From contig NZ_KB903229.1 in assembly GCF_000379625.1 (NCBI RefSeq), positions 10,025 to 74,024 of the forward strand: DNA of 64,000 bases, in the 5' to 3' direction. The position numbers and the translations under genes were made by a program. The DNA is from Actinomycetospora chiangmaiensis DSM 45062 (lineage in GTDB: Bacteria; Actinomycetota; Actinomycetes; Mycobacteriales; Pseudonocardiaceae). The notes under the pieces were generated by a model. It was given only the letters and a program-made list of their open reading frames with translations. It was not told where the DNA came from and did not search any database. Position 1 is the stretch's first letter. Every line of letters begins with the position of its first letter. Below are positions 1 through 64,000 of this stretch, one piece after another.

Positions 1-305
1 GCGCGCGGTCGATCGGCGGGCTCGTCACGCGCTCCAGTCTCCCGACCGCGTGGGGCACGCACCCGTCCGGGTGTGCTGTTCACACGAGAGGCGGCTCCCG
101 TTCAATCCCACACGCGTCCTTCCGCGACGCTTCACCCGCGCCTCATCGCCCGTCCTCCGGACGCGCCGATCATGAGTCCCGCGTCGAGGTCCACCGTGGG
201 TCACAGTAGGTTCACGGGAGGGTCACGGCACCCGGACGATCGTCTGCAGGTCGGAACGACCCGGCCCGTCGGCCGTCGTCACGCCCGAGAGGAGCCCCCC
301 GACCG
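1..305. other. Non-coding start of window, upstream of glycosyltransferase
   Basis: I see no convincing gene here. A short open frame on the plus strand (about 73-309) is arginine/proline-rich, has no ribosome binding site and looks like chance coding in GC-rich DNA. The last part must carry the promoter and ribosome binding site (GAGAGGAG near 288-295) of the glycosyltransferase that starts at 306. Confidence 0.5.
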
Positions 306-1511
306 ATGACCGCACTCGGCGCCCCGAGGTCCACCCGCACCCGGGGTCGCTCGTTGCGTACCCGGCACCTGCGGGTCCTGCGGCGGACCACCCGCCCGAC
401 CGAGGAGCCGCGGCCCGACCGGTCCCCCCGCGTCGTCGTCCTCACCGCGCGCGTCGGCGCCGGCCACGACCGGGCGGCCTACGAGCTCGCGGCGCGCCTG
501 CGGGCGCGCGGGGCCGTCGTGGACGTGCACGACTACCTCGACGCGCTCCCGCGCTACGGGCAGGTCATCATCGGCGACGGCTACGGCTTCACCGTCAACC
601 GGATGCCGCGGTTCTTCGACTGGCTGTTCTATGCGCTGGAGCACCGCTGGGACGTCCGCGGGATCATCCTGACGTTCCTCACGTTCTCCGAGCGCACGGT
701 GCGCCGGTGGACGCGGGACGCCGACGTCGTGGTGTCCACGTTCCCGCTCTCCTGCCAGACCCTCGGCCGGATGCGGGCCGCCGGCCGCATCGGGGTGCCG
801 GTGATCAGCTATCTGACCGATCCCGCGCCGCACCGCATGTGGCTGCACCCCGGTGTCGACACCCACCTGTCGGTCACCAGCGCGTGCGCGGCGGCCGCCG
901 ACGCGATGTACGGGGTCGACGTGCGTCCCGCCGGTCCGCTCGTCGGGCCCGCGTTCTCCCGCGCGCACACCGACGCCGATCGTGCCGAGACCCGTCGTGA
1001 GCTGGGCCTGGGGGACGACGAGACCGCGGTGCTGATCAGCGCCGGTTCGCTGGGGCTGGGGGACGTGCCGTCGCTGGTGTCGGCGGCCCTGACCAACCCG
1101 GCCACGCACGTCGTCGTGCTGTGCGGCCGGAACACGACGCTGCGCACCGAACTCGACGCGATGCCCCGCGTCACCGCCCTGGGCTGGCGTGACGACGTGC
1201 CCGCGCTGATGGGCGCCTGCGACGTGCTGCTGCACAACGCGGGCGGGCTCTCGGTGACCGAGGCCCTCGTCGCGAACCTCCCCGCGGTGACCTACTGCCC
1301 GATCCCCGGGCACGGGCGGGCCAACGCCACGGTGCTCGCCGACGCGGGCCTCGCCCCGTGGCCGACCACGCCGGAGGCGCTCGCCGAGGTCCTCGACGGC
1401 ATCTCCCGGACCTCGCCGCTCTCGCCGTGGCCGACCGACCCCGACGGCGACGTCGCGGAGATCGTCCTCGGCGCCGCGGGCGAGCGCGCCCAGGTGGCCG
1501 CGGCCTCCTGA
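306..1511 (+). CDS. MGDG-synthase/MurG-like glycosyltransferase
   Basis: Predicted nucleotide-sugar-dependent glycosyltransferase of the GT28/GT-B type (MurG and monogalactosyldiacylglycerol synthase relatives), probably acting on a lipid acceptor at the inner face of the membrane. After a basic, probably disordered N-terminus of about 40 residues, the Rossmann-like acceptor half begins with VVVLTARVGAGHD (residues 43-55), the GxGH loop of this family. The C-terminal donor half has LHNAGGLSVTEAL followed by a PIPGHGRANA segment, the usual UDP-sugar-binding region. The 401-residue length fits the family. The ATG at 306 is preceded by GAGAGGAG. It appears to be a single-gene unit ending at a strong hairpin (1527-1556). 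The sugar and acceptor cannot be inferred. Confidence 0.8.
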   Translation: MTALGAPRSTRTRGRSLRTRHLRVLRRTTRPTEEPRPDRSPRVVVLTARVGAGHDRAAYELAARLRARGAVVDVHDYLDALPRYGQVIIGDGYGFTVNRMPRFFDWLFYALEHRWDVRGIILTFLTFSERTVRRWTRDADVVVSTFPLSCQTLGRMRAAGRIGVPVISYLTDPAPHRMWLHPGVDTHLSVTSACAAAADAMYGVDVRPAGPLVGPAFSRAHTDADRAETRRELGLGDDETAVLISAGSLGLGDVPSLVSAALTNPATHVVVLCGRNTTLRTELDAMPRVTALGWRDDVPALMGACDVLLHNAGGLSVTEALVANLPAVTYCPIPGHGRANATVLADAGLAPWPTTPEALAEVLDGISRTSPLSPWPTDPDGDVAEIVLGAAGERAQVAAAS

Positions 1512-1526
1512 CCGCCACCGTCCGCC

Positions 1527-1556
1527 GGGAGCAGGAGAGGTCGCTCTCCTGCTCCC
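1527..1556 (+). terminator. Hairpin terminator between convergent genes
   Basis: A perfect 13-bp inverted repeat (GGGAGCAGGAGAG, 4-nt loop, complement) lies between the glycosyltransferase stop and the convergent lipoprotein stop. It lacks a clear T tract, as is common in high-GC actinobacteria, and could serve both strands. Confidence 0.75.
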
Positions 1557-1562
1557 CGCGGC

Positions 1563-2678
1563 CTACGGCGCGTCGACGATCTGGATGACGCCCGTGTTCA
1601 CGCTCGCGATGTAGAGCCGCCCCGAGGTCGGGTCCACGCCCAGCGTGTAGGGCCCCTGCGCCGTCGCGACGCGGGCGACCTCGCGGGGCTGCGGGGTGGT
1701 CATGTCATAGCCGATGACCTCGTTGGTGCCCGACGACGCCACGTAGACCCGGTCGCGCACCGGGTCGTAGGTGATCCCGTAGGGGCCACCGGGCTGCGGC
1801 ACGGCACCGACCTGGGTCGGCGGTCCGCTCGGGTTCGGCTGGAACACCAGGACCTGGTTGCCGCGGGTGTCGGTCGCGATCATGCGGCCGTGGCGGTCGG
1901 CGACGAGGTGGGTCGGGCCGGCCCCGGCGGGTGCGCTGCCGACGATGGTCAGCGTGTTCACGTCATAGATCGTCAGGTCGTCCTTGCGGACGTCGATCAG
2001 CCCGACGAGGTCGCCGACCGGGGCGAGGCCGGCGGGCTGCACCGCGTCGGTGAACATCTTCACCACCCGGTCCCCGCGGACCGCTGAGACCGTGCCGCCG
2101 AGCTCGTCGGCGGTCATGACGGTGCCGTTCGGGTCCTGCGTGGCGTCGTGCGGGACGGTGCCGACGAACAGCGGCGGGTCGGCCTGACCGCCCGGCAGGT
2201 TCACCCGGACGAGGGCGTTGGCGCTCTCCACGGGCACGAGGACCGGGCCGCCGGGCGCCGCGAGCTGCAGGTGCCGGACGAACCCCGGCAGGGGCGTGCG
2301 GGTGCGGATCGCGCCCGTGTCGGCGTCGAGCAGGACCAGGGAGTTCGGGTTGCGGGTGGCGACCGCGACCGTGCGGGTCACCGGGTCGACCACCACGCCT
2401 TCGGGGGCCGAGCCGACCTGCACCTGACGACCGGGCGGGGCGACGGTGGGCACCGGGGCCGACTGGGGCTCCGCGGCGAGCGAGAGGTTCGCGGTGTCGG
2501 GGCGCGTGCCCTCGGTGGGTACGCCGGGGACCAGCAGCCCGGTGGTCGGGGCGACGTTCGGGGAGGACGTCGGGGACGACGACGGGGCGGGGGCCTGCGG
2601 GGTCTGGGTGCCGCACGCGGCGAGCGTGAGGCTCGCGGCGACGGCGGAGAGGAGCAGGGCGCGACATCGGCGGGGCAT
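1563..2678 (-). CDS. Secreted YncE-like beta-propeller lipoprotein
   Basis: Predicted lipid-anchored extracellular protein with a YVTN/YncE-type beta-propeller. The start at 2678 is preferred because it gives a compact signal peptide, MPRRCRALLLSAVAASLTLAAC, with a lipobox ending at Cys22; an upstream in-frame start would add an arginine-rich leader before the signal. A Pro/Ser/Thr-rich linker (about residues 23-60) precedes repeated blade motifs such as RTVAVATRNPNSLVLLD, RMIATDTRGNQVLVF and DRVYVASSGTNEVIGYD, each about 40-45 residues apart. Mature length is about 350 residues, enough for a seven-blade propeller. The function is unknown; binding or surface scaffolding is plausible. A palindrome (2703-2739) separates it from the upstream DJ-1 gene. 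Confidence 0.8.
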   Translation of the reverse strand: MPRRCRALLLSAVAASLTLAACGTQTPQAPAPSSSPTSSPNVAPTTGLLVPGVPTEGTRPDTANLSLAAEPQSAPVPTVAPPGRQVQVGSAPEGVVVDPVTRTVAVATRNPNSLVLLDADTGAIRTRTPLPGFVRHLQLAAPGGPVLVPVESANALVRVNLPGGQADPPLFVGTVPHDATQDPNGTVMTADELGGTVSAVRGDRVVKMFTDAVQPAGLAPVGDLVGLIDVRKDDLTIYDVNTLTIVGSAPAGAGPTHLVADRHGRMIATDTRGNQVLVFQPNPSGPPTQVGAVPQPGGPYGITYDPVRDRVYVASSGTNEVIGYDMTTPQPREVARVATAQGPYTLGVDPTSGRLYIASVNTGVIQIVDAP

Positions 2679-2702
2679 GTCCGTTCTGTACCCCGTCCCA
2701 CG

Positions 2703-2739
2703 TTCCCGACGACGGGTGCGGCGCACCCGTCGTCGGGAA
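2703..2739. repeat. Perfect 37-nt palindrome built from two TTCCCGACGACGGG units
   Basis: Two 18-nt arms (TTCCCGACGACGGGTGCG and its complement) flank a single G. It lies between two minus-strand genes and could terminate the DJ-1 transcript. Each arm contains one copy of a 14-mer that recurs elsewhere (5739, 10803, 23597, 24340, plus one-mismatch copies), so it also belongs to a dispersed repeat family. Confidence 0.8.
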
Positions 2740-2744
2740 GAGAT

Positions 2745-3335
2745 CTAGCGGACCTCGGCGGCGTGGTTCTCGGCGCGCTTCTCCGCCCTGGCGAACTCCT
2801 CGACGAGCGTGGCGCAGAAGGCCGGCAGGTCGTCGGGGTTGCGGCTGGTGATCAGCCGGTCGTCGACGACGACCTCCTCGTCGACCCACTCCGCCCCGGC
2901 GTTGCGCAGGTCGGTGGCGAGGCTCGGGAACGAGGTCATCCGGCGCCCGCGGACGACGTCGGCCTCGATGAGCAGCCAGGGGGCGTGGCAGATCGCGGCG
3001 ACCGGCAGGCCGATGGCGAACGCCTCACCGACGAGCCGCACGAAGTTCGGGATGGTGCGCAGCAGGTCGGGGTTGGCGACGCCGCCGGGCAGCACGAAGC
3101 CGTCGTAGTTGTCGGTCTTCACCTGGCTCACCACGGCGTCGACGTCGAAGCGGTCGCCGTGGTCGAGGTGGTTGAAGGCCTGGATCGAGCCGGGGGTCTC
3201 GGAGATCAGCACCGGCGTCCCGCCGGCGTTCTCCACGGCCTTCCAGGGCTCGGTGAGCTCGACCTGCTCGGTGCCCTCCTTGGCGGCGAGGAACCCGATG
3301 GTGCGGCCCTCGAGCGGGCGGTCGGACGTGGCCAT
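2745..3335 (-). CDS. DJ-1/PfpI family protein (type-1 glutamine amidotransferase-like)
   Basis: A 196-residue member of the DJ-1/PfpI superfamily, closest in pattern to the YhbO/PfpI stress proteins reported to act on glyoxal-type protein adducts. The nucleophile elbow AAICHAPWLL places Cys116 next to His117, and the GFVLPGGVANPD loop (79-90) supplies the conserved Gly-Gly. The start at 3335 gives the family-typical N-terminus GRTIGFLAAKEGTE; longer in-frame starts would add an unrelated basic tail. It is divergent from the CopZ-like gene, and a CsoR-type palindrome lies 34 bp upstream, suggesting metal or thiol-stress control (inference). The exact substrate is unknown. Confidence 0.85.
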   Translation of the reverse strand: MATSDRPLEGRTIGFLAAKEGTEQVELTEPWKAVENAGGTPVLISETPGSIQAFNHLDHGDRFDVDAVVSQVKTDNYDGFVLPGGVANPDLLRTIPNFVRLVGEAFAIGLPVAAICHAPWLLIEADVVRGRRMTSFPSLATDLRNAGAEWVDEEVVVDDRLITSRNPDDLPAFCATLVEEFARAEKRAENHAAEVR

Positions 3336-3368
3336 GGTGATGCGACACTCCTCGAAACAGCAGGTGGG

Positions 3369-3384
3369 ATACCCTCGGGGGGTA
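3369..3384. promoter_or_regulatory. CsoR/copper-type operator candidate
   Basis: ATACCCTCGGGGGGTA closely resembles the ATACCCC-N-GGGGTAT palindrome of actinobacterial copper repressors of the CsoR family. It sits in the divergent region between the DJ-1 gene and the CopZ-like gene, near the DJ-1 start. No CsoR gene is in the window, so the regulator is inferred. Confidence 0.5.
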
Positions 3385-3526
3385 ACGGTCGGCGCGACGG
3401 CCGACGGACAGGCCCGGGATCCCCGGCGCTCGCCCGGCGAAACGCCCCCGGGGTGGGCGCCACGCCGCCCGGGTGGGCGTGGCACCGTCGCGGGGGACCC
3501 ACCCAGATGTGCGGAAGGACTTCCCC

Positions 3527-3757
3527 ATGGCCACGACGACCCTCTCGGTCCCCGAGATCCACTGCGACCACTGCCGTGCCGCGATCGAGGGCGCGCTCTC
3601 GCCGATCGACGGCGTCGAGGGCATCGACGTCGACCTCGAGAACCGCGTGGTCCACGTCGAGCACGACGACGAGCTGCAGCTCGGCGCCGTCGTGGAGGCG
3701 ATCGAGGACCAGGGCTACGACGTCCCGAACCGCGACGCCTACGTGCGCGCCTCGTAG
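3527..3757 (+). CDS. Heavy-metal-associated (HMA) domain protein, CopZ-like
   Basis: A 76-residue single-domain metallochaperone of the Atx1/CopZ type. The beta-alpha-beta-beta-alpha-beta fold is evident, with the metal loop IHCDHCRAAIE placing Cys13 and Cys16 (CxxC) after the first strand. The start at 3527 follows GGAAGGA with good spacing and removes an unrelated N-terminal extension. The Asp between the cysteines is less usual than Gly-Met or Ala-Ser, so metal preference (copper versus another soft metal) is uncertain. No P-type ATPase is adjacent. The palindrome at 3369-3384 supports copper-responsive expression (inference). Confidence 0.87.
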   Translation: MATTTLSVPEIHCDHCRAAIEGALSPIDGVEGIDVDLENRVVHVEHDDELQLGAVVEAIEDQGYDVPNRDAYVRAS

Positions 3758-3775
3758 CCCGCTCCGCGGACCCGT

Positions 3776-3834
3776 CGCGAGGGGCACGCCGGCAGGCCCG
3801 GGGGGTCGTGAGCCTGCCCGGTGTCCCTCTCGCG
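3776..3834. terminator. Long hairpin at convergent ends, CGCGAGGG family
   Basis: An imperfect inverted repeat lies between the convergent CopZ-like gene and ku, with outer arms CGCGAGGGGCAC.../...GTCCCTCTCGCG and inner arms GGCAGGC/GCCTGCC. The same arm sequences occur in hairpins at 22444-22495 and 55959-56018, both also between convergent genes. Confidence 0.7.
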
Positions 3835-3847
3835 GGCGGCGCCGCGA

Positions 3848-4873
3848 CTAGCTGGCCTTCTCCTCCGCGTCGTCGTCGGCCTTCTTGCGGCGCGACCGGG
3901 TGGTGGCGGACTTCTTCGTCCCGGTCGAGGTGTCGTCGTCGGACTTCGCGGCGGCGGACCGCTTGCGGGTCGACTTCTTCTCCGTCGCCTCCTCCTCGGG
4001 GGCGTCGTCCTTCGTCGTCGTCTTCTTCTTCGACGAGCCCGACGAGCCCGAGGAGGACGAGTCCGACGAGCCCGACGACGAGGTGTCCGCCGCCTTGCCG
4101 CCCGCGGCCTCGACGGAGCGCCGCAGTGCGGTGAGCAGGTCGGTCATGTCGCCGGCGTCCTCGGCCGGGGCCTCCTCGGGGGCCGGCCGCCCGCCACCGT
4201 GCTCGCGCTTGTACTCGATGAGCTCGCCGACGGCCTTGCGGTACTCGTCCTCGAACTGGTCGACCTCGAAGTCGCCGGACAGCGAGTCGATGAGCGACGA
4301 CGCCATCGCCATCTCCTGCGGGCGGACCTCGACGTCGTTGTCGAGCACCGGGAACTCGGCCTCGCGGACCTCGTCGGGCCAGAGCATCGTCTGCAGCACG
4401 ATCGCGTTCTCGCGCACGCGCAGGAGGGCCAGCGTCTCGCGCTGTCGCAGCGCGACCTTCACCACCGCCATGCGGTCGGTCTCGCGCAGGGCCTCGCGCA
4501 GCAGCGAGTAGGGCTTGAGCGCCTTGTTCTCGGGCTCGAGGTAGTAGCTCTTGTCCAGCAGCAGCGGGTCGACCTGGTCGACCGGGACGAACTGCACGAC
4601 GTCGATCTCGTGGCCGGTCGCGGTGGGCAGCGTGGCGAGGTCGTCGTCGTCGAGCATGATCAGCTGGCCGTCGTCGGTCTCGTAACCCTTCGCGATCTCC
4701 GAGTAGGCCACCTCCTCGCCGCAGACCGAGCAGGTGCGCTTCTGGCGGATGCGCCCGCCGTCGATCTCGTGCACCTGGTGGAAGCGGATGTCGTGGTTCG
4801 ACGTCGCGGCGTAGAGCCGGACCGGGACGTTGACCAGCCCGAACGACACTGCGCCGCTCCAGATCGCGCGCAT
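3848..4873 (-). CDS. ku: Non-homologous end-joining protein Ku
   Basis: Bacterial Ku, the homodimeric ring protein that binds DNA double-strand ends and recruits LigD. The N-terminus MRAIWSGAVSFGLVNVPVRLYAAT is diagnostic, followed by the Ku core to about residue 250, including YYLEPENKALKPYSLLREAL and the zinc-hook-like CSVCGEEV segment. Residues from about 265 form a Ser-, Lys- and Asp-rich tail (KKKTTTK, STRKRSAAAK, RSRRKKADD), typical of actinobacterial Ku and implicated in DNA binding. The start at 4873 follows GAGGGGAG; a start 24 nt upstream is possible. No LigD polymerase/ligase gene is adjacent; instead a catalytically degenerate ligase-like gene is transcribed divergently. Confidence 0.96.
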   Translation of the reverse strand: MRAIWSGAVSFGLVNVPVRLYAATSNHDIRFHQVHEIDGGRIRQKRTCSVCGEEVAYSEIAKGYETDDGQLIMLDDDDLATLPTATGHEIDVVQFVPVDQVDPLLLDKSYYLEPENKALKPYSLLREALRETDRMAVVKVALRQRETLALLRVRENAIVLQTMLWPDEVREAEFPVLDNDVEVRPQEMAMASSLIDSLSGDFEVDQFEDEYRKAVGELIEYKREHGGGRPAPEEAPAEDAGDMTDLLTALRRSVEAAGGKAADTSSSGSSDSSSSGSSGSSKKKTTTKDDAPEEEATEKKSTRKRSAAAKSDDDTSTGTKKSATTRSRRKKADDDAEEKAS

Positions 4874-4971
4874 CGCGCGGCTCCCCTCATCCGTCACCGG
4901 GCGTCACCGGTGCTGGACCCCAGGATGCCCCACATGCGTCCCGCCTCACAGGATTTCGCCGGGCGGCCCGG

Positions 4972-5000
4972 GCACGGGGTGTCGGGCACGAGGGTGTCGG
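4972..5000. repeat. Tandem 14/15-bp repeats upstream of the ligase-like gene
   Basis: Two head-to-tail units, GCACGGGGTGTCGG (4972-4985) and GCACGAGGGTGTCGG (4986-5000), are followed by a degenerate third (5010-5022) that runs into the start region. They lie in the divergent ku/ligase-like promoter region and may be protein-binding iterons. Confidence 0.55.
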
Positions 5001-5022
5001 GCCCCCGGGGCACGATGTGGGC

Positions 5023-5808
5023 ATGCAGGACGTCGGCGTGCGCGGCGCCGGCATCCGGCCGATGCAGCCGGTGCCGGGGCGGTTGCCCGTGGGTGCGGAG
5101 TGGTCCTACGAGGTCGACTGGAGCGGCATCCGCCTGCTCGCCGACGTCGAGGACGGCACGCTGTGCCTGCGCACGCTCGAGGGCGACGACGTCACGGCCC
5201 GGTTCCCGGAGTTCGCGCCGCTGGCCGACGTGGTGCCCGACGGGCTGTTCGACGGCGAGGCGGTGCTGCTCGACGCCGGTCAGCCGTCGTCCCTCGCGCT
5301 GTTCGACCGGCTGCGCCGCGCCGATCCGCGCAAGGCCCGCACGTTGGCGCGCGCCCGTCCGGCGATCCTCATGGTCTACGACGTGCTGCGGCTCTACGGG
5401 GTCCCGCTGACGGCGCGCCCGCTCGACGAGCGCCGCGCCACGCTCGGGCGGCTCAGCCTCGACGAGGTCGGGCGCATCCAGGTCTCCCCGGTGTACGACG
5501 ACGGGCCCGCGCTGCTCGCCGGGGTCCGGGAGCAGGGGCTGCCGGGGGTCATGGCGCGCCGCCGCGACACGCCCTACGACGCCGACGCCGGCGAGGACTG
5601 GCTGCGCGTCGTGGCCCCGGCCGAGGCGCCGACCGCGCCGACCGCCGCCACGGCCGTCGACCTCCCCACCGCCGAGCAGCCCCCGGCCGGCCCGGCGCTG
5701 TCCGCGCTGCCGCCGGCGGAGCGCCCGTCCGGCCCCGCCCCGTCGTCGGGAAAGGTCCCGCGGGGTCGGCACAGTCGGGGGCAGGAGGAACCGCCCGGGC
5801 TGTGGTGA
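5023..5808 (+). CDS. Degenerate LigD-type DNA ligase-domain protein beside ku
   Basis: A 261-residue protein matching the adenylation domain of ATP-dependent LigD/LigC ligases but with the catalytic residues changed. The motif I region reads YEVDWSGIRLL, where active enzymes have KWDGxR: Asp32 replaces the adenylated Lys and Ser34 the Asp, while Gly35 and Arg37 remain. Motif III is kept (FDGEAV, 76-81), as is the YDVL segment (119-122). Motif IV is PGVMARR instead of EGVIAKR. The OB-fold domain is missing and replaced by a Pro/Ala-rich tail from about residue 200. It is divergent from ku and ends 6 bp from the convergent tyrA. The start is uncertain (GTG 5017, ATG 5023 or ATG 5062); none has a good ribosome site. 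A role as a regulator or Ku partner is inference. Confidence 0.75.
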   Translation: MQDVGVRGAGIRPMQPVPGRLPVGAEWSYEVDWSGIRLLADVEDGTLCLRTLEGDDVTARFPEFAPLADVVPDGLFDGEAVLLDAGQPSSLALFDRLRRADPRKARTLARARPAILMVYDVLRLYGVPLTARPLDERRATLGRLSLDEVGRIQVSPVYDDGPALLAGVREQGLPGVMARRRDTPYDADAGEDWLRVVAPAEAPTAPTAATAVDLPTAEQPPAGPALSALPPAERPSGPAPSSGKVPRGRHSRGQEEPPGLW

Positions 5809-5814
5809 GGCGCG

Positions 5815-6843
5815 TCAGTCCTCCTCGGGTGCCGCCGTCTCCAGCGCCTCGGCGGTCCAGCCGATGATCCGGCCGCCCGTGCGGCCCAGGTCCCGCATCG
5901 CCTCGAGGTGCTCGGCCGGGGTGTCGGCGAGGTCGATGCGCACCTCGCGGCGGTCGAGGCGGGCGGCCTCGAGGGCACTGCGGCCGTCGTGGCCGGCGGT
6001 GAGGGTGGCGAGCAGGCCCCCGGTGGAGGCGAGGGAGCCGCGCGTGGCGCCGAGCCGCCCGAGGGCGTCGTCGAGCGCGGCGAGCAGGGACGCGCGGTTG
6101 CCCTCGCACATCGCGGCGGTCAGCTCGGGGCGCGTGGCGGCCACCCGGGTGCCGTCGGCGAACGACCCGGCCGCCAGCGCGAGCGCCAGCTCGCCGCCGT
6201 CGGCGCCGACCGCGGCGAGGACCGCCGCGAGCAGGTGCGGCAGGTGGGAGATGCGCGCCACGGCGACGTCGTGCTCGTCGGACGCGGCCGGCACCACGGT
6301 GGCGCCGCAGGCGAGGGCGAGGGCGACGACGTCGGTCCAGACCGCGAGGTCGGTGTCGTCGTCGGTCGCGACGACCCAGACCTTGTCGTGGAAGAGCTGC
6401 AGCGACCCGGCGTCCCAGCCCGAGAACTCGGTGCCCGTCATCGGGTGGCCGCCGACGAAGCGGGTCGCGGGCGCCCACCGGTCGACGGCGTCGCGCACCG
6501 GCTCCTTGACGCTCGTGACGTCGGTGAGCCGGCAGTCCGGCGCCTCCTTGCCGACCAGCGCCAGCACGTCGTCCAGCGACGTGAGCGGCACGGCGACGAC
6601 CACGAGGGCGTCCGCGTCGGCGGCGCGGCGCAACGCGTCGGCGACGGTGTCGCTGACGTCGTAGCCGTCCGCGCGGGCCTTCTCGATCGTCGTCTCCGAC
6701 GCCGACGCCCCCCAGGCCTCGCGGCCCGCGTCGGTGGCGGCACGCAGCAGCGAGCCGCCGATGAGACCGAGCCCGAGTACGCACACGGGCCGGGTCAGCG
6801 CGGCGGCGAGTACCGCTCCGGTGTCCGGTTCCACTGTCCCCAC
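5815..6843 (-). CDS. tyrA: Prephenate dehydrogenase
   Basis: Converts prephenate to 4-hydroxyphenylpyruvate in tyrosine synthesis, using NAD(P)+. The Rossmann loop VLGLGLIGGSLL (residues 22-33) and the active-site segment GGHPMTGTEFSGW, which carries the catalytic His, are intact. Length is 342 residues, with an all-helical C-terminal dimer domain. No ACT domain is apparent. The GTG at 6843 is the furthest upstream reasonable start; another GTG follows 9 nt later. It is read on the same strand as, and downstream of, the amidohydrolase (59-bp gap), and converges on the ligase-like gene. Confidence 0.93.
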   Translation of the reverse strand: MGTVEPDTGAVLAAALTRPVCVLGLGLIGGSLLRAATDAGREAWGASASETTIEKARADGYDVSDTVADALRRAADADALVVVAVPLTSLDDVLALVGKEAPDCRLTDVTSVKEPVRDAVDRWAPATRFVGGHPMTGTEFSGWDAGSLQLFHDKVWVVATDDDTDLAVWTDVVALALACGATVVPAASDEHDVAVARISHLPHLLAAVLAAVGADGGELALALAAGSFADGTRVAATRPELTAAMCEGNRASLLAALDDALGRLGATRGSLASTGGLLATLTAGHDGRSALEAARLDRREVRIDLADTPAEHLEAMRDLGRTGGRIIGWTAEALETAAPEED

Positions 6844-6902
6844 GGGTCGGAGCGTAGGGCGGGACCGGCCGGTGACGGCCGTTCACCCACTCCAGCGACA
6901 CG

Positions 6903-8153
6903 TCAGGGGCGGAGGACCTCCAGGGCGTACCCCGCGTAGAGGGCGACGCCCGCGACCATCGCCTCCTCGTCGAACACGACGCGGTTCGAGTGGTTCGGGG
7001 GCGCGTCCGCCGGGTCGACGCCGGGCGGGCAGGCGCCGAGGAACGCCAGCGCCCCGGGCACGCGGCCGAGCACGTAGGAGAAGTCCTCGGAGCCCATGAT
7101 CGGGTCGGGCATCGGCTCGACGAACCGGGAGCCGAGGACCGACCGGCCCACGTCGGCGACCCGGTCCGCCACCTCGCGGTCGTTGACCGTCACGGGGTAG
7201 CCGCGGTCGATCTCCACCTCGGCGGTGCACCCGTAGGCCTCGGCGGTCCCGGTGCAGACCCGACGCAGCTCGGCCAGCACCTGCTCGCGGGTGTCCTCGG
7301 AGAGCGTGCGGACGGTGCCCTCGAGGGTCGCGGTCTCCGGGATGACGTTGGTGGTGGTGCCGGCGGTGAGGTGGGCGACGGTGAGCACCGCCGGGTCGAA
7401 CGCGCTGACCCGCCGCCCGATCATCGTGTGCAGCGCGCCGACCATGGCCGCGGCCGCCGGCACCGGGTCGAGGGCGTCGTGCGGGGCCGAGGCGTGGCCG
7501 CCCGCGCCGTGCACCGTTACCGTGAAGTCGTCCGACGACGCCATGATCGACTCGGCGCGGGTCTGCAGCGTGCCGGAGCTCAAGCGCGAGGTCACGTGCA
7601 GCGCCATCGCCGAGCCGGGGAGGGCCCCGCCGGCCTCGAGCACCCCCTCGGCGAGCATCGCGAGCGCCCCGTGCCGGGACTCCTCGCCGGGCTGGAACAT
7701 GAAGACGACCGTCCCGGCCAGCCGGTCACGCCGCCCGGCGAGCAGGCGGGCGGCCGAGGCGAGCATCGCGGTGTGCAGGTCGTGCCCGCAGGCGTGCATC
7801 GCGCCCTCGACCCGCGAGGCGTGGTCGAGCCCGCTGTCCTCGTGCAGCGGCAGGGCGTCCATGTCGGCGCGCAGCAGGACGACGGGGCCGGGCCGGGTGC
7901 CGGTGAGCGTGGCCACCACCGACGTCGACGACCGCCCGCACGTGATGGTGACCGGCAGGTCGCGCAGGACGGCGAGGATCGCGGCCTGCGTCTGGGGCAG
8001 GTCGAGACCGAGCTCGGGCTGGCGGTGCAGGGTGCGGCGCAGGGCGATCGTGTCGGGCTGCAGGGCTCGGGCCTCGGCGATCAGCGCCCGCTCCGGAGCA
8101 CGGTGGGCCGCCCGTCGCCGGACCTCCTGCCGGGCCTCGCCAGACGTCCTCAC
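6903..8153 (-). CDS. M20D-type amidohydrolase (AbgB/hippurate hydrolase family)
   Basis: Predicted cytoplasmic zinc-dependent N-acyl amino acid or aminobenzoyl-glutamate hydrolase. M20 hallmarks are present: LLRADMDALPL, the metal ligand region GAMHACGHDLHTAML, the catalytic/ligand Glu pair in FQPGEESRHG, and a dimerisation domain followed by the last ligand region MGSEDFSYVL. The GTG at 8153 (416 residues) is chosen because sequence upstream is not family-like. It is divergent from the tadA-associated gene (122 bp). The substrate is not predictable beyond N-acylated amino acids. Confidence 0.9.
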   Translation of the reverse strand: MRTSGEARQEVRRRAAHRAPERALIAEARALQPDTIALRRTLHRQPELGLDLPQTQAAILAVLRDLPVTITCGRSSTSVVATLTGTRPGPVVLLRADMDALPLHEDSGLDHASRVEGAMHACGHDLHTAMLASAARLLAGRRDRLAGTVVFMFQPGEESRHGALAMLAEGVLEAGGALPGSAMALHVTSRLSSGTLQTRAESIMASSDDFTVTVHGAGGHASAPHDALDPVPAAAAMVGALHTMIGRRVSAFDPAVLTVAHLTAGTTTNVIPETATLEGTVRTLSEDTREQVLAELRRVCTGTAEAYGCTAEVEIDRGYPVTVNDREVADRVADVGRSVLGSRFVEPMPDPIMGSEDFSYVLGRVPGALAFLGACPPGVDPADAPPNHSNRVVFDEEAMVAGVALYAGYALEVLRP

Positions 8154-8275
8154 ACCCGTGATCCTGCACCCCCGGTCCCCGGGGGGCGACCGCCCGGCGC
8201 GCGGAAGATGTCGATTCGGTGCGCGTGGCGTCCTCACCCTTCACGGCATGGGTCGCTGGTCCTACCGTGGTGACC

Positions 8276-8815
8276 ATGGCAGGACAGGGCGCACAGGCCG
8301 CCCCCCGTGGCGGTGGTCAGGGCACCGTCGTGCCCCTCGACGGCTGGGCCGTCGCGGTCACCCGGGAGGAGGGCCGGTGGCGTGCGGTCTCGATGGACCG
8401 TACCGCGCTCGCCGACCTGGATTCCGCCATCACCGCGCTCCGGGCGTTGCGTTCGACCGGAGCGGTCATCGGACTGCTCGATGTGGACGACGAGTTCTTC
8501 GTCCTCGTGCGCCCGGTGCCCGGGGGAGTCTCGCTCCTGCTCTCCGACGCGGTCGCGGCGCTGGACTACGACGTCGCCGCGGACGTGCTCGACCTGCTGC
8601 GCCTCGACGTCCCCGACGAGGACGAGGTGGACGACGACCCCTGGCCCGAGGGCGACCTCGGGATGCTGGCCGACCTCGGCGTCCCCGCCGACGAGCTCGC
8701 CGTGCTGGTCGACGAGATCGACCTCTACCCGGACGAGCAGCTGACCGCGATCGCCCGGCGCTGCGGCTTCGCCGACGAGCTGGCCCGCATCGTGGAGACC
8801 GCGCCTGCGTCCTGA
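8276..8815 (+). CDS. tRNA adenosine deaminase-associated protein
   Basis: A 179-residue acidic protein of the small family usually encoded immediately upstream of tadA in actinobacteria. It has an N-terminal segment GWAVAVTREEGRWRAVSMDR, a predicted alpha/beta core, then an Asp/Glu-rich region (about 120-145) and a C-terminal helix pair ending RRCGFADELARIVE. It ends just upstream of tadA and they are surely co-transcribed. The biochemical role is not established; assistance to TadA is inferred only from conserved adjacency. ATG 8276 is preferred over an upstream in-frame start. Confidence 0.85.
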   Translation: MAGQGAQAAPRGGGQGTVVPLDGWAVAVTREEGRWRAVSMDRTALADLDSAITALRALRSTGAVIGLLDVDDEFFVLVRPVPGGVSLLLSDAVAALDYDVAADVLDLLRLDVPDEDEVDDDPWPEGDLGMLADLGVPADELAVLVDEIDLYPDEQLTAIARRCGFADELARIVETAPAS

Positions 8816-8840
8816 GGTCCTGATCGACCGCGCCCTCGAG

Positions 8841-9275
8841 GTGGCACGGACGGCGCACCCCGCCGACGTGCCGGTCGGGGCGGTGGTCGTCGACGCGTCC
8901 GGGCGGGAGCTCGCGTGCGCCACGAACGCGCGCGAGGCGCTCGGCGACCCCACGGCCCACGCCGAGGTCCTCGCCCTGCGGGCCGCGGCACGCGTTCACG
9001 ACGACGGCTGGCGGCTGGAGGGCTGCACCCTCGCCGTCACGCTCGAGCCCTGCACCATGTGCGCCGGCGCCGCGGTGCTCGCGCGGGTGGACCGGGTGGT
9101 GTTCGGCGCCTGGGAACCGAAGACCGGGGCGGCGGGCTCGCTGTGGGACGTGCTGCGCGACCGGCGGCTCACCCACCGCCCCGAGGTGATCGGCGGCGTG
9201 CGCGAACCGGCCTGCTCGGAGCTGCTGCGCGCGTGGTTCCGGGGTGGCGGCGAACCCGGTGGGGGCGCCCGGTAG
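8841..9275 (+). CDS. tadA: tRNA-specific adenosine deaminase TadA
   Basis: Converts adenosine 34 to inosine in tRNA-Arg(ACG). The cytidine-deaminase zinc site is complete: AHAEVLAL (His40 ligand, Glu42 proton shuttle) and EPCTMCAGA (Cys71, Cys74). The first ATG/GTG in frame is the GTG at 8841, but the upstream frame encodes LIDRALE, which fits the family's N-terminal helix. Translation may therefore begin slightly earlier, at the CTG at 8820. It follows the TadA-associated gene by about 25 bp, and tRNA-Ser(CGA) lies 10 bp downstream. Confidence 0.93.
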   Translation: MARTAHPADVPVGAVVVDASGRELACATNAREALGDPTAHAEVLALRAAARVHDDGWRLEGCTLAVTLEPCTMCAGAAVLARVDRVVFGAWEPKTGAAGSLWDVLRDRRLTHRPEVIGGVREPACSELLRAWFRGGGEPGGGAR

Positions 9276-9285
9276 GGTTGCTCCC

Positions 9286-9374
9286 GGTAGCGTGTCCGAG
9301 CGGCCAAAGGAGCACGCCTCGAAAGCGTGTGTGGGTTCTGCCCACCGTGGGTTCGAATCCCACCGCTACCGCCA
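9286..9374 (+). tRNA. tRNA-Ser (anticodon CGA)
   Basis: The acceptor stem GGTAGCG pairs with CGCTACC (9364-9370), followed by discriminator G and an encoded CCA (9372-9374). The anticodon loop CTCGAAA presents CGA, the long variable arm is typical of class II tRNA-Ser, and the T arm GTGGGTTCGAATCCCAC is perfect. Confidence 0.96.
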
Positions 9375-9377
9375 TCG

Positions 9378-9411
9378 ACGCCGGGTCTCCCTCTCGCGGA
9401 GCGCCCGGCGT
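9378..9411 (+). terminator. Hairpin after tRNA-Ser(CGA)
   Basis: ACGCCGGG (9378-9385) pairs with CCCGGCGT (9404-9411) directly after the tRNA and is followed by TTCGTGTGTC, consistent with an intrinsic terminator. Confidence 0.65.
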
Positions 9412-9438
9412 TCGTGTGTCCGGGGTGGCCTCCGACCT

Positions 9439-9487
9439 GACGAACGGGTCGTTCGTGGCGTCTATCGGCACGAACGACCCGTTCGTC
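9439..9487. terminator. Nested palindrome at convergent ends (tRNA-Ser / mftD-like)
   Basis: The 19-nt arms GACGAACGGGTCGTTCGTG and their exact complement are separated by 11 nt. Each arm is itself a palindrome (ACGAAC...GTTCGT), so it can form one long hairpin or two small ones. It is placed to terminate the minus-strand gene that ends at 9500 and any read-through from the tRNA. Confidence 0.75.
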
Positions 9488-9499
9488 CGGAACGAGGGC

Positions 9500-10681
9500 T
9501 CAGGCGACCCCGGCCTGGCGTGTGAAGTTCGGCGGGATGAGCAGGTCCTCCGGGGCCAGCTCCTGCACCGAGGACTTGCCCAGGCCCATGAGGCCCGAGC
9601 CGATCCCGCTCTGCAGGATGTCGAGGACGTTGCCGACGCCGGCCTCCCCGGCCGCGGCGAGGCCCCAAAGGTAGGCGCGCCCGATCGCGACGGCCTTCGC
9701 GCCGAGGCACAGGGCCTTCACGACGTCGGAGCCGCGGCGCACCCCGCCGTCCATGATGACCTCGACGTCGCGCCCGACGGCCTCGACGATCCCGGGCAGC
9801 ACCCGGATCGGGGCCGGGGTGGAGTCGAGGTTGTTGCCGCCGTGGTTGGACACCTGGATCGCGGTCGCGCCGGCGTCGACCGCCCGCTTGGCGTCGTCGA
9901 CCCGGGTGATGCCCTTCACGCAGAACGGCAGGTCGGTGCCCCACTGCTCGCGGAGCCAGGCCACGTCGGCCCAGGTGGGCGGCGGGGTGAACATCCACTG
10001 GCCGTAGGCGCCGAAGAAGGTCGGGGGCTCGGAGCCGTCGACGGGGATGTTCGGGACGGTGAGGTCCGGGATGAACCGGGCCTTGAGGAACTCCAGCCCC
10101 CAGCGGGGCCGGGTGATGCCCTCCGGGATGTACTTGATCATCGTCTTGAGGTCCATCTTCTCCGGGATGGCCGGGCTGCCCCAGTCGCGACCGTGGGAGA
10201 ACGACCAGTCGAGGGTGACGATGAGGCCCTTCGCGCCGGCCCGCTTGGCGCGCTCGGCCCGGGCGGCGAGGGTCTCGCGGTCGCCGACCCAGTACATCTG
10301 GAAGAACGTCTTGTCGTTCGCCGCGACGACGTCCTCGATCGACCGGCTCGCGAACGACGACAGGCCCATCGCGGTCCCCCGGGAGGCCGCCGCCCGCGCG
10401 ACCGCCACCTCGCCCTCCGGGTTGACCGCCTGGACGCCCGTCGGCGAGATCATGACGGGCATGGAGATCTCCTGCCCCATGATCGTCGTCGCGAGCGACT
10501 TCTCGTAGGGCAGGTCCGCCACGTGCGGGGCGAACTGCAGCTCCCGGAAGGCGCCGGTGTTGTCGTCGAGCGTGTAGCCCGCCTCGCTGCCCGCCACGAG
10601 CGCGCCGTACACCGACTTCGGCAGCCGCTTCTTCGCGCGGCGCTGCGCCTCCGCCACCGACTCGAACCACTGACCAGCCAT
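9500..10681 (-). CDS. MftD-like FMN-dependent alpha-hydroxy-acid oxidase
   Basis: A 393-residue FMN enzyme of the glycolate oxidase/L-lactate dehydrogenase superfamily. Its signature segments match pre-mycofactocin synthase MftD (M. tuberculosis Rv0694) rather than respiratory LldD: RLPKSVYGALVAGSE near the N-terminus, ISPTGVQAVNPEGEVAVARAAA, TLDWSFSHGRDWGSP, the active-site VSNHGGNNLD (His base) and the FMN phosphate loop DGGVRRGSDVVKAL. MftD oxidatively deaminates a mycofactocin intermediate. No mftA, mftB, mftC, mftE or mftF gene is nearby, so this copy is either detached from its cluster or a paralogue with another substrate. ATG 10681 has plausible family-like sequence immediately after it. 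Confidence 0.85.
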   Translation of the reverse strand: MAGQWFESVAEAQRRAKKRLPKSVYGALVAGSEAGYTLDDNTGAFRELQFAPHVADLPYEKSLATTIMGQEISMPVMISPTGVQAVNPEGEVAVARAAASRGTAMGLSSFASRSIEDVVAANDKTFFQMYWVGDRETLAARAERAKRAGAKGLIVTLDWSFSHGRDWGSPAIPEKMDLKTMIKYIPEGITRPRWGLEFLKARFIPDLTVPNIPVDGSEPPTFFGAYGQWMFTPPPTWADVAWLREQWGTDLPFCVKGITRVDDAKRAVDAGATAIQVSNHGGNNLDSTPAPIRVLPGIVEAVGRDVEVIMDGGVRRGSDVVKALCLGAKAVAIGRAYLWGLAAAGEAGVGNVLDILQSGIGSGLMGLGKSSVQELAPEDLLIPPNFTRQAGVA

Positions 10682-10936
10682 GAGCACCTTCCGCAGATCG
10701 CCTGTCCCCCGAGGGTAGGTGGCCCGGCTCACTCCTGCGCCGCTCGCGCGGGGGGATTGCGCCCCGTCCGTCAGGGCAGGTCGCGGCCTTCTCATCCGCG
10801 GATTCCCGACGACGGGTCGCGGCGCCCGGTGATCTCCCGCGGCCGGGGGTGAACCGACCGCGCCCGTCGTCACGAAAGCCCCCACGTCGCCGGCCGTGGC
10901 CGGGGACGCGGTCTCACCGAAGGAGCCCCACCCGCC

Positions 10937-11632
10937 ATGACACCGTCCCGCGCGGCCGGGCCCGACCTGGCTGCACCACCGCGGCCTCGTCCGGACCCCA
11001 GCCCGGACGCCAGCGCCTCCGGACCCGCTCCGGTCGATGCGGACGTCACCGACGCCGATCTCGTCGCCCGCCTCGCGGCCCGCGACACCGGCGCCCTCGA
11101 CCTCCTCTACGCCCGCCACGGGCGTGCGGCCTACTCGCTCGCCCGCCGCATCTGCGTGGACGAGGGGCTCGCCGAGGACGTCGTGCAGGAGGTGTTCCTC
11201 GTCCTGTGGCGGGACCCGGAGCGGTTCGACCGCACCCGCGGCTCGGTGATCAGCTGGCTGCTGACGCTCGTGCACCACAAGGCGGTCGACGCGGTCCGGC
11301 GGGAGGCGACCCGCCGTCGCCACCACGTGCCCACCGACGAGCCCGAGGTCGGCCTCGAATCGTCCGCGGTCCCTTCGGCCGACCGCGCCGCACTGGGCTC
11401 GGTCATCGCCGAGCACGTCCGCGCCGCCCTGCGCCACCTCCCCTCCGAGCAGCGCCAGGCGCTCGGCCTCGCCTACTACGGCGGCTACACCCAGCGGGAG
11501 GTCGCCTCGATCACGGGCGTGCCGATCGGCACCGTGAAGTCCCGCATGTTCACCGGGGTGGCCAAGCTGCGGGTGCTCCTCGCCCCGGTCCTCGGCACGT
11601 CGGGCCTCGAGCTGCTCGGGGACACCTGGTGA
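10937..11632 (+). CDS. sigK: ECF sigma factor, SigK type
   Basis: A group 4 (ECF) RNA polymerase sigma factor of 231 residues. A Pro/Ala-rich N-terminus (about 35 residues) precedes region 2 (DLVARLAARDTGALDLLYARHGRAAYSLARRI, then EDVVQEVFLVLWRDPERFD). Region 4 carries the helix-turn-helix REVASITGVPIGTVKSRMF. Its stop overlaps the start of the anti-sigma gene by GTGA, so the two are translationally coupled. The pattern is that of SigK/RskA pairs. The upstream 255-bp gap contains a TTCCCGACGACGGG copy (10803-10816); I could not identify an autoregulated promoter with confidence. Confidence 0.88.
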   Translation: MTPSRAAGPDLAAPPRPRPDPSPDASASGPAPVDADVTDADLVARLAARDTGALDLLYARHGRAAYSLARRICVDEGLAEDVVQEVFLVLWRDPERFDRTRGSVISWLLTLVHHKAVDAVRREATRRRHHVPTDEPEVGLESSAVPSADRAALGSVIAEHVRAALRHLPSEQRQALGLAYYGGYTQREVASITGVPIGTVKSRMFTGVAKLRVLLAPVLGTSGLELLGDTW

Positions 11633-12450
11633 GCGCCGACGGGATCCCGCACGACGGCGAGCTCGCGGGCGCCGTCGTCGGCCGTGCCCTGCACGCCCTC
11701 GAACCGGAGGAGGAGGACCGCGTCACCGAGCACCTGCGCACGTGCGCGCCGTGCCGGTCGCTGCTCTCCGAGACCCACGCGACCATGGCGGCCCTCGCCC
11801 ACGCGGTCGCGGACAGCGAACCGCCCTCCGGGCTGCGCGGCCGCATCCTCGCCGCCGCGGACGCCGAGCCGGCGCGCCCGACCGCCCCGGCCCCCGTCGT
11901 GCCGGTCGCGGCGGTGGCGCCGGCCGCCGCCGCGGTCCCCGACCCCCCGCCGCCGCGGACCGCCCCGGCGCGGTCGCCGCGCCGTCGCAGTGCGGCCGTG
12001 CTCGCGCTCGTCGCGGTGGTGGCGGGCGTGGTCGTGTTCTCCGCCCGGGGGATCGCCACCGGCCCGGACACCGACGCGCGGGCCGCGTCCGCCACCCGCG
12101 CGGACCAGGTGATCAGCTCCGCCGAGGCCCGGAACCCGGACGTGCGCCACGCGGCGCTGCTCCAGCCGGGCGGCGCCGTGCTCGCGGTCGTGCTGGACGA
12201 CCAGGCCGGCCCCCGGGTCGTGCCCGTCGACATGCCGGACATCGGTCCGAACCGCACCTTCGTGCTCTGGCGCGTCGCGGGCGGGACGGCGACCGCGGTG
12301 GGCACGTTCGACGCCGCGGGCGGCTTCACCCCGACCGGCACCCGTCCGTCCACCGGGCTCTCCCAGGGGGCGTACGCGGTGTCGGCCGAGGCCGCCGGTC
12401 CGGTGCCGCCGCGCCCGTCGACGGTGGTGGCCAGCGGGCCGCTCATCTGA
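11629..12450 (+). CDS. rskA: Anti-sigma factor, RskA type
   Basis: A membrane-bound anti-sigma factor of 273 residues, the cognate inhibitor of the preceding sigma factor. The N-terminal cytoplasmic domain carries the zinc-anti-sigma motif His35-x3-Cys39-x2-Cys42 (HLRTCAPC). After an Ala/Pro-rich linker a single transmembrane helix runs from about 121 to 138 (SAAVLALVAVVAGVVVFSA). The extracytoplasmic RskA C-domain follows (IGPNRTFVLWRVAGG and a C-terminal SAEAAGPVPPRPSTVVASG). Release probably involves regulated proteolysis, as known for RskA. It begins at GTG 11629, inside the sigK stop. Confidence 0.88.
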   Translation: MSADGIPHDGELAGAVVGRALHALEPEEEDRVTEHLRTCAPCRSLLSETHATMAALAHAVADSEPPSGLRGRILAAADAEPARPTAPAPVVPVAAVAPAAAAVPDPPPPRTAPARSPRRRSAAVLALVAVVAGVVVFSARGIATGPDTDARAASATRADQVISSAEARNPDVRHAALLQPGGAVLAVVLDDQAGPRVVPVDMPDIGPNRTFVLWRVAGGTATAVGTFDAAGGFTPTGTRPSTGLSQGAYAVSAEAAGPVPPRPSTVVASGPLI

Positions 12451-12473
12451 CGGGCCCGCGTCGCGGGTGACGG

Positions 12474-12498
12474 GCCCCTCCGGATCGACCGGAGGGGC
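12474..12498 (+). terminator. Hairpin terminator after rskA
   Basis: Perfect 10-bp arms GCCCCTCCGG/CCGGAGGGGC flank a 5-nt loop, followed by TCGTTCC. The arms resemble those of the dps terminator (32509-32555). Confidence 0.75.
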
Positions 12499-12633
12499 TC
12501 GTTCCATCGCACGCTCCGCGCCGTCCGGGCGAGCCCCGTCGTCCGGCGGCCCGCCTCCACCGTGCGCCGTCCGCCGACCCGCGCGACGATGCCCGGTCGG
12601 CCGTTCGTCGCGTCGCGTCGCTGTCCGGCCGCA

Positions 12634-12654
12634 GCACGCCGTGGCGCGGCGTGC
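12634..12654. promoter_or_regulatory. Inverted repeat in fusion-gene promoter region
   Basis: GCACGCCG-TGGCG-CGGCGTGC is a perfect 8-bp inverted repeat with a 5-bp spacer, about 120 bp upstream of the ligase-kinase start. It is shaped like an operator; no regulator is known. Confidence 0.35.
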
Positions 12655-12776
12655 AAACCCGGCGTCGTCGTCGGGGGGTCTGGCTACCGTGGCAGCTGTC
12701 GGGAACACGCGACGGAGCGTCCCCGGCGAGCGGCGTCGGAGCGGGCCGGCGCGGCAGACGACGGGGAGGCGTGCGC

Positions 12777-14570
12777 ATGGCGTCCGGTGCTGCTGCCCCC
12801 GCCGACGTGTGGCCCCGCGTCCCCGGCCCGCGCGGTGCGGCCCGGCCGATGCTGGCCTCGACCGGTGAGCTGCCCCGGGGCGCCGGGTGGGCGTTCGAGT
12901 TCGTGTGGTCCGGGCTGCGCTGCTTCGCGTACGCCCAGGACGGCGAGCTGCGCCTGATCGACGCCGACGGGCACGACGTGACGGCGGGCTTCCCGGAGGT
13001 CGGGGTGCCCGCCGCGCACGGACTGGTGCTCGACGGCGTCGTCGTCGCGAAGGACCCGGTGGGTCGGCCGAGCATGGCGCGGCTGCGTCGCCGCCGACGG
13101 GTGGCCCGGCCCTCGCGGGCCCTGGTCAGCGGCACGCCCGTCTCCTACTACGTGTTCGACGTGCTCGAGGTCGACGGCCGGTCCACCGCCCGCATGCCCT
13201 ACCGCCAGCGGCGCGAGCTGCTCACCGAGATCGACCTCGCCGGGGGGAACCTCGTCGTGCCGCCGTCGTTCACCGGCGTCGCCGCGGACGAGGTGGTCAG
13301 CACCGCCCGGCAGTACGGCCTCGAGGGCGTCGTCGCCAAGCGGCTGGAGTCGACCTACCAGAGCGGCCGGCGGTCCCGGAGCTGGATCACGGCCGAGATC
13401 ACGCAGGCGCAGGACGTCGTCGTCGGCGGGTGGTTGCCGCCGCGGGGGAGCTCCGAGGGCGTCGGCTCGTTGCTGCTCGGCGTGCCGAGCGACGGGGTGC
13501 TGCGCTACGCGGGCCGGGTGTCCACCGGCGTCACGGCCGCGGCCCGTCGCGAGATCCTCGACGCGTCGGTGGGGCTGGACCGGCTGGTCAGCCCCTTCCA
13601 CGGCGACCTCCCCGCGGACGTGCAGGCAGCTGCGCGCTGGGTCGCCCCCCGGCTGGTGGGCCGGGTGGAGCACCGTCGCTGGACGCCGACCGGCCTGTTG
13701 GGTCGGCCGGTGTGGCAGGGCCTGCGGGCGGGCACCCACCCCGCGACGGTGCACGCGCCGGTGCTGGCCGCACCGGTCGTCGCGACGGATCTCGCGCTCG
13801 ACGATCTGGAGACGGTGGAGCGGCCCCCGGTGCCCGCAGCGGGGAACACGCGGGGCGTGGACGTCGTCGCGTCGCCCGGCGCAGCCGAAGCCGCCGTGCT
13901 CGTGCCCGCCGGCGCCGCCGAGGTGCTCCTGCCCGACGTCGACGTCGAGGCGGCCCTGCGGTCGCGGTTCTCGGCCCACTTCGTGCACAACGCGTTGACC
14001 GCGATCGCGAGCTATGTGCGGGTCGACCCCACCCGGGCCCGCGAGCTGCTGAACGAGTTCGCCGACTTCACGCGCTACTCGTTCCGCACCTCCGACACGA
14101 GGACCACGGTCGCCGAGGAACTGCGCAACGCCCGGCGCTACCTCACCCTCGAGCAGGCCCGCTTCGGCGAGCGGCTCGGCGTGGAGATCACGGTGGCGCC
14201 CGAGGTGGAGAACGTCGTGCTCCCGCCGTTCGTGGTGGCGCCGCTCGTGGAGAACGCCGTGCGGCACGGCATCGAGCCCGTGCTGGGCGGCGGCACCGTG
14301 CGGATCACCGCGGCCGGCGCGGGCCCCGACTGCGTGGTGACGATCTCCGACGACGGCGCCGGGATGGGCCCGGAGGCATCCCGGGCCGCGTCGCTGGTCG
14401 ACGCCCGGCACGGCGGGATCGCCGAGGTCGACCGCCGCCTGCGCGCCGCGTACGGCGGGCGGTGCGACCTGCACGTCGACAGCCGGGCCGGGAGCGGGAC
14501 CACGGTCCGGCTTCGCGTCCCGGCCACGCACGCCGAGGAGCCGCCGGCCGGCCGGCTCCTCGTGGGCTGA
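12777..14570 (+). CDS. Fusion of catalytically dead LigD-type ligase domains and a LytS-type histidine kinase
   Basis: A 597-residue two-part protein. Residues about 20-330 align with the LigD ligase module (adenylation plus OB domains), including ARPMLAS, EGVVAKR (183-189), SEGVGSLLLGVP and RYAGRVSTGVT. Key residues are lost: motif I is FEFVWSGLRC, with Val43 for the adenylated Lys and Ser45 for Asp; motif III is LDGVVV, without Glu; motif V has Thr205 and Glu207 instead of two Lys. Residues about 385-585 form a LytS/YehU-type kinase: FSAHFVHNALTAI (His401), LVENAVRHG (Asn493), DDGAGM (525-530) and GSGTTVRL. No transmembrane segment is visible, so the kinase should be cytosolic with the ligase module as its sensor (inference). 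GGGGAGG precedes ATG 12777. No response regulator is adjacent. It lies downstream of sigK/rskA. Confidence 0.85.
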   Translation: MASGAAAPADVWPRVPGPRGAARPMLASTGELPRGAGWAFEFVWSGLRCFAYAQDGELRLIDADGHDVTAGFPEVGVPAAHGLVLDGVVVAKDPVGRPSMARLRRRRRVARPSRALVSGTPVSYYVFDVLEVDGRSTARMPYRQRRELLTEIDLAGGNLVVPPSFTGVAADEVVSTARQYGLEGVVAKRLESTYQSGRRSRSWITAEITQAQDVVVGGWLPPRGSSEGVGSLLLGVPSDGVLRYAGRVSTGVTAAARREILDASVGLDRLVSPFHGDLPADVQAAARWVAPRLVGRVEHRRWTPTGLLGRPVWQGLRAGTHPATVHAPVLAAPVVATDLALDDLETVERPPVPAAGNTRGVDVVASPGAAEAAVLVPAGAAEVLLPDVDVEAALRSRFSAHFVHNALTAIASYVRVDPTRARELLNEFADFTRYSFRTSDTRTTVAEELRNARRYLTLEQARFGERLGVEITVAPEVENVVLPPFVVAPLVENAVRHGIEPVLGGGTVRITAAGAGPDCVVTISDDGAGMGPEASRAASLVDARHGGIAEVDRRLRAAYGGRCDLHVDSRAGSGTTVRLRVPATHAEEPPAGRLLVG

Positions 14571-14608
14571 GGGCGTCCCCCGTCCCCCGACATCTCCGGG
14601 GGACGCCC
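14571..14608. terminator. Hairpin terminator at convergent ends
   Basis: GGGCGTCCCCCG (14571-14582) pairs perfectly with CGGGGGACGCCC (14597-14608). It starts immediately after the fusion-gene stop and ends before the convergent chaplin-like gene, serving both. Confidence 0.75.
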
Positions 14609-14614
14609 CGCCGG

Positions 14615-14890
14615 TCAGCCGTGGGTGTTCGAGCAGGTCGGGGTCGGCGCCGCGAGGATGCTCCCCAGGATCGGTACCTGCAGTCCACACGCGTTGACGG
14701 GCAGCAGGGTGAGGTCGTTGAGCAGCCCGATGTTCCCGTTGCCCGACGGGCCGTCGCGGCCGTCGAGCCGGGTGTGGGCCGACGCCATGGGCGCGACCGC
14801 GGTGAGGGCCGCCGCGGACAGGGCGAGGGCGGCGACGGGGGTGGCGGCACGTCGGGCGGTGAGCCGGCGCGGCGCGCGATGCTTGGCCAC
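14615..14890 (-). CDS. Small secreted chaplin-like peptide
   Basis: A 91-residue exported peptide. The GTG at 14890 follows AGGAGG with good spacing. A basic start and hydrophobic segment (about 17-34) lead to the likely signal peptidase site ASA-HT (38/39). The mature 53 residues contain SGNGNIGLLNDL, then PVNACGLQVPI and a second Cys (68 and 86). That layout recalls the chaplin/DUF320 repeat (SGN, PVNxCG, hydrophobic stretch, C-N), a family of surface-active hydrophobins, although the match is loose. Similar small proteins are common in Pseudonocardiaceae. A structural surface role is plausible but unproven. Confidence 0.6.
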   Translation of the reverse strand: MAKHRAPRRLTARRAATPVAALALSAAALTAVAPMASAHTRLDGRDGPSGNGNIGLLNDLTLLPVNACGLQVPILGSILAAPTPTCSNTHG

Positions 14891-15217
14891 GGAGATCCTC
14901 CTCGAGAGGGATGGAGTAGTGCGGGCGACCGTTCGGCGCAGCTGCCCCGCGACGAACGGTCGGCTAGGACTCTCCACGCGTGTGACACGTGGGGCTATTG
15001 GGGCGACGAGTTCCGCCCGGAACGAGTGGTCCGGCGCGCGTCGGGACGAGCGGTCCGGTACAAGGGTCCAGCGGTCGTTCTGCTACGACGAACGGGTGAT
15101 CCGGCGCTGAGGCTCGCGACGTCGACGGCGAGGTTCAGGTGAGGCATGTCGGGAGGCCCTCGCGCCTGCCTGATGTGCGTCTCGCGGCCCGGTGCAGGCC
15201 CGGCAGGATGGCGTCCC
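14891..15217. other. Intergenic region between chaplin-like gene and DUF429 gene
   Basis: A 327-bp divergent gap. It contains a direct repeat of ACGAGTGGTCCGG (15022-15034) and ACGAGCGGTCCGG (15046-15058), 24 bp apart centre to centre, which could bind a regulator. I see no RNA gene or convincing small open reading frame. Confidence 0.4.
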
Positions 15218-16015
15218 GTGCGCATCCTCGCCGTCGACTGGTCCGGGGACCTGCGGGGCGCCGCGAAGCGCATCCGGGTGGCCGAGGCGGTGCCGGGCCG
15301 CTTGGTCGACGTGCGGGGCGGGCTCGACCGCGACGGCGTCGGGGACCTGCTGCTGGACCTGCGCGACCGGGCCGAGCCCGCCGTCGTCGGGATGGACTTC
15401 TCGTTCGGCCTTCCGGCCTGGTTCCCCACCCGATACGGCGCGAGGTCGCTGCCGCAGGTGTGGGACCTGGCGCGCGACGAGGGCGAGACCTGGCTCGAGG
15501 CGTGCGACCCGCCGTTCTGGGGTCGGGCGGGGACCCGGAAGCCGACCGACGTCGACCTGTACCGCGACACCGAGCTCGAGGCCCGGGACCGGGGGCTGAA
15601 CCCGTTGTCGACGTTCCAGATCGGCGGCGCGGGCGCGGTCGGGACCGGGTCGGTCCGGGGGATGGCCCTGCTGGGGCGGTGGCGCCGGGCGGGCGTCGGG
15701 GTGTGGCCGATGGACCCGGCGCCCGGGCCACGGGGGGTGCTCGTCGTGGAGGTCTACCCGCGGGCGATGACCGGCCCCGTCGTCAAGTCCTCGGCGGACG
15801 CGCGCCGGGCCCTGGTCGAGGCCGACCCCCGCGTCCCCACGGAGCTCCGCGCCGCCGTGACCGCCACCGAGGACGCGTTCGACGCCGCGTACGCGGCCCT
15901 CGGCATGGCCGATCACGCCGACGAGCTGGCCGCGCTGCCCGCCCGCACCGACCCGGCGTCGGGAATCGAGGGACGGCTGTGGCTCCCGCCTACAGCGCCA
16001 GGGCCGCCTCGCTGA
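15218..16015 (+). CDS. DUF429 family protein (predicted RNase H-fold nuclease)
   Basis: A 265-residue protein of the DUF429 family, predicted to have an RNase H-like fold. The N-terminal strand ILAVDWSGD carries the first conserved Asp, followed by GMDFSFGLPAWF with the second; a conserved VVEVYPRAM segment and a C-terminal DAFDAAYAALGMADHADEL helix complete the family pattern. The GTG at 15218 gives the family-typical beginning VRILAVDWSG. It overlaps the convergent oxidoreductase gene by 26 bp. The substrate is unknown, and nuclease activity is only predicted. Confidence 0.8.
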   Translation: MRILAVDWSGDLRGAAKRIRVAEAVPGRLVDVRGGLDRDGVGDLLLDLRDRAEPAVVGMDFSFGLPAWFPTRYGARSLPQVWDLARDEGETWLEACDPPFWGRAGTRKPTDVDLYRDTELEARDRGLNPLSTFQIGGAGAVGTGSVRGMALLGRWRRAGVGVWPMDPAPGPRGVLVVEVYPRAMTGPVVKSSADARRALVEADPRVPTELRAAVTATEDAFDAAYAALGMADHADELAALPARTDPASGIEGRLWLPPTAPGPPR

Positions 16016-16988
16016 ACGACAGCCCGAGCTGGTCCGCGGCCTCGGCCAGGACGCCCTGGACGGCGAGCGTGTCGTCGAGCGGCATCACCGCGGACTCGGT
16101 GCGCCCCGCGCGCAGGCACGAGTTCACCTCGACGATCTCGTGCGAGTACCCGGCGCCGGTGGGGGGCAGCTCGAGGCGCTCACCGGGGTCGTCGGGGGAG
16201 CGGTGCACCACGATCGTCGTCGGGTGGTGGAAGCGGGGGAGCACGTCGATCCAGCCGGTGGAGCCGAAGATGCGGGCCTGCCCCGGCGACGGCGAGTGGA
16301 ACGAGGTCTGGGCGGTGGCGAACCGGCCGTCCTCCCAGGCCATGACCAGCGCGTTCTCGGCGTCCACGCCCGTGGTCTCCAGGCGTCCCACCGCGTGCAC
16401 GCGCGACGGGCTCCCGCCGAGCACCATCTGGGCGAAGGAGACGGGGTAGACGGCGAGGTCGAGCAGGGCGCCGCCGCCGAGCTCGGCGTTGAAGAGGCGG
16501 TCGGCGGGGTCGACGTCGCGCACCGTGCCGAGGTCCGCCTGCACCGCGCGGACCTCGCCGATCTCGCCGGCCTCGTAGATCTCACGGGCCCGTACGACGG
16601 CGGGCTGGAAGCGGGTCCACATCGCCTCCATCGCGAACACGCCGTGCCGTCGGGCGGTGTCCACCACGCGCCAGGCCCCGGCGAGGGTCGCGGTGAAGGT
16701 CTTCTCCACCAGCACCGCCTTGCCGGCCTCGAGGGCGGCGACGGCGAGGTCCGCGTGCTGGGGGTGCGGGGTGGCGATGTAGATCGCGTCGACTCCCCCG
16801 TCGTCCACGAGCGCCCGGTACGAGCCGTGCGCCCGCGCGGCGCCGTGTTCCGCGGCGAACGCCTCCGCCCGCTCGGCCGACCGGGATCCGACCGCGACGA
16901 GCTCGGTGCCCCCGACCGCGACGAGGTCCCGGGCGACGTTCGCCGCGATCCGGCCCGGTCCGGCGATGCCCCAGCGGATGGTCTGCAC
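15990..16988 (-). CDS. Gfo/Idh/MocA family NAD(P)-dependent oxidoreductase
   Basis: A 332-residue dehydrogenase of the glucose-fructose oxidoreductase family. The N-terminal Rossmann fold has IRWGIAGPGRIAANVA, the IYIATPHPQHADLAVAAL strand-turn-helix and the catalytic EKTF motif (EKP in most members). The C-terminal alpha/beta domain carries GGGALLDLAVYPVSFAQ, equivalent to the conserved GGxLxDxGxY(H) region. It is probably last in a unit with the acyl-CoA dehydrogenase and LmeA-like genes (gaps of 27 and 24 bp). The sugar or diol substrate is not predictable. Confidence 0.88.
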   Translation of the reverse strand: MQTIRWGIAGPGRIAANVARDLVAVGGTELVAVGSRSAERAEAFAAEHGAARAHGSYRALVDDGGVDAIYIATPHPQHADLAVAALEAGKAVLVEKTFTATLAGAWRVVDTARRHGVFAMEAMWTRFQPAVVRAREIYEAGEIGEVRAVQADLGTVRDVDPADRLFNAELGGGALLDLAVYPVSFAQMVLGGSPSRVHAVGRLETTGVDAENALVMAWEDGRFATAQTSFHSPSPGQARIFGSTGWIDVLPRFHHPTTIVVHRSPDDPGERLELPPTGAGYSHEIVEVNSCLRAGRTESAVMPLDDTLAVQGVLAEAADQLGLSFSEAALAL

Positions 16989-17012
16989 GACGTCAGCCTG
17001 TCACGCGATCCG

Positions 17013-17786
17013 CTACAGCGAGCCACCGAGGAGGTCGACGTCCTGCGCGGTGCCGGAGACGACGAGCTTGCCGTTCTCCGCGCGGAGGTCGGTCGCCGTG
17101 ATCGAGAACGGCAGCTGCCCGGGGTCGAGGCGCGCCGAGTAGCTCCCGAGCCGCGAGCGCAGCGCGCTCGTGACGGCGCCGGACACCGACGACGGGGCGT
17201 CACCGGCGTCCACCGCGATGTCCCGCGCCGAGAGCACGATCTGCCCGCCGGCGAGCCGGAACGTGGCGATGACCGACGCCCGGACCTGCTGGCCGAGCAC
17301 GGTCGTCGTGGAGGTCAGCTCCACGGCCTGCGACGGGTCGATGTCCGCGACCTTCGACCCCCGCGCCGCCAGGGTCTGCGCGGTGACCGGCTGGACCGTC
17401 ACGTCGGAGACCTTGAGGATCCGCGCGAGGTCGGGCGGATCGACCTCGGCGCTCGCGGTCACCGTCCGCGCCGGGATGGAGCGCACGGAGCCGTCGAGCA
17501 GCGACTGCGGCGGGAGCCGCACGTCGCCGAGGTCGGCCACGAGCGTGATGTCCCGGAGCTGGCGGTAGGGGATGTGCTCGGCGGTGAGGGTGACCGAGGG
17601 GTACTCGCCGGCCGCGGCCTGCGTCAGGAACGGGAAGCCGTGGATGTCGACGCGCGGTTCGGCGTCGAGCTTCAGCTGCGTCTGCAGCTGGGAGGCCACC
17701 CGGTCCTGGGCCACGAAGCGGGCGCCGAAGTCGACGCCCACCAGCAGCACGGCGAGCACGGCCAGGGTGATGAGGAATCCGCGCAT
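17013..17786 (-). CDS. LmeA-like phospholipid-binding protein (DUF2993)
   Basis: A 257-residue exported protein. The start MRGFLITLAVLAVLLVGVDF is an uncleaved signal anchor or signal peptide, followed by a DUF2993 domain (YPSVTLTAEHIPYRQL, DVRLPPQSLLDG, SVSGAVTSALRSRLGSYSARLDPGQLPFSI). In mycobacteria LmeA is a periplasmic phospholipid-binding protein needed for full mannan elongation of lipomannan. It sits between an acyl-CoA dehydrogenase and an oxidoreductase gene on the same strand. The GTG three nt upstream is an alternative start. Confidence 0.8.
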   Translation of the reverse strand: MRGFLITLAVLAVLLVGVDFGARFVAQDRVASQLQTQLKLDAEPRVDIHGFPFLTQAAAGEYPSVTLTAEHIPYRQLRDITLVADLGDVRLPPQSLLDGSVRSIPARTVTASAEVDPPDLARILKVSDVTVQPVTAQTLAARGSKVADIDPSQAVELTSTTTVLGQQVRASVIATFRLAGGQIVLSARDIAVDAGDAPSSVSGAVTSALRSRLGSYSARLDPGQLPFSITATDLRAENGKLVVSGTAQDVDLLGGSL

Positions 17787-17813
17787 CACCCGTCAGTGTC
17801 CGTCACGGGCGAT

Positions 17814-18995
17814 TCAGCGTGCGAAGTGCCTCGAGATCACCAGGCGCTGGATCTGGTTGGTGCCCTCGAAGATCTGCATGATCTTGGCCTCGCGCATGTA
17901 CCGCTCGACCGGGAAGTCGCGGGTGTAGCCGGCCCCGCCGAACACCTGCACGGCGTCCGTGGTCACCTTCATCGCGGCGTCCGTGGCGACGAGCTTCGCG
18001 ACGGAGGCCTGGCGCGAGTAGGGCACGCCGGCGTCCTTGCGGCGGGCCGCGTCGAGGTAGGTCGCACGCGCCGAGTCGACCGCGGCGGCCATGTCGGCCA
18101 GGACGAAGCCCAGCCCCTGGTGGTCGACGATGCGCTTGCCGAACGTCCGCCGCTCGTTCGCGTAGTCGACGGCCGCGTCGAGCGCGGCCTGGGCGAGCCC
18201 GACCGCACACGCGGCGATCCCGAGCCGCCCGGAGTCCAGCGCGGCGAACGCGATCTGGAGGCCCTGACCCTCCTCGCCGATGCGGCGGTCGGCCTCGATG
18301 ACCCCGCCGTCCCAGGTGGCGCTCGTCGTCGGGACCGCGTGCAGCCCCATCTTCTCCTCGGGGCGGCCGAAGGTCAGGCCCTCGGTGTGCCCGGGCGCGA
18401 GGAAGCAGGTGACGCCGCGGCTGCCCCCCGTGGTCGAGCTCCGCTGCGCTCCGTCTCCCGTCTCACCGGTGCGGGCGAACAGGGCGTAGAAGTCGGCCTT
18501 CCCGCCGTGGGTGATCCACGCCTTCTCACCGGTGATGCGGTAGTTCCCGTCCTCGCCCTGCTCCGCGCGGCAGCGCAGCGCGGCGGCGTCGGACCCGGCG
18601 TGCGGCTCGGACAGGCTGTACCCGCCGATGATCTCGCCGGCCAGCATCCGCGGCAGCCACTCCTGCTTCTGGGCCTCTGTGCCGAAGGTGGCGACCGGGA
18701 AGCAGGCCAGGCCGTGCACGCTCGTCGTGACCGCGATCGTGGCCCAGCGCGCCGCGAGCTCCTCGAGGACCTGCAGGTACACCTCGTAGGGCTGGCCGCC
18801 GCCGCCGTACTCCTCGGGGTAGGGCAGGCCGAGCAGGCCGGTCTCGCCGAGGGTGGCGAACAGGCCCTCGGGATACGTCCCGTCACCGCGCTCGTGGTCG
18901 TCGACACGCGTGGCCAGTTCCTTGTCGGCGACCTCCCGCGTGAGCTCGATCAGCGCCCGGGCCTCGTCGGTGGGCAGGAGGCGGTCGACGGCCAT
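17814..18995 (-). CDS. Acyl-CoA dehydrogenase
   Basis: FAD-dependent dehydrogenase for a short- or medium-chain acyl-CoA (393 residues). The N-terminal helical domain has LGLPYPEEYGGGG; the middle domain has GGYSLSEPHAGSDAAA and ITGEKAWITHGG; the C-terminal domain has YANERRTFGKRI and FGGAGYTRDFPVERYMREAKIMQIFEGTNQIQ, including the catalytic Glu region. An unusual in-frame low-complexity insert (GETGDGAQRSSTTGGSR) lies in the middle-domain loop; its DNA (about 18430-18472) contains a GGAGCGCAGCGGAGC-type repeat. It is divergent from a TetR gene with a palindrome between them, so TetR control is likely. Probably it is first gene of a unit with the LmeA-like and oxidoreductase genes. Confidence 0.92.
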   Translation of the reverse strand: MAVDRLLPTDEARALIELTREVADKELATRVDDHERGDGTYPEGLFATLGETGLLGLPYPEEYGGGGQPYEVYLQVLEELAARWATIAVTTSVHGLACFPVATFGTEAQKQEWLPRMLAGEIIGGYSLSEPHAGSDAAALRCRAEQGEDGNYRITGEKAWITHGGKADFYALFARTGETGDGAQRSSTTGGSRGVTCFLAPGHTEGLTFGRPEEKMGLHAVPTTSATWDGGVIEADRRIGEEGQGLQIAFAALDSGRLGIAACAVGLAQAALDAAVDYANERRTFGKRIVDHQGLGFVLADMAAAVDSARATYLDAARRKDAGVPYSRQASVAKLVATDAAMKVTTDAVQVFGGAGYTRDFPVERYMREAKIMQIFEGTNQIQRLVISRHFAR

Positions 18996-19007
18996 GTCAC
19001 GTCCTAA

Positions 19008-19035
19008 CGGTACTGAGATCGGAACGCCAGTACCG
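19008..19035. promoter_or_regulatory. TetR operator candidate (acyl-CoA dehydrogenase / TetR divergent promoter)
   Basis: CGGTACTG (19008-19015) and CAGTACCG (19028-19035) form a perfect 8-bp inverted repeat in the 73-bp divergent region, the expected place for an autoregulatory TetR site. Confidence 0.55.
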
Positions 19036-19068
19036 TCGACAGTAGCGTCGGGGCGGTAGGATTACCAG

Positions 19069-19647
19069 GTGGCCTCTCCGGTTCGTCGCGGCGCCGCCCG
19101 ACGGGACGAGCTCGCCGACGCGCTCGTCGAGCTGTTCCTGGCCGAGGGTTTCGCCGGCTTCACCCTCGACGACGTGGCCGCCCGTCTGCGCTGCTCGAAG
19201 CGCACGCTCTACGGGCTCGCCGGGTCCAAGGAGCAGCTGGTGACGGCGGCCGTGGTCCGGTTCTTCCGGGCGGCGACCGTGCGGGTGGAGGCGGCGGTCG
19301 CCACGCGGTCCGAGCCCGCCGACCGGATCGCCGCGTACCTGCGCGCGGTGGCCGCCGAGCTCGAGCCCGCCTCCCCGGCGTTCTTCGAGGACGTCGCCTC
19401 GTTCGCGCCCGCCGCGGCGATCTACCAGCGCAACACCCGGGCGGCCGCCCGCCGCGTCCGCGAGATCATCACCGAGGGCGTCGAGTCCGGCGCGTTCCGC
19501 GACGTGCACGTCGCCTTCGCCGCGGAGGTGGTCGCCTCGACGATGGAGGCGATCCAGCAGCGCCGGATCGCCGCGACCACCGGGCTCGACGACGCCGAGG
19601 CCTACGAGCAGCTCGCCACGCTGCTCGTCCGGGGGTTGCGTTCCTGA
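19069..19647 (+). CDS. TetR family transcriptional regulator
   Basis: A 192-residue TetR repressor. The N-terminal helix-turn-helix is FTLDDVAARLRCSKRTLYGLAGSKEQLV; the C-terminal ligand domain has a TetR_C pattern seen in fatty-acid-related regulators (AYLRAVAAELEPASPAFFEDV). It is transcribed divergently from the acyl-CoA dehydrogenase with a palindrome at 19008-19035 between them. It probably represses that gene and itself, with an acyl-CoA as the likely signal (inference). It starts at GTG 19069. Confidence 0.88.
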   Translation: MASPVRRGAARRDELADALVELFLAEGFAGFTLDDVAARLRCSKRTLYGLAGSKEQLVTAAVVRFFRAATVRVEAAVATRSEPADRIAAYLRAVAAELEPASPAFFEDVASFAPAAAIYQRNTRAAARRVREIITEGVESGAFRDVHVAFAAEVVASTMEAIQQRRIAATTGLDDAEAYEQLATLLVRGLRS

Positions 19648-19674
19648 CGGAGCAGGTCGCTCTGCAACGACGAA

Positions 19675-19702
19675 CGCCGGGCCCCGTCGTGGGGACCCGG
19701 CG
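19675..19702. terminator. Hairpin between TetR gene and tRNA-Ser(GGA)
   Basis: CGCCGGG and CCCGGCG arms with a mostly paired inner CCC/GGG segment lie between the convergent TetR and tRNA genes, suitable for both directions. Confidence 0.55.
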
Positions 19703-19713
19703 CCTCGTGGAGC

Positions 19714-19801
19714 TGGCGGAGGATACGGGATTCGAACCCGTGAGGGGGTTAGCCCAACACGATTTCCAATCGTGCGCCTTAGGCCACTCGGCCAATCCTC
19801 C
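19714..19801 (-). tRNA. tRNA-Ser (anticodon GGA)
   Basis: Read on the minus strand: acceptor GGAGGAT (ending at 19801) pairs with ATCCTCC, discriminator G at 19717 and an encoded CCA (19716-19714). The anticodon loop ATTGGAAAT gives GGA. A long variable arm and the T arm ACGGGTTCGAATCCCGT are present. Confidence 0.96.
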
Positions 19802-19991
19802 GTCGACGAGGGTACAGGGCGACCTCCCGCCGCCCGCGAGGTGGGAGCCCGGCGCCGGAGGTGCGGCCGCGTCCCGTCCCAGGCCCCCCGAGGTGCGGGG
19901 GCGCTCCGTCGGGACCGGCCCAGCCCGTCGTCCCGAACGCGGGAACACACCGGGGTCGGAGGGCCGCGCGGCGGTCGGTAGAGTGGGCGCC

Positions 19992-20077
19992 GGACCCCGC
20001 GCGGCGTCCATCCTGTGAACTCCCCCAGGGCCGGAAGGCAGCAAGGGTAAGCGGGCTCTGGCGGGTGCGCGGGGTCC
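19992..20077 (+). ncRNA. ffs: Signal recognition particle RNA, small bacterial type
   Basis: The closing stem GGACCCCGCGC (19992-20002) pairs with GCGCGGGGTCC (20067-20077). The conserved apical domain is present, with AGGGCCGGAAGGCAGCAAGGG including the GGAA tetraloop (20028-20047) and the asymmetric loop that binds Ffh M domain. Position just upstream of dnaX is usual in actinobacteria. A TAGAGT -10 box lies at 19979-19984. A T-rich stretch (CCCTTTCTTCC) follows the stem as terminator. Confidence 0.95.
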
Positions 20078-20128
20078 CCTTTCTTCCCCGGGCCGGGGCT
20101 GTCGGACCCCCCGCGTAACCTCGCGATC

Positions 20129-22423
20129 GTGGCACTCGCCCTCTACCGCAGATACCGGCCCGGCACCTTCGCCGAGGTCGTCGGGCAGGAGCACGTCACC
20201 GATCCGCTGCGCACGGCGCTCTCCGCCGGCCGGATCAACCACGCCTACCTGTTCTCGGGCCCGCGCGGCTGCGGGAAGACGTCGTCGGCGCGGATCATGG
20301 CCCGCTCGCTCAACTGCGAGCAGGGGCCGACGCCCGATCCGTGCGGGGTCTGCGAGTCCTGCGTGGCGCTCGCGCCGAACGGCCCCGGCTCGCTCGACGT
20401 CACCGAGATGGACGCGGCCAGCCACAACGGTGTCGACGACGCCCGGGACCTGCGGGACAAAGCGGCCTACGCGCCGGTCAGCTCCCGCTACCGCGTCTTC
20501 ATCATCGACGAAGCGCACATGGTCACCACGGCGGCGTTCAACGCGCTGCTCAAGGTGGTCGAGGAGCCGCCCGAGCACCTGATCTTCGTGTTCGCGACGA
20601 CGGAGCCGGAGAAGGTGCTGCCCACCATCCGGTCGCGCACGCACCACTACCCGTTCCGGCTGCTGCCGCCGAGCACGCTGCGGGCGCTGCTGGAACGCAT
20701 CTGCGACGAGGAGGGGGTGCGGGTCGAGCCGGCGGTGTACCCGCTGGTCATCCGCGCGGGCGGTGGCTCCGCGCGCGACTCGCTGTCGGTGCTCGACCAG
20801 CTGCTCGCCGGCGCCGACGACCAGGGCGTCACCTACGCGCGGGCGGTCGGGCTGCTCGGGGTCACCGACGTCGCGATCCTCGACGACGTCGTCGACGCCC
20901 TCGGCGCGCAGGACGGCGCGTCGGTCTTCGGGGCGGTCGACCGGCTCGTCGAGGCCGGGCACGACCCCCGGCGGTTCGCCGCCGACCTCCTGCAGCGCCT
21001 GCGCGACCTCATCCTCGTCCACGCCGTGCCCGACGCCGCCGACAAGGGCCTGGTCGACGTCCCGGCCGACGAGATGGCCCGCATGGTCGACCAGGCCCAG
21101 CGCCTCGGCCCCGCGGCCCTCGCCCGGCACGCCGAGCTCGTCCACACTGCGCTCACCGAGATGCGCGGGGCGACGGCGCCGCGCCTCCTGCTCGAGCTCG
21201 TCTGCGCCCGGATGCTGCTGCCCGCGGCGTCCGCGTCCGACGCGGCGCTCGTCCAGCGGCTCGAGGGCGTCGAACGCCGACTGCAGGCCGGCGCCGTCGC
21301 GAGCGCCGGGGGTCCCCTCGCCGTTCCCGACGACGGCCCGGAGCCGGTGGGCGAGCCCCGCTTCCAGCGACCCTCCCAGCGACCGTCGGAGCCGGAGCAG
21401 GCCGCCGAACCCGCACCGGCCCCGCCACCGCGCGCCGACGCGCAGGACGCGACCGTCCAGCCGCCCACCGGACGCCCGACGGCCACGGTCGAGGCGCCGC
21501 GCCCGGACCGGGGCGACCAGCCGCCGGCGCCCGCCACGCGTCGGGAGGCGCCGGAGGAGGCGCCCCGCCGCCAGGGCTCCGCCCCGGAGCGTTCGTCCCA
21601 GGAGCGTCCGTCCCAGGAGCGCCCGGCCCAGCAGCGCCCGGCGGCCGCGCAGGAACGCCCGGCCCCGCAGCGCACCGCGCCCGACCGTCCGGAACCGGCT
21701 GCTCCGGCCGCTCCCGCCGCCGCGGCCCCCGGCGCGATGGACGCCGCCGACCTGCGCCGGGTGTGGCCGGAGGTCATGGCCGCCGTGCGGGAGGGGAACA
21801 AGCCGACCCACGCGCTGCTGCAGAACGCCACGGTGGCGGCGGTCGAGGGCACCACGGTGGTGCTCGCGATGCCCACGGCGCCGCTCGCCCGTCAGCTCTC
21901 CCAGCCGAACCGCGCCGGTCACGTCACGGCCGCGCTCTCCCGGGTGCTCTCCGGGGAGTGGGCGCTGCGGGCCACCGACGCGGCCGGCCAGCAGGCGAGC
22001 GCCCCGCCGCCGCCGCCGGAGGGCGGACGTGGGGGAGCACCGGCCCGTACCGCGGCGCCCCAGCGCCCGTCCCGGCCGGAGCCGGCCCCGGAGCCGCAGC
22101 GCCCGTCACGGCCCGAGCCGCAGCGCGCGGAGAACGGCGCCGCCGGCGGGCGGCCGCAGTTCCAGCGCCCGAGCGTCGCGCGGGCCGCCGCGGGCGGTGC
22201 ACCCGCCGCGGCCCCCGAGCGGCCCCGTCCCGCGAGCCCGCCTGCTGACATCCCGCCCCCGCCCGAGCCGCCGGACGAGGACGAGGTCACCGAGGAGGAC
22301 ATGTACGCCGAGGCGCACGCCGACCCCGGTGGCGGCGAGCGCGTCGCGGCGCGCAACCCCGACGACGCCGCGATGGAGCTGCTCACCCAGCACCTCGGCG
22401 CCCGCCGCGTCGACGGGCACTAG
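20129..22423 (+). CDS. dnaX: DNA polymerase III gamma/tau subunit
   Basis: Clamp-loader ATPase of the replisome (764 residues). The AAA+ domain has Walker [12 protein letters not shown] (Lys50, Thr51), a four-cysteine zinc module (Cys63, 72, 75, 78), Walker B IIDEAHMV and sensor 1 FATTEPEKV. After the collar domain (to about 370) comes a long Pro/Arg/Glu-rich disordered linker (about 395-535), with repeats of [14 protein letters not shown] type. A tau-like domain follows ([20 protein letters not shown]..., about 538-620), then a second disordered tail. No programmed frameshift heptamer was noticed. It starts at GTG 20129 downstream of SRP RNA. A one-mismatch copy of the TTCCCGACGACGGG motif lies at 21324-21337. 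Confidence 0.95.
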
Positions 22424-22443
22424 GGCCACCGGCCCGCCCCCGT

Positions 22444-22495
22444 CGCGAGGTGCACACGAGGCAGGCGCGGGGGCCTGCCTGGTGTCACCGCCGCG
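22444..22495. terminator. Hairpin at convergent ends, CGCGAGGG family
   Basis: Outer arms CGCGAGGTGCACAC.../...GTGTCACCGCCGCG and inner arms GGCAGGC/GCCTGCC form a hairpin between the convergent dnaX and S9 peptidase. Its arms match those at 3776-3834 and 55959-56018. Confidence 0.65.
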
Positions 22496-22505
22496 CCGGC
22501 GAGAC

Positions 22506-24311
22506 TCAGCCCAGGACGCGGCCCAGGAAGTCGATCGCCCGCGGATAGGCGTCGAGCCGGTTGGCGCGCTTGGCCAGCCCGTGGCCCTCGTCGTCGTAGA
22601 CCACCAGCTCCACCTCGACCCCGTTGCTCCGGACCGCCGCCGCGACCTGCTCGGCCTCCGACAACGGGACCCGCGGGTCGTTGGCGCCGTGGATGACGAA
22701 CAGCGGCGCGCGCACGTCGCCGATCCGGTTGAGCGGCGAGGCGGACTCCAGGAACTCCCGGTCGCGCTCCAGCGACCCGTATTCCCGCTCGCGGTGCGCG
22801 CGACGGTACGGCGAGGTGTTCTCGAGGAACGTCACGAGCGAGGAGATGCCGACGATGTCGACCCCGGCCGCCCAGCGCTCGGGCTGGAACGACACCCCCG
22901 CGAGGACCATGTAGCCGCCGTACGAGCCGCCCCACAGCGCCGAGCGGGTCGGGTCCAGATCGAGCTGCGGCAGGAAGTCGTGGATCGCGGCGAGGTCGGC
23001 GACCGAGTCGAGCCGGCGGTCCACGTCGTCGAGGGAGTACCAGCGCTTCCCGTAGCCGACCGACCCGCGGACGTTGGGCACGAGCACCGTGTGCCCCTGC
23101 GCGACCAGCGCCTGCGTGATCGGCGAGAACGAGCGCACCGACTGACCCTCGGGGCCGCCGTGGATGATCAGCACGCTCGACCCGGTCGGGACCGCCGGGG
23201 AGTAGACGAAGCAGGGGACGGTCTCGCCGTCGGGGGTCGGGATGCCGACGCTGGTCGGCGTGACCAGGTCCAGCCCGTCGAGGTCCTCGGCCCACGAGGC
23301 CACGGTCCCGGTGCGCCCGGTCGCGGCGTCCACCAGCACGACGTCGGCGGCGACGGTCGGCGAGGTCCACGTCAGGGCGAGGCCCTGCGAGTCGGCCGAC
23401 CAGCGCGGCAACGTCAGGTAGTCCCCGACCCCGACGCCGGGCGTCACCACGTCGCGCAGGTGCGCCCCGGTCTCGGCGTCGTGGATCGCGAAGCGGGAGG
23501 AGCCGTCGTCGTCGGTCGCGACGAGCAGCAGCCGGCCGTCGGGCGAGAGTCGCCCGGAGACGTCGTGCGCGTCGTCGGTGACGAGGTACTCCAGGCTTCC
23601 CGACGACGGGTCGAGCCGGGCGATGCCCGTCCGGTCCCGTCCGCTGTTCGTGGTGACGAGGGCGGCCGAGGAGTCGGGCAGCCACTGCAGCCCGCCGTGG
23701 ATGGCCGGCTCGTCGGCGGAGGTGACCTCGGTGGTCCCGCTGCCGGCCAGGAGCAGCACCTGGGAGCTCAGCGCGGGGACGCCGGGCCGGGTCATGAGCG
23801 CGGCCGACCCGTCGGGGGCCACCGACGCGCCGCCCACCATGCCGCCGCCGTCGTAGAGCACGGTCTCCTCGCCGGACGCCACGTGGCGCAGCACCAGGTC
23901 GAAGTCGACGCCGTTGCGGCGGTTCGTCGCGTAGACGACACGGCCGTCGTCGAGGACCTCGGCGAGGGAGTGGATGTACCGGGGGTCGCGGACGAGCGGC
24001 TCGAGGTCGTCGGTCCCGAACGGGGCGGTGACGTCCTCGGGCCGGAGCAGGGAGAGCTGGGCGCGCTCGTCGCCGTCGGTGTCGTGCGAGACGACGATCG
24101 TGCGCGGCTCCACGCCCTTCAGGTAGCGCCCGGCACACGCGCCGGGCAGCGCCGTGAGCGGCCGCCGGGTGCCGTCGGGGGCCAGCTCGACCAGCTGGAC
24201 GGTGCCCGAGGTGTCGTCGCCGGCGAGGACCCGGCCGTCGGCCGCCACGTCGAAGGCCCGCCACGTTCGGGCGGAGAGCAGGCGGGTCACGAGTTCGGCG
24301 GTGTCGCTCAC
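22506..24311 (-). CDS. S9 family prolyl oligopeptidase-like serine peptidase
   Basis: A 601-residue cytoplasmic alpha/beta-hydrolase peptidase with an N-terminal beta-propeller (repeats such as [19 protein letters not shown] and [23 protein letters not shown]) and a C-terminal catalytic domain. The nucleophile motif is GGSYGGYM (Ser near residue 462), the oxyanion region is [10 protein letters not shown], and the Asp and His lie in HGANDPRVP and [10 protein letters not shown]. It resembles acylaminoacyl peptidases and dipeptidyl peptidases of S9. There is no signal peptide. It is divergent from ybaB, with a TTCCCGACGACGGG copy in the gap (24340-24353) and another inside the gene (23597-23610). 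Confidence 0.9.
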
Positions 24312-24377
24312 GGCGCCACCCTGCCACCCGCAACCCGCGCCCGTCGTCGGGAACGCCGGAGCCCCTACCCTGGGGGT

Positions 24378-24725
24378 GTGCAGCCAGGACAGCCGGACAT
24401 GCCCGACATGGGTGCCCTCCTCCAGCAGGCGCAGGCCATGCAGGAGCAGCTCATGAACGCCCAGGCCGAACTGGCGGAGACCGAGGTGACCGGTCAGGCC
24501 GGCAACGGCCTCGTCACGGTCACCCAGACCGCCGCCGGGGAGATCCGCGGGATCACCATCGACCCCAAGGTGGTGGACCCGACCGACGTCGAGACCCTGC
24601 AGGACCTGGTGCTCGGGGCGCTCGCCGACGCCGCCGACGCCGCGCAGCAGCTCCAGGCCGAGAAGATGGGCCCGCTCGCGGGCGGGCTGGACATGGGTGG
24701 CGGCGGCCCGCAGTTGGGGATGTAG
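24378..24725 (+). CDS. YbaB/EbfC family nucleoid-associated protein
   Basis: A small DNA-binding protein of 115 residues, dimeric in homologues, with the YbaB core ([52 protein letters not shown], then [19 protein letters not shown]) and a glycine-rich tail. The gene order dnaX, ybaB, recR is widely conserved, here with an S9 peptidase inserted on the opposite strand. The GTG at 24378 or ATG at 24399 may be the start. It ends 5 bp before recR, so the two are co-transcribed. Confidence 0.92.
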
Positions 24726-24730
24726 GGAGC

Positions 24731-25360
24731 GTGTTCGAAGGCCCGGTCCAGGACCTGATCGACGAGCTCGGCCGGCTCCCCGGGATCGGGCCGAAGAGCG
24801 CCCAGCGCCTCGCGTTCCACCTCCTCGGCGCCGAGGAGGCCGACATCACGCGCCTGCAGGACGCGCTGGCCAAGGTGAAGGCCGGCGTCGTGTTCTGCGA
24901 GGTCTGCGGCAACGTCAGCGAGAAGCAGCGGTGCCGCATCTGCGCCGACGCGCGCCGCGACGCGACGCTGGTGTGCGTCGTCGAGGAGCCCAAGGACGTC
25001 ATGGCCGTGGAGCGCACCCGCGAGTTCCGCGGGCGCTACCACGTGCTCGGCGGCGCGCTCGACCCGATGGGCGGGATCGGCCCCGACCAGCTCCGCGTCC
25101 GCGAACTCCTCCGCCGCATCGGCGGTCAGCAGACCGAGGACGGGGAGCAGGAGCCGGAGATCAGCGAGGTCATCCTCGCCATGGACCCCAACACCGAGGG
25201 CGAGGCCACGGCCACCTACCTCGTCCGGCTCCTGCGCGACTTCCCGGGCCTCACCGTGACGAAGCTGGCCAGCGGCCTGCCCATGGGTGGCGACCTGGAG
25301 TTCGCCGACGAGCTGACGCTGGGCCGGGCGCTCGCCGGCAGGAGGCCGACGGCCCCGTGA
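24731..25360 (+). CDS. recR: Recombination mediator RecR
   Basis: RecFOR-pathway protein (209 residues) that loads RecA at single-strand gaps. The N-terminal helix-hairpin-helix has [17 protein letters not shown], the four-cysteine zinc finger is Cys56/59/68/71 ([16 protein letters not shown]), and the Toprim domain contains [13 protein letters not shown] and [17 protein letters not shown]. The C-terminus has the Walker B-like region with [22 protein letters not shown]. It starts at GTG 24731. Its stop codon is embedded in a 40-nt palindrome that terminates the transcript. Confidence 0.96.
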
Positions 25361-25396
25361 GCACTTTCCGTGGCTGCAGCCACGGAAAGTGCTCAC
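25357..25396. terminator. Perfect 40-nt palindrome at recR/leuA convergent ends
   Basis: GTGAGCACTTTCCGTGGCTG and its exact complement join without a loop, spanning the recR stop. A closely related 40-nt palindrome occurs at 63120-63159 between two other convergent genes. It probably acts as a bidirectional terminator. Confidence 0.8.
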
Positions 25397-25401
25397 AGGC
25401 G

Positions 25402-27453
<2,052 letters not shown>

Positions 27454-27490
27454 TTACCAGTCGGTAGTGATGCATGCCATCATCTGCGCC

Positions 27491-27844
27491 ATGACGCAGG
27501 ACGCCGACACCGGCTCGCAGCGCAAGGCCAACACCTCGGCGGATCTGCGGGCACTGGCGAGCAAGTCCATGTCCCTGGTGGCCTCGGTCGTCAAGATCCT
27601 GTGCACGATCTTCGCCGCGATCCTGGTCATCTACATCGTGCTGTTCGTCGCCTCGGCCAACCAGAGCAACGGGATCTTCACGTTCTTCGCCGACGCGGCG
27701 AACAACCTCACGCTCGGCATCGGCGACCTGTTCGTGCCGTCGAGCGAGTCGCTCAAGGTGATCCTCAACTTCGGCCTCGCCGCCGTCGTGTGGCTCATCA
27801 TCGGGGCCGTCGTCGCGCGCATCCTCAACGCACTGGCGCCGTGA
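27491..27844 (+). CDS. Small membrane protein of unknown function
   Basis: A 117-residue protein with two predicted transmembrane helices (about 33-55, [20 protein letters not shown], and 88-109, [21 protein letters not shown]), a polar N-terminus and a short extracytoplasmic loop ([19 protein letters not shown]). It lies about 80 bp upstream of ask on the same strand. I do not recognise a family. The ATG at 27491 is chosen; an in-frame ATG at 27467 would add eight residues. Neither has a strong ribosome binding site. Confidence 0.75.
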
Positions 27845-27926
27845 GCGAAGGCTCATATCCGGCCATTTCGGCTCGGCTAGGGTGGACGCCGCCAACGTCA
27901 ACCCGAGGAGCCGGAGGTCGGTCGCC

Positions 27927-29192
27927 GTGGCGCTCGTCGTCCAGAAGTACGGCGGGTCGTCCGTCCAGTCCGCGGAGCGCATCAAGCGCGTCGCGGAACG
28001 GATCATGCGGACCCGCAAGGACGGCAACGACGTGGTGGTGGTCGCCTCCGCGATGGGCGACACCACCGACGAGCTGACGGACCTCGCGCTCGCCGTGCAC
28101 CCGGCGCCGCCGCCCCGCGAGCTGGACATGCTCCTGACGTCGGGCGAGCGCATCTCCAACGCGCTGCTCGCCATGGCGATCAACGCGCTCGGTGGCCGGG
28201 CGCGGAGCTTCACCGGCTCGCAGGCCGGGATGATCACCACCGGCAAGCACGGCGACGCCCGCATCATCGAGGTGACGCCGGGCCGCATCTTCTCCGCGCT
28301 GGCCGAGGACGGCGTCGCGCTCGTCGCGGGCTTCCAGGGCGTGAGCGCGGACTCCAAGGAGATCACGACGCTCGGCCGCGGCGGGTCGGACACCACCGCC
28401 GTCGCGATGGCCGCGGCGATGCAGGCCGACGTCTGCGAGATCTACACCGACGTGGACGGCGTCTACTCCGCCGACCCGCGGATCGTCCCGAACGCGAAGC
28501 TGCTCGAGACCATCACCTACGAGGAGATGCTCGAGATGGCCGCGTGCGGGGCGAAGGTGCTGCACCTGCGCGCGGTGGAGTACGCGCGCCGCGAGGGCGT
28601 GCCGCTGCGCGTGCGGTCCTCGTACACCGACCAGCCCGGCACGACGATCGTCGGGTCCATCGAGGAGCTCAGCGTGGAACAGGCCGTCCTCACCGGGGTC
28701 GCGCACGACCGGTCCGAGGCCAAGGTGACCGTCGTCGGCGTGCCCGACCAGCCCGGCTTCGCCGCCCGCATCTTCCGGGCGGTCGCCGACGTGGACATCA
28801 ACATCGACATGGTGCTGCAGAACATCTCGCACCTGAAGACGGGCAAGACCGACGTGACGTTCACGCTGCCGGTCAAGGACGGCCCCCGCGCGGTCGAGGC
28901 GCTCTCCGCCGTGCAGGGCGAGGTCGGCCACGAGGAGGTCATCTACGACGAGCACGTCGGCAAGGTGACCCTCGTCGGTGCCGGCATGCGCAGCCACCCC
29001 GGCGTCACCGCGACCTTCTGCGAGTCGCTCGCGGAGGCCGGCGTGAACATCGAGATGATGAACACCTCGGAGATCCGCATCTCCGCGCTCATCCGCGACA
29101 CCCAGCTCGACGACGCCGTGCGCGCCCTCCACGAGGCCTTCGACCTCGGCGGCGACACCGAGGCCGTCGTCCACGCCGGCACCGGTCGGTAA
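27927..29192 (+). CDS. ask: Aspartate kinase
   Basis: Phosphorylates aspartate, the first step towards lysine, threonine, methionine and diaminopimelate. The N-terminal kinase domain begins [19 protein letters not shown], with [14 protein letters not shown] and [16 protein letters not shown]. The C-terminal half holds two ACT domains ([21 protein letters not shown] and [20 protein letters not shown]) for feedback by lysine/threonine. Length is 421 residues. GTG 27927 follows GGAGG. In corynebacteria a second, shorter beta subunit starts inside this gene; a comparable internal start was not confirmed. asd follows after 12 bp. Confidence 0.96.
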
Positions 29193-29204
29193 GGAGTACC
29201 TGCA

Positions 29205-30257
29205 GTGACCACCCTCGCCATCGTCGGCGCCACCGGTGCGGTCGGCTCCGTCATGATCGACATCATCGACGCGCGGGAGACCGTGCCGTGGTCGGAGATC
29301 CGGCTCATCGCGTCTCCCCGCTCGGCCGGCCGGCGGCTCACCGTCCGCGGGCAGGAGATCGAGGTGATCGCGCTGTCGGAGGAGGCCTTCGACGGCGTCG
29401 ACATCGCGATGTTCGACGTGCCCGACGAGGTCAGCGCCACGTGGGCGCCCGTCGCGGCCGCCCGCGGCGCGATCGCGGTCGACAACTCCGGGGCGTTCCG
29501 CATGGACCCGGAGGTCCCGCTGGTGGTGCCCGAGGTCAACGCGGCCGCGGCGCACGAGCGACCCAAGGGCATCGTCTCGAACCCGAACTGCACGACGCTG
29601 TCGATGATGGCGGCCATCGGGGCCCTGCACCGCGCCTTCACGCTCACCGAGCTCGTCGTCGCGAGCTACCAGGCCGCCTCGGGGGCGGGCCAGGAGGGTA
29701 TCGACCGGCTGCAGGCCGAGGTGTCCGCGGTGGCGGGCAAGGGCGTCGGTCATCGCGCCGGCGACGTCCGCGAGGCACTCTCCGCGGCCGGGCTGCCCGC
29801 CGAGTCGCCGTTTCCGGCGCCGCTGGCGCTCAACGTCGTGCCCTGGGCGGGCTCGTACCGCGACGGCGGGTGGAGCTCCGAGGAGCTCAAGGTCCGCAAC
29901 GAGTCGCGCAAGATCCTCGGGATCGACGACCTCAAGGTGTCCGCGACCTGCGTGCGCGTCCCCGTCGTCACCACCCACGCGCTGGCCGTGCACGCGACGT
30001 TCGCCTCGCCCGTCGAGGTCGAGACCGCCCGGCAGGTGTTCGCCGCACAGCCCTCGATCGTCGTGGTCGACGAGCCGCAGCAGGGCCGGTTCCCGACCCC
30101 GGCCGACGTCGTCGGCGAGGACCCCACCTACGTCGGGCGCATCCGGCAGGCGCTGGACTTCCCGAACACGCTCGACTTCTTCGTGTGCGGGGACAACCTG
30201 CGCAAGGGTGCGGCGCTCAACACCTACGAGATCGCCGAGGAGCTCGTGCGTTCCTGA
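29205..30257 (+). CDS. asd: Aspartate-semialdehyde dehydrogenase
   Basis: Reduces aspartyl phosphate to the semialdehyde using NADPH, the step after aspartate kinase (350 residues). The nucleotide loop [13 protein letters not shown], the nucleophile Cys129 in [10 protein letters not shown], the [12 protein letters not shown] segment and the [16 protein letters not shown] region with the catalytic His are all intact. GTG 29205 is preceded by AAGGAG. It is operonic with ask, and the stop lies in a one-mismatch copy of TTCCCGACGACGGG (30251-30264) that leads into a terminator hairpin. Confidence 0.96.
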
Positions 30258-30260
30258 CGA

Positions 30261-30297
30261 CGGGTCCGGTCCGCGTGCGCGGACCGGCACCGACCCG
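30261..30297 (+). terminator. Hairpin terminator after ask-asd
   Basis: Outer arms CGGGTC/GACCCG and inner arms CCGGTCCGCG/CGCGGACCGG form a strong hairpin a few bases after the asd stop. Confidence 0.7.
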
Positions 30298-30379
30298 CCG
30301 TCGGGACGGAGGCGTGTAGCGACGTCGGCCGATCGGGTAGGCACTACGGATCGCGCTTTCGCGGACGAGAGGTGACCCG

Positions 30380-31873
30380 TTGAGCTCCGACGACCTGACC
30401 ACGAACGTCGCCACCGACGACGCCGGCATCCCGGTGCAGAGCCAGGAATTCTCGATGACGGTCGGGCCGGGCGGCCCGATCCTGCTCCAGGACCACTACC
30501 TGATCGAGCAGATGGCGAACTTCAACCGGGAGCGCATCCCGGAACGCCAGCCGCACGCCAAGGGCTCCGGCGCGTTCGGCACCTTCGAGGTGACCCAGGA
30601 CGTCACGGCGTTCACGAAGGCCGCGGTCTTCTCCCCGGGTGAGGTCACCGAGGGGATCATCCGGTTCTCCACCGTCGCCGGGGAGCGGGGCAGCCCCGAC
30701 ACGTGGCGCGACCCGCGCGGGTGGTCGCTGAAGCTGTACACCCGCGAGGGCAACTGGGACATGGTCGGCAACAACACGCCGGTCTTCTTCATCCGCGACC
30801 CCATGAAGTTCCAGAACTTCATCCGCTCGCAGAAGCGCCGTGCCGACAACGGCCTGCGCGACCACGACATGCAGTGGGACTTCTGGACGCTGTCGCCGGA
30901 GTCGAAGCACCAGGTCACCTGGCTGATGGGCGACCGCGGCGTCCCCGAGACCTGGCGCCACATGAACGGCTACTCGAGCCACACCTACATGTGGATCAAC
31001 GCCGCCGGCGAGGAGTTCTGGGTCAAGTACCACTTCATCTCGGACCAGGGCGTCCGGACGATGACGCAGGACCGCGCCGACGAGATGTGCGGGATCGACA
31101 ACGACTACCACCGCCGCGACCTGTTCGACGCGATCGCGGGCGGGGACTTCCCGTCGTGGACGCTGAAGGTGCAGATCATGCCCTTCGAGGACGCGAAGAC
31201 CTACCGGTTCAACCCGTTCGACCTCACCAAGGTGTGGCCGCACTCGGACTACCCGCTGCAGGAGGTCGGGCGGCTCACGCTGAACCGGAACCCGGTCGAC
31301 TTCCACACCGAGATCGAGCAGGTCGCGTTCGAGCCGAACAACCAGCCGCCCGGGCTCGGGCTCTCGCCCGACCGGATGCTGCTCGCCCGCGGGTTCTCCT
31401 ACGCCGACGCGCACCGGGCCCGGCTCGGGGTCAACTACAAACAGATCCCGGTGAACGCGCCGAAGAACCCGACGAACGCGCAGACCCACGCCGGGGCCAT
31501 GCGGGTGGTCAACTCGGTCGACCCGGTCTACGTGCCGAACTCGAAGGGCAGCCCGCAGGTCCCGCAGGGCCACGTGAACCAGCCGCCGACCTGGTACGCC
31601 GACGGCGACATCCAGCGGGCCGCGTACGTGCAGCACCCGGAGGACTCCGACGAGGGTCAGGCCCGGACGCTGATGATGGAGGTCTGGGGCGACGACGCGC
31701 GCGACCGCTTCGTCACGAACGTCTCGGGCCATCTTGCCGGCGGTGTCGGCGAGGACGTCCTCGAGCGGGCGTTCGACTACTGGCGCTCGATCGACCAGGG
31801 CATGGGCGACCGCGTCGAGCAGGCCACCCGGGAGCTCCTGGGCCACGAGAGCAGGCAGCTCGCGCAGAGCTGA
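30380..31873 (+). CDS. katA: Haem catalase
   Basis: Monofunctional small-subunit catalase (497 residues) that removes hydrogen peroxide. The distal His is in [12 protein letters not shown] (His59), the Asn in [13 protein letters not shown], and the proximal haem Tyr in the [19 protein letters not shown] motif. The start is TTG at 30380, supported by GAGAGGTGA upstream; the N-terminal [20 protein letters not shown] is family-typical. No FurA or OxyR gene is adjacent. The next gene is dps, so this is an oxidative-stress pair with separate terminators. Confidence 0.95.
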
Positions 31874-31886
31874 CCCCGCGGACCCG

Positions 31887-31923
31887 CCGAGGCCCGTCCC
31901 ACCGATCGTGGGGCGGGTCTCGG
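31887..31923 (+). terminator. Hairpin terminator after katA
   Basis: CCGAGGCCCGTCCCAC pairs with GTGGGGCGGGTCTCGG around a CGATC loop (two G:T or mismatched positions), followed by TGTGTGT. Confidence 0.7.
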
Positions 31924-32008
31924 TGTGTGTGGGCAGGATCCGGGTGACCCGGGTGGTGGACCCACCGTGAGCGGCCGCCGCCGACGGCCGCGGGAGGAGC
32001 GAGACACC

Positions 32009-32488
32009 ATGACCACCGCGCCCATCACGAGCCCGCTGCCCGCCGAGGCGCAGGAGGTCGTCGGCCGGGTGCTGCAGGAGGCCGTCGCCGACCTCACCGA
32101 TCTGTCCCTCATCGGCAAGCAGGCGCACTGGAACGTGCTCGGCCGGACGTTCCGGGACGCGCACCTGCACCTCGACGAGCTGGTCGACCTCGCCCGCACG
32201 CAGACCGACGAGGTCGCCGAGCGGGCCGCGGCACTGGGCATCTCGCCCGACGGCCGCGCCGAGACGGTGGCCAAGCAGAGCGGCCTGCCCACCTTCGACG
32301 AGGGCTGGCGGTCCGTCGAGGACGTCACCGCGGCGATCGTCGAGATCCTCGCCGTCCTCGTCGAGCGCCACCGTGCCCGCATCGCCGAGACCTCGCAGCC
32401 GGACCCGGTGACCGAGGACCTGCTCATCGGGCAGACCGCGAAGCTCGAGGAGGCCCACTGGATGTGGCAGGCCAAGCAGGCCGGCTGA
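32009..32488 (+). CDS. dps: Dps family ferritin-like DNA-protection protein
   Basis: A 159-residue mini-ferritin that oxidises and stores iron using peroxide and may coat DNA. The ferroxidase region IGKQAHWNVLGRTFRDAHLHLDELVD has the conserved His and Asp/Glu ligands, and the C-terminal helix has TAKLEEAHWMWQA. ATG 32009 follows GGGAGGAG. It is next to katA on the same strand but separated by a terminator, so it probably has its own promoter. It ends at a strong shared terminator. Confidence 0.94.
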   Translation: MTTAPITSPLPAEAQEVVGRVLQEAVADLTDLSLIGKQAHWNVLGRTFRDAHLHLDELVDLARTQTDEVAERAAALGISPDGRAETVAKQSGLPTFDEGWRSVEDVTAAIVEILAVLVERHRARIAETSQPDPVTEDLLIGQTAKLEEAHWMWQAKQAG

Positions 32489-32508
32489 TCCTCGGACACC
32501 CATTGAGC

Positions 32509-32555
32509 GCGAAGGGCCCCTCCGGTCGGACAGATCGACCGGAGGGGCCCTTCGC
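32509..32555. terminator. Strong bidirectional terminator (dps / NAD-binding protein)
   Basis: Perfect 20-bp arms (GCGAAGGGCCCCTCCGGTCG and complement) flank a 7-nt loop between convergent genes. The upper stem resembles the rskA terminator at 12474-12498. Confidence 0.85.
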
Positions 32556-32566
32556 TCGTGCAGGGC

Positions 32567-33484
32567 TCAGTACTTCGAGCCCTTCGACGGGGCGAAGTAG
32601 TGCCCCTTGTCGAGGTCCTCGAGCAGGCCCGGGCCGGTCGGCTGCCAGCCCGTCACCTCACGGGTGATCGCGCTGGTCGCCGGGCTGTCCAGGCCCAGGA
32701 AGCCGCCGAGGAAGCCGAAGTGCTCGCCGATGCGCTCGCTCGGGATCGACTCGACCGGCACGTCGAGGTGGCGCCCGATGGTCTCGGCGATCTCCCGGAG
32801 CGGGATGCCCTCGTCGGCCACGCCGTGCAGGACGGAGCCCGCGGGCGCGACCTCGACCGCCAGGCGGAACAGGCGGGCCGCGTCCTCCCGCGCCACCGCC
32901 GTCCACCGGGCCGAGCCGTCGCCCGGGTACCCCGAGACCCCGTGCCGCCGGGCGACGTCGATCAGGGTCGGCACGAAGCCGGCGTCCCCGTCGCCGTGGA
33001 CGGTGGGGGAGAGTCGGACGACGGAGGTCCGCAGGCGGGGGGCGAGGGCCAGGACGGCGGTCGTCGAGGCCTGGCGGCCCGCGGCCATGGAGTCCGGGGC
33101 CGGCACGTCCCGTTCGGTCGCGGGCTCGCCCGAGGCCAGGCCGAGGATGCCTCCGGCGATCGTCAGCGCGCCGCCGTCGGGAAGACCCTCGCCGAGGGCG
33201 GTGATCGCGGCGATGTCCGAGCCGACCGCGTCGGCGAAGCCGCCGGAGAAGGCGATGTCGTGGCGGAAGCCGAGGTGGATCACGGCGTCGGCCGCGCCGG
33301 CGGCCGAGCGCAGGACGTCGAGGTCGGTGAGGTCGCCGCGGACGACGGTGGCGCCGGCGGCCTCGACCGCGGCGGCGGAGGCGTCGGAGCGGGCGAGCCC
33401 GGCGACGGTGTGACCGGCGGCGAGCAGGTCCGGGACGACGGCGGAGCCGATCCAGCCGGACGCGCCGGTGACGAACACGCGCAT
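32567..33484 (-). CDS. NAD(P)-dependent epimerase/reductase (extended SDR family)
   Basis: A 305-residue Rossmann-fold protein of the NAD-dependent epimerase/dehydratase group. The cofactor loop VTGASGWIGSAV, the ATVVRGDLTD strand and the AADAVIHLGF segment are clear. The usual YxxxK motif is not obvious (the region reads DSMAAGRQASTTAVLAL), so it may be an atypical SDR that binds cofactor without classic catalysis. It is transcribed divergently from a TetR gene, with two palindromic operators between them. It is probably a TetR-induced stress or detoxification protein; the substrate is unknown. Confidence 0.85.
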   Translation of the reverse strand: MRVFVTGASGWIGSAVVPDLLAAGHTVAGLARSDASAAAVEAAGATVVRGDLTDLDVLRSAAGAADAVIHLGFRHDIAFSGGFADAVGSDIAAITALGEGLPDGGALTIAGGILGLASGEPATERDVPAPDSMAAGRQASTTAVLALAPRLRTSVVRLSPTVHGDGDAGFVPTLIDVARRHGVSGYPGDGSARWTAVAREDAARLFRLAVEVAPAGSVLHGVADEGIPLREIAETIGRHLDVPVESIPSERIGEHFGFLGGFLGLDSPATSAITREVTGWQPTGPGLLEDLDKGHYFAPSKGSKY

Positions 33485-33517
33485 GAGGAGAACCTCCGAG
33501 AGAACGGTCGCCGCGGA

Positions 33518-33564
33518 TGTCAGCGACTGACATGGACGCTACACCTTCATGTCAGTCGCTGACA
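33518..33564. promoter_or_regulatory. Paired TetR operators in divergent promoter
   Basis: Two 15-bp palindromes, TGTCAGCGACTGACA (33518-33532) and TGTCAGTCGCTGACA (33550-33564), lie 32 bp apart centre to centre (about three helical turns) between the SDR and TetR genes. The second copy is the reverse complement of the first. Such symmetry strongly suggests binding by the adjacent TetR protein. Confidence 0.8.
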
Positions 33565-33580
33565 TCCCTAGGATGGACGG

Positions 33581-34144
33581 ATGGGTCGATGGCAGCCGGG
33601 CGCGCAGGGACGCCTGCAGCAGGCTGCGATGGAGCTCATCGTCGAGCGCGGCTACGACGGGGTCACCGTCGCGGAGATCGCGGAGCGCGCCGGGCTCACC
33701 GAGCGCACGTTCTTCCGGCACTTCGCCGACAAGCGCGAGGTGCTGTTCGCCGGGCAGGAGCAGTTCGCCGCCGGGGTCGTCGAGGCGCTCACGGCCGCCC
33801 CGCCGCAGCTGACGCCGCTGGAGGCCGTGGTCGCCGGGCTCGCGGCGGCCGGGACGTGGCTGAACGACGAGCGACGGGCCGGGTCCCGGGTCCGGCAGGG
33901 CGTCATCGACGCCCACCCCGAACTGCAGGAACGCGAACTGATCAAGCTCGCGCGCGTGGCCGCCGCGATGGCCACGAGTCTGCAGGAGCGCGGGGTCGGG
34001 CACGCCGAGGCGGTCCTGGCGGCCGAGGCCGGGATGGCGGCCTTCCGGCTCGCCTTCACCCGGTGGGTCGACGACCCGGGCGAGCACGACCTCCCGTGGC
34101 ACCTCGACGCCGCGGTCGAGGGCCTCCGGGCGGTCGTGGCCTGA
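33581..34144 (+). CDS. TetR family transcriptional regulator
   Basis: A 187-residue TetR protein with the helix-turn-helix VTVAEIAERAGLTERTFFRHFADKREVL and a C-terminal domain (VRQGVIDAHPELQERELIKLARVAAAMATSL) of the type found in MftR-like and related regulators. The operators at 33518-33564, immediately upstream, imply control of itself and the divergent SDR gene. It starts 16 bp after the second operator, so binding would block both promoters. Confidence 0.9.
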   Translation: MGRWQPGAQGRLQQAAMELIVERGYDGVTVAEIAERAGLTERTFFRHFADKREVLFAGQEQFAAGVVEALTAAPPQLTPLEAVVAGLAAAGTWLNDERRAGSRVRQGVIDAHPELQERELIKLARVAAAMATSLQERGVGHAEAVLAAEAGMAAFRLAFTRWVDDPGEHDLPWHLDAAVEGLRAVVA

Positions 34145-34894
34145 TCAGGCCCGGGCGTCGCCCAGGTGACCGCGGGCGGCCTCCTCGAGGTGCGTCAGGT
34201 CGCTCGCGACGCTGCACCAGGTGAAGCCCTCGGCGAACCGGCGCGACGCGACGACCCCGCTCGGCGTGTGGATTCCGGCGATGATGCCCGCGGCCGCGCA
34301 CGCCGTGCGGACGCGCTCGAGGGCCCGGTCGAAGACGTCGTCGTAGGCCGGGTCGTCCGGCGCGGCGCCGCCGAGGCCCAGTCGCAGATCGGACGGGCCG
34401 ATGTAGAGGCCGTCGACGCCCGGCACCGCGGCGATCTCCTCGACCGCCTCGAGCCCCTCCGCGGTCTCGATCATGGGCAGGCAGAGGACGGCCGCGTCGG
34501 CCTCCCTGGGCCGCGCCGGGAAGCGCAGTTCCGCGCGGACCGGACCCATGGACCGGCGTCCCGTCGGGGGGTAGCGGCACGCCGCGACCGCGGCACGGGC
34601 GTCGTCGGCCGAGTTCACCATCGGGATGACCACGCCCGCCGCGCCCGCGTCGAGGGCCTGTCCGATCCAGAACTGCTGGTTGTCCTGCACCCGCACGAGC
34701 CCCGCGCAGCCACGGGCGTCGAGCGCCGTGAGGCCGTCGAGCAGGGCGCGGTAGTCGAGCAGGCCGTGCTGCGCGTCGAAGCAGACGTAGTCGTAGCCGA
34801 CCCCCGCCACCCGCTCCACGGCCTGCGGGTTGTCCGAGAGCACCCAGTAGCCGATGGTCCGCGCGCCGCTGCGCAGCTTCTCCGCGAGAATCAC
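34145..34894 (-). CDS. HpcH/HpaI family class II aldolase
   Basis: A 249-residue metal-dependent aldolase-type TIM barrel related to 2,4-dihydroxyhept-2-ene-1,7-dioate aldolase and citrate lyase beta. Family motifs are VCFDAQHGLLDY, the GAAGVVIPMVNSADDARAAVAACRYPPTGRRS segment with the conserved Arg-Ser, LPMIETAEGLEAVEEIAAVPGVDGLYIGPSDLRLGLG (Glu and Asp metal ligands) and GIIAGIHTP. GTG 34894 follows AGGAGA. It follows the S9 peptidase by 10 bp on the same strand. It cleaves or forms a carbon-carbon bond with pyruvate as one likely product; the physiological substrate is unknown. Confidence 0.88.
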   Translation of the reverse strand: MILAEKLRSGARTIGYWVLSDNPQAVERVAGVGYDYVCFDAQHGLLDYRALLDGLTALDARGCAGLVRVQDNQQFWIGQALDAGAAGVVIPMVNSADDARAAVAACRYPPTGRRSMGPVRAELRFPARPREADAAVLCLPMIETAEGLEAVEEIAAVPGVDGLYIGPSDLRLGLGGAAPDDPAYDDVFDRALERVRTACAAAGIIAGIHTPSGVVASRRFAEGFTWCSVASDLTHLEEAARGHLGDARA

Positions 34895-34904
34895 GCGGGT
34901 TCTC

Positions 34905-36758
34905 CTACCCCGTGATCGGGACCGAGATGCCGAGCGCCCGGCGGACGAAGGCGATCTCGGCGGCCGTGTGGTTCAGCGTCTCGGACACCACGAGCGACCC
35001 GTGCCCGGCGTCGTAGCGGACCATCGCGTAGGACTTGTCCAGGGCGGCCAGCCGGTCCAGGTAGTTGTCGATCTGCCGGATCGGGCAGCGCGGGTCGTTC
35101 TCCCCCGCCAGCACGAGTACCGGGGCGGTGACCTCGTCGACGTAGGTCAGCGGGGACGCCGTCCGGTAGCGCTCCGGCACCTCGGTCGGGGAGCCCCCGA
35201 ACAGCGAGCGGTCGAACGCCCGCAGCGGCTCCATCTCGTCCTCGTAGGCCGCGACGTAGTCCGCCACCGGCACGCCCGCCGCGCCGACGGCCCACCGCTG
35301 CGGCTGCACGCCGAGCCCGAGCAGCGTCAGGTAGCCGCCCCAGGACCAGCCCTCGAGCACGCACGCCGCCGGGTCGGCCAGCCCGGACTCCACGGCCCAC
35401 GACTGCACGGCCGCGATGTCCTCGAGCTCGGTGGTGCCCGGGCGCCCCTCGATGGCGTCCCGCCACGCGGAGCCGTAGCCCGAGGAGCCGCGGTAGTTCA
35501 CGTGCACGACGGCGAAGCCCGCGTCCAGCCACACCGCGCGCACCGCGGAGTAGCGGTCCTCGTCCGCGGCCTGCGGCCCGCCGTGGATCATGAACAGGGT
35601 CGGGACCGGGCCCGTGGTGCCGGCCGGGCGCGAGTACAGCGCGTGCACGTCGCCGCCGGGCCCGGGCACCCAGGCGTCCTCGAGCACCACCGACGGCGCG
35701 GGGCGCTCCCCGGGCGGCGTCAGCAGGACCTCGTCGGTGCCGTCCGGGCGCAGCACCCGCACGCTCGACGGCTGTTCCGCCGAGGACCAGCCGTACTCGA
35801 CCGACCCGTCCGGGCGCACGTCCGCACCGCCGACCGAGCCGCGCGCGGTGGGCAGGTCGGTGAGCTCCCCGCTCGTCAGGTCGTAGCGGTGCAACGTGGT
35901 CCGTCCCGCCCGGGTGTGCGCGACGATCAGGGCCGACGCGTCCGGGTAGAACCCCGCCGAGAGGTCCCCGGGCAGGTCGATGGCCAGCTCGGTCTCGGTG
36001 CCCGTCAGCGGGTCCCAGATCAGCAGCTCGTCGCGCCCGCGCCGTTCGTGCTGCACGAGCAGCCGCGGGTCGCCCGCGACGGGCGCGAACTCCACCGGCT
36101 CGACGCCGAGCCCCTCGCCGTCGTACAGGTCCGCCACCGCCGAGCCGTCCTCGACGCGGAGCACGCGGATCGCGGGGTGGCGGGAGTCGCCGTGCTCGGA
36201 GTGGGAGATCGCGAGCAGGGTCTCGTCGCGGGAGAGCGCGCCGATCCCGGCGTCCTCGGTGTGGGCGTAGACCGTGCGGAGCGCGGCCCCGCCGACCTGG
36301 ACCGCGAGGGTCGAGCCGTCGTCGGTCGACCAGCCGATCGCGGTGGTGGTGGCGCCGAGGTCGAGGCCCGCCGGGTAGCCGCGCTCGGCGCCGGCGACGG
36401 CGGGCTCCGCCTTCCCGACGTCGGGGGTGAACGGCTCGCGCACCCAGGTGCCGAACTCGTCGCCGTCGGTGTCGTCGAACCACCAGATCCACGCGCCGTC
36501 GGTGGAGACCGTGGCGCCGCGGGTGCCGTTCGGCCGGTCGGTGACCCGGCGGTGGTCGTCGGTGGCGCGGTCCCAGGCGTAGACCTCCCAGGTGCCGCTG
36601 GCGTTCGAGGAGTAGACGCTGCGCTCCGGGGCGTCACGGGCCCAGTCGGGCACCGAGATACGGGCGGCGGTGAACCGCCCGCGCCAGCGGGTCTCGGCCG
36701 CCGGGTCGGCGAACAGGGCCTCGGGGACGTCCACGGCGGGATCGCGTCGGGTCTCCAC
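34905..36758 (-). CDS. S9 family peptidase (prolyl oligopeptidase-like)
   Basis: A 617-residue serine peptidase: an N-terminal propeller (VYSSNASGTWEVYAWDRATDD, WIWWFDDTDGDEFGTWV) and a C-terminal alpha/beta hydrolase domain with PTLFMIHGGPQAADED, the nucleophile EGWSWGGYLTLLG (Ser near residue 471), Asp in AGENDPRCP and His in YDAGHGSLV. The GTG at 36758 is preferred; upstream in-frame sequence is arginine-rich and not family-like. It is the second S9 peptidase in the window and is only distantly similar to the one at 22506. It is divergent from the giant carboxylase. Confidence 0.88.
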   Translation of the reverse strand: METRRDPAVDVPEALFADPAAETRWRGRFTAARISVPDWARDAPERSVYSSNASGTWEVYAWDRATDDHRRVTDRPNGTRGATVSTDGAWIWWFDDTDGDEFGTWVREPFTPDVGKAEPAVAGAERGYPAGLDLGATTTAIGWSTDDGSTLAVQVGGAALRTVYAHTEDAGIGALSRDETLLAISHSEHGDSRHPAIRVLRVEDGSAVADLYDGEGLGVEPVEFAPVAGDPRLLVQHERRGRDELLIWDPLTGTETELAIDLPGDLSAGFYPDASALIVAHTRAGRTTLHRYDLTSGELTDLPTARGSVGGADVRPDGSVEYGWSSAEQPSSVRVLRPDGTDEVLLTPPGERPAPSVVLEDAWVPGPGGDVHALYSRPAGTTGPVPTLFMIHGGPQAADEDRYSAVRAVWLDAGFAVVHVNYRGSSGYGSAWRDAIEGRPGTTELEDIAAVQSWAVESGLADPAACVLEGWSWGGYLTLLGLGVQPQRWAVGAAGVPVADYVAAYEDEMEPLRAFDRSLFGGSPTEVPERYRTASPLTYVDEVTAPVLVLAGENDPRCPIRQIDNYLDRLAALDKSYAMVRYDAGHGSLVVSETLNHTAAEIAFVRRALGISVPITG

Positions 36759-36948
36759 GCCCCGATCATGCCCCTCCGGCCGGAGCGGCAGGGACGCCGG
36801 ACGAGGGGTAGCGCGTACCGGCGGGACCGTGTGCGCAGTTCCGCAGCCGACGGACTGGCGAGTACGCCCGGGAGACGGCAAGTTTCACGCCATGGCGTCC
36901 GACGAAGGCACCACACCGCCTCTGGCTGCATCGGGGAGGGTCGACACC

Positions 36949-42505
<5,557 letters not shown>

Positions 42506-42525
<20 letters not shown>

Positions 42526-43309
42526 ACACCGTCCCGACGACGGGCTCCCAGTCCCGCTCCGGCGGGAGCTGGTGGCCCATGCCCTCGACGACGGCGAGCT
42601 CCGCACCCGGGATCGCCGCCGCGAGGGCGTGGCCGTGGGCGAGCGGGAACACCGGGTCGGCGCTGCCGTGCACCACGGTGACCGGCAGCCCGGCGAGAGC
42701 GGTCAGATCGTCGGGGCCGGTCGTCGGGTCGCCGGCCACGAGGACGTGGTTGGTCGCGCTCGCCAGGTCCCGGGTGCGGGCGACGACCTGCCGGGCGATG
42801 GCCCGGACCCGGGCCTCCTCGAAGCGCCCGGGGCCGGCGCAGGGCCGTTCGCCCTCGACGATCGTCTCCACGGGGTCGTCGAGCTCCGGTCCGGGGGCGA
42901 GGGACGGGTCGGGGCCGGGGAGCCCGGTGACGCGCGGGTCGACGGCCGTCGTCGCGATCAGGGTCAGCCCGCTCACCCGGTCGCGGTGCGTCAGCGCGAG
43001 CTCCCGCGCGATGCCACCGCCCATCGACAGCCCGATCACGTGGGCGGCCCGGATCCCGAGTCCGTCGAGCACGGCGAGCGCGTCGGTGACGAGGTCCGCG
43101 CCGGTGTAGCCCGGTGCGCCCGGCGGCCAGTGCTCGGCTTCCCCGGTGTCGCGGTGGTCGTAGCGCACGACGCGGGCGCCGGCCCGCACGAGCGGTGCCG
43201 TGGCGATCCCGTCCCACCAGTCGCGCGACCACGTGGCACCCCCGATCAGCAGCACGGGCCACCCGTCGTCGGGACCGAGCGTCTCGGCGGTCGCAAGTGG
43301 TGGTGACAT
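42506..43309 (-). CDS. Alpha/beta hydrolase
   Basis: A 267-residue alpha/beta-hydrolase, closest in pattern to the aclacinomycin methylesterase (RdmC-like) group. The nucleophile elbow is VIGLSMGGGIA, the acid is in VHGSADPVFPLAHG, and the catalytic His is in EGMGHQLPPE. The oxyanion region LLIGGATWSRDWWD replaces the usual HG. The start ATG 43309 lies in the divergent region with the HxlR regulator and within direct repeats likely to be its operator. It contains a one-mismatch TTCCCGACGACGGG copy at each end (42531-42544 and 43262-43275). The substrate is unknown. Confidence 0.88.
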
Positions 43310-43346
43310 GCAACCAGTTCTAACGACAAGCGGTGGTAAAGTGCAA
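43294..43346. promoter_or_regulatory. Direct-repeat operator candidate for HxlR
   Basis: CAAGTGGTGGTGACATGCAA (43294-43313) and CAAGCGGTGGTAAAGTGCAA (43327-43346) match at 16 of 20 positions and are 33 bp apart, about three helical turns. The first overlaps the hydrolase start codon and the second lies 5 bp before the HxlR start. Confidence 0.55.
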
Positions 43347-43351
43347 GCGCC

Positions 43352-43834
43352 ATGGAGACGCGATCCGGCTGCCCCATCAACCAGGCGGTGGAGGCCTTCG
43401 GCGACCGCTGGAGCCTGCTGGTGCTCCGCGACATCACCTTCGGCGGCCGACGGCACTTCCGGGAGCTGCTGGCGGGGTCGCAGGAGGGGATCGCCTCGAA
43501 CATCCTCGCCGACCGGCTGAAGCGGCTGGTCGAGGGCGGACTGCTCACCCGGGACGACCCCGGGCGCGGACGCCGGGCCACGTACAGCCTCACCGAGGCG
43601 GCGATCCAGCTCGTCCCGGTCTACGCCGTACTCGGCTCGTGGGGCCTGCGCCACCGGGAGACCTCGGAGCCGCTGCGCGTCCGCGCCGAGCTGCTGGAGG
43701 CGGGCGGCCCCGAACTCTGGGCGGCGTTCATGGCCGAGCTGCGGACGGTGCACCTCGGCGCTCCGGCGCCGGAGGGGCCGTCGGCCACGGAGCGGCTGGC
43801 GGCGGCCTACGCGGCGGCGGTGGCGGGTTCCTGA
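43352..43834 (+). CDS. HxlR family winged-helix transcriptional regulator
   Basis: A 160-residue regulator. The HxlR signature is clear: CPINQAVEAFGDRWSLLVLRDITFGGRRHFRELLAG followed by ISNILADRLKRLVEGGLLTR-type recognition helix and wing (ASNILADRLKRLVEGGLLTRDD). The conserved N-terminal Cys (position 7) may sense redox or electrophiles, as in some family members. It is divergent from the alpha/beta hydrolase, with 42 bp between start codons containing most of the direct-repeat operator. It probably controls the hydrolase and itself (inference). Confidence 0.9.
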   Translation: METRSGCPINQAVEAFGDRWSLLVLRDITFGGRRHFRELLAGSQEGIASNILADRLKRLVEGGLLTRDDPGRGRRATYSLTEAAIQLVPVYAVLGSWGLRHRETSEPLRVRAELLEAGGPELWAAFMAELRTVHLGAPAPEGPSATERLAAAYAAAVAGS

Positions 43835-43839
43835 CGTCC

Positions 43840-43865
43840 GACGTCAGCCGTGTGCCACCGCTGAC
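43840..43865. repeat. 26-bp direct repeat, copy 1, upstream of enoyl-CoA hydratase
   Basis: The 26-bp sequence beginning GACGTCAGCCGTGTGC and ending CACCGCTGAC is repeated exactly at 44637-44662, so the two copies bracket one gene. Each copy contains GTCAGC...GCTGAC, a small hairpin. Confidence 0.8.
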
Positions 43866-43876
43866 ACGATGGCACG

Positions 43877-44614
43877 GTGATCGAGACGCACGTCCACGAC
43901 GCCGTGACCGAGCTGCGCATCGTCCGCCCGGAGCGGCGCAACGCCCTGGACACCGAGCACTGCCGTGACCTGCACGCCGCGCTGGACACCGCCATCGCAG
44001 GCGGCACCCGGGCGGTGGTGCTCACCGGCGAGGGCACCGCGTTCTGCTCCGGGGCCGACCTGCACACCGTCGGGGACGCCGGGTTCCTCGACGCGCTCTA
44101 CGCGATGCTGCAGCGGCTGGTCGAGGTCGAGGTGCCCGTGGTCGCGGCCGTCCAGGGGCCGGCGATCGGGGCCGGCACGCAACTCGCCATCGCCGCCGAT
44201 CTGCGCGTGTGCTCCCCGCAGGCGGTCTTCGGGCTCCCGACGGCGGCGCTCGGGCTCGCCGTCGACCCGTGGACCGTCCGGCGGCTGGCGCTGCTCGCCG
44301 GTGGCGGTCCGGCACGGCGGATGCTGCTGACCTGCGAGCGCCTCGACGTGACCGCCGCGGCGGGCCTCGTGGACCGGACCGCGGACGACCCGCGCACGGC
44401 GGCCCTGGCCTGGGCGGCCGAGGTCGCCGCCCTCGCCCCGCTCACGCTCGCCTACAACAAGCTCGCGGTGAACCGGCTGCTCGAGGACCCGACGGACCCG
44501 GTCACCCTCGACGCCGTCGCTGCCGGCTTCAGCGCCTGCTGGGCCAGCGAGGACCTCGCGGAGGGTCGCCGCGCCCGCGAGGAGAAGCGGACGCCGCGCT
44601 TCGTCGGCCGGTGA
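43877..44614 (+). CDS. Enoyl-CoA hydratase/isomerase family protein
   Basis: A 245-residue crotonase-fold protein. The CoA/oxyanion region is GEGTAFCSGADLHTV, and the second oxyanion helix is GPAIGAGTQLAIAADLRVCS. The usual catalytic Glu pair is not obvious; the region where Glu is expected reads FGLPTAALGLAVDPWTVRRLAL, so hydratase activity is doubtful and another crotonase reaction is possible. It starts at GTG 43877. Two exact 26-bp repeats flank it (43840 and 44637), an unusual cassette-like arrangement. Confidence 0.88.
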   Translation: MIETHVHDAVTELRIVRPERRNALDTEHCRDLHAALDTAIAGGTRAVVLTGEGTAFCSGADLHTVGDAGFLDALYAMLQRLVEVEVPVVAAVQGPAIGAGTQLAIAADLRVCSPQAVFGLPTAALGLAVDPWTVRRLALLAGGGPARRMLLTCERLDVTAAAGLVDRTADDPRTAALAWAAEVAALAPLTLAYNKLAVNRLLEDPTDPVTLDAVAAGFSACWASEDLAEGRRAREEKRTPRFVGR

Positions 44615-44636
44615 GCGTGGCCCACGGCTGACACCG

Positions 44637-44662
44637 GACGTCAGCCGTGTGCCACCGCTGAC
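44637..44662. repeat. 26-bp direct repeat, copy 2, downstream of enoyl-CoA hydratase
   Basis: This exact second copy of the sequence at 43840-43865 also serves as the right arm of a hairpin. CACGGCTGAC (about 44623-44632) pairs with GTCAGCCGTG inside the repeat, which probably terminates the hydratase gene. Confidence 0.8.
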
Positions 44663-44673
44663 GTCAGGGTCGG

Positions 44674-46146
44674 CTACTCGCCCGGCCAGTTGGCCAACGT
44701 GTCGAGGTACTGCTGCCGCACGCCCTCGACCTTCTCGTCCAGGTCCTGCGGGTCCCACGACGAGACGTCGATCGGCGGCAGCACCGCGACCTGCACCACG
44801 CCCGGGTGGATGACCATGGCGTTGCGGCTCATCAGCTCACCGGTGTTGCGGAACACGAGCGGGATCACCGGCACGCCCGCCTGCATCGCGAGGTGGAACG
44901 CGCCCTTCTTGAACCGACCGGGACTCGGTGTGGCCGAGCGGGTGCCCTCGGGGGCGATCACCACCGAGACCCCGGAGCGCAGCCGCTCGACGGCGGGTTC
45001 GAGGGCCTTGCGGGCCTGCGCGTTGTCGGCGCGGTCGATGAACGCGGTCTCGAGCAGCCGCATCAGCGGCCCGAACAGCGGGTTGTTGGCCAGTTCCATC
45101 TTCGCCACCGGCGCGAAGTTGCCGCGCAGCAGGCCGCCGAGGACGAGCACGTCGAGCTGGCTCTGGTGGTTGAACAGGAAGACCGCGGGCTGGTTCTCCC
45201 AGATGTGGTGCCCGCCGACGACGTCGAGCGTGACCCCGGAGGCGAGCAGCGACAGGTCGCCGCCGAGCCCGATGCCCAGGTTGAGTCCCGCCCGGCGCGA
45301 CCCGCCCAGCAGGCCCAGCCCGAGCCCCGTCACGAACCCGCCCATCATCCCGGCGTAGGTGCCGACGGTGCGGGCGACCTCGACCGGACCGGTCCACGGC
45401 CGGCCGGGGAAGTCGATGGTCGGCCAGCCGCGCTCGGCCGCGGCCCGGCGCAGGCCCGACGACGGGTTGACCGCGGTGGGGCGGCCGACGGTCGCGAGGA
45501 AGGGCACGTCCTCGTTGCCGTTGGAGTAGGCGAAGCTCTGGTCGAGGTCGACCTCGTGGGCGGCGGCGAACTCCTTCACCGCGGCGGCCTTGCCCTCGCC
45601 GTAGGGGCTGCGGCCGTCGGGCCGACCGGTGATCCGACCGTCCTCGCCCACCTCGACCGCGGTGTAGATGGTGTGGTCGACGCCCAGGGCCTCGGCGGCC
45701 GGCTGCACCTGGAACCGCGTCGCCGACGACGCGAGCACCACGGTGTGGCCCCGCTCCAGGTGGGCGCGCACCAGCCGCCACGCCTCCGGGTAGACCGACG
45801 GCCCGATCTCGTCGCGGAACAGCTGCCGGCCGAGCTTCTCCAGCTCCTCGGGGGTCCGCCCCACCCAGGTGCGCAGCGTGATGCCGAGGAACTTCCTGAA
45901 GTCCTCCTCGGTCTCCAGCGCCTGGCTGCCGGCGGCGGCGAGTGTGCGCACCGTCGTCGGCACGTCGATGTCGAGGTGGGTCAGGTGATGGCGCATGAAC
46001 GCCACCACCGAGTAGCCCGCGATGACGGTGCCGTCGAAGTCGAAGAACGCGCCGACGGCCGGGCCCTCGGGGGCGTCGCGGACGTCGGCGAGCAGGGACT
46101 CGGGACTAGGGCCTGACACCGGTGCTCTCCTGTCGGTTGCGGGCAT
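44674..46146 (-). CDS. plsC: Bifunctional HAD-phosphatase/1-acylglycerol-3-phosphate acyltransferase
   Basis: A 490-residue fusion. The N-terminal HAD-IB phosphatase domain (SerB-like) has the nucleophile FFDFDGTVI (Asp36, Asp38), VVLASSATRFQVQPAAE and the YSNGNEDVPFLATVG motif. The C-terminal PlsC domain has FLFNHQSQLDVLVLGG (the HX4D catalytic pair), FIDRADNAQARKAL and VVIAPEGTRS. It forms phosphatidic acid from lysophosphatidic acid. Domain order and the adjacent plsB match M. tuberculosis Rv2483c and Rv2482c. It overlaps the upstream plsB gene by 41 bp, so they are translationally coupled. Membrane association is likely through the hydrophobic stretch GGFVTGLGLGLLGG (about residue 273). 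Confidence 0.93.
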   Translation of the reverse strand: MPATDRRAPVSGPSPESLLADVRDAPEGPAVGAFFDFDGTVIAGYSVVAFMRHHLTHLDIDVPTTVRTLAAAGSQALETEEDFRKFLGITLRTWVGRTPEELEKLGRQLFRDEIGPSVYPEAWRLVRAHLERGHTVVLASSATRFQVQPAAEALGVDHTIYTAVEVGEDGRITGRPDGRSPYGEGKAAAVKEFAAAHEVDLDQSFAYSNGNEDVPFLATVGRPTAVNPSSGLRRAAAERGWPTIDFPGRPWTGPVEVARTVGTYAGMMGGFVTGLGLGLLGGSRRAGLNLGIGLGGDLSLLASGVTLDVVGGHHIWENQPAVFLFNHQSQLDVLVLGGLLRGNFAPVAKMELANNPLFGPLMRLLETAFIDRADNAQARKALEPAVERLRSGVSVVIAPEGTRSATPSPGRFKKGAFHLAMQAGVPVIPLVFRNTGELMSRNAMVIHPGVVQVAVLPPIDVSSWDPQDLDEKVEGVRQQYLDTLANWPGE

Positions 46147-48625
46147 CGGTCTCGTCGATGCGGACGACCCGGCCGACCACGGCGCGGATCTCGTCGGCGA
46201 ACTCCTGCCGACGGGTGGCGAGGGTCGCGAGGTCCTCGGGGGTCGGGTCGTCGGGCAGCGCCACGAGTCCCCGGTTCCCCGCCAGGCGCAGCGCCGACGC
46301 GAACAACTCGCGGGACAACGCCTCCGGGCCGTGCAGCCGGCCCTGCAGCAGGAGCTGGCGGCCGACGGCGAGGCAGTCGTCGAACAGCTCGTCGTCGACG
46401 ACGGGGGTCGCCACGTCCCACGCCGCGAGGCGCTGCGCGAGCAGCCACTGGGCGTCGACGAAGGACCGCAGCACCCGGTGGGCGCAGAGGAACTTGCTCG
46501 CGAGCAGGATCTCCTTGGTGCGGGCGACGGGCCGGCCGACCTCGGTCCAGTGGGGGTCGATCAGCGTCAGCTCGTCGGCGAGCTCCGACCGGAAGGTCTC
46601 CTTGTCGGGGAAGAAGAACTCGTACTTGAGCAGGTCGCGCAGGGCGAGCGCGTGGGTGAAGCCGGCGGCCAGCGCCTCCCGACCGTCGTCGGCGTCGTCG
46701 ACCTCGAGCACGGCGAGCTCGACGATGGCGCGGTTGACGAAGTGGTGGATCGCGGAGTTGCGGTAGAACGCCGCGACGATGTGGTGGCCGGGCTCGATCG
46801 AGAACACCGGCTCGGTGCCCTCGGTGTAGGCGGTGACCACCTTCTCCTGCCGCAGCGCGAGCAGCGCCTCCGCGACGCCGCCGTTGGTGCGCAGCGACTC
46901 GATGCCGGTGTGCGGCAGCTTGCGGGCCTCGACGTAGTCGAGCACCGGCTCCACGACGCGGCGCACCTGGGAGAGGGTGAGCGCCCGGTCGCGGACCCCG
47001 AGCAGCGCCAGGGCCGCCATCGCGATCGGCGTGACCGGCGTGACCCGGTTGATCCGCACGAAGACCTCGAACGCGGTCTTCTGCAGGGCGAGCCGGCGGG
47101 CGGGGGAGTCGCCGGTGTCGGGGTCGAGCTCGTCGGGGTGGCGCTCCAGCGGCGGGTCGCCCGCGGCCGAGAGCGCCTGTCGCAGCGAGAGCGGCTCGCC
47201 GAAGGCCACGTGCAGCGACCCGACGCGGCGGCGCTGCGCCCGCGCGTAGCCCGCCAGCCAGCGCAGGCCCTCCGGGGTCTTGGTGCCGCCCGACTGCTCG
47301 ACGGCCATCTGGTGCACCTCCTGCAGCTGGTCGTGCGTGATGGACACGGGGACCAGGAACACGTCGGAGGTGCGGCGGGTCTCCACCGCGTGGGCGACGT
47401 CGGAGAGCAGGCCGTACTTCGGCGGGCGCAGCTTGCCGGTGCGGGTGCGGCCGCCCTCCATGTACCACTCGAGGTTGAAGCGCTTCGCCGCGAGCCAGGA
47501 GAAGTACTCGCGGACCATCGCCTTGTAGGTCGAGTCCCCGCCGAAGCTGCGGCGGATGAAGATGATCCCGCTGCGCCGGGCCAGCGACTCGAGGCCCCAG
47601 ATGCGCAGGTTGTTCCCGCCCAGCACGTGGTTGCGCGGGAAGTCGTTCTCCCGCAGCACCTCCGCGAGCACGAACGGGTCGGTGTAGGAGCGGTGTGAGG
47701 GCAGGAAGACCAGGGCGTGCTCCGCGTTGAGGGCGCGCAACGGCTCCAGCCCGCTGGTGTCGGCGTGCACCTCCCACGCCCGCTCGTGCATCGGGCGCAG
47801 CACGCCGGAGAACATGTCGACCGCGGTCGGGTCCATCGCGGCGACGAGACCCTGCAGGTGCTTCTCGGCCTCGGCGGCGACCTCGGCCTCCGGCCGGCCG
47901 GTCTCGGCGGCCACGCGCCGGACCTCCCGGGCGAAGTGGGCGCCGCCGACGATCTGGTCGGCGACCTCCCGCGGCACCTTCGACCGGTTGCCCAGCACAC
48001 TGCGCTCGGCGCGGTCGAGCGCCAGGTTGGCCTGCTGGGTGACGAAGCGGACGAAGTCCTCGGTGCCCGTGCTCATCCGCTCGCGGCGGTGCCGCACGAG
48101 CAGCTCGCGCACCGTGGCGGGCCGCCCCACCACCACGCGGTGCCGCTGGCGGTCGGCGCGCTCCTGCTGGGCGCGGGCGGCCCGGGCGCGGTCGCGCAGC
48201 TTGGACCGGCGGGTGACGGCGTCGAGGACGCGCAGCAGCGGCTTGGTCGGCGCGGCCTCGCTGCCCGGCTGCCACACCAGGCGGACCGGCACGAGCAGCG
48301 GGTTGTCCCCCCGGGTGAGGCGGGCGGCGAGCTCCCCGCCCTCGGCCGGCACGGTCTCCACCGCGCGCCCGTTGTCCGGCCGGTTCGCCACGAGCCAACG
48401 GTCGATCAGCCGTCGTTCGAGCACGCTCGGGGCGTCGACGAGGACCACGAGCTGCCGGTCCCCGGAGTCGGGGAGGGCGGTGGGATCGGGACGTGCCCTG
48501 CCCACCGGCCCCGCTCCGTCGTCGGGAACGGGGAAGGCGGCGGAGACCGGATCAGCTCCCACGAGGTGCTCCTCCCGCGCCGAACGCCACGCCGGCCGGG
48601 ACGGGGGCGGCGCGGGTGCGCTCAC
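46106..48625 (-). CDS. plsB: Glycerol-3-phosphate 1-O-acyltransferase
   Basis: First acylation of glycerol 3-phosphate in phospholipid synthesis (839 residues). The acyltransferase blocks are intact: LVFLPSHRSYTDPFVLAEV (HX4D), GGNNLRIWG, FIRRSFGGDSTYK, EWYMEGGRTRTGKLRPPKYGLL and FLVPVSITHDQLQE. A long N-terminal region (to about 230) and C-terminal helical region are usual for PlsB. The GTG at 48625 is a provisional start. A TTCCCGACGACGGG-like copy (48515-48528) encodes part of the N-terminus. Same order as M. tuberculosis Rv2482c-Rv2483c. Confidence 0.95.
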   Translation of the reverse strand: MSAPAPPPSRPAWRSAREEHLVGADPVSAAFPVPDDGAGPVGRARPDPTALPDSGDRQLVVLVDAPSVLERRLIDRWLVANRPDNGRAVETVPAEGGELAARLTRGDNPLLVPVRLVWQPGSEAAPTKPLLRVLDAVTRRSKLRDRARAARAQQERADRQRHRVVVGRPATVRELLVRHRRERMSTGTEDFVRFVTQQANLALDRAERSVLGNRSKVPREVADQIVGGAHFAREVRRVAAETGRPEAEVAAEAEKHLQGLVAAMDPTAVDMFSGVLRPMHERAWEVHADTSGLEPLRALNAEHALVFLPSHRSYTDPFVLAEVLRENDFPRNHVLGGNNLRIWGLESLARRSGIIFIRRSFGGDSTYKAMVREYFSWLAAKRFNLEWYMEGGRTRTGKLRPPKYGLLSDVAHAVETRRTSDVFLVPVSITHDQLQEVHQMAVEQSGGTKTPEGLRWLAGYARAQRRRVGSLHVAFGEPLSLRQALSAAGDPPLERHPDELDPDTGDSPARRLALQKTAFEVFVRINRVTPVTPIAMAALALLGVRDRALTLSQVRRVVEPVLDYVEARKLPHTGIESLRTNGGVAEALLALRQEKVVTAYTEGTEPVFSIEPGHHIVAAFYRNSAIHHFVNRAIVELAVLEVDDADDGREALAAGFTHALALRDLLKYEFFFPDKETFRSELADELTLIDPHWTEVGRPVARTKEILLASKFLCAHRVLRSFVDAQWLLAQRLAAWDVATPVVDDELFDDCLAVGRQLLLQGRLHGPEALSRELFASALRLAGNRGLVALPDDPTPEDLATLATRRQEFADEIRAVVGRVVRIDETDARNRQESTGVRP

Positions 48626-48724
48626 CCTACCCGGCCCGCCGGGCAGGGCCGTTCGTCACGCGTCGTGGTTCGGATGCAGGGGTACGCATCGTTCGACCCA
48701 CCGTTCACGGCGAGGAGAGACGAC

Positions 48725-49741
48725 GTGCGAGCAGTACAGGTGCCCCAGGCCGGCGGCGAGTTCGAGCTGGTGGAGCGCGACCTGCCCGAGCCGGGCGAGG
48801 GCGAGGTCCGCGTGACGGTGCAGGCCTGTGGGGTCTGCCACTCGGACATGTTCGCCAAGGAGGGCGCGATGGGGGACGCGACGCCGTTCCCGATCGTGCC
48901 GGGCCACGAGATCGTGGGCGTCGTCGACGTCCTGGGCGAGAACGTGCGGGGGGACTGGAAGCCGGGTGACCGCGTCGGCGTGGGCTGGTTCGGCGGTGCC
49001 TGCTACCACTGCGAGTCCTGCCGCCGGGGCGACTTCATCACGTGCGCCAACGGCCGGATCCCGGGCGTGACCTTCGACGGGGGGTACGCCGACGCCGTCG
49101 TCGTCCCCGCCGACGCGCTGGCCCGCGTGCCCGAGGAGCTCTCCGCCGAGGAGGCCGCCCCGCTGCTGTGCGCGGGCGTCACGACCTACCACGCGCTGCG
49201 CTCCAGCGTGGTCCGTCCCGGCGACCGCGTCGCCGTCCTGGGCGTCGGCGGCCTCGGCCACCTCGCGATCCAGTTCGCTGCGCGGATGGGCTGCGAGGTC
49301 GTCGCGATCTCGCGGGGGACCGCCAAGGCCGACCTCGCGAAGCAGCTCGGCGCGCACGAGCACATCGACTCCCAGACGACCGACCCGGGCGAGGCCCTCG
49401 CGGGGATGGGCGGCGCGACCGTCATCATCGCGACCGCCACCGACGGCGGAGCGATCTCCGCCCTCGTGCCGGGCCTCGCGCCGCGCGGCCAGCTCATCGT
49501 CGTCGGTGCCGCGGAGACGCCGCTGACCCTCGAGGCGATGTCGCTCATCGGGCCGGCCACCCAGGTGGCGGGGCATCCCTCGGGGACGTCGAAGGACTCC
49601 GAGGACACCCTGAACTTCTCCCGCATCACCGGCGTCCGCCCGATGATCGAGACGATGCCGCTGGAGCGGGCCGCCGAGGCCTACGAGAAGATGATGGCGA
49701 ACGACGCGCGCTTCCGGATGGTGCTCACCACCGGGAACTAG
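48725..49741 (+). CDS. Zinc-dependent alcohol dehydrogenase
   Basis: A 338-residue medium-chain dehydrogenase of the AdhA/YahK type. The catalytic zinc site is QACGVCHSD (Cys35, with GHEI supplying His and Glu), the structural zinc site is ACYHCESCRRGDFITC, and the cofactor loop is VLGVGGLGHLAIQFA. It would oxidise a primary alcohol or reduce an aldehyde with NAD(P). The GTG at 48725 follows GAGGAGAGA. It is divergent from plsB and its stop overlaps the convergent GH18-like gene by 4 bp. Confidence 0.93.
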   Translation: MRAVQVPQAGGEFELVERDLPEPGEGEVRVTVQACGVCHSDMFAKEGAMGDATPFPIVPGHEIVGVVDVLGENVRGDWKPGDRVGVGWFGGACYHCESCRRGDFITCANGRIPGVTFDGGYADAVVVPADALARVPEELSAEEAAPLLCAGVTTYHALRSSVVRPGDRVAVLGVGGLGHLAIQFAARMGCEVVAISRGTAKADLAKQLGAHEHIDSQTTDPGEALAGMGGATVIIATATDGGAISALVPGLAPRGQLIVVGAAETPLTLEAMSLIGPATQVAGHPSGTSKDSEDTLNFSRITGVRPMIETMPLERAAEAYEKMMANDARFRMVLTTGN

Positions 49742-50790
49742 CCGAACCGCTGCAGGGCGCGGGTGAACGCCCAGGGCGCCTGGGTGATCCCGCTGCAGTG
49801 GTCGGCCTCGGTCGCGGTGCCGGGACAGCCGCCGTTGTCCCGGAGCAGCGACCAGGCGCCGACGTAGCCGTACCCGCGGGCGCGGGCACCGTCGACCACG
49901 GTGGCCCCGTCCGCGAGCGTCGTCGTGGCCGCGGTGTCGTTGCGCCCGATCATGAGCGTCACGCCGACCCGTCGGGCGACGTCGGCCGGGTCGCTGCCCG
50001 GCCAGAGCCGCTGCAGAGCGGCCAGCGAGAGGTCGGCGGCGTCGAGCATCGACTCCCCCCAGCCGCCGCGCTGCTCGAAGTTCATGACCATGAGGTTGAT
50101 CCGCGCGGCGACGCCCCGGGACGACACGGTCCCGACGAGATCCCGGGCGTCGTCGGTCATCCCGGCGTCCGCGCTCTCGACCTGCACGGTCAGCGTGATC
50201 CGGGTGCCGCGCGCCGTCTGCAGGAGCTTCAGCGCGTCGGCGACCCGTGCGGTCGACACGGCACGGCCCTTGTCGGTCTCGATGTCCACGTCGAGGTGAT
50301 CGGTCCCGACGACGTCGAGCGCCTGCCCGTACGCCCGTGCGAGCGACGCCGCGTCCGGGCACCGGGTCTCGAGGTAGTCGCCCGCGGCGCCGCCCGAGGA
50401 CACGGTCACCGTGCCGCCGCGGGCCTTCAGCCCGGCGATCGACCCCTGCACGGCGGGGTCGGTCAGCGGGGTGGTGCCGCCCCACGTCGGGGTGCATCCC
50501 GCGCCCGCGAGGACGAAGCCGAGGACGACGTCGCGCTGTCCGGACGCGTCGGCGACCGCGCCGAGATCGGGCAGCGGCGGTGTCGTCAGGTCGACGTAGG
50601 GCGCGACCCGCACCGTCGGCAGCGGTCCGTCGGGGGCGCGCGGCCCGGGTCGGGTCGGGGCACCGGCCGCCGGAGCCGCGGCGGCGGGGGAACTCTGCGC
50701 CGTGCGGATCGGGGAGGGCACCACGGCGAGCACGACCAGCAGCACGGTCAGCGACGCGCCCGCGAGGGCCGCGCGCAGGACGACGATCAC
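49738..50790 (-). CDS. Secreted GH18 (chitinase-like) family protein
   Basis: A 350-residue exported protein. A hydrophobic signal segment (VVLRAALAGASLTVLLVVLAVV) is followed by a Pro/Ala-rich linker and a single TIM-barrel domain. The GH18 signature region is present as HLDVDIET (Asp167, Asp169, Glu171), equivalent to DxxDxE with the catalytic Glu kept. RGGTVTVSSGGAAG matches the SxGG strand of the family. It is therefore probably active on chitin-like or N-acetylglucosamine polymers, though cell-wall remodelling is equally possible. The GTG start overlaps the stop of the upstream proline-rich protein by 4 bp, so the two form an operon. Confidence 0.82.
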   Translation of the reverse strand: MIVVLRAALAGASLTVLLVVLAVVPSPIRTAQSSPAAAAPAAGAPTRPGPRAPDGPLPTVRVAPYVDLTTPPLPDLGAVADASGQRDVVLGFVLAGAGCTPTWGGTTPLTDPAVQGSIAGLKARGGTVTVSSGGAAGDYLETRCPDAASLARAYGQALDVVGTDHLDVDIETDKGRAVSTARVADALKLLQTARGTRITLTVQVESADAGMTDDARDLVGTVSSRGVAARINLMVMNFEQRGGWGESMLDAADLSLAALQRLWPGSDPADVARRVGVTLMIGRNDTAATTTLADGATVVDGARARGYGYVGAWSLLRDNGGCPGTATEADHCSGITQAPWAFTRALQRFG

Positions 50791-51587
50791 GCGTTCTGCA
50801 GTGTCACGGGCTTCTGCTGCTGTTCGGGCTGCTTCGGGGGCACCGGCTTCTCGACGCCGGCCCCCGACGGCGCGGGCTGCGCCGGCCGGGCGGGCGCGAC
50901 CGGGGCGGGCGCGACGGGCACCGGGGCGACCGTGCGGGGCGCCGTGGTGCGTGGGACGGCCTTCTTCGCCGACGTAGCCGGCTTCTTCACCGGCGCCTTC
51001 GTCGTCGTCGCGTCGGCCGGGGTGGCCACGATCGGACTCGGCACGACGGGGGCCGGTACCGCCGGGGCGGGCGCCAGGGAGGCGCCGCTGGCCACCGGGG
51101 TCGGCCCGACGGCGACGGGACCGGTCGACCCGGCGAGCGCTCCGGTGACGACGACGCCCACGTAGCCCGCCGCGACCGTGGCGACGGCCGCGGCCAGCCC
51201 CTTGACGCGGCGCGCGCGACGACCGCTGCCGTCGACGAACACCGGGCCGGCCTTCGCCCGGTCACCGGGCGAGTTCGGGATGAGCGTGGTCGTGGCGCGC
51301 GCGGCGATGTCGTCGGAGGAGCTGCGCCCGGCCGAGGTGGCCCGGACGTCCCCGGGGCTGCTGCGGCGCGTCGGAGCGGGCACGGCGGTGGTCCGGGTGA
51401 CCGGCTCGGGCGGGCGCCCGGGCGTCACGACGGGGCGGGGGGTCAGCACGGTGCGCGGGGCGGGCACGGCGACGGTGGCGGCGGACATGCCGCGTGGTGA
51501 CGTGAGGTCGCCCGGCAGCCTCCGATCGGAGGAATCGAGCACCGTATAGCGGCGTGCGGAGCCGTCCGTCGCGCGGTGATTCGCCAT
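50787..51587 (-). CDS. Membrane-anchored proline/alanine-rich protein of unknown function
   Basis: A 266-residue protein with a basic, Ser/Thr/Pro-rich cytoplasmic N-terminus (about 1-125), one transmembrane helix (about 130-150, LAAAVATVAAGYVGVVVTGAL) and an extracytoplasmic Pro/Ala/Lys-rich tail (APVKKPATSAKKAVPRTTAP and PVPVAPAPVAPARPAQPAP). I recognise no domain; the tail looks like a wall-spanning spacer. It is translationally coupled to the GH18-like gene, suggesting a joint envelope role (inference). A GC-rich hairpin (ATGCCCG/CGGGCAT) lies just upstream of the start. Confidence 0.75.
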   Translation of the reverse strand: MANHRATDGSARRYTVLDSSDRRLPGDLTSPRGMSAATVAVPAPRTVLTPRPVVTPGRPPEPVTRTTAVPAPTRRSSPGDVRATSAGRSSSDDIAARATTTLIPNSPGDRAKAGPVFVDGSGRRARRVKGLAAAVATVAAGYVGVVVTGALAGSTGPVAVGPTPVASGASLAPAPAVPAPVVPSPIVATPADATTTKAPVKKPATSAKKAVPRTTAPRTVAPVPVAPAPVAPARPAQPAPSGAGVEKPVPPKQPEQQQKPVTLQNA

Positions 51588-51745
51588 CGTTCGTTCCCTG
51601 CCGTCCCCGATCGGTGATCGATGCCCGTCCGGGCATCACCCGTCCGAGGTATCGGGGAGCAGGATGGCACCGTTACCTCCCGGTGACCAATCCGTTCCCG
51701 CGGCCCTGTGATGGAGGCGATAGGAGCCTGAGCCGGGAACGAGAA

Positions 51746-51777
51746 CGGCCCCGGCTCTCCTGGGAGAACCGGGGCCG
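51746..51777 (-). terminator. Terminator of tRNA-Pro
   Basis: Read on the minus strand, CGGCCCCGG and CCGGGGCCG pair, followed by TTCTCGTT. It lies 11 bp downstream of the tRNA and is a good intrinsic terminator. Confidence 0.75.
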
Positions 51778-51788
51778 AACCGTGTGTG

Positions 51789-51862
51789 TCGGGGTGGCGG
51801 GATTCGAACCCACGACCTCCTCGTCCCGAACGAGGCGCGCTACCAAGCTGCGCCACACCCCG
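51789..51862 (-). tRNA. tRNA-Pro (anticodon CGG)
   Basis: Read on the minus strand: acceptor CGGGGTG pairs with CACCCCG, discriminator A at 51789, no encoded CCA. The anticodon stem CCTCG/CGAGG encloses TTCGGGA, giving anticodon CGG. The T arm has GTTCGAATC. Confidence 0.95.
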
Positions 51863-51885
51863 AGCGTGTCGCTCTGTGGACGAGC

Positions 51886-52983
51886 CTACCTGGTGGGTCC
51901 GACGGGACGGGACGGGGGCCGGGTGTCACCGCCCACGCCCGCCGCCGCCGGGGTGCCCCGTCCGGCGACCTCGTGGGTGGGGACCAGTTCGAGCAGTGTG
52001 GCCTCGGGGCGGCACCAGAACCGGGCGGGCGCCCAGGGGGACGTGCCGAGTCCGGCGGAGACGTGCAGCCGCGTGTGGGCGCCCCAGCGCGACGGTCCCT
52101 TCACCCGGCTCCGGTCGATTCCGCAGTTGGTCACCAGCGCCCCGTACCCGGGCAGGCACAGCTGGCCGCCGTGGGTGTGGCCCGCGAGCACGAGGTCGTA
52201 CCCGTCGGTGGCGAACCCGTCGAGCACCCGCGGTTCGGGGGAGTGGGTGAGGCCCAGCCGCAGGACGGGCGCCGCGCCTGCCTCGGTCCCGTCGTCGGGG
52301 TCGGTCCCACGGCCGGTCGCGGCGTCGGGCCCGGCACCGGTCCCGGCTCCTGCGCCGGGCTCGGGCGAGCGCAGCGAGGCGGGCTCGAGGGGCCCGGCGA
52401 TGCGGTCGTAGTCGTCGCGGCCGATGTGGGGGTCGTCGACCCCCGCGACCGCGATGCGCTGGCCCGCGACGGTCAGCTCGAGCCGGGTGTGGGTGGCGTC
52501 CCGCCAACCGCGCTCGACGAACACGGCCCGCAGGTCCCGCCACGGCAGCTCCGGGCCGAGGACGCGGTGCCCCGGCCGGATCAGGTAGTCGGCCGGGTTC
52601 TTCGGTCGCGGGCCGTGGTAGTCGTTGCTGCCGAACACGAACACCCCGGGCCGGTCGAGCAGCCGGCCCAGGGCCCGGAGCACCACCGGCACGCCGCGCG
52701 GGTGCGACAGGTTGTCGCCGGTGTCGACGACGAGGTCGGGTTCCAGGTCGGCGAGGCCGGCGACGAAGCGCTCCTCGAGCCGCTGTCCGGGCCGCAGGTG
52801 CAGGTCGGAGACGTGCAGCACCCGGACGGGCCGCGCACCGGGCGCGAGCACCGGCAGCCTGGCGTGGCGCAGCGCGAACCAGTGCCGCTCCACCACCGAG
52901 GCGTACCCGAACCCGAGCGCGCCGGCGGCCGCCGCCCCCAGGGTGACCCGACCTGCCGTCCGGAAGCCGCCGTGGTGCGCCAC
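51886..52983 (-). CDS. Calcineurin-like metallophosphoesterase
   Basis: A 365-residue membrane-anchored phosphoesterase with an N-terminal hydrophobic segment (about 10-30). Dinuclear metal motifs run in order: HVSDLHL, VVDTGDN, FVFGSNDYH (variant of GNHD), LGLTHSP and LAGHTHGGQLCLPG. An unusual low-complexity insert (about residues 205-245, Gly/Ala/Asp-rich) separates the third and fourth blocks. GTG 52983 follows GGAGGTTCGG. It lies 15 bp after ponA2 on the same strand, as the orthologous pair does in M. tuberculosis (Rv3682/Rv3683). Substrate unknown; an envelope role is likely. Confidence 0.9.
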   Translation of the reverse strand: MAHHGGFRTAGRVTLGAAAAGALGFGYASVVERHWFALRHARLPVLAPGARPVRVLHVSDLHLRPGQRLEERFVAGLADLEPDLVVDTGDNLSHPRGVPVVLRALGRLLDRPGVFVFGSNDYHGPRPKNPADYLIRPGHRVLGPELPWRDLRAVFVERGWRDATHTRLELTVAGQRIAVAGVDDPHIGRDDYDRIAGPLEPASLRSPEPGAGAGTGAGPDAATGRGTDPDDGTEAGAAPVLRLGLTHSPEPRVLDGFATDGYDLVLAGHTHGGQLCLPGYGALVTNCGIDRSRVKGPSRWGAHTRLHVSAGLGTSPWAPARFWCRPEATLLELVPTHEVAGRGTPAAAGVGGDTRPPSRPVGPTR

Positions 52984-52998
52984 CCGAACCTCCGTGTC

Positions 52999-55401
52999 TC
53001 AGCGCCCGGGTGCCGTTCCGAGCGCCGGGGCCGCCACGGCACCGGGTGGCGGGGGCGGCGCGGGGACGGAGCCGCTGGCGACCTGCAGCGTGACGGCCTG
53101 GTCGGGCAGCGCCGACCCGCGCGGGGACTGTCCGACCACGGTACCGGCGGGGGCGCGGTTCGCGACCGGACTGCGCACGACCGTGAACCCGGCGTCGCGC
53201 AGCGTCTGCTCGGCCTGGTCGACCTGCTGCCCGGTGACCTCGGGGATCTGCGCGTTGGTGCCGCCCTGCACGTACCGGGGGTCCGTCGGCGGCAGCGGCT
53301 GCACCGGCGTCGCCGCGACCACCGGGGTCATCGCCTTGTACCAGGTCCGGGCCGGCGTCTTGCCGCCGAAGATGTTGCCGTTCGAGCAGGCGAAGGGCGG
53401 TGAGTCGCCGCCGCCGTCGCACAGCGGGCGGGGCGACGACGAGTCGTCGAAGGTGATCACCGCGCCGGAGATGCCCGGCGTGAACCCGAGGAACGCGGCC
53501 GACTTGTTCTGCTGCGTGGTCCCGGTCTTGCCCGACATCGGCCGGGTCCAGCCGTTCGCGGCCGCGGCCGCCGCCGAGGTGCCGCCCGGCTGGTCGTCCT
53601 TGCTCAGGCCGTTCATCAGCGTGTCGGCGAGCGTCGGCGGCACGACCTGCTCGCACGGCTGCTCCGAGACCGGCACCGCCGCACCGTCGGGCGCGGTGAC
53701 CCCCACGATCGGCGTCGGTGGGCACCACGTCCCGCGCGAGGCGAGGGTGGCCCCGACGTTGGAGAGCTCCAGCACGCTGGTCGGGGTGACGCCCAGGGTG
53801 AACGACCCCTGGTTCTGCTCCTTCGCGATCTCCGCGATCGACTTGCCGCCGTTGCCCTGGGGGTCGGCGAGCGAGCGCATCCCGAGCTTCACCGCCATGT
53901 CGACCACCGGCGCCACGCCGGTGTACTCCATGAGCTTCACGAACCCGGTGTTCGGCGACTGGGCGAGGGCGTCGGTCATGGAGAGCACGGGCGCGTAGGA
54001 CCCGGCGTTGCTGACCGGGAAGGGGTTGCCCTGACCGTCGCGGTAGATCGGGGACGCGTACCCGTTGGGCGGGATCTGCATCTGGTAGTCGATGCCGAGG
54101 CCCTTGTCGAGGGCGGTCGCGGCCGTGAACACCTTGTAGACCGACCCGGCTCCCAGGTTCACCGGCTCCCACGGCAGGCCGTAGCTGGTCTCCAGCGCGC
54201 CGCCGTCGACGCCGAACACCCGGTTCGCGCCCATGGCGAGGACCTCGTGCCGGCCCTGCCCCGGACCCACGGCGGCCATCACGTCGGCGACGTTGCGCTG
54301 CCGCGCGGGGACCTCGGCGCGCAGCGCGGCCACCATCGACGTGAGCGCGGACCGGTCGAGCGTCGTGCGGATCGTGTAGCCGCCGCGGTTCAGCTGCTCG
54401 GCGGAGAGGCCCGCCTGACCGAGGTAGTCCACGACGTACTTGCAGAAGAACGCGGCGTCCCCGGCCCCGATGCAGCCGTTGGCGGGCGGGGCGGCGTTGG
54501 TGACGCCCAGCGGCGTCGCGATCGCCTCCTGCGCCTGCTGCGGGGTGATCATCCCCTGCAGCTGCATCTGGTTGATGACCTCGTTGCGCCGGCCCGTCGC
54601 GGCCTGCGGGTGCGCGACCGGGTCGAACTGCGCGGTCGACTGCACCATCCCGGCGAGCAACGCCGCCTGCGGGATCGTCAGCTTGTCCGGCGTGGTGTTG
54701 AAGTAGGTGCGCGCCGCGGCGCCCACGCCGTAGGAGTTGTTCCCGAGGAACACGATGTTGAGGTAGCGCTGGAGGATCTCGTCCTTGGCCTGGCGCTTGG
54801 TGGTGCCCTCGGCGAGCTGGCGCTCGACCTGCAGGGCGACCCGGACCTCGCGCACCTTGCGGGCGTAGGTGGCCTCGGTGGCCTTGAGCCGCTCGGAGGC
54901 GGTCCGCGCGGTGACGTAGAGCTGGTAGTTCTTGATGTACTGCTGGGTCAGCGTCGACGCGCCCTGCTGGGTGGAGCCGGAGGACTGGTTCGTCACCAGC
55001 GCGCGCAGCGTCCCCGTCCAGTCCACGCCGTCGTGCTCGTAGAACCGGCGGTCCTCGATCGCGACGATGGCCGCCCGCATCGTCGGGGAGATCTGCTCCA
55101 GCGGCGTGTTCTGCCGGTTCTGGTCGTACAGGTAGGCGATCGGGGCGCCCTGCCGGTCGGTGACGGTGGTGACCAGCGGCAGCTGCCCGGCCGCGAGGTC
55201 CGACGACGTCGCACTGACGGTGTCGCTCGCGTCGTTCGAGAGGAGCCCGACGCCGCCCACGAGCGGGAACGTGATCCCGGCGAGGATCAGCCCGGCGACG
55301 AGGCACAGCCCGAGCAGTCGGGCGATCGGGCGCGCCGCGATCCGACGACGTCCGCCGCCGCCCTCGTCGTCACCCGTGTCGCGTTCGGTTCCTCCGGTCA
55401 T
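52999..55401 (-). CDS. ponA2: Bifunctional penicillin-binding protein, PonA2 type
   Basis: Class A PBP of 800 residues that polymerises and cross-links peptidoglycan. A cytoplasmic basic N-terminus and one transmembrane helix (about 28-52) lead to the GT51 glycosyltransferase (IVAIEDRRFYEHDGVDW, GASTLTQQYIKN, EILQRYLNIVFLG). The transpeptidase domain has AGSVYKVFTA (nucleophile Ser near residue 420), SPN (SxN) and SGKTGTT. A C-terminal PASTA domain (IPEVTGQQVDQAEQTLRDAGF) and Pro-rich tail follow. Its position with the phosphoesterase, whiB4 and ArsA-like genes matches M. tuberculosis Rv3682. It is divergent from whiB4. Confidence 0.95.
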   Translation of the reverse strand: MTGGTERDTGDDEGGGGRRRIAARPIARLLGLCLVAGLILAGITFPLVGGVGLLSNDASDTVSATSSDLAAGQLPLVTTVTDRQGAPIAYLYDQNRQNTPLEQISPTMRAAIVAIEDRRFYEHDGVDWTGTLRALVTNQSSGSTQQGASTLTQQYIKNYQLYVTARTASERLKATEATYARKVREVRVALQVERQLAEGTTKRQAKDEILQRYLNIVFLGNNSYGVGAAARTYFNTTPDKLTIPQAALLAGMVQSTAQFDPVAHPQAATGRRNEVINQMQLQGMITPQQAQEAIATPLGVTNAAPPANGCIGAGDAAFFCKYVVDYLGQAGLSAEQLNRGGYTIRTTLDRSALTSMVAALRAEVPARQRNVADVMAAVGPGQGRHEVLAMGANRVFGVDGGALETSYGLPWEPVNLGAGSVYKVFTAATALDKGLGIDYQMQIPPNGYASPIYRDGQGNPFPVSNAGSYAPVLSMTDALAQSPNTGFVKLMEYTGVAPVVDMAVKLGMRSLADPQGNGGKSIAEIAKEQNQGSFTLGVTPTSVLELSNVGATLASRGTWCPPTPIVGVTAPDGAAVPVSEQPCEQVVPPTLADTLMNGLSKDDQPGGTSAAAAAANGWTRPMSGKTGTTQQNKSAAFLGFTPGISGAVITFDDSSSPRPLCDGGGDSPPFACSNGNIFGGKTPARTWYKAMTPVVAATPVQPLPPTDPRYVQGGTNAQIPEVTGQQVDQAEQTLRDAGFTVVRSPVANRAPAGTVVGQSPRGSALPDQAVTLQVASGSVPAPPPPPGAVAAPALGTAPGR

Positions 55402-55519
55402 CGCCGTCCAGGTTACGGGGCGAGTGGTGTGGTTCGTGCTCGGACGCGTCGTTCACACAACAGATCCGGTTTCGGCCTTGGTCGGTGGAACCGGACGCTC
55501 CTAGAGTGCGTCGGAGCCC

Positions 55520-55951
55520 ATGAAGGGGCGGGCGCGGTCGGCGGGGCCGCGCGCACCGGTGATCGGGGGTCACCGGGAGCCGTGGGCCGTACGAGGGCGG
55601 GATGACGTGGACGACGAGGCGGGCACGAGGAACTGGCGGCACGAGGCGCGCTGCCGCCACGAGGATCCGGACACCCTGTTCGTGCAGGGCGCCCAGCAAC
55701 GGGACGTGCGGGAGGTCTGCCGGGCCTGCCCGGTGCGCACCGAGTGCCTCGCGCACGCCCTGGACAACCGGATCAAGTTCGGGGTCTGGGGCGGGATGAC
55801 CGAGCGGGAGCGCCGGGCCCTGCTCAAGCGCCGGCCCGACGTCGTCTCCTGGGCGGCGCTGCTCGACGCCGCCCGACGGGCGGCCCTGCGCCCACCGCAG
55901 CCGACACCGCAGGCCCCAGCTGTGGAGGAGTCGTCCCGCCGCGTGGGCTGA
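55520..55951 (+). CDS. whiB4: WhiB4-type iron-sulfur transcription factor
   Basis: Redox-sensitive WhiB protein (143 residues as given). The four cluster cysteines are Cys45, Cys67, Cys70 and Cys76 (CRACPVRTEC), followed by the GVWGG turn (88-92) and basic DNA-binding tail ERERRALLKRRP. In mycobacteria WhiB4 controls oxidative-stress genes. The ATG at 55520 gives a longer N-terminus than M. tuberculosis WhiB4; a GTG at about residue 30 would give roughly 114 residues and is a realistic alternative. It is divergent from ponA2 and converges on the ArsA-like genes. Confidence 0.93.
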   Translation: MKGRARSAGPRAPVIGGHREPWAVRGRDDVDDEAGTRNWRHEARCRHEDPDTLFVQGAQQRDVREVCRACPVRTECLAHALDNRIKFGVWGGMTERERRALLKRRPDVVSWAALLDAARRAALRPPQPTPQAPAVEESSRRVG

Positions 55952-55958
55952 CGGTTCA

Positions 55959-56018
55959 CGCGAGGGTGACGCCGGGCACGTCCCGGGCGCCCGGGACCTG
56001 CCCGGCGTCACCCTCGCG
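55959..56018. terminator. 60-nt near-perfect palindrome at whiB4/ArsA convergent ends
   Basis: Outer 20-nt arms CGCGAGGGTGACGCCGGGCA and complement, one mismatch, then an inner GTCCCGGG/CCCGGGAC palindrome. It shares the CGCGAGGG arm with hairpins at 3776 and 22444. Confidence 0.8.
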
Positions 56019-56036
56019 ACCGGGCCCGACCCGCCG

Positions 56037-57215
56037 TCAGGAACGCAGCAGCTCGCCGATCGCGCGCAGCCCGTCGAGGTCGTGCACGTCGGTCGCCATG
56101 GCGGGCACGTCCACGATCGGGACGGCCGGATGGGCGCGGGTGAAGCGGGCGAGCACGCGGCGCTCCCGCTCGGCGGTCTCCACCCGGTCGGCGTGCAGGC
56201 GCAGGACCGCCGCGGTGGTCGCGTCGCCGCGGGCGGCCTCGAGCGCCTCGGCACCCTCCCGGGCCCGTGCGCCGGAGAGCGTCGCGTGCACCGGGTGGGT
56301 CCGGTTGAGCACCATCCCGGCCAGGGGCATGCGCTCGGTGCCGAGCCGTTCGACGAAGTAGGAGGCCTCGCGCAGCGCGTCCGGCTCGGGCGCGGCCACC
56401 ACGACGAAGGCCGTGCCCGGCGCGCGCAGCAGCTGGTAGGTCGCGTTGGCGCGCTCCTGGAAGCCGCCGAAGAGCGTGTCGAACGCCTGCACGAAGGCCG
56501 AGGCGTCGGCGAGCACCTGCCCGCCGAGGATCGTCGACACCGCCTTCGCGAACAGGTTGAACGTCGACCCGACGAGCTTGCGCAGGGCGCTGCCGCCGGC
56601 CCGGGCGGGGGCGGAGAGCAACCGGATCATGCGGCCGTCGAGGAACGACGACAGGCGCTGCGGCGCGTCGAGGAAGTCCAGCGCGGACCGCGACGGCGGG
56701 GTGTCGACGACGATGAGGTCCCACCGGCCGGTGGCCGCGAGCTGCCCGAGCTTCTCCATCGCCATGTACTCCTGCGTGCCGGAGAAGGACGAGGAGATGG
56801 TCTGGTAGAAGGGATTGTCGAAGATCGCCTGCGCCCGGTCGGGCGTGGTGTGCCCGAGGACCATCTCGTCGAAGGTCCGGCGCATGTCGAGCATCATCGC
56901 CTGCAGCTCGCCGCCCGCCCCGGGGTCGACCCCGGGGACCACGCGCGGCTCGTTGTCGAGCTCCTCGAGGCCCATCGACTGGGCCAGCCGCTTCGCCGGG
57001 TCGATGGTGAGCACCACGACGCGGCGGCCGCGGCCGGCGGCGCGCAGGGCGAGGGCGGCGGCCGTCGTCGTCTTGCCGACGCCACCGGAGCCGCAGCACA
57101 CGACGACGCGGGTCGCGCGGTCGTCGATGAGCGCGTCGAGGTCCAGGTGCCGGGGACGGCGGCCGCGGGAGGCCCCGGCGTGCCCGTCGCCACCGGGAAC
57201 GGTCTCAGCGGTCAT
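56037..57215 (-). CDS. ArsA/GET3-like ATPase (second of pair)
   Basis: A 392-residue P-loop ATPase of the ArsA/GET3 family, orthologous in position to M. tuberculosis Rv3680. The deviant Walker A is [18 protein letters not shown], followed by [28 protein letters not shown] and the switch region. Arsenite-binding Cys motifs of ArsA are not evident, so arsenite pumping is unlikely; anion or metabolite stress protection has been reported for the mycobacterial pair. It overlaps the upstream partner by 11 bp, indicating a two-gene operon and probably a heterocomplex. ATG 57215 chosen. Confidence 0.9.
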
Positions 57216-58257
57216 GGCGCACCCCCTGCTCGCGCAGCAGCTCCGCGAGCTCGTAGAGCCCGCCCAGGTCGACGCCGTCGGCGAGCTCGGGGAGCTCGAT
57301 CTGCGGCATGCCCGCGGCGTCGAGCCGCGACCGGACACCGGACTCGACGGCGAGCCGCTCGGTGTGCTCGTCGACCTCGGTGAGCAGCCCGCCCACCTCG
57401 TCGTCCTTGAGGAACAGCCCGGCGGCCTCGAGGCCGGCGCGCAGCCCGCCCTCGTCGACCCGGTCGGTGACCGGCAGCCGGGCCGGGCGCACCCGGTTCA
57501 CCATGATCGCGCCGGGCGGCAGGTTGGCCTCCGCCAGCTCGTCGACGGTGTCCAGCGTCTCCTGCACGGGCAGGTCCTCGAGCTGGGAGACGACGTGCAC
57601 CACGGTCTGCGGGGAGTGCAGCAGCGCGACGACGCCCTCGCTCTGGGTGCGGATCGGGCCGGTGCGGGCGAGGGTGCCCATCGCCTTCGTAACGTCGAGG
57701 AACTTGACGACGCGGCCGGTGGGCGGCGCGTCGACGACGACGGCGTCGTAGAGCGGCTGCCGGGGCCCGCGGCCGCGGCGGTCGTCGCCGACCGTGCGCC
57801 CGACGCACTCCTTGACCTTCCCGGTGAGCAGGACGTCCCGGAGACCGGGCGCGAGCGTCGTCGCGAACTCGACCGCGCCCATCCGGCGCAGGGTCCGGCC
57901 GGCCAGGCCCAGGTTGTAGAACATCTCGAGGTACTCGAGCAGGGCCTCCTCGGCGTCCACGGCGAGGCCGCGGACCTCCCCGCCGTCGGGAGCCACCGCG
58001 ATGCGCTGCTCGGCGTAGGGCAGCGGTGGGGTGTCGAACAGCTGGGCGATGCCCTGCCGGCCCTCGACCTCCACGAGCAGCGTGCGGCCGCCGCCGGCCG
58101 CGAGGGCCAGGGCGAGCGCGGCCGCCAGCGTCGACTTGCCGGTGCCACCCTTGCCCGTCACCACGTGCAGGCGCGCCCCGGCGAGGGCGTCCGGCCACCG
58201 CTCGACGCCGGCCTCGTCGAAGAGACCGACACCTCCGGACTGCCGCTGATTGCTCAC
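57205..58257 (-). CDS. ArsA/GET3-like ATPase (first of pair)
   Basis: A 350-residue ArsA/GET3-family ATPase, corresponding to M. tuberculosis Rv3679. The P-loop is [21 protein letters not shown], followed by [35 protein letters not shown] and [12 protein letters not shown]. It has the intradimer Lys of the deviant Walker A (GKGGTGKS), whereas its partner has Ser there, so the two differ functionally. GTG 58257 starts the gene; the DUF4177 gene is divergent, with an inverted repeat (58314-58373) between. Confidence 0.9.
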
Positions 58258-58313
58258 GGCGACCAGCGTAGGACCGCGTCCCACGGCATGCGGGCCCCGG
58301 CCGGAGGGGCTCG

Positions 58314-58373
58314 GTCACACCCCCTGCGACCGGCGGTGACGCTGCGTACCTGCGAGGTCGCCCCCGGTGTGAC
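58314..58373. promoter_or_regulatory. Inverted GTCACACC/GGTGTGAC pair in divergent promoter
   Basis: GTCACACC (58314-58321) and GGTGTGAC (58366-58373) are exact inverted copies in the 178-bp region between the ArsA pair and the DUF4177 gene. Each contains a TGTGA/TCACA half-site of Crp type, but they are widely spaced. Confidence 0.35.
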
Positions 58374-58435
58374 GGGGCCCGGAGCGGATCGGGGCGCGGC
58401 CGGGAGTGTCGGGGTGGACATCTACCCTCGCGTCC

Positions 58436-58597
58436 ATGAGTGCCCAGACGTGGGAGTACGCGACCGTTCCCCTGCTGACCCACGCCACCAAGCAGATTCT
58501 CGACCAGTGGGGCGCGGACGGGTGGGAGCTCGTCACGGTGCTCCCGGGGCCCACGGGCGAGCAGCACGTGGCCTACCTCAAGCGGCCGCTGTCGTGA
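58436..58597 (+). CDS. DUF4177-like small protein
   Basis: A 53-residue protein beginning MSAQTWEYATVPLL, with LDQWGADGWELVTVLPG and YLKRPL. The pattern (WEY...LNxxGxxGWELV) is that of DUF4177 small proteins; the M. tuberculosis locus has Rv3678A at this place. The function is unknown. Its stop overlaps the ridA-like start by GTGA, so the two are translationally coupled. Confidence 0.88.
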   Translation: MSAQTWEYATVPLLTHATKQILDQWGADGWELVTVLPGPTGEQHVAYLKRPLS

Positions 58598-59052
58598 CGA
58601 GCCCGACCGCGCGCCTCGCGCAGCTCGGTGTCGAGCTGCCGCCCGTAGCCCCGCCGAAGGGGATCTACGTGCCCGCCAAACGGGTCGGGGCGCAGGTCTG
58701 GACCTCCGGGCAGCTGCCGCTGATCGGCGGCGAGCTGCCGGCGACGGGGCTCGTCGGCGCGGAGGTGTCGGTCGACGACGCCGCGGCCTACGCGCGGATC
58801 GCCGCCCTCAACGCGCTGGCGGCCATCGACGCACTCGTGGGCCTGGACGCGGTCGCCTCGGTCGCCAAGATCGTGGGCTTCGTGGCGTCCGCGCCGGGGT
58901 TCGGCGGCCAGCCCCAGGTGGTGAACGGCGCGTCGGAGCTGATGGGTCAGGTGTTCGGCCCGGCGGGCGAACACGCCCGCTCGGCGATCGGGGTGGCGGC
59001 GCTGCCGCTGGGAGCCCCCGTCGAGGTTGAGGTCGTCGTCGACCTCGCGTGA
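58594..59052 (+). CDS. RidA/YjgF family protein
   Basis: A 152-residue RidA-superfamily protein, positional orthologue of Rv3678c. It has RLAQLGVELPPVAPPKGIYVPAKRVGAQVWTSGQLPL, a long helix insertion relative to E. coli RidA, and HARSAIGVAALPLGAPVEVEVV, in which the Arg corresponds to the substrate-carboxylate Arg of RidA. It may deaminate enamine/imine intermediates, though this longer subgroup is not well characterised. The GTG at 58594 overlaps the preceding stop. Confidence 0.9.
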   Translation: MTSPTARLAQLGVELPPVAPPKGIYVPAKRVGAQVWTSGQLPLIGGELPATGLVGAEVSVDDAAAYARIAALNALAAIDALVGLDAVASVAKIVGFVASAPGFGGQPQVVNGASELMGQVFGPAGEHARSAIGVAALPLGAPVEVEVVVDLA

Positions 59053-59103
59053 GCTGCGCAGGACGAGTGCCGCGGACCCGCCGCGGCGGTGAGGGGTACG
59101 GAC

Positions 59104-59808
59104 GTGGCGAGCACGGGCTCGAACGCAACGGACACGACGGACACCGCCCACGGCGGGTCCGGCTCCCGCGCGTGCCACGACCTGCTGGTCGCCCTCGCCG
59201 GTCGGGTGCCCGACACCGCGCTCTGGCGCCTGCGGGACTGGCTCTCGGCGGGAGCGGGCACGGCGCTGCGCACGGCCGTGCCGCGCACCCTGCTGCGCCA
59301 CCGCGTCGGGGTGACCGACGCCGAGCGCGACCTGCTCCGTGAGGCGGTCGCGGCCTGGCGCGGGTCGGCGCGGCTGGTCGACGCCGTGCTGCACGTCGAC
59401 GCCGCCCCCGAGCCCGCCCCGGTCTTCGGCGAGCCCGGTGCCGCGCCGTGGGACGCCGCCGACCTGGTGCTGCGGGCCGTGGTGCCCGCCACGGGCGACG
59501 TCGGTGAGGTCCGCCGGGCGTGGCGCGCCGGGTCGCGTGTGGTGCTCGTCAGCGCTGCCGGGGACCTCGCCGCGCTGACCGGGATCGTGCAGCGGACGCT
59601 GCGCGCCCACGGTGACGCCGCCCCGTGCGTGGAGGTCATCGGCGCGGGCACCCTGACGACGGGCTACCACCGCGCGGCGCTCGCCGCGTCGGACGTCCTC
59701 TGGCGGGCCGATGCCCCCACGGCCGCCGACGCCCCCGATCACGCACGACTGCCGGATCCGCGCTCCGGTGTCGTGTCGTCACCCCCGGAGCTGGTGCGTC
59801 ATGGCTGA
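59104..59808 (+). CDS. Unknown protein, first of a paralogous pair
   Basis: A 234-residue protein I do not recognise. Its core (about 18-200) shares a residue pattern with the next gene: DLLVALAGRVPDTALWRLRDWL, GVTDAERDLLREAV, VEVIGAGTLTTGYHRAALAASDVLWRAD. No transmembrane segment or catalytic motif is visible; composition is Ala/Arg/Asp-rich. The GTG at 59104 follows GAGGGG (a GTG at 59089 is possible). Its stop overlaps the next ATG by 8 bp, so the pair is translationally coupled, downstream of ridA. A complex between the two proteins is plausible (inference). Confidence 0.75.
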   Translation: MASTGSNATDTTDTAHGGSGSRACHDLLVALAGRVPDTALWRLRDWLSAGAGTALRTAVPRTLLRHRVGVTDAERDLLREAVAAWRGSARLVDAVLHVDAAPEPAPVFGEPGAAPWDAADLVLRAVVPATGDVGEVRRAWRAGSRVVLVSAAGDLAALTGIVQRTLRAHGDAAPCVEVIGAGTLTTGYHRAALAASDVLWRADAPTAADAPDHARLPDPRSGVVSSPPELVRHG

Positions 59809-62293
59809 GGCCGGAGTCCCGCATCCCGACGGGCCGCGGCAGGAGCCGCACACGCCCGACGTGCCCGATCGGCCCGTGCGGGCCCGCGGCGGTCGCGACC
59901 CGGTGGCGCTCGCCGCGTGGCGCCGGGTCGCCGAGCAGCGGCGGCGCTCCACCGGCGGCGAGGACCCCGGCGCCGTGGCACAGCCCGAGCCCGTGCCCGG
60001 TGCCGAGCCCGATCTCGAGCCCGTCACCGGGCTCGCCCCGCCCGCCGACGTCGCGGAGCCGGCGCACGTGGAGGTCCCGGAACCGGCCCTGCCCGTCCGC
60101 TCGCGTCCCCTCGACGCCGCGCTGCGCGATCCCGCGGGCGACTCCCCGCGGGACGGCGTACCGGGCCGCGGGGCCGAGGTGGTCGGGTCGCCCGCCGCCC
60201 GTCCCGACGACGGCCCGCCCGCGCCGGGTCGGCTGCACGAGGTGCTGCTCGGGCTCGCCGGGCGGATCGACGACGACGCGCTCACCGCGGTCCGCGAGAT
60301 GGTGGCGGCCGAGGACGACGCCGAGGCCGCGGAGCTCCTCGGCGGCTGCCTGCTCGCCGACGAGGTCGGCCTGAGCCCCGACGAGCGCGGCGTCCTCGCT
60401 CCCTGGTTCGCCACCGCCCGCGTCGACCCCGACCTGCTCGCCGGGCTCCCCGTCGACCCCGACGCCCTGCGCCGCTCGGGGCACCGCTTCGTCCCGACGA
60501 CGGCGGGGGTGGCACCCGCCGCCCCGCTCGCGCGGGCCGCCCGACGGCTCTCCGGCGTGGTCTCGGTGCGCGAGAGCTGGCGGGTCACCCCGGCCGGCGC
60601 CGCGCCCGGCCCCATCCCGCACCGCGTGGTGCTCGTGGAGACCGCCGAGCCCGACGACTGCGACCACGTGGTCCACCACCTCGCCCACGCCGCCCGCGGT
60701 CTCGGCGGCACCTCCGTCGAGGTGTTCGCCGCAGGTGTCGCGCTGCCCGCCTACCACCGCGACGCCCTCGCCGCGGCCCGGCCGCTGACCGCCGACCCGC
60801 TGCCCACGCGCGTCGCCGACAGTGCCCTGGACTCCGGCCGGGACGTCGTGCGGGAGGACGGCGAGACGTGGCGCACCGTCGCCGACGCGGGGACGGCGCA
60901 CGTCGCCCCGCAGGCCCCGGTGCTGGACGGCGGGGCACCCGTCGACGTCCCGCCGGCCGCGCCGCCCCGGGCGCCCTCGCCGGAGCCCACGTCGGACCGC
61001 TCGTCGGAGCCCGAGCCGGAGCCCGAGAGTGCCGACAGCGTCGAGGATTTCGCTGTCGAGCCGGAGCCGACCGGGGCGGGGCCCACCTCGATCGACGACG
61101 ACCTGTCGCTCACCGCCCGCCGCATCGCCGCGCTCTGGGCCCGCCCGGCGCCCGAGGACTTCGCGGCGCCGTTGCCCGCGGAGTCGCTCGAGCAGACGCA
61201 GCTCGAGCCCGACGCCGAGCCCGACGCCGGGTCGGTGCCGGTCGGGCTGCCGCCGACGGACGACCGGCAGCACGGAGCTGACGACGAGGACGACGAGGCC
61301 GGGGACGTCGTCGACGGCCCGGTCGGCCGGCACGGCCGACCGGCAGCGATCGCCCCGGGCACCGACGCCGTCGCCCGGCCGCAGCCCAGCCCGGCGCCCC
61401 GGCTCAACGGTCACCACCTCGGCGACCACCCCGCCGCGGAGGAGGCCGACCCGGGGGCGCCGACGCCGCCCGACGGTACGGCGATCGACCTCGAGGACGA
61501 CGCGGCCCAGGTCCAGCGCGCCCGGCACAGTCGGGGCCGGGCCGAGGCCGACCCGCCCGCCCGCTTCGGGCACGACGCCCGCTACGGCGCCGGTCCCGGC
61601 CCCGCGTGGCCCGGCGCCCCCGTGACGGGTGACGGGCCCGGGTCGGACGCGGTGTTCACCTCCCCGGTGGAGATCGGTGAGGAGCCGGTGACGCTCGGAA
61701 CGAACGGGCACCGCCACGACGCGGTGCCCGTGATCCCGCCGGAGCCCGACGAGCCTGCGACCGGCCCGATCAGCTGGGCCGCCGCCCCCCGCCCCGGGCG
61801 TGTCCCGGCGGACGACGCCCCGCCGGTGCGCCCCGTCGGCGACGTCGCCCCGCCGGTGCGGCCCGTCGGCGACGTCGCCCCGCCCTGGGCCGCGGCCGAC
61901 GGCGCGGGCTGGGCGCAGGAGCAGGCCACGTGGCCGTCGCCCGCCCCGGTGCCGCCGGGGTACCGGCCGCCGCACGAGCCCCCGGCCGCCCCGTCGGAGC
62001 CGGAGACCACCGGGAGCTGGGCGCCCGACACCGACGACTCGGTCGCGCAGCTCTCCGACCGCGAGCGCGAGCTGCTGGCCCGGCTGCACGAGGAGCTGGC
62101 CCAGCGTGAGCGCGCCGAGGGCGCCGACCCGTTCGCGGGCCCGTCCGGGCGGCCGCAGCCACCCCAGCCGCCCCAGGCACCGCAGCCCCCACGCTCGGCC
62201 GGTCCGCCTCCGGAGCGGCGCAACGGCCAGGGCCCGCCGCACGGCCGCACCAACGGGCACGGCCTGCCCGGCGGACCCGACCCGTCGTCCTGA
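59801..62293 (+). CDS. Large, mostly disordered protein, second of a paralogous pair
   Basis: An 830-residue acidic, Pro/Asp/Glu-rich protein of unknown function. Residues about 145-335 form the only clearly folded part and resemble the preceding protein (LHEVLLGLAGRIDDDALTAVREMV, GLSPDERGVLAPWF, TSVEVFAAGVALPAYHRDALAAARPLTAD). A second short conserved-looking block, LSLTARRIAALWARP, is near 450, and a C-terminal helix SDRERELLARLHEELAQRE lies near 765-785. The rest is low complexity, including a tandem VRPVGDVAPP duplication. No signal or membrane segment. It lies between ridA and the metallo-beta-lactamase-fold gene, a place where M. tuberculosis lacks an equivalent (from memory). Confidence 0.75.
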   Translation: MAEAGVPHPDGPRQEPHTPDVPDRPVRARGGRDPVALAAWRRVAEQRRRSTGGEDPGAVAQPEPVPGAEPDLEPVTGLAPPADVAEPAHVEVPEPALPVRSRPLDAALRDPAGDSPRDGVPGRGAEVVGSPAARPDDGPPAPGRLHEVLLGLAGRIDDDALTAVREMVAAEDDAEAAELLGGCLLADEVGLSPDERGVLAPWFATARVDPDLLAGLPVDPDALRRSGHRFVPTTAGVAPAAPLARAARRLSGVVSVRESWRVTPAGAAPGPIPHRVVLVETAEPDDCDHVVHHLAHAARGLGGTSVEVFAAGVALPAYHRDALAAARPLTADPLPTRVADSALDSGRDVVREDGETWRTVADAGTAHVAPQAPVLDGGAPVDVPPAAPPRAPSPEPTSDRSSEPEPEPESADSVEDFAVEPEPTGAGPTSIDDDLSLTARRIAALWARPAPEDFAAPLPAESLEQTQLEPDAEPDAGSVPVGLPPTDDRQHGADDEDDEAGDVVDGPVGRHGRPAAIAPGTDAVARPQPSPAPRLNGHHLGDHPAAEEADPGAPTPPDGTAIDLEDDAAQVQRARHSRGRAEADPPARFGHDARYGAGPGPAWPGAPVTGDGPGSDAVFTSPVEIGEEPVTLGTNGHRHDAVPVIPPEPDEPATGPISWAAAPRPGRVPADDAPPVRPVGDVAPPVRPVGDVAPPWAAADGAGWAQEQATWPSPAPVPPGYRPPHEPPAAPSEPETTGSWAPDTDDSVAQLSDRERELLARLHEELAQRERAEGADPFAGPSGRPQPPQPPQAPQPPRSAGPPPERRNGQGPPHGRTNGHGLPGGPDPSS

Positions 62294-62327
62294 GCCGGGG
62301 GACGCCCGTGCCTCTAGGGTCGCCGAC

Positions 62328-63113
62328 GTGTCCGACACGCACCCGGCGTACGAGGTCCTGCGTCCCGTGACCACGGCGGCGGGGGTGGTCCTCGCCGACA
62401 ACCCTTCCGGCATGACCCTGGACGGCACCAACAGCTGGGTCCTCCGGGCGCCGGGGAACCACGGGTGCGTGGTCGTCGACCCCGGGCCGGACGACCCGCA
62501 CCACCTCGGGCGGCTCCGCGAGCACGGGCCGGTGGAGTTGGTCCTGCTGACCCACCACCACCTCGACCACTCCGAGGCGGCGCGCACGTTCGCGGAACAG
62601 ACGGGGGCCCCGGTGCGCGCGCTGGACCCGACGCTGTGTCTCGGGGCCGAGGGGCTGGGCGCGGGGGAGACGGTCGGTGCGGCGGGCCTGGACATCCGGG
62701 TGGTCGCGACGCCGGGCCACACCCGGGACTCGCTGTGCTTCGTCGTCGACGGCGACGGGTCCGTCCTCACCGGCGACACCGTGCTCGGTCGGGGCACGAC
62801 CGTCCTGGGCGACCACCACGGGGCGCTCGGCGACTACCTGCGCTCCCTCGACCGCCTCGCCGCCCTCCCGGCCGGCACCACCCTGCTGCCCGGGCACGGC
62901 CCGGATCTCCCGGACGCGCCGCGGACCGCGCGGGAGTACCTGGCCCACCGCGAGCAGCGGCTGGAGCAGGTCCGGGCGGCCCTGCGGCAGCTGCCGGCGG
63001 ATCCGGAGCCGCGTCAGGTCGTCGAGATCGTGTACGCGGACGTCGACGAGTCGCTGTGGCCCGCCGCCGACATCTCGGTCGCCGCGCAGCTGGCGTACCT
63101 GCGGGGCGCCTGA
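62328..63113 (+). CDS. Metallo-beta-lactamase-fold hydrolase
   Basis: A 261-residue MBL-fold enzyme, positional orthologue of Rv3677c. The metal motif is LLTHHHLDHSEAA (His76, His78, Asp80, His81), followed by TPGHTRDSLCF and VLTGDTVLG, with the last His in LLPGHGPDL. The C-terminal helices (YLAHREQRLEQVRAAL and WPAADISVAAQLAYL) match the lactamase-B2/RNase-like extension. It is probably a thioesterase or glyoxalase II-type hydrolase; substrate unknown. The GTG at 62328 is the start. It converges on crp with a 40-nt palindrome between. Confidence 0.9.
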   Translation: MSDTHPAYEVLRPVTTAAGVVLADNPSGMTLDGTNSWVLRAPGNHGCVVVDPGPDDPHHLGRLREHGPVELVLLTHHHLDHSEAARTFAEQTGAPVRALDPTLCLGAEGLGAGETVGAAGLDIRVVATPGHTRDSLCFVVDGDGSVLTGDTVLGRGTTVLGDHHGALGDYLRSLDRLAALPAGTTLLPGHGPDLPDAPRTAREYLAHREQRLEQVRAALRQLPADPEPRQVVEIVYADVDESLWPAADISVAAQLAYLRGA

Positions 63114-63119
63114 CGGCCC

Positions 63120-63159
63120 GTGAGTCCTTCTCCGTGCCCTGGCACGGAGATGGACTCAC
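63120..63159. terminator. 40-nt palindrome at MBL/crp convergent ends
   Basis: Arms of 19 nt (GTGAGTCCTTCTCCGTGCC and complement with one mismatch) with a CT centre. Closely related in length, ends and core to the palindrome at 25357-25396. Confidence 0.8.
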
Positions 63160-63168
63160 AGGGCGACG

Positions 63169-63843
63169 TCACCGGGCGCGGCGCGCCAGACGGTCCGGCT
63201 CGAGGATGAGGACGCTCTTGCCCTCGAGGCGCAGCCAGCCGCGGGCGGCGAAGTCGGCGAGGGCCTTGTTGACCGTCTCGCGCGAGGCGCCGACGAGCTG
63301 GGCGATCTCCTCCTGCGTCAGGTCGTGCGTGACGCGGAGCAGGCCGGCCTCCTGGGAGCCGAAGCGCTGGGCGAGCTGCAGCAGCGCCTTCGCCACCCGG
63401 CCGGGGACGTCGGTGAAGATCAGGTCCGCGAGGAGGTTGTTCGTCCGCCGCAGGCGGCGGGCGACGACCCGCAGCAGCTGCTCGGCGATCTCCGGGCGCT
63501 GCGCGATCCACTCCTTGAGCGCGGTGCGGTCCATCGAGTAGGCGCGGACGTCGGTGACGCACGTGGCCGTCGACGTCCGGGGGCCGGGGTCGAAGATGGA
63601 CAGCTCGCCGAACATGTCGGACGGGCCGAAGATCGACAGCAGGTTCTCGCGCCCGTCCGGCGAGCGGCGGCCGATCTTGACCTTGCCGCTCTGCACGATG
63701 AACAGGCGATCGCCGGGCTCACCCTCGTTGAAGATGACGGTGCCCCGCGGGAACTCGACGCGATCGAGCGACTCCGTCAACACCTCGATGGCGGCCGGAT
63801 CCACTCCCTGGAAGATCCCTGCCCGCGCCAGTACCTCGTCCAC
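63169..63843 (-). CDS. crp: Crp/Fnr family regulator (Crp/GlxR type)
   Basis: A 224-residue cAMP-receptor-type global regulator, positional orthologue of Rv3676 and related to GlxR. The N-terminal cyclic-nucleotide domain has [26 protein letters not shown] and [22 protein letters not shown] (phosphate-binding FGELS...RTSTA). The C-terminal winged helix has [32 protein letters not shown] 63843 follows GAGGAG and gives a length equal to GlxR-type proteins. A Crp-like half-palindrome at 63912-63927 suggests autoregulation. Confidence 0.95.
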
Positions 63844-63911
63844 CGTCGTCCGCTCCTCGCCGACTCTTGAGACCCCCACGGGCCCGGGCATCCTGCACCC
63901 GAGGACTCCGT

Positions 63912-63927
63912 TGTGTCACCAGTCACG
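63912..63927. promoter_or_regulatory. Crp-type binding site upstream of crp
   Basis: TGTGTCACCAGTCACG matches TGTGA-N6-TCACA with two mismatches, about 70 bp upstream of the crp start and next to a TAGACT -10-like element (minus strand, 63942-63937). It is consistent with negative or positive autoregulation as known for GlxR/Crp genes. Confidence 0.5.
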
Positions 63928-64000
63928 TCTGCCGCAAGTCTAATCGCGTGCATGGTCATGATCACGCAGCACGCGGCCGACGATCCCCGGATCTAGCCCT

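Follow-up and report, generated by a model that had tools for sequence, protein, structure and literature searches.

In eukaryotes, Ku and DNA-PKcs together make up DNA-PK, in which kinase and Ku act jointly on the ends of DNA. How NHEJ is regulated in bacteria is called unclear in passages of a survey (PMC7719229). Excerpts of a report on mammalian NHEJ (PMC9638927) describe a catalytically inactive Lig4 that still promotes end joining, and in those of another (PMC9491836) the ChrS pseudokinase of Corynebacterium glutamicum dimerizes with its paralogue HrrS.

We analyzed 64,000 nucleotides of the Actinomycetospora chiangmaiensis DSM 45062 genome (here called the window), in which a single protein, P0001, joins a pseudo-ligase to a LytS-type histidine kinase (Table 1). 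Compared with the ligase domain of Mycobacterium tuberculosis LigD (PDB 1vs0, 6nhx, and 6nhz), this fusion lacks the motif I Lys, the motif III Glu, and the motif V Lys pair; it has neither the polymerase nor the phosphoesterase domain of LigD and carries a kinase at its C terminus. The canonical LytS kinase that this genome also encodes (L094:3163-4365) has the His_kinase and HATPase_c domains in common with the fusion, but it begins with a hydrophobic stretch, shows a weak GAF match, and has a LytTR gene approximately 3.5 kb downstream, whereas the fusion has the pseudo-ligase in place of that N terminus and no LytTR regulator nearby. We found no precedent for a LytS-family histidine kinase with such an input domain in the open-access NHEJ and kinase literature searched, where the architecture is not described; the accessible portions of NHEJ papers including PMC7719229 and PMC11936186 mention no such fusion. 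A preliminary description, made from the letters of the window, likewise knew of no described protein of this kind. The reading that we favor, with a probability of about one half, is a pseudo-ligase input tied to DNA-break repair that would act through the LytS-type dimerization and phospho-acceptor domain, probably together with the canonical LytS/LytTR pair.

Table 1 Coordinates of the fusion, its domains, and neighboring genes in the window
Feature	Coordinates	Strand	Evidence or position
P0001 (597 aa), fusion of a pseudo-ligase with a LytS-type histidine kinase	12777..14570	+	Pfam, AlphaFold2
Nucleotidyltransferase (NTase) domain, LigD type, residues 23-209, catalytic residues lost (V43, A63, V88, T205, E207)	12843..13404	+	Pfam, AlphaFold2, PDB match
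OB-fold domain (DNA_ligase_A_C), residues 210-325	13404..13751	+	Pfam, AlphaFold2
Linker, residues 326-392, predicted disordered, fast evolving	13752..13952	+	pLDDT, dN/dS
LytS-type dimerization/phospho-acceptor helices, residues 393-468, with H401 and N405	13953..14180	+	Pfam, alignment
HATPase_c domain, residues 469-585, N-box (VENAVRHG) and G-boxes intact in Actinomycetospora	14181..14531	+	Pfam, AlphaFold2
Ku (Ku70/Ku80 beta-barrel domain), only Ku found in this genome	3848..4897	-	Pfam 2.2e-50
Second, short pseudo-ligase, NTase only, motif I WSYEVDWSGIR without Lys	5017..5808	+	Divergent from Ku, 119-bp gap
ECF sigma factor (10937-11632) and zinc-finger anti-sigma (11629-12450)	10937..12450	+	Upstream of fusion, 326-bp gap

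Architecture of the fusion and loss of ligase residues

The gene is a single frame of 597 codons without an internal stop, running from the ATG at 12777, directly preceded by GGGGAGG, to the stop at 14570. Pfam assigned four domains above the curated cutoff, namely DNA_ligase_A_M (residues 35 to 204, 6.9e-18), DNA_ligase_A_C (226 to 317, 9e-17), His_kinase (393 to 467, 8.9e-17), and HATPase_c (486 to 584, 3.6e-10). In an AlphaFold2 model built on 32 family members (overall pLDDT of 79.0), the ligase part (residues 23 to 325) and the kinase part (approximately 398 to 585) were well defined, with pLDDT values mostly between 80 and 94 in the NTase domain and below 50 in the linker (329 to 394); with a pTM of 0.49, the model does not fix the placement of the ligase half relative to the kinase half. 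The top match of the ligase half was the LigD ligase domain of M. tuberculosis (PDB 1vs0), a fold search with the model (VIA-align) gave only ligases among the 50 matches listed, and the kinase half matched PDB 6swj by sequence (E value of 2.3e-19). Domain search and structure prediction thus recovered, in the same order, the LigD-type ligase and OB domains and the kinase half that the preliminary description had read from the translation; the His401, N box, and G box that it named are present as well. The NTase plus OB fold shares common descent with LigD-type ligases, and the N-terminal half is, to judge from sequence and modeled fold, a descendant of an NHEJ ligase that has kept the two-domain fold.

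What has not been kept is the chemistry. In the alignment with PDB 6nhz, V43 and S45 occupy the sites of the motif I Lys and Asp, V88 that of the motif III Glu, and T205 and E207 those of the motif V lysines. In a comparison of 28 fused proteins with 35 unfused ligases, limited to columns that 90% or more of the latter conserve, Lys43, Arg63, and Glu88 were found in 35/35 unfused ligases versus 0/28 fused proteins, and Lys205 in 35/35 versus 1/28; Glu183 was lost in 22 of the fused set. The motif I Lys was absent from all 32 fused proteins of the family alignment and from all 46 proteins of the genus labeled g5 (see below). P0001 therefore lacks the adenylated Lys of motif I (KxDG) that defines ATP-dependent ligases, and the fused family does not have the motif III Glu or, in all but one of the 28 proteins, the motif V Lys of an active ligase. 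The losses listed in the preliminary description stand for V43, V88, and the motif V lysines; that of the motif I Asp (S45) is real but not family-wide, being local to part of Actinomycetospora, since 17/28 fused relatives keep Asp45. From these substitutions, the ligase half is predicted to be unable to be adenylated or to seal DNA any more.

The scaffold of the domain was retained, with W38, E41, W44, G46, D128, Y194, G197, R199, and W203 present in 28/28 fused proteins, as were the pocket residues R48 (27/28) and K188 (26/28). The loss of the covalent Lys with retention of these two pocket residues leaves a possible ligand cleft, and the dead ligase half might sense a cue other than a break (RNA, a further protein, or a nucleotide, for example AMP or NAD), its linkage to Ku having been inherited from an ancestral ligase locus. 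However, K43, R63, E88, E183, and K205, the residues expected to hold or use a nucleotide, are lost or mostly lost, and we regard this alternative as quite unlikely. Outside the motifs, the fused ligase halves carry a mean net charge of +7.7 (n = 28) versus +0.3 in unfused ligases of the same genera (n = 20; Mann-Whitney p of 3e-8, with related sequences treated as independent), which is at most compatible with retained nucleic-acid binding. The same genome also encodes unfused ligases with an intact motif I (C12 and C27). Contig C24 of this genome carries yet another degenerate ligase domain, the third (L098:5849-7081), in which the motif I Lys is again missing; it is fused to a LigD 3'-phosphoesterase domain and lies close to a DNA polymerase I-like gene.

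Distribution, conservation, and origin

To survey the family for the same domain order, an alignment profile was run against 390 Pseudonocardiaceae genomes (E value of 1e-112, three candidates scored per genome), a row reaching model position 480 or beyond being counted as full span. Full-span fusions were found in 83/390 genomes belonging to 4 of 46 genera: Actinomycetospora (17 genomes) and the genera labeled here g3 (10), g38 (2), and g5 (54). Restriction to a single genus is thus ruled out. No full-span row was listed for the other 42 genera under the same settings. Within Actinomycetospora, 17/18 genomes carry the fusion, one of them cut by a contig end; none was found in the remaining genome, G014, which is 83% complete. 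One g3 genome (G150, 87% complete) gave a weaker match only and is absent from the census list. Outside Pseudonocardiaceae, no full-span match appeared among the matches listed for an order sample of 397 genomes, nor in a class sample (394 genomes, E value of 1e-108) or a phylum sample (396 genomes, E value of 1e-110); these samples were evenly drawn, with three candidates scored per genome, and remote cases can escape such strict thresholds. The kinase halves of g3 and g38 became visible by full-frame alignment, whereas pattern-based or single-sequence searches gave the ligase only.

Across seven species pairs, dN/dS values were 0.015 to 0.257 in the four folded regions versus 0.285 to 0.76 in the linker, so that both halves are, by this measure, under purifying selection. 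The preliminary description had named a frameshift or assembly error at about residues 330 to 385 as what could have joined two genes. This error, as well as chance joining, is excluded because the same architecture recurs in 83 genomes and dN/dS is low in the folded regions; distribution and selection indicate that the ligase and kinase halves are truly one protein, joined long ago and kept. The same data bear on the idea of a decaying relic or joining artifact without function. Catalytic residues are indeed gone from one half everywhere and from both halves in most g5 proteins, but the 83 genomes, the selection on the folded regions, and the invariant H401 and N405 described below make it highly improbable, and a functionless relic is already refuted by this conservation.

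Plasmid and phage records gave no sign of a mobile element, none of them matching P0001 over 80% of its length. A ligase found on a Pseudonocardia plasmid has its catalytic motifs present and no kinase. Two variants were also seen: three g5 genomes (L188, L189, and L190) have a fusion similar to those of g3 and g38, with a longer kinase half and without the helicase link described below, and one g38 genome (G054; L079 and L080) has two fusions, one near-complete and one whose kinase half ends early.

In a quick ligase tree without bootstrap, made with hand-picked rows (28 fused and 35 unfused), the fused ligase halves formed one side of a branch with an SH-aLRT of 99. A kinase-half tree of the same kind (29 fused, 21 labeled canonical, and 3 outgroup kinases, also hand-picked and without bootstrap) did not resolve the order of the fused and canonical groups, and L110, labeled canonical, fell outside the canonical clade. 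The ligase tree supports what would be a single origin of the fusion.

Gene neighborhood and Ku

In the window, the Ku gene is located 7.9 kb from the fusion. Among the 14 Actinomycetospora genomes checked, all have Ku and the short pseudo-ligase on the same contig, approximately 8 to 14 kb from the fusion. The association is tighter in g3, with Ku directly upstream on the same strand in 10/10 fusion-bearing genomes and, in the nine genomes measured, a gap of approximately 6 to 85 bp that varies with the choice of start. In g38, Ku adjoins a fusion copy, in convergent orientation, in both genomes; in G054 this Ku-adjacent copy is the one with the shortened kinase half, and no Ku was seen in the flanks fetched for the full-length copy. 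Gene linkage of the kind that marks a bacterial NHEJ system is therefore found in g3, g38, and Actinomycetospora. Ku was detected in 33/33 genomes searched. The g5 fusions showed no Ku within the fetched flanks, where a DUF3516 DEAD-box helicase was head-to-head with the fusion in 36/36 newly fetched main-type loci, a neighbor that would suit the sensing of a non-break cue considered above. That Ku is often close by is a hint that the repair of DNA breaks and signaling may be connected in a way not described before.

The same neighborhood would also suit a purely structural end-joining factor, the main rival to the reading that we favor. Here the pseudo-ligase would dimerize via the LytS helices and bridge two DNA ends, or hold an active ligase at Ku-bound ends, phosphorylation being a relic. 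In addition to the Ku operon or neighborhood, this scaffold without signaling is favored by the active unfused ligases beside the fusion in the same genome and by the mammalian inactive Lig4, which acts likewise in the excerpted report (PMC9638927). The kinase half, treated in the next section, provides evidence in both directions.

Other features of the region can be mentioned. A short pseudo-ligase match was listed in 18/18 Actinomycetospora genomes, with a stop inside the match in two, and the site of the motif I Lys holds Asp in seven distinct Actinomycetospora sequences of this gene; the g38 copy beside Ku (L079) has Arg there, and Lys occurs in none of them. The ECF sigma and anti-sigma genes lie upstream on the same strand in most Actinomycetospora loci with long enough flanks. 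Farther along the window, positions 36670 to 42525 (+) encode a single-chain acyl-CoA carboxylase of 1951 residues with biotin carboxylase, biotinyl, ACC-central, and carboxyltransferase domains.

The kinase half, its partners, and known systems

Over residues 393 to 586, P0001 and the canonical LytS kinase encoded in this genome share 53% identity. The H-box (HFxxN), with H401 and N405, is that of PF06580 and is present in 32/32 fused proteins. The N-box and G-boxes are intact in P0001 and throughout the other Actinomycetospora rows, which have the PF06580 type of ATPase domain. The g3 proteins keep the N-box Asn and the G-boxes, although kinase activity is uncertain there, because most members have Asn at the position of the N-box His. 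In addition, a Glu just after the N-box (Glu500) was found in 32/32 fused proteins and in 45/45 readable g5 proteins, the three canonical LytS kinases compared having Ala; it is a possible signature of the fused family.

Group g5 departs from this pattern. The N-box and G-boxes are lost in 7/7 g5 rows of the alignment, and among 46 proteins fetched (55 g5 genomes were listed), a single one retains the N-box Asn (N493). In 42 of them the chain stops early within the ATPase domain; three others have a longer tail, and the remaining one is truncated close to a contig end. In a structure model of a g5 protein, the helices are followed by an incomplete ATPase fold that lacks its final helices and strands. 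However, H401 and N405 are kept in 45/45 readable g5 proteins, and the H-box helix, with a mean pairwise identity of 86% (42 of the 46 proteins used), is the most conserved region of the protein, compared with 61% in the second helix, 57% in the NTase domain, 52% in the OB domain, 42% in the ATPase remnant, and 27% in the linker. Decay of the ATPase next to the best-conserved helix says that selection acts on the phospho-acceptor helix independently of the cis ATPase. For the structural end-joining factor, the missing ATPase boxes and truncated domain in most g5 proteins and the conserved dimerization helices are favorable, but pure dimerization does not demand the retention of H401 and N405, nor that of the N- and G-boxes throughout Actinomycetospora, and we consider it unlikely.

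In this genome there are two LytS kinases for a single LytTR regulator, the one located with the canonical LytS. Two LytS kinases were found in 14/14 Actinomycetospora genomes searched, with one LytTR gene in nine and two in five (G003, G005, G006, G007, and G009, in which the second lies elsewhere). In 32/33 genomes searched for the LytTR family there was no LytTR gene near the fusion, so that a dedicated LytTR regulator beside it, as adjoins LytS-type kinases, is rejected for these. The exception is G200, of g5, where a LytTR gene located 5.6 kb away could encode a local partner of the fusion.

Under a pseudo-ligase input tied to DNA-break repair, the ligase half would most likely still dock on ends or nicks in DNA, or on a repair complex that contains Ku, as suggested by the gene context, the retained fold, and the more basic make-up. 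Via the linker, its occupancy would then determine in which state the LytS-type helices, a dimer bearing His401, are held. The cis ATPase looks intact in Actinomycetospora, g3, and g38 and may phosphorylate His401 there; in most g5 proteins, where that domain has decayed, His401 would depend for any phosphorylation on a different LytS kinase that acts in trans within a mixed dimer. The most likely destination of the output would be the canonical LytS/LytTR pair, because no other LytTR regulator was found in this genome; the kinase half derives from relatives of that pair. The preliminary description had guessed at a sensor of DNA ends, nicks, ATP, or NHEJ status controlling a phosphorelay; its NHEJ link gained from Ku being upstream in g3 and adjacent in g38, but a self-contained phosphorelay cannot serve the whole family, given that no dedicated LytTR regulator was found and that the ATP-binding boxes of g5 are mostly lost.

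A repair ligase turned into a signaling or scaffolding module would show how bacteria, in this case some soil actinobacteria, could couple double-strand-break repair to gene regulation. The g5 lineage, with its decaying ATPase and preserved phospho-acceptor helix, offers a natural setting in which to test whether one paralogous kinase phosphorylates another in trans, and the idea is directly testable because the gene is conserved in culturable non-model actinomycetes.

Each half of the proposed mechanism appears possible from the precedents of inactive Lig4 and ChrS, as far as the excerpted reports go. The fusion resembles inactive mammalian DNA ligase IV in being a ligase without catalysis and would share with it an end-joining role, although the latter is described in the excerpts (PMC9638927) as an engineered point mutant, eukaryotic and without a kinase. 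ChrS, like the decayed g5 fusions, is a histidine kinase without a working ATPase domain, but it is, in the sections of PMC9491836 concerned, a laboratory-evolved membrane heme sensor with no DNA-repair link. DNA-PK, a subject of passages in PMC11936186, is a PI3-kinase-like Ser/Thr kinase and has a fold unrelated to that of the fusion; the tie of the fusion to Ku is one of gene linkage. We raise only tentatively, as a rather doubtful extension, that the fusion could be a convergent bacterial counterpart of DNA-PK, in which a Ku-linked dead ligase would recognize breaks or stalled end joining and convert them into His phosphorylation. It would feed a LytTR regulon either directly or, in members with a decayed ATPase, as the partner that the canonical LytS phosphorylates in trans. 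If this is true, a repair enzyme would have been turned into a two-component input that senses breaks.
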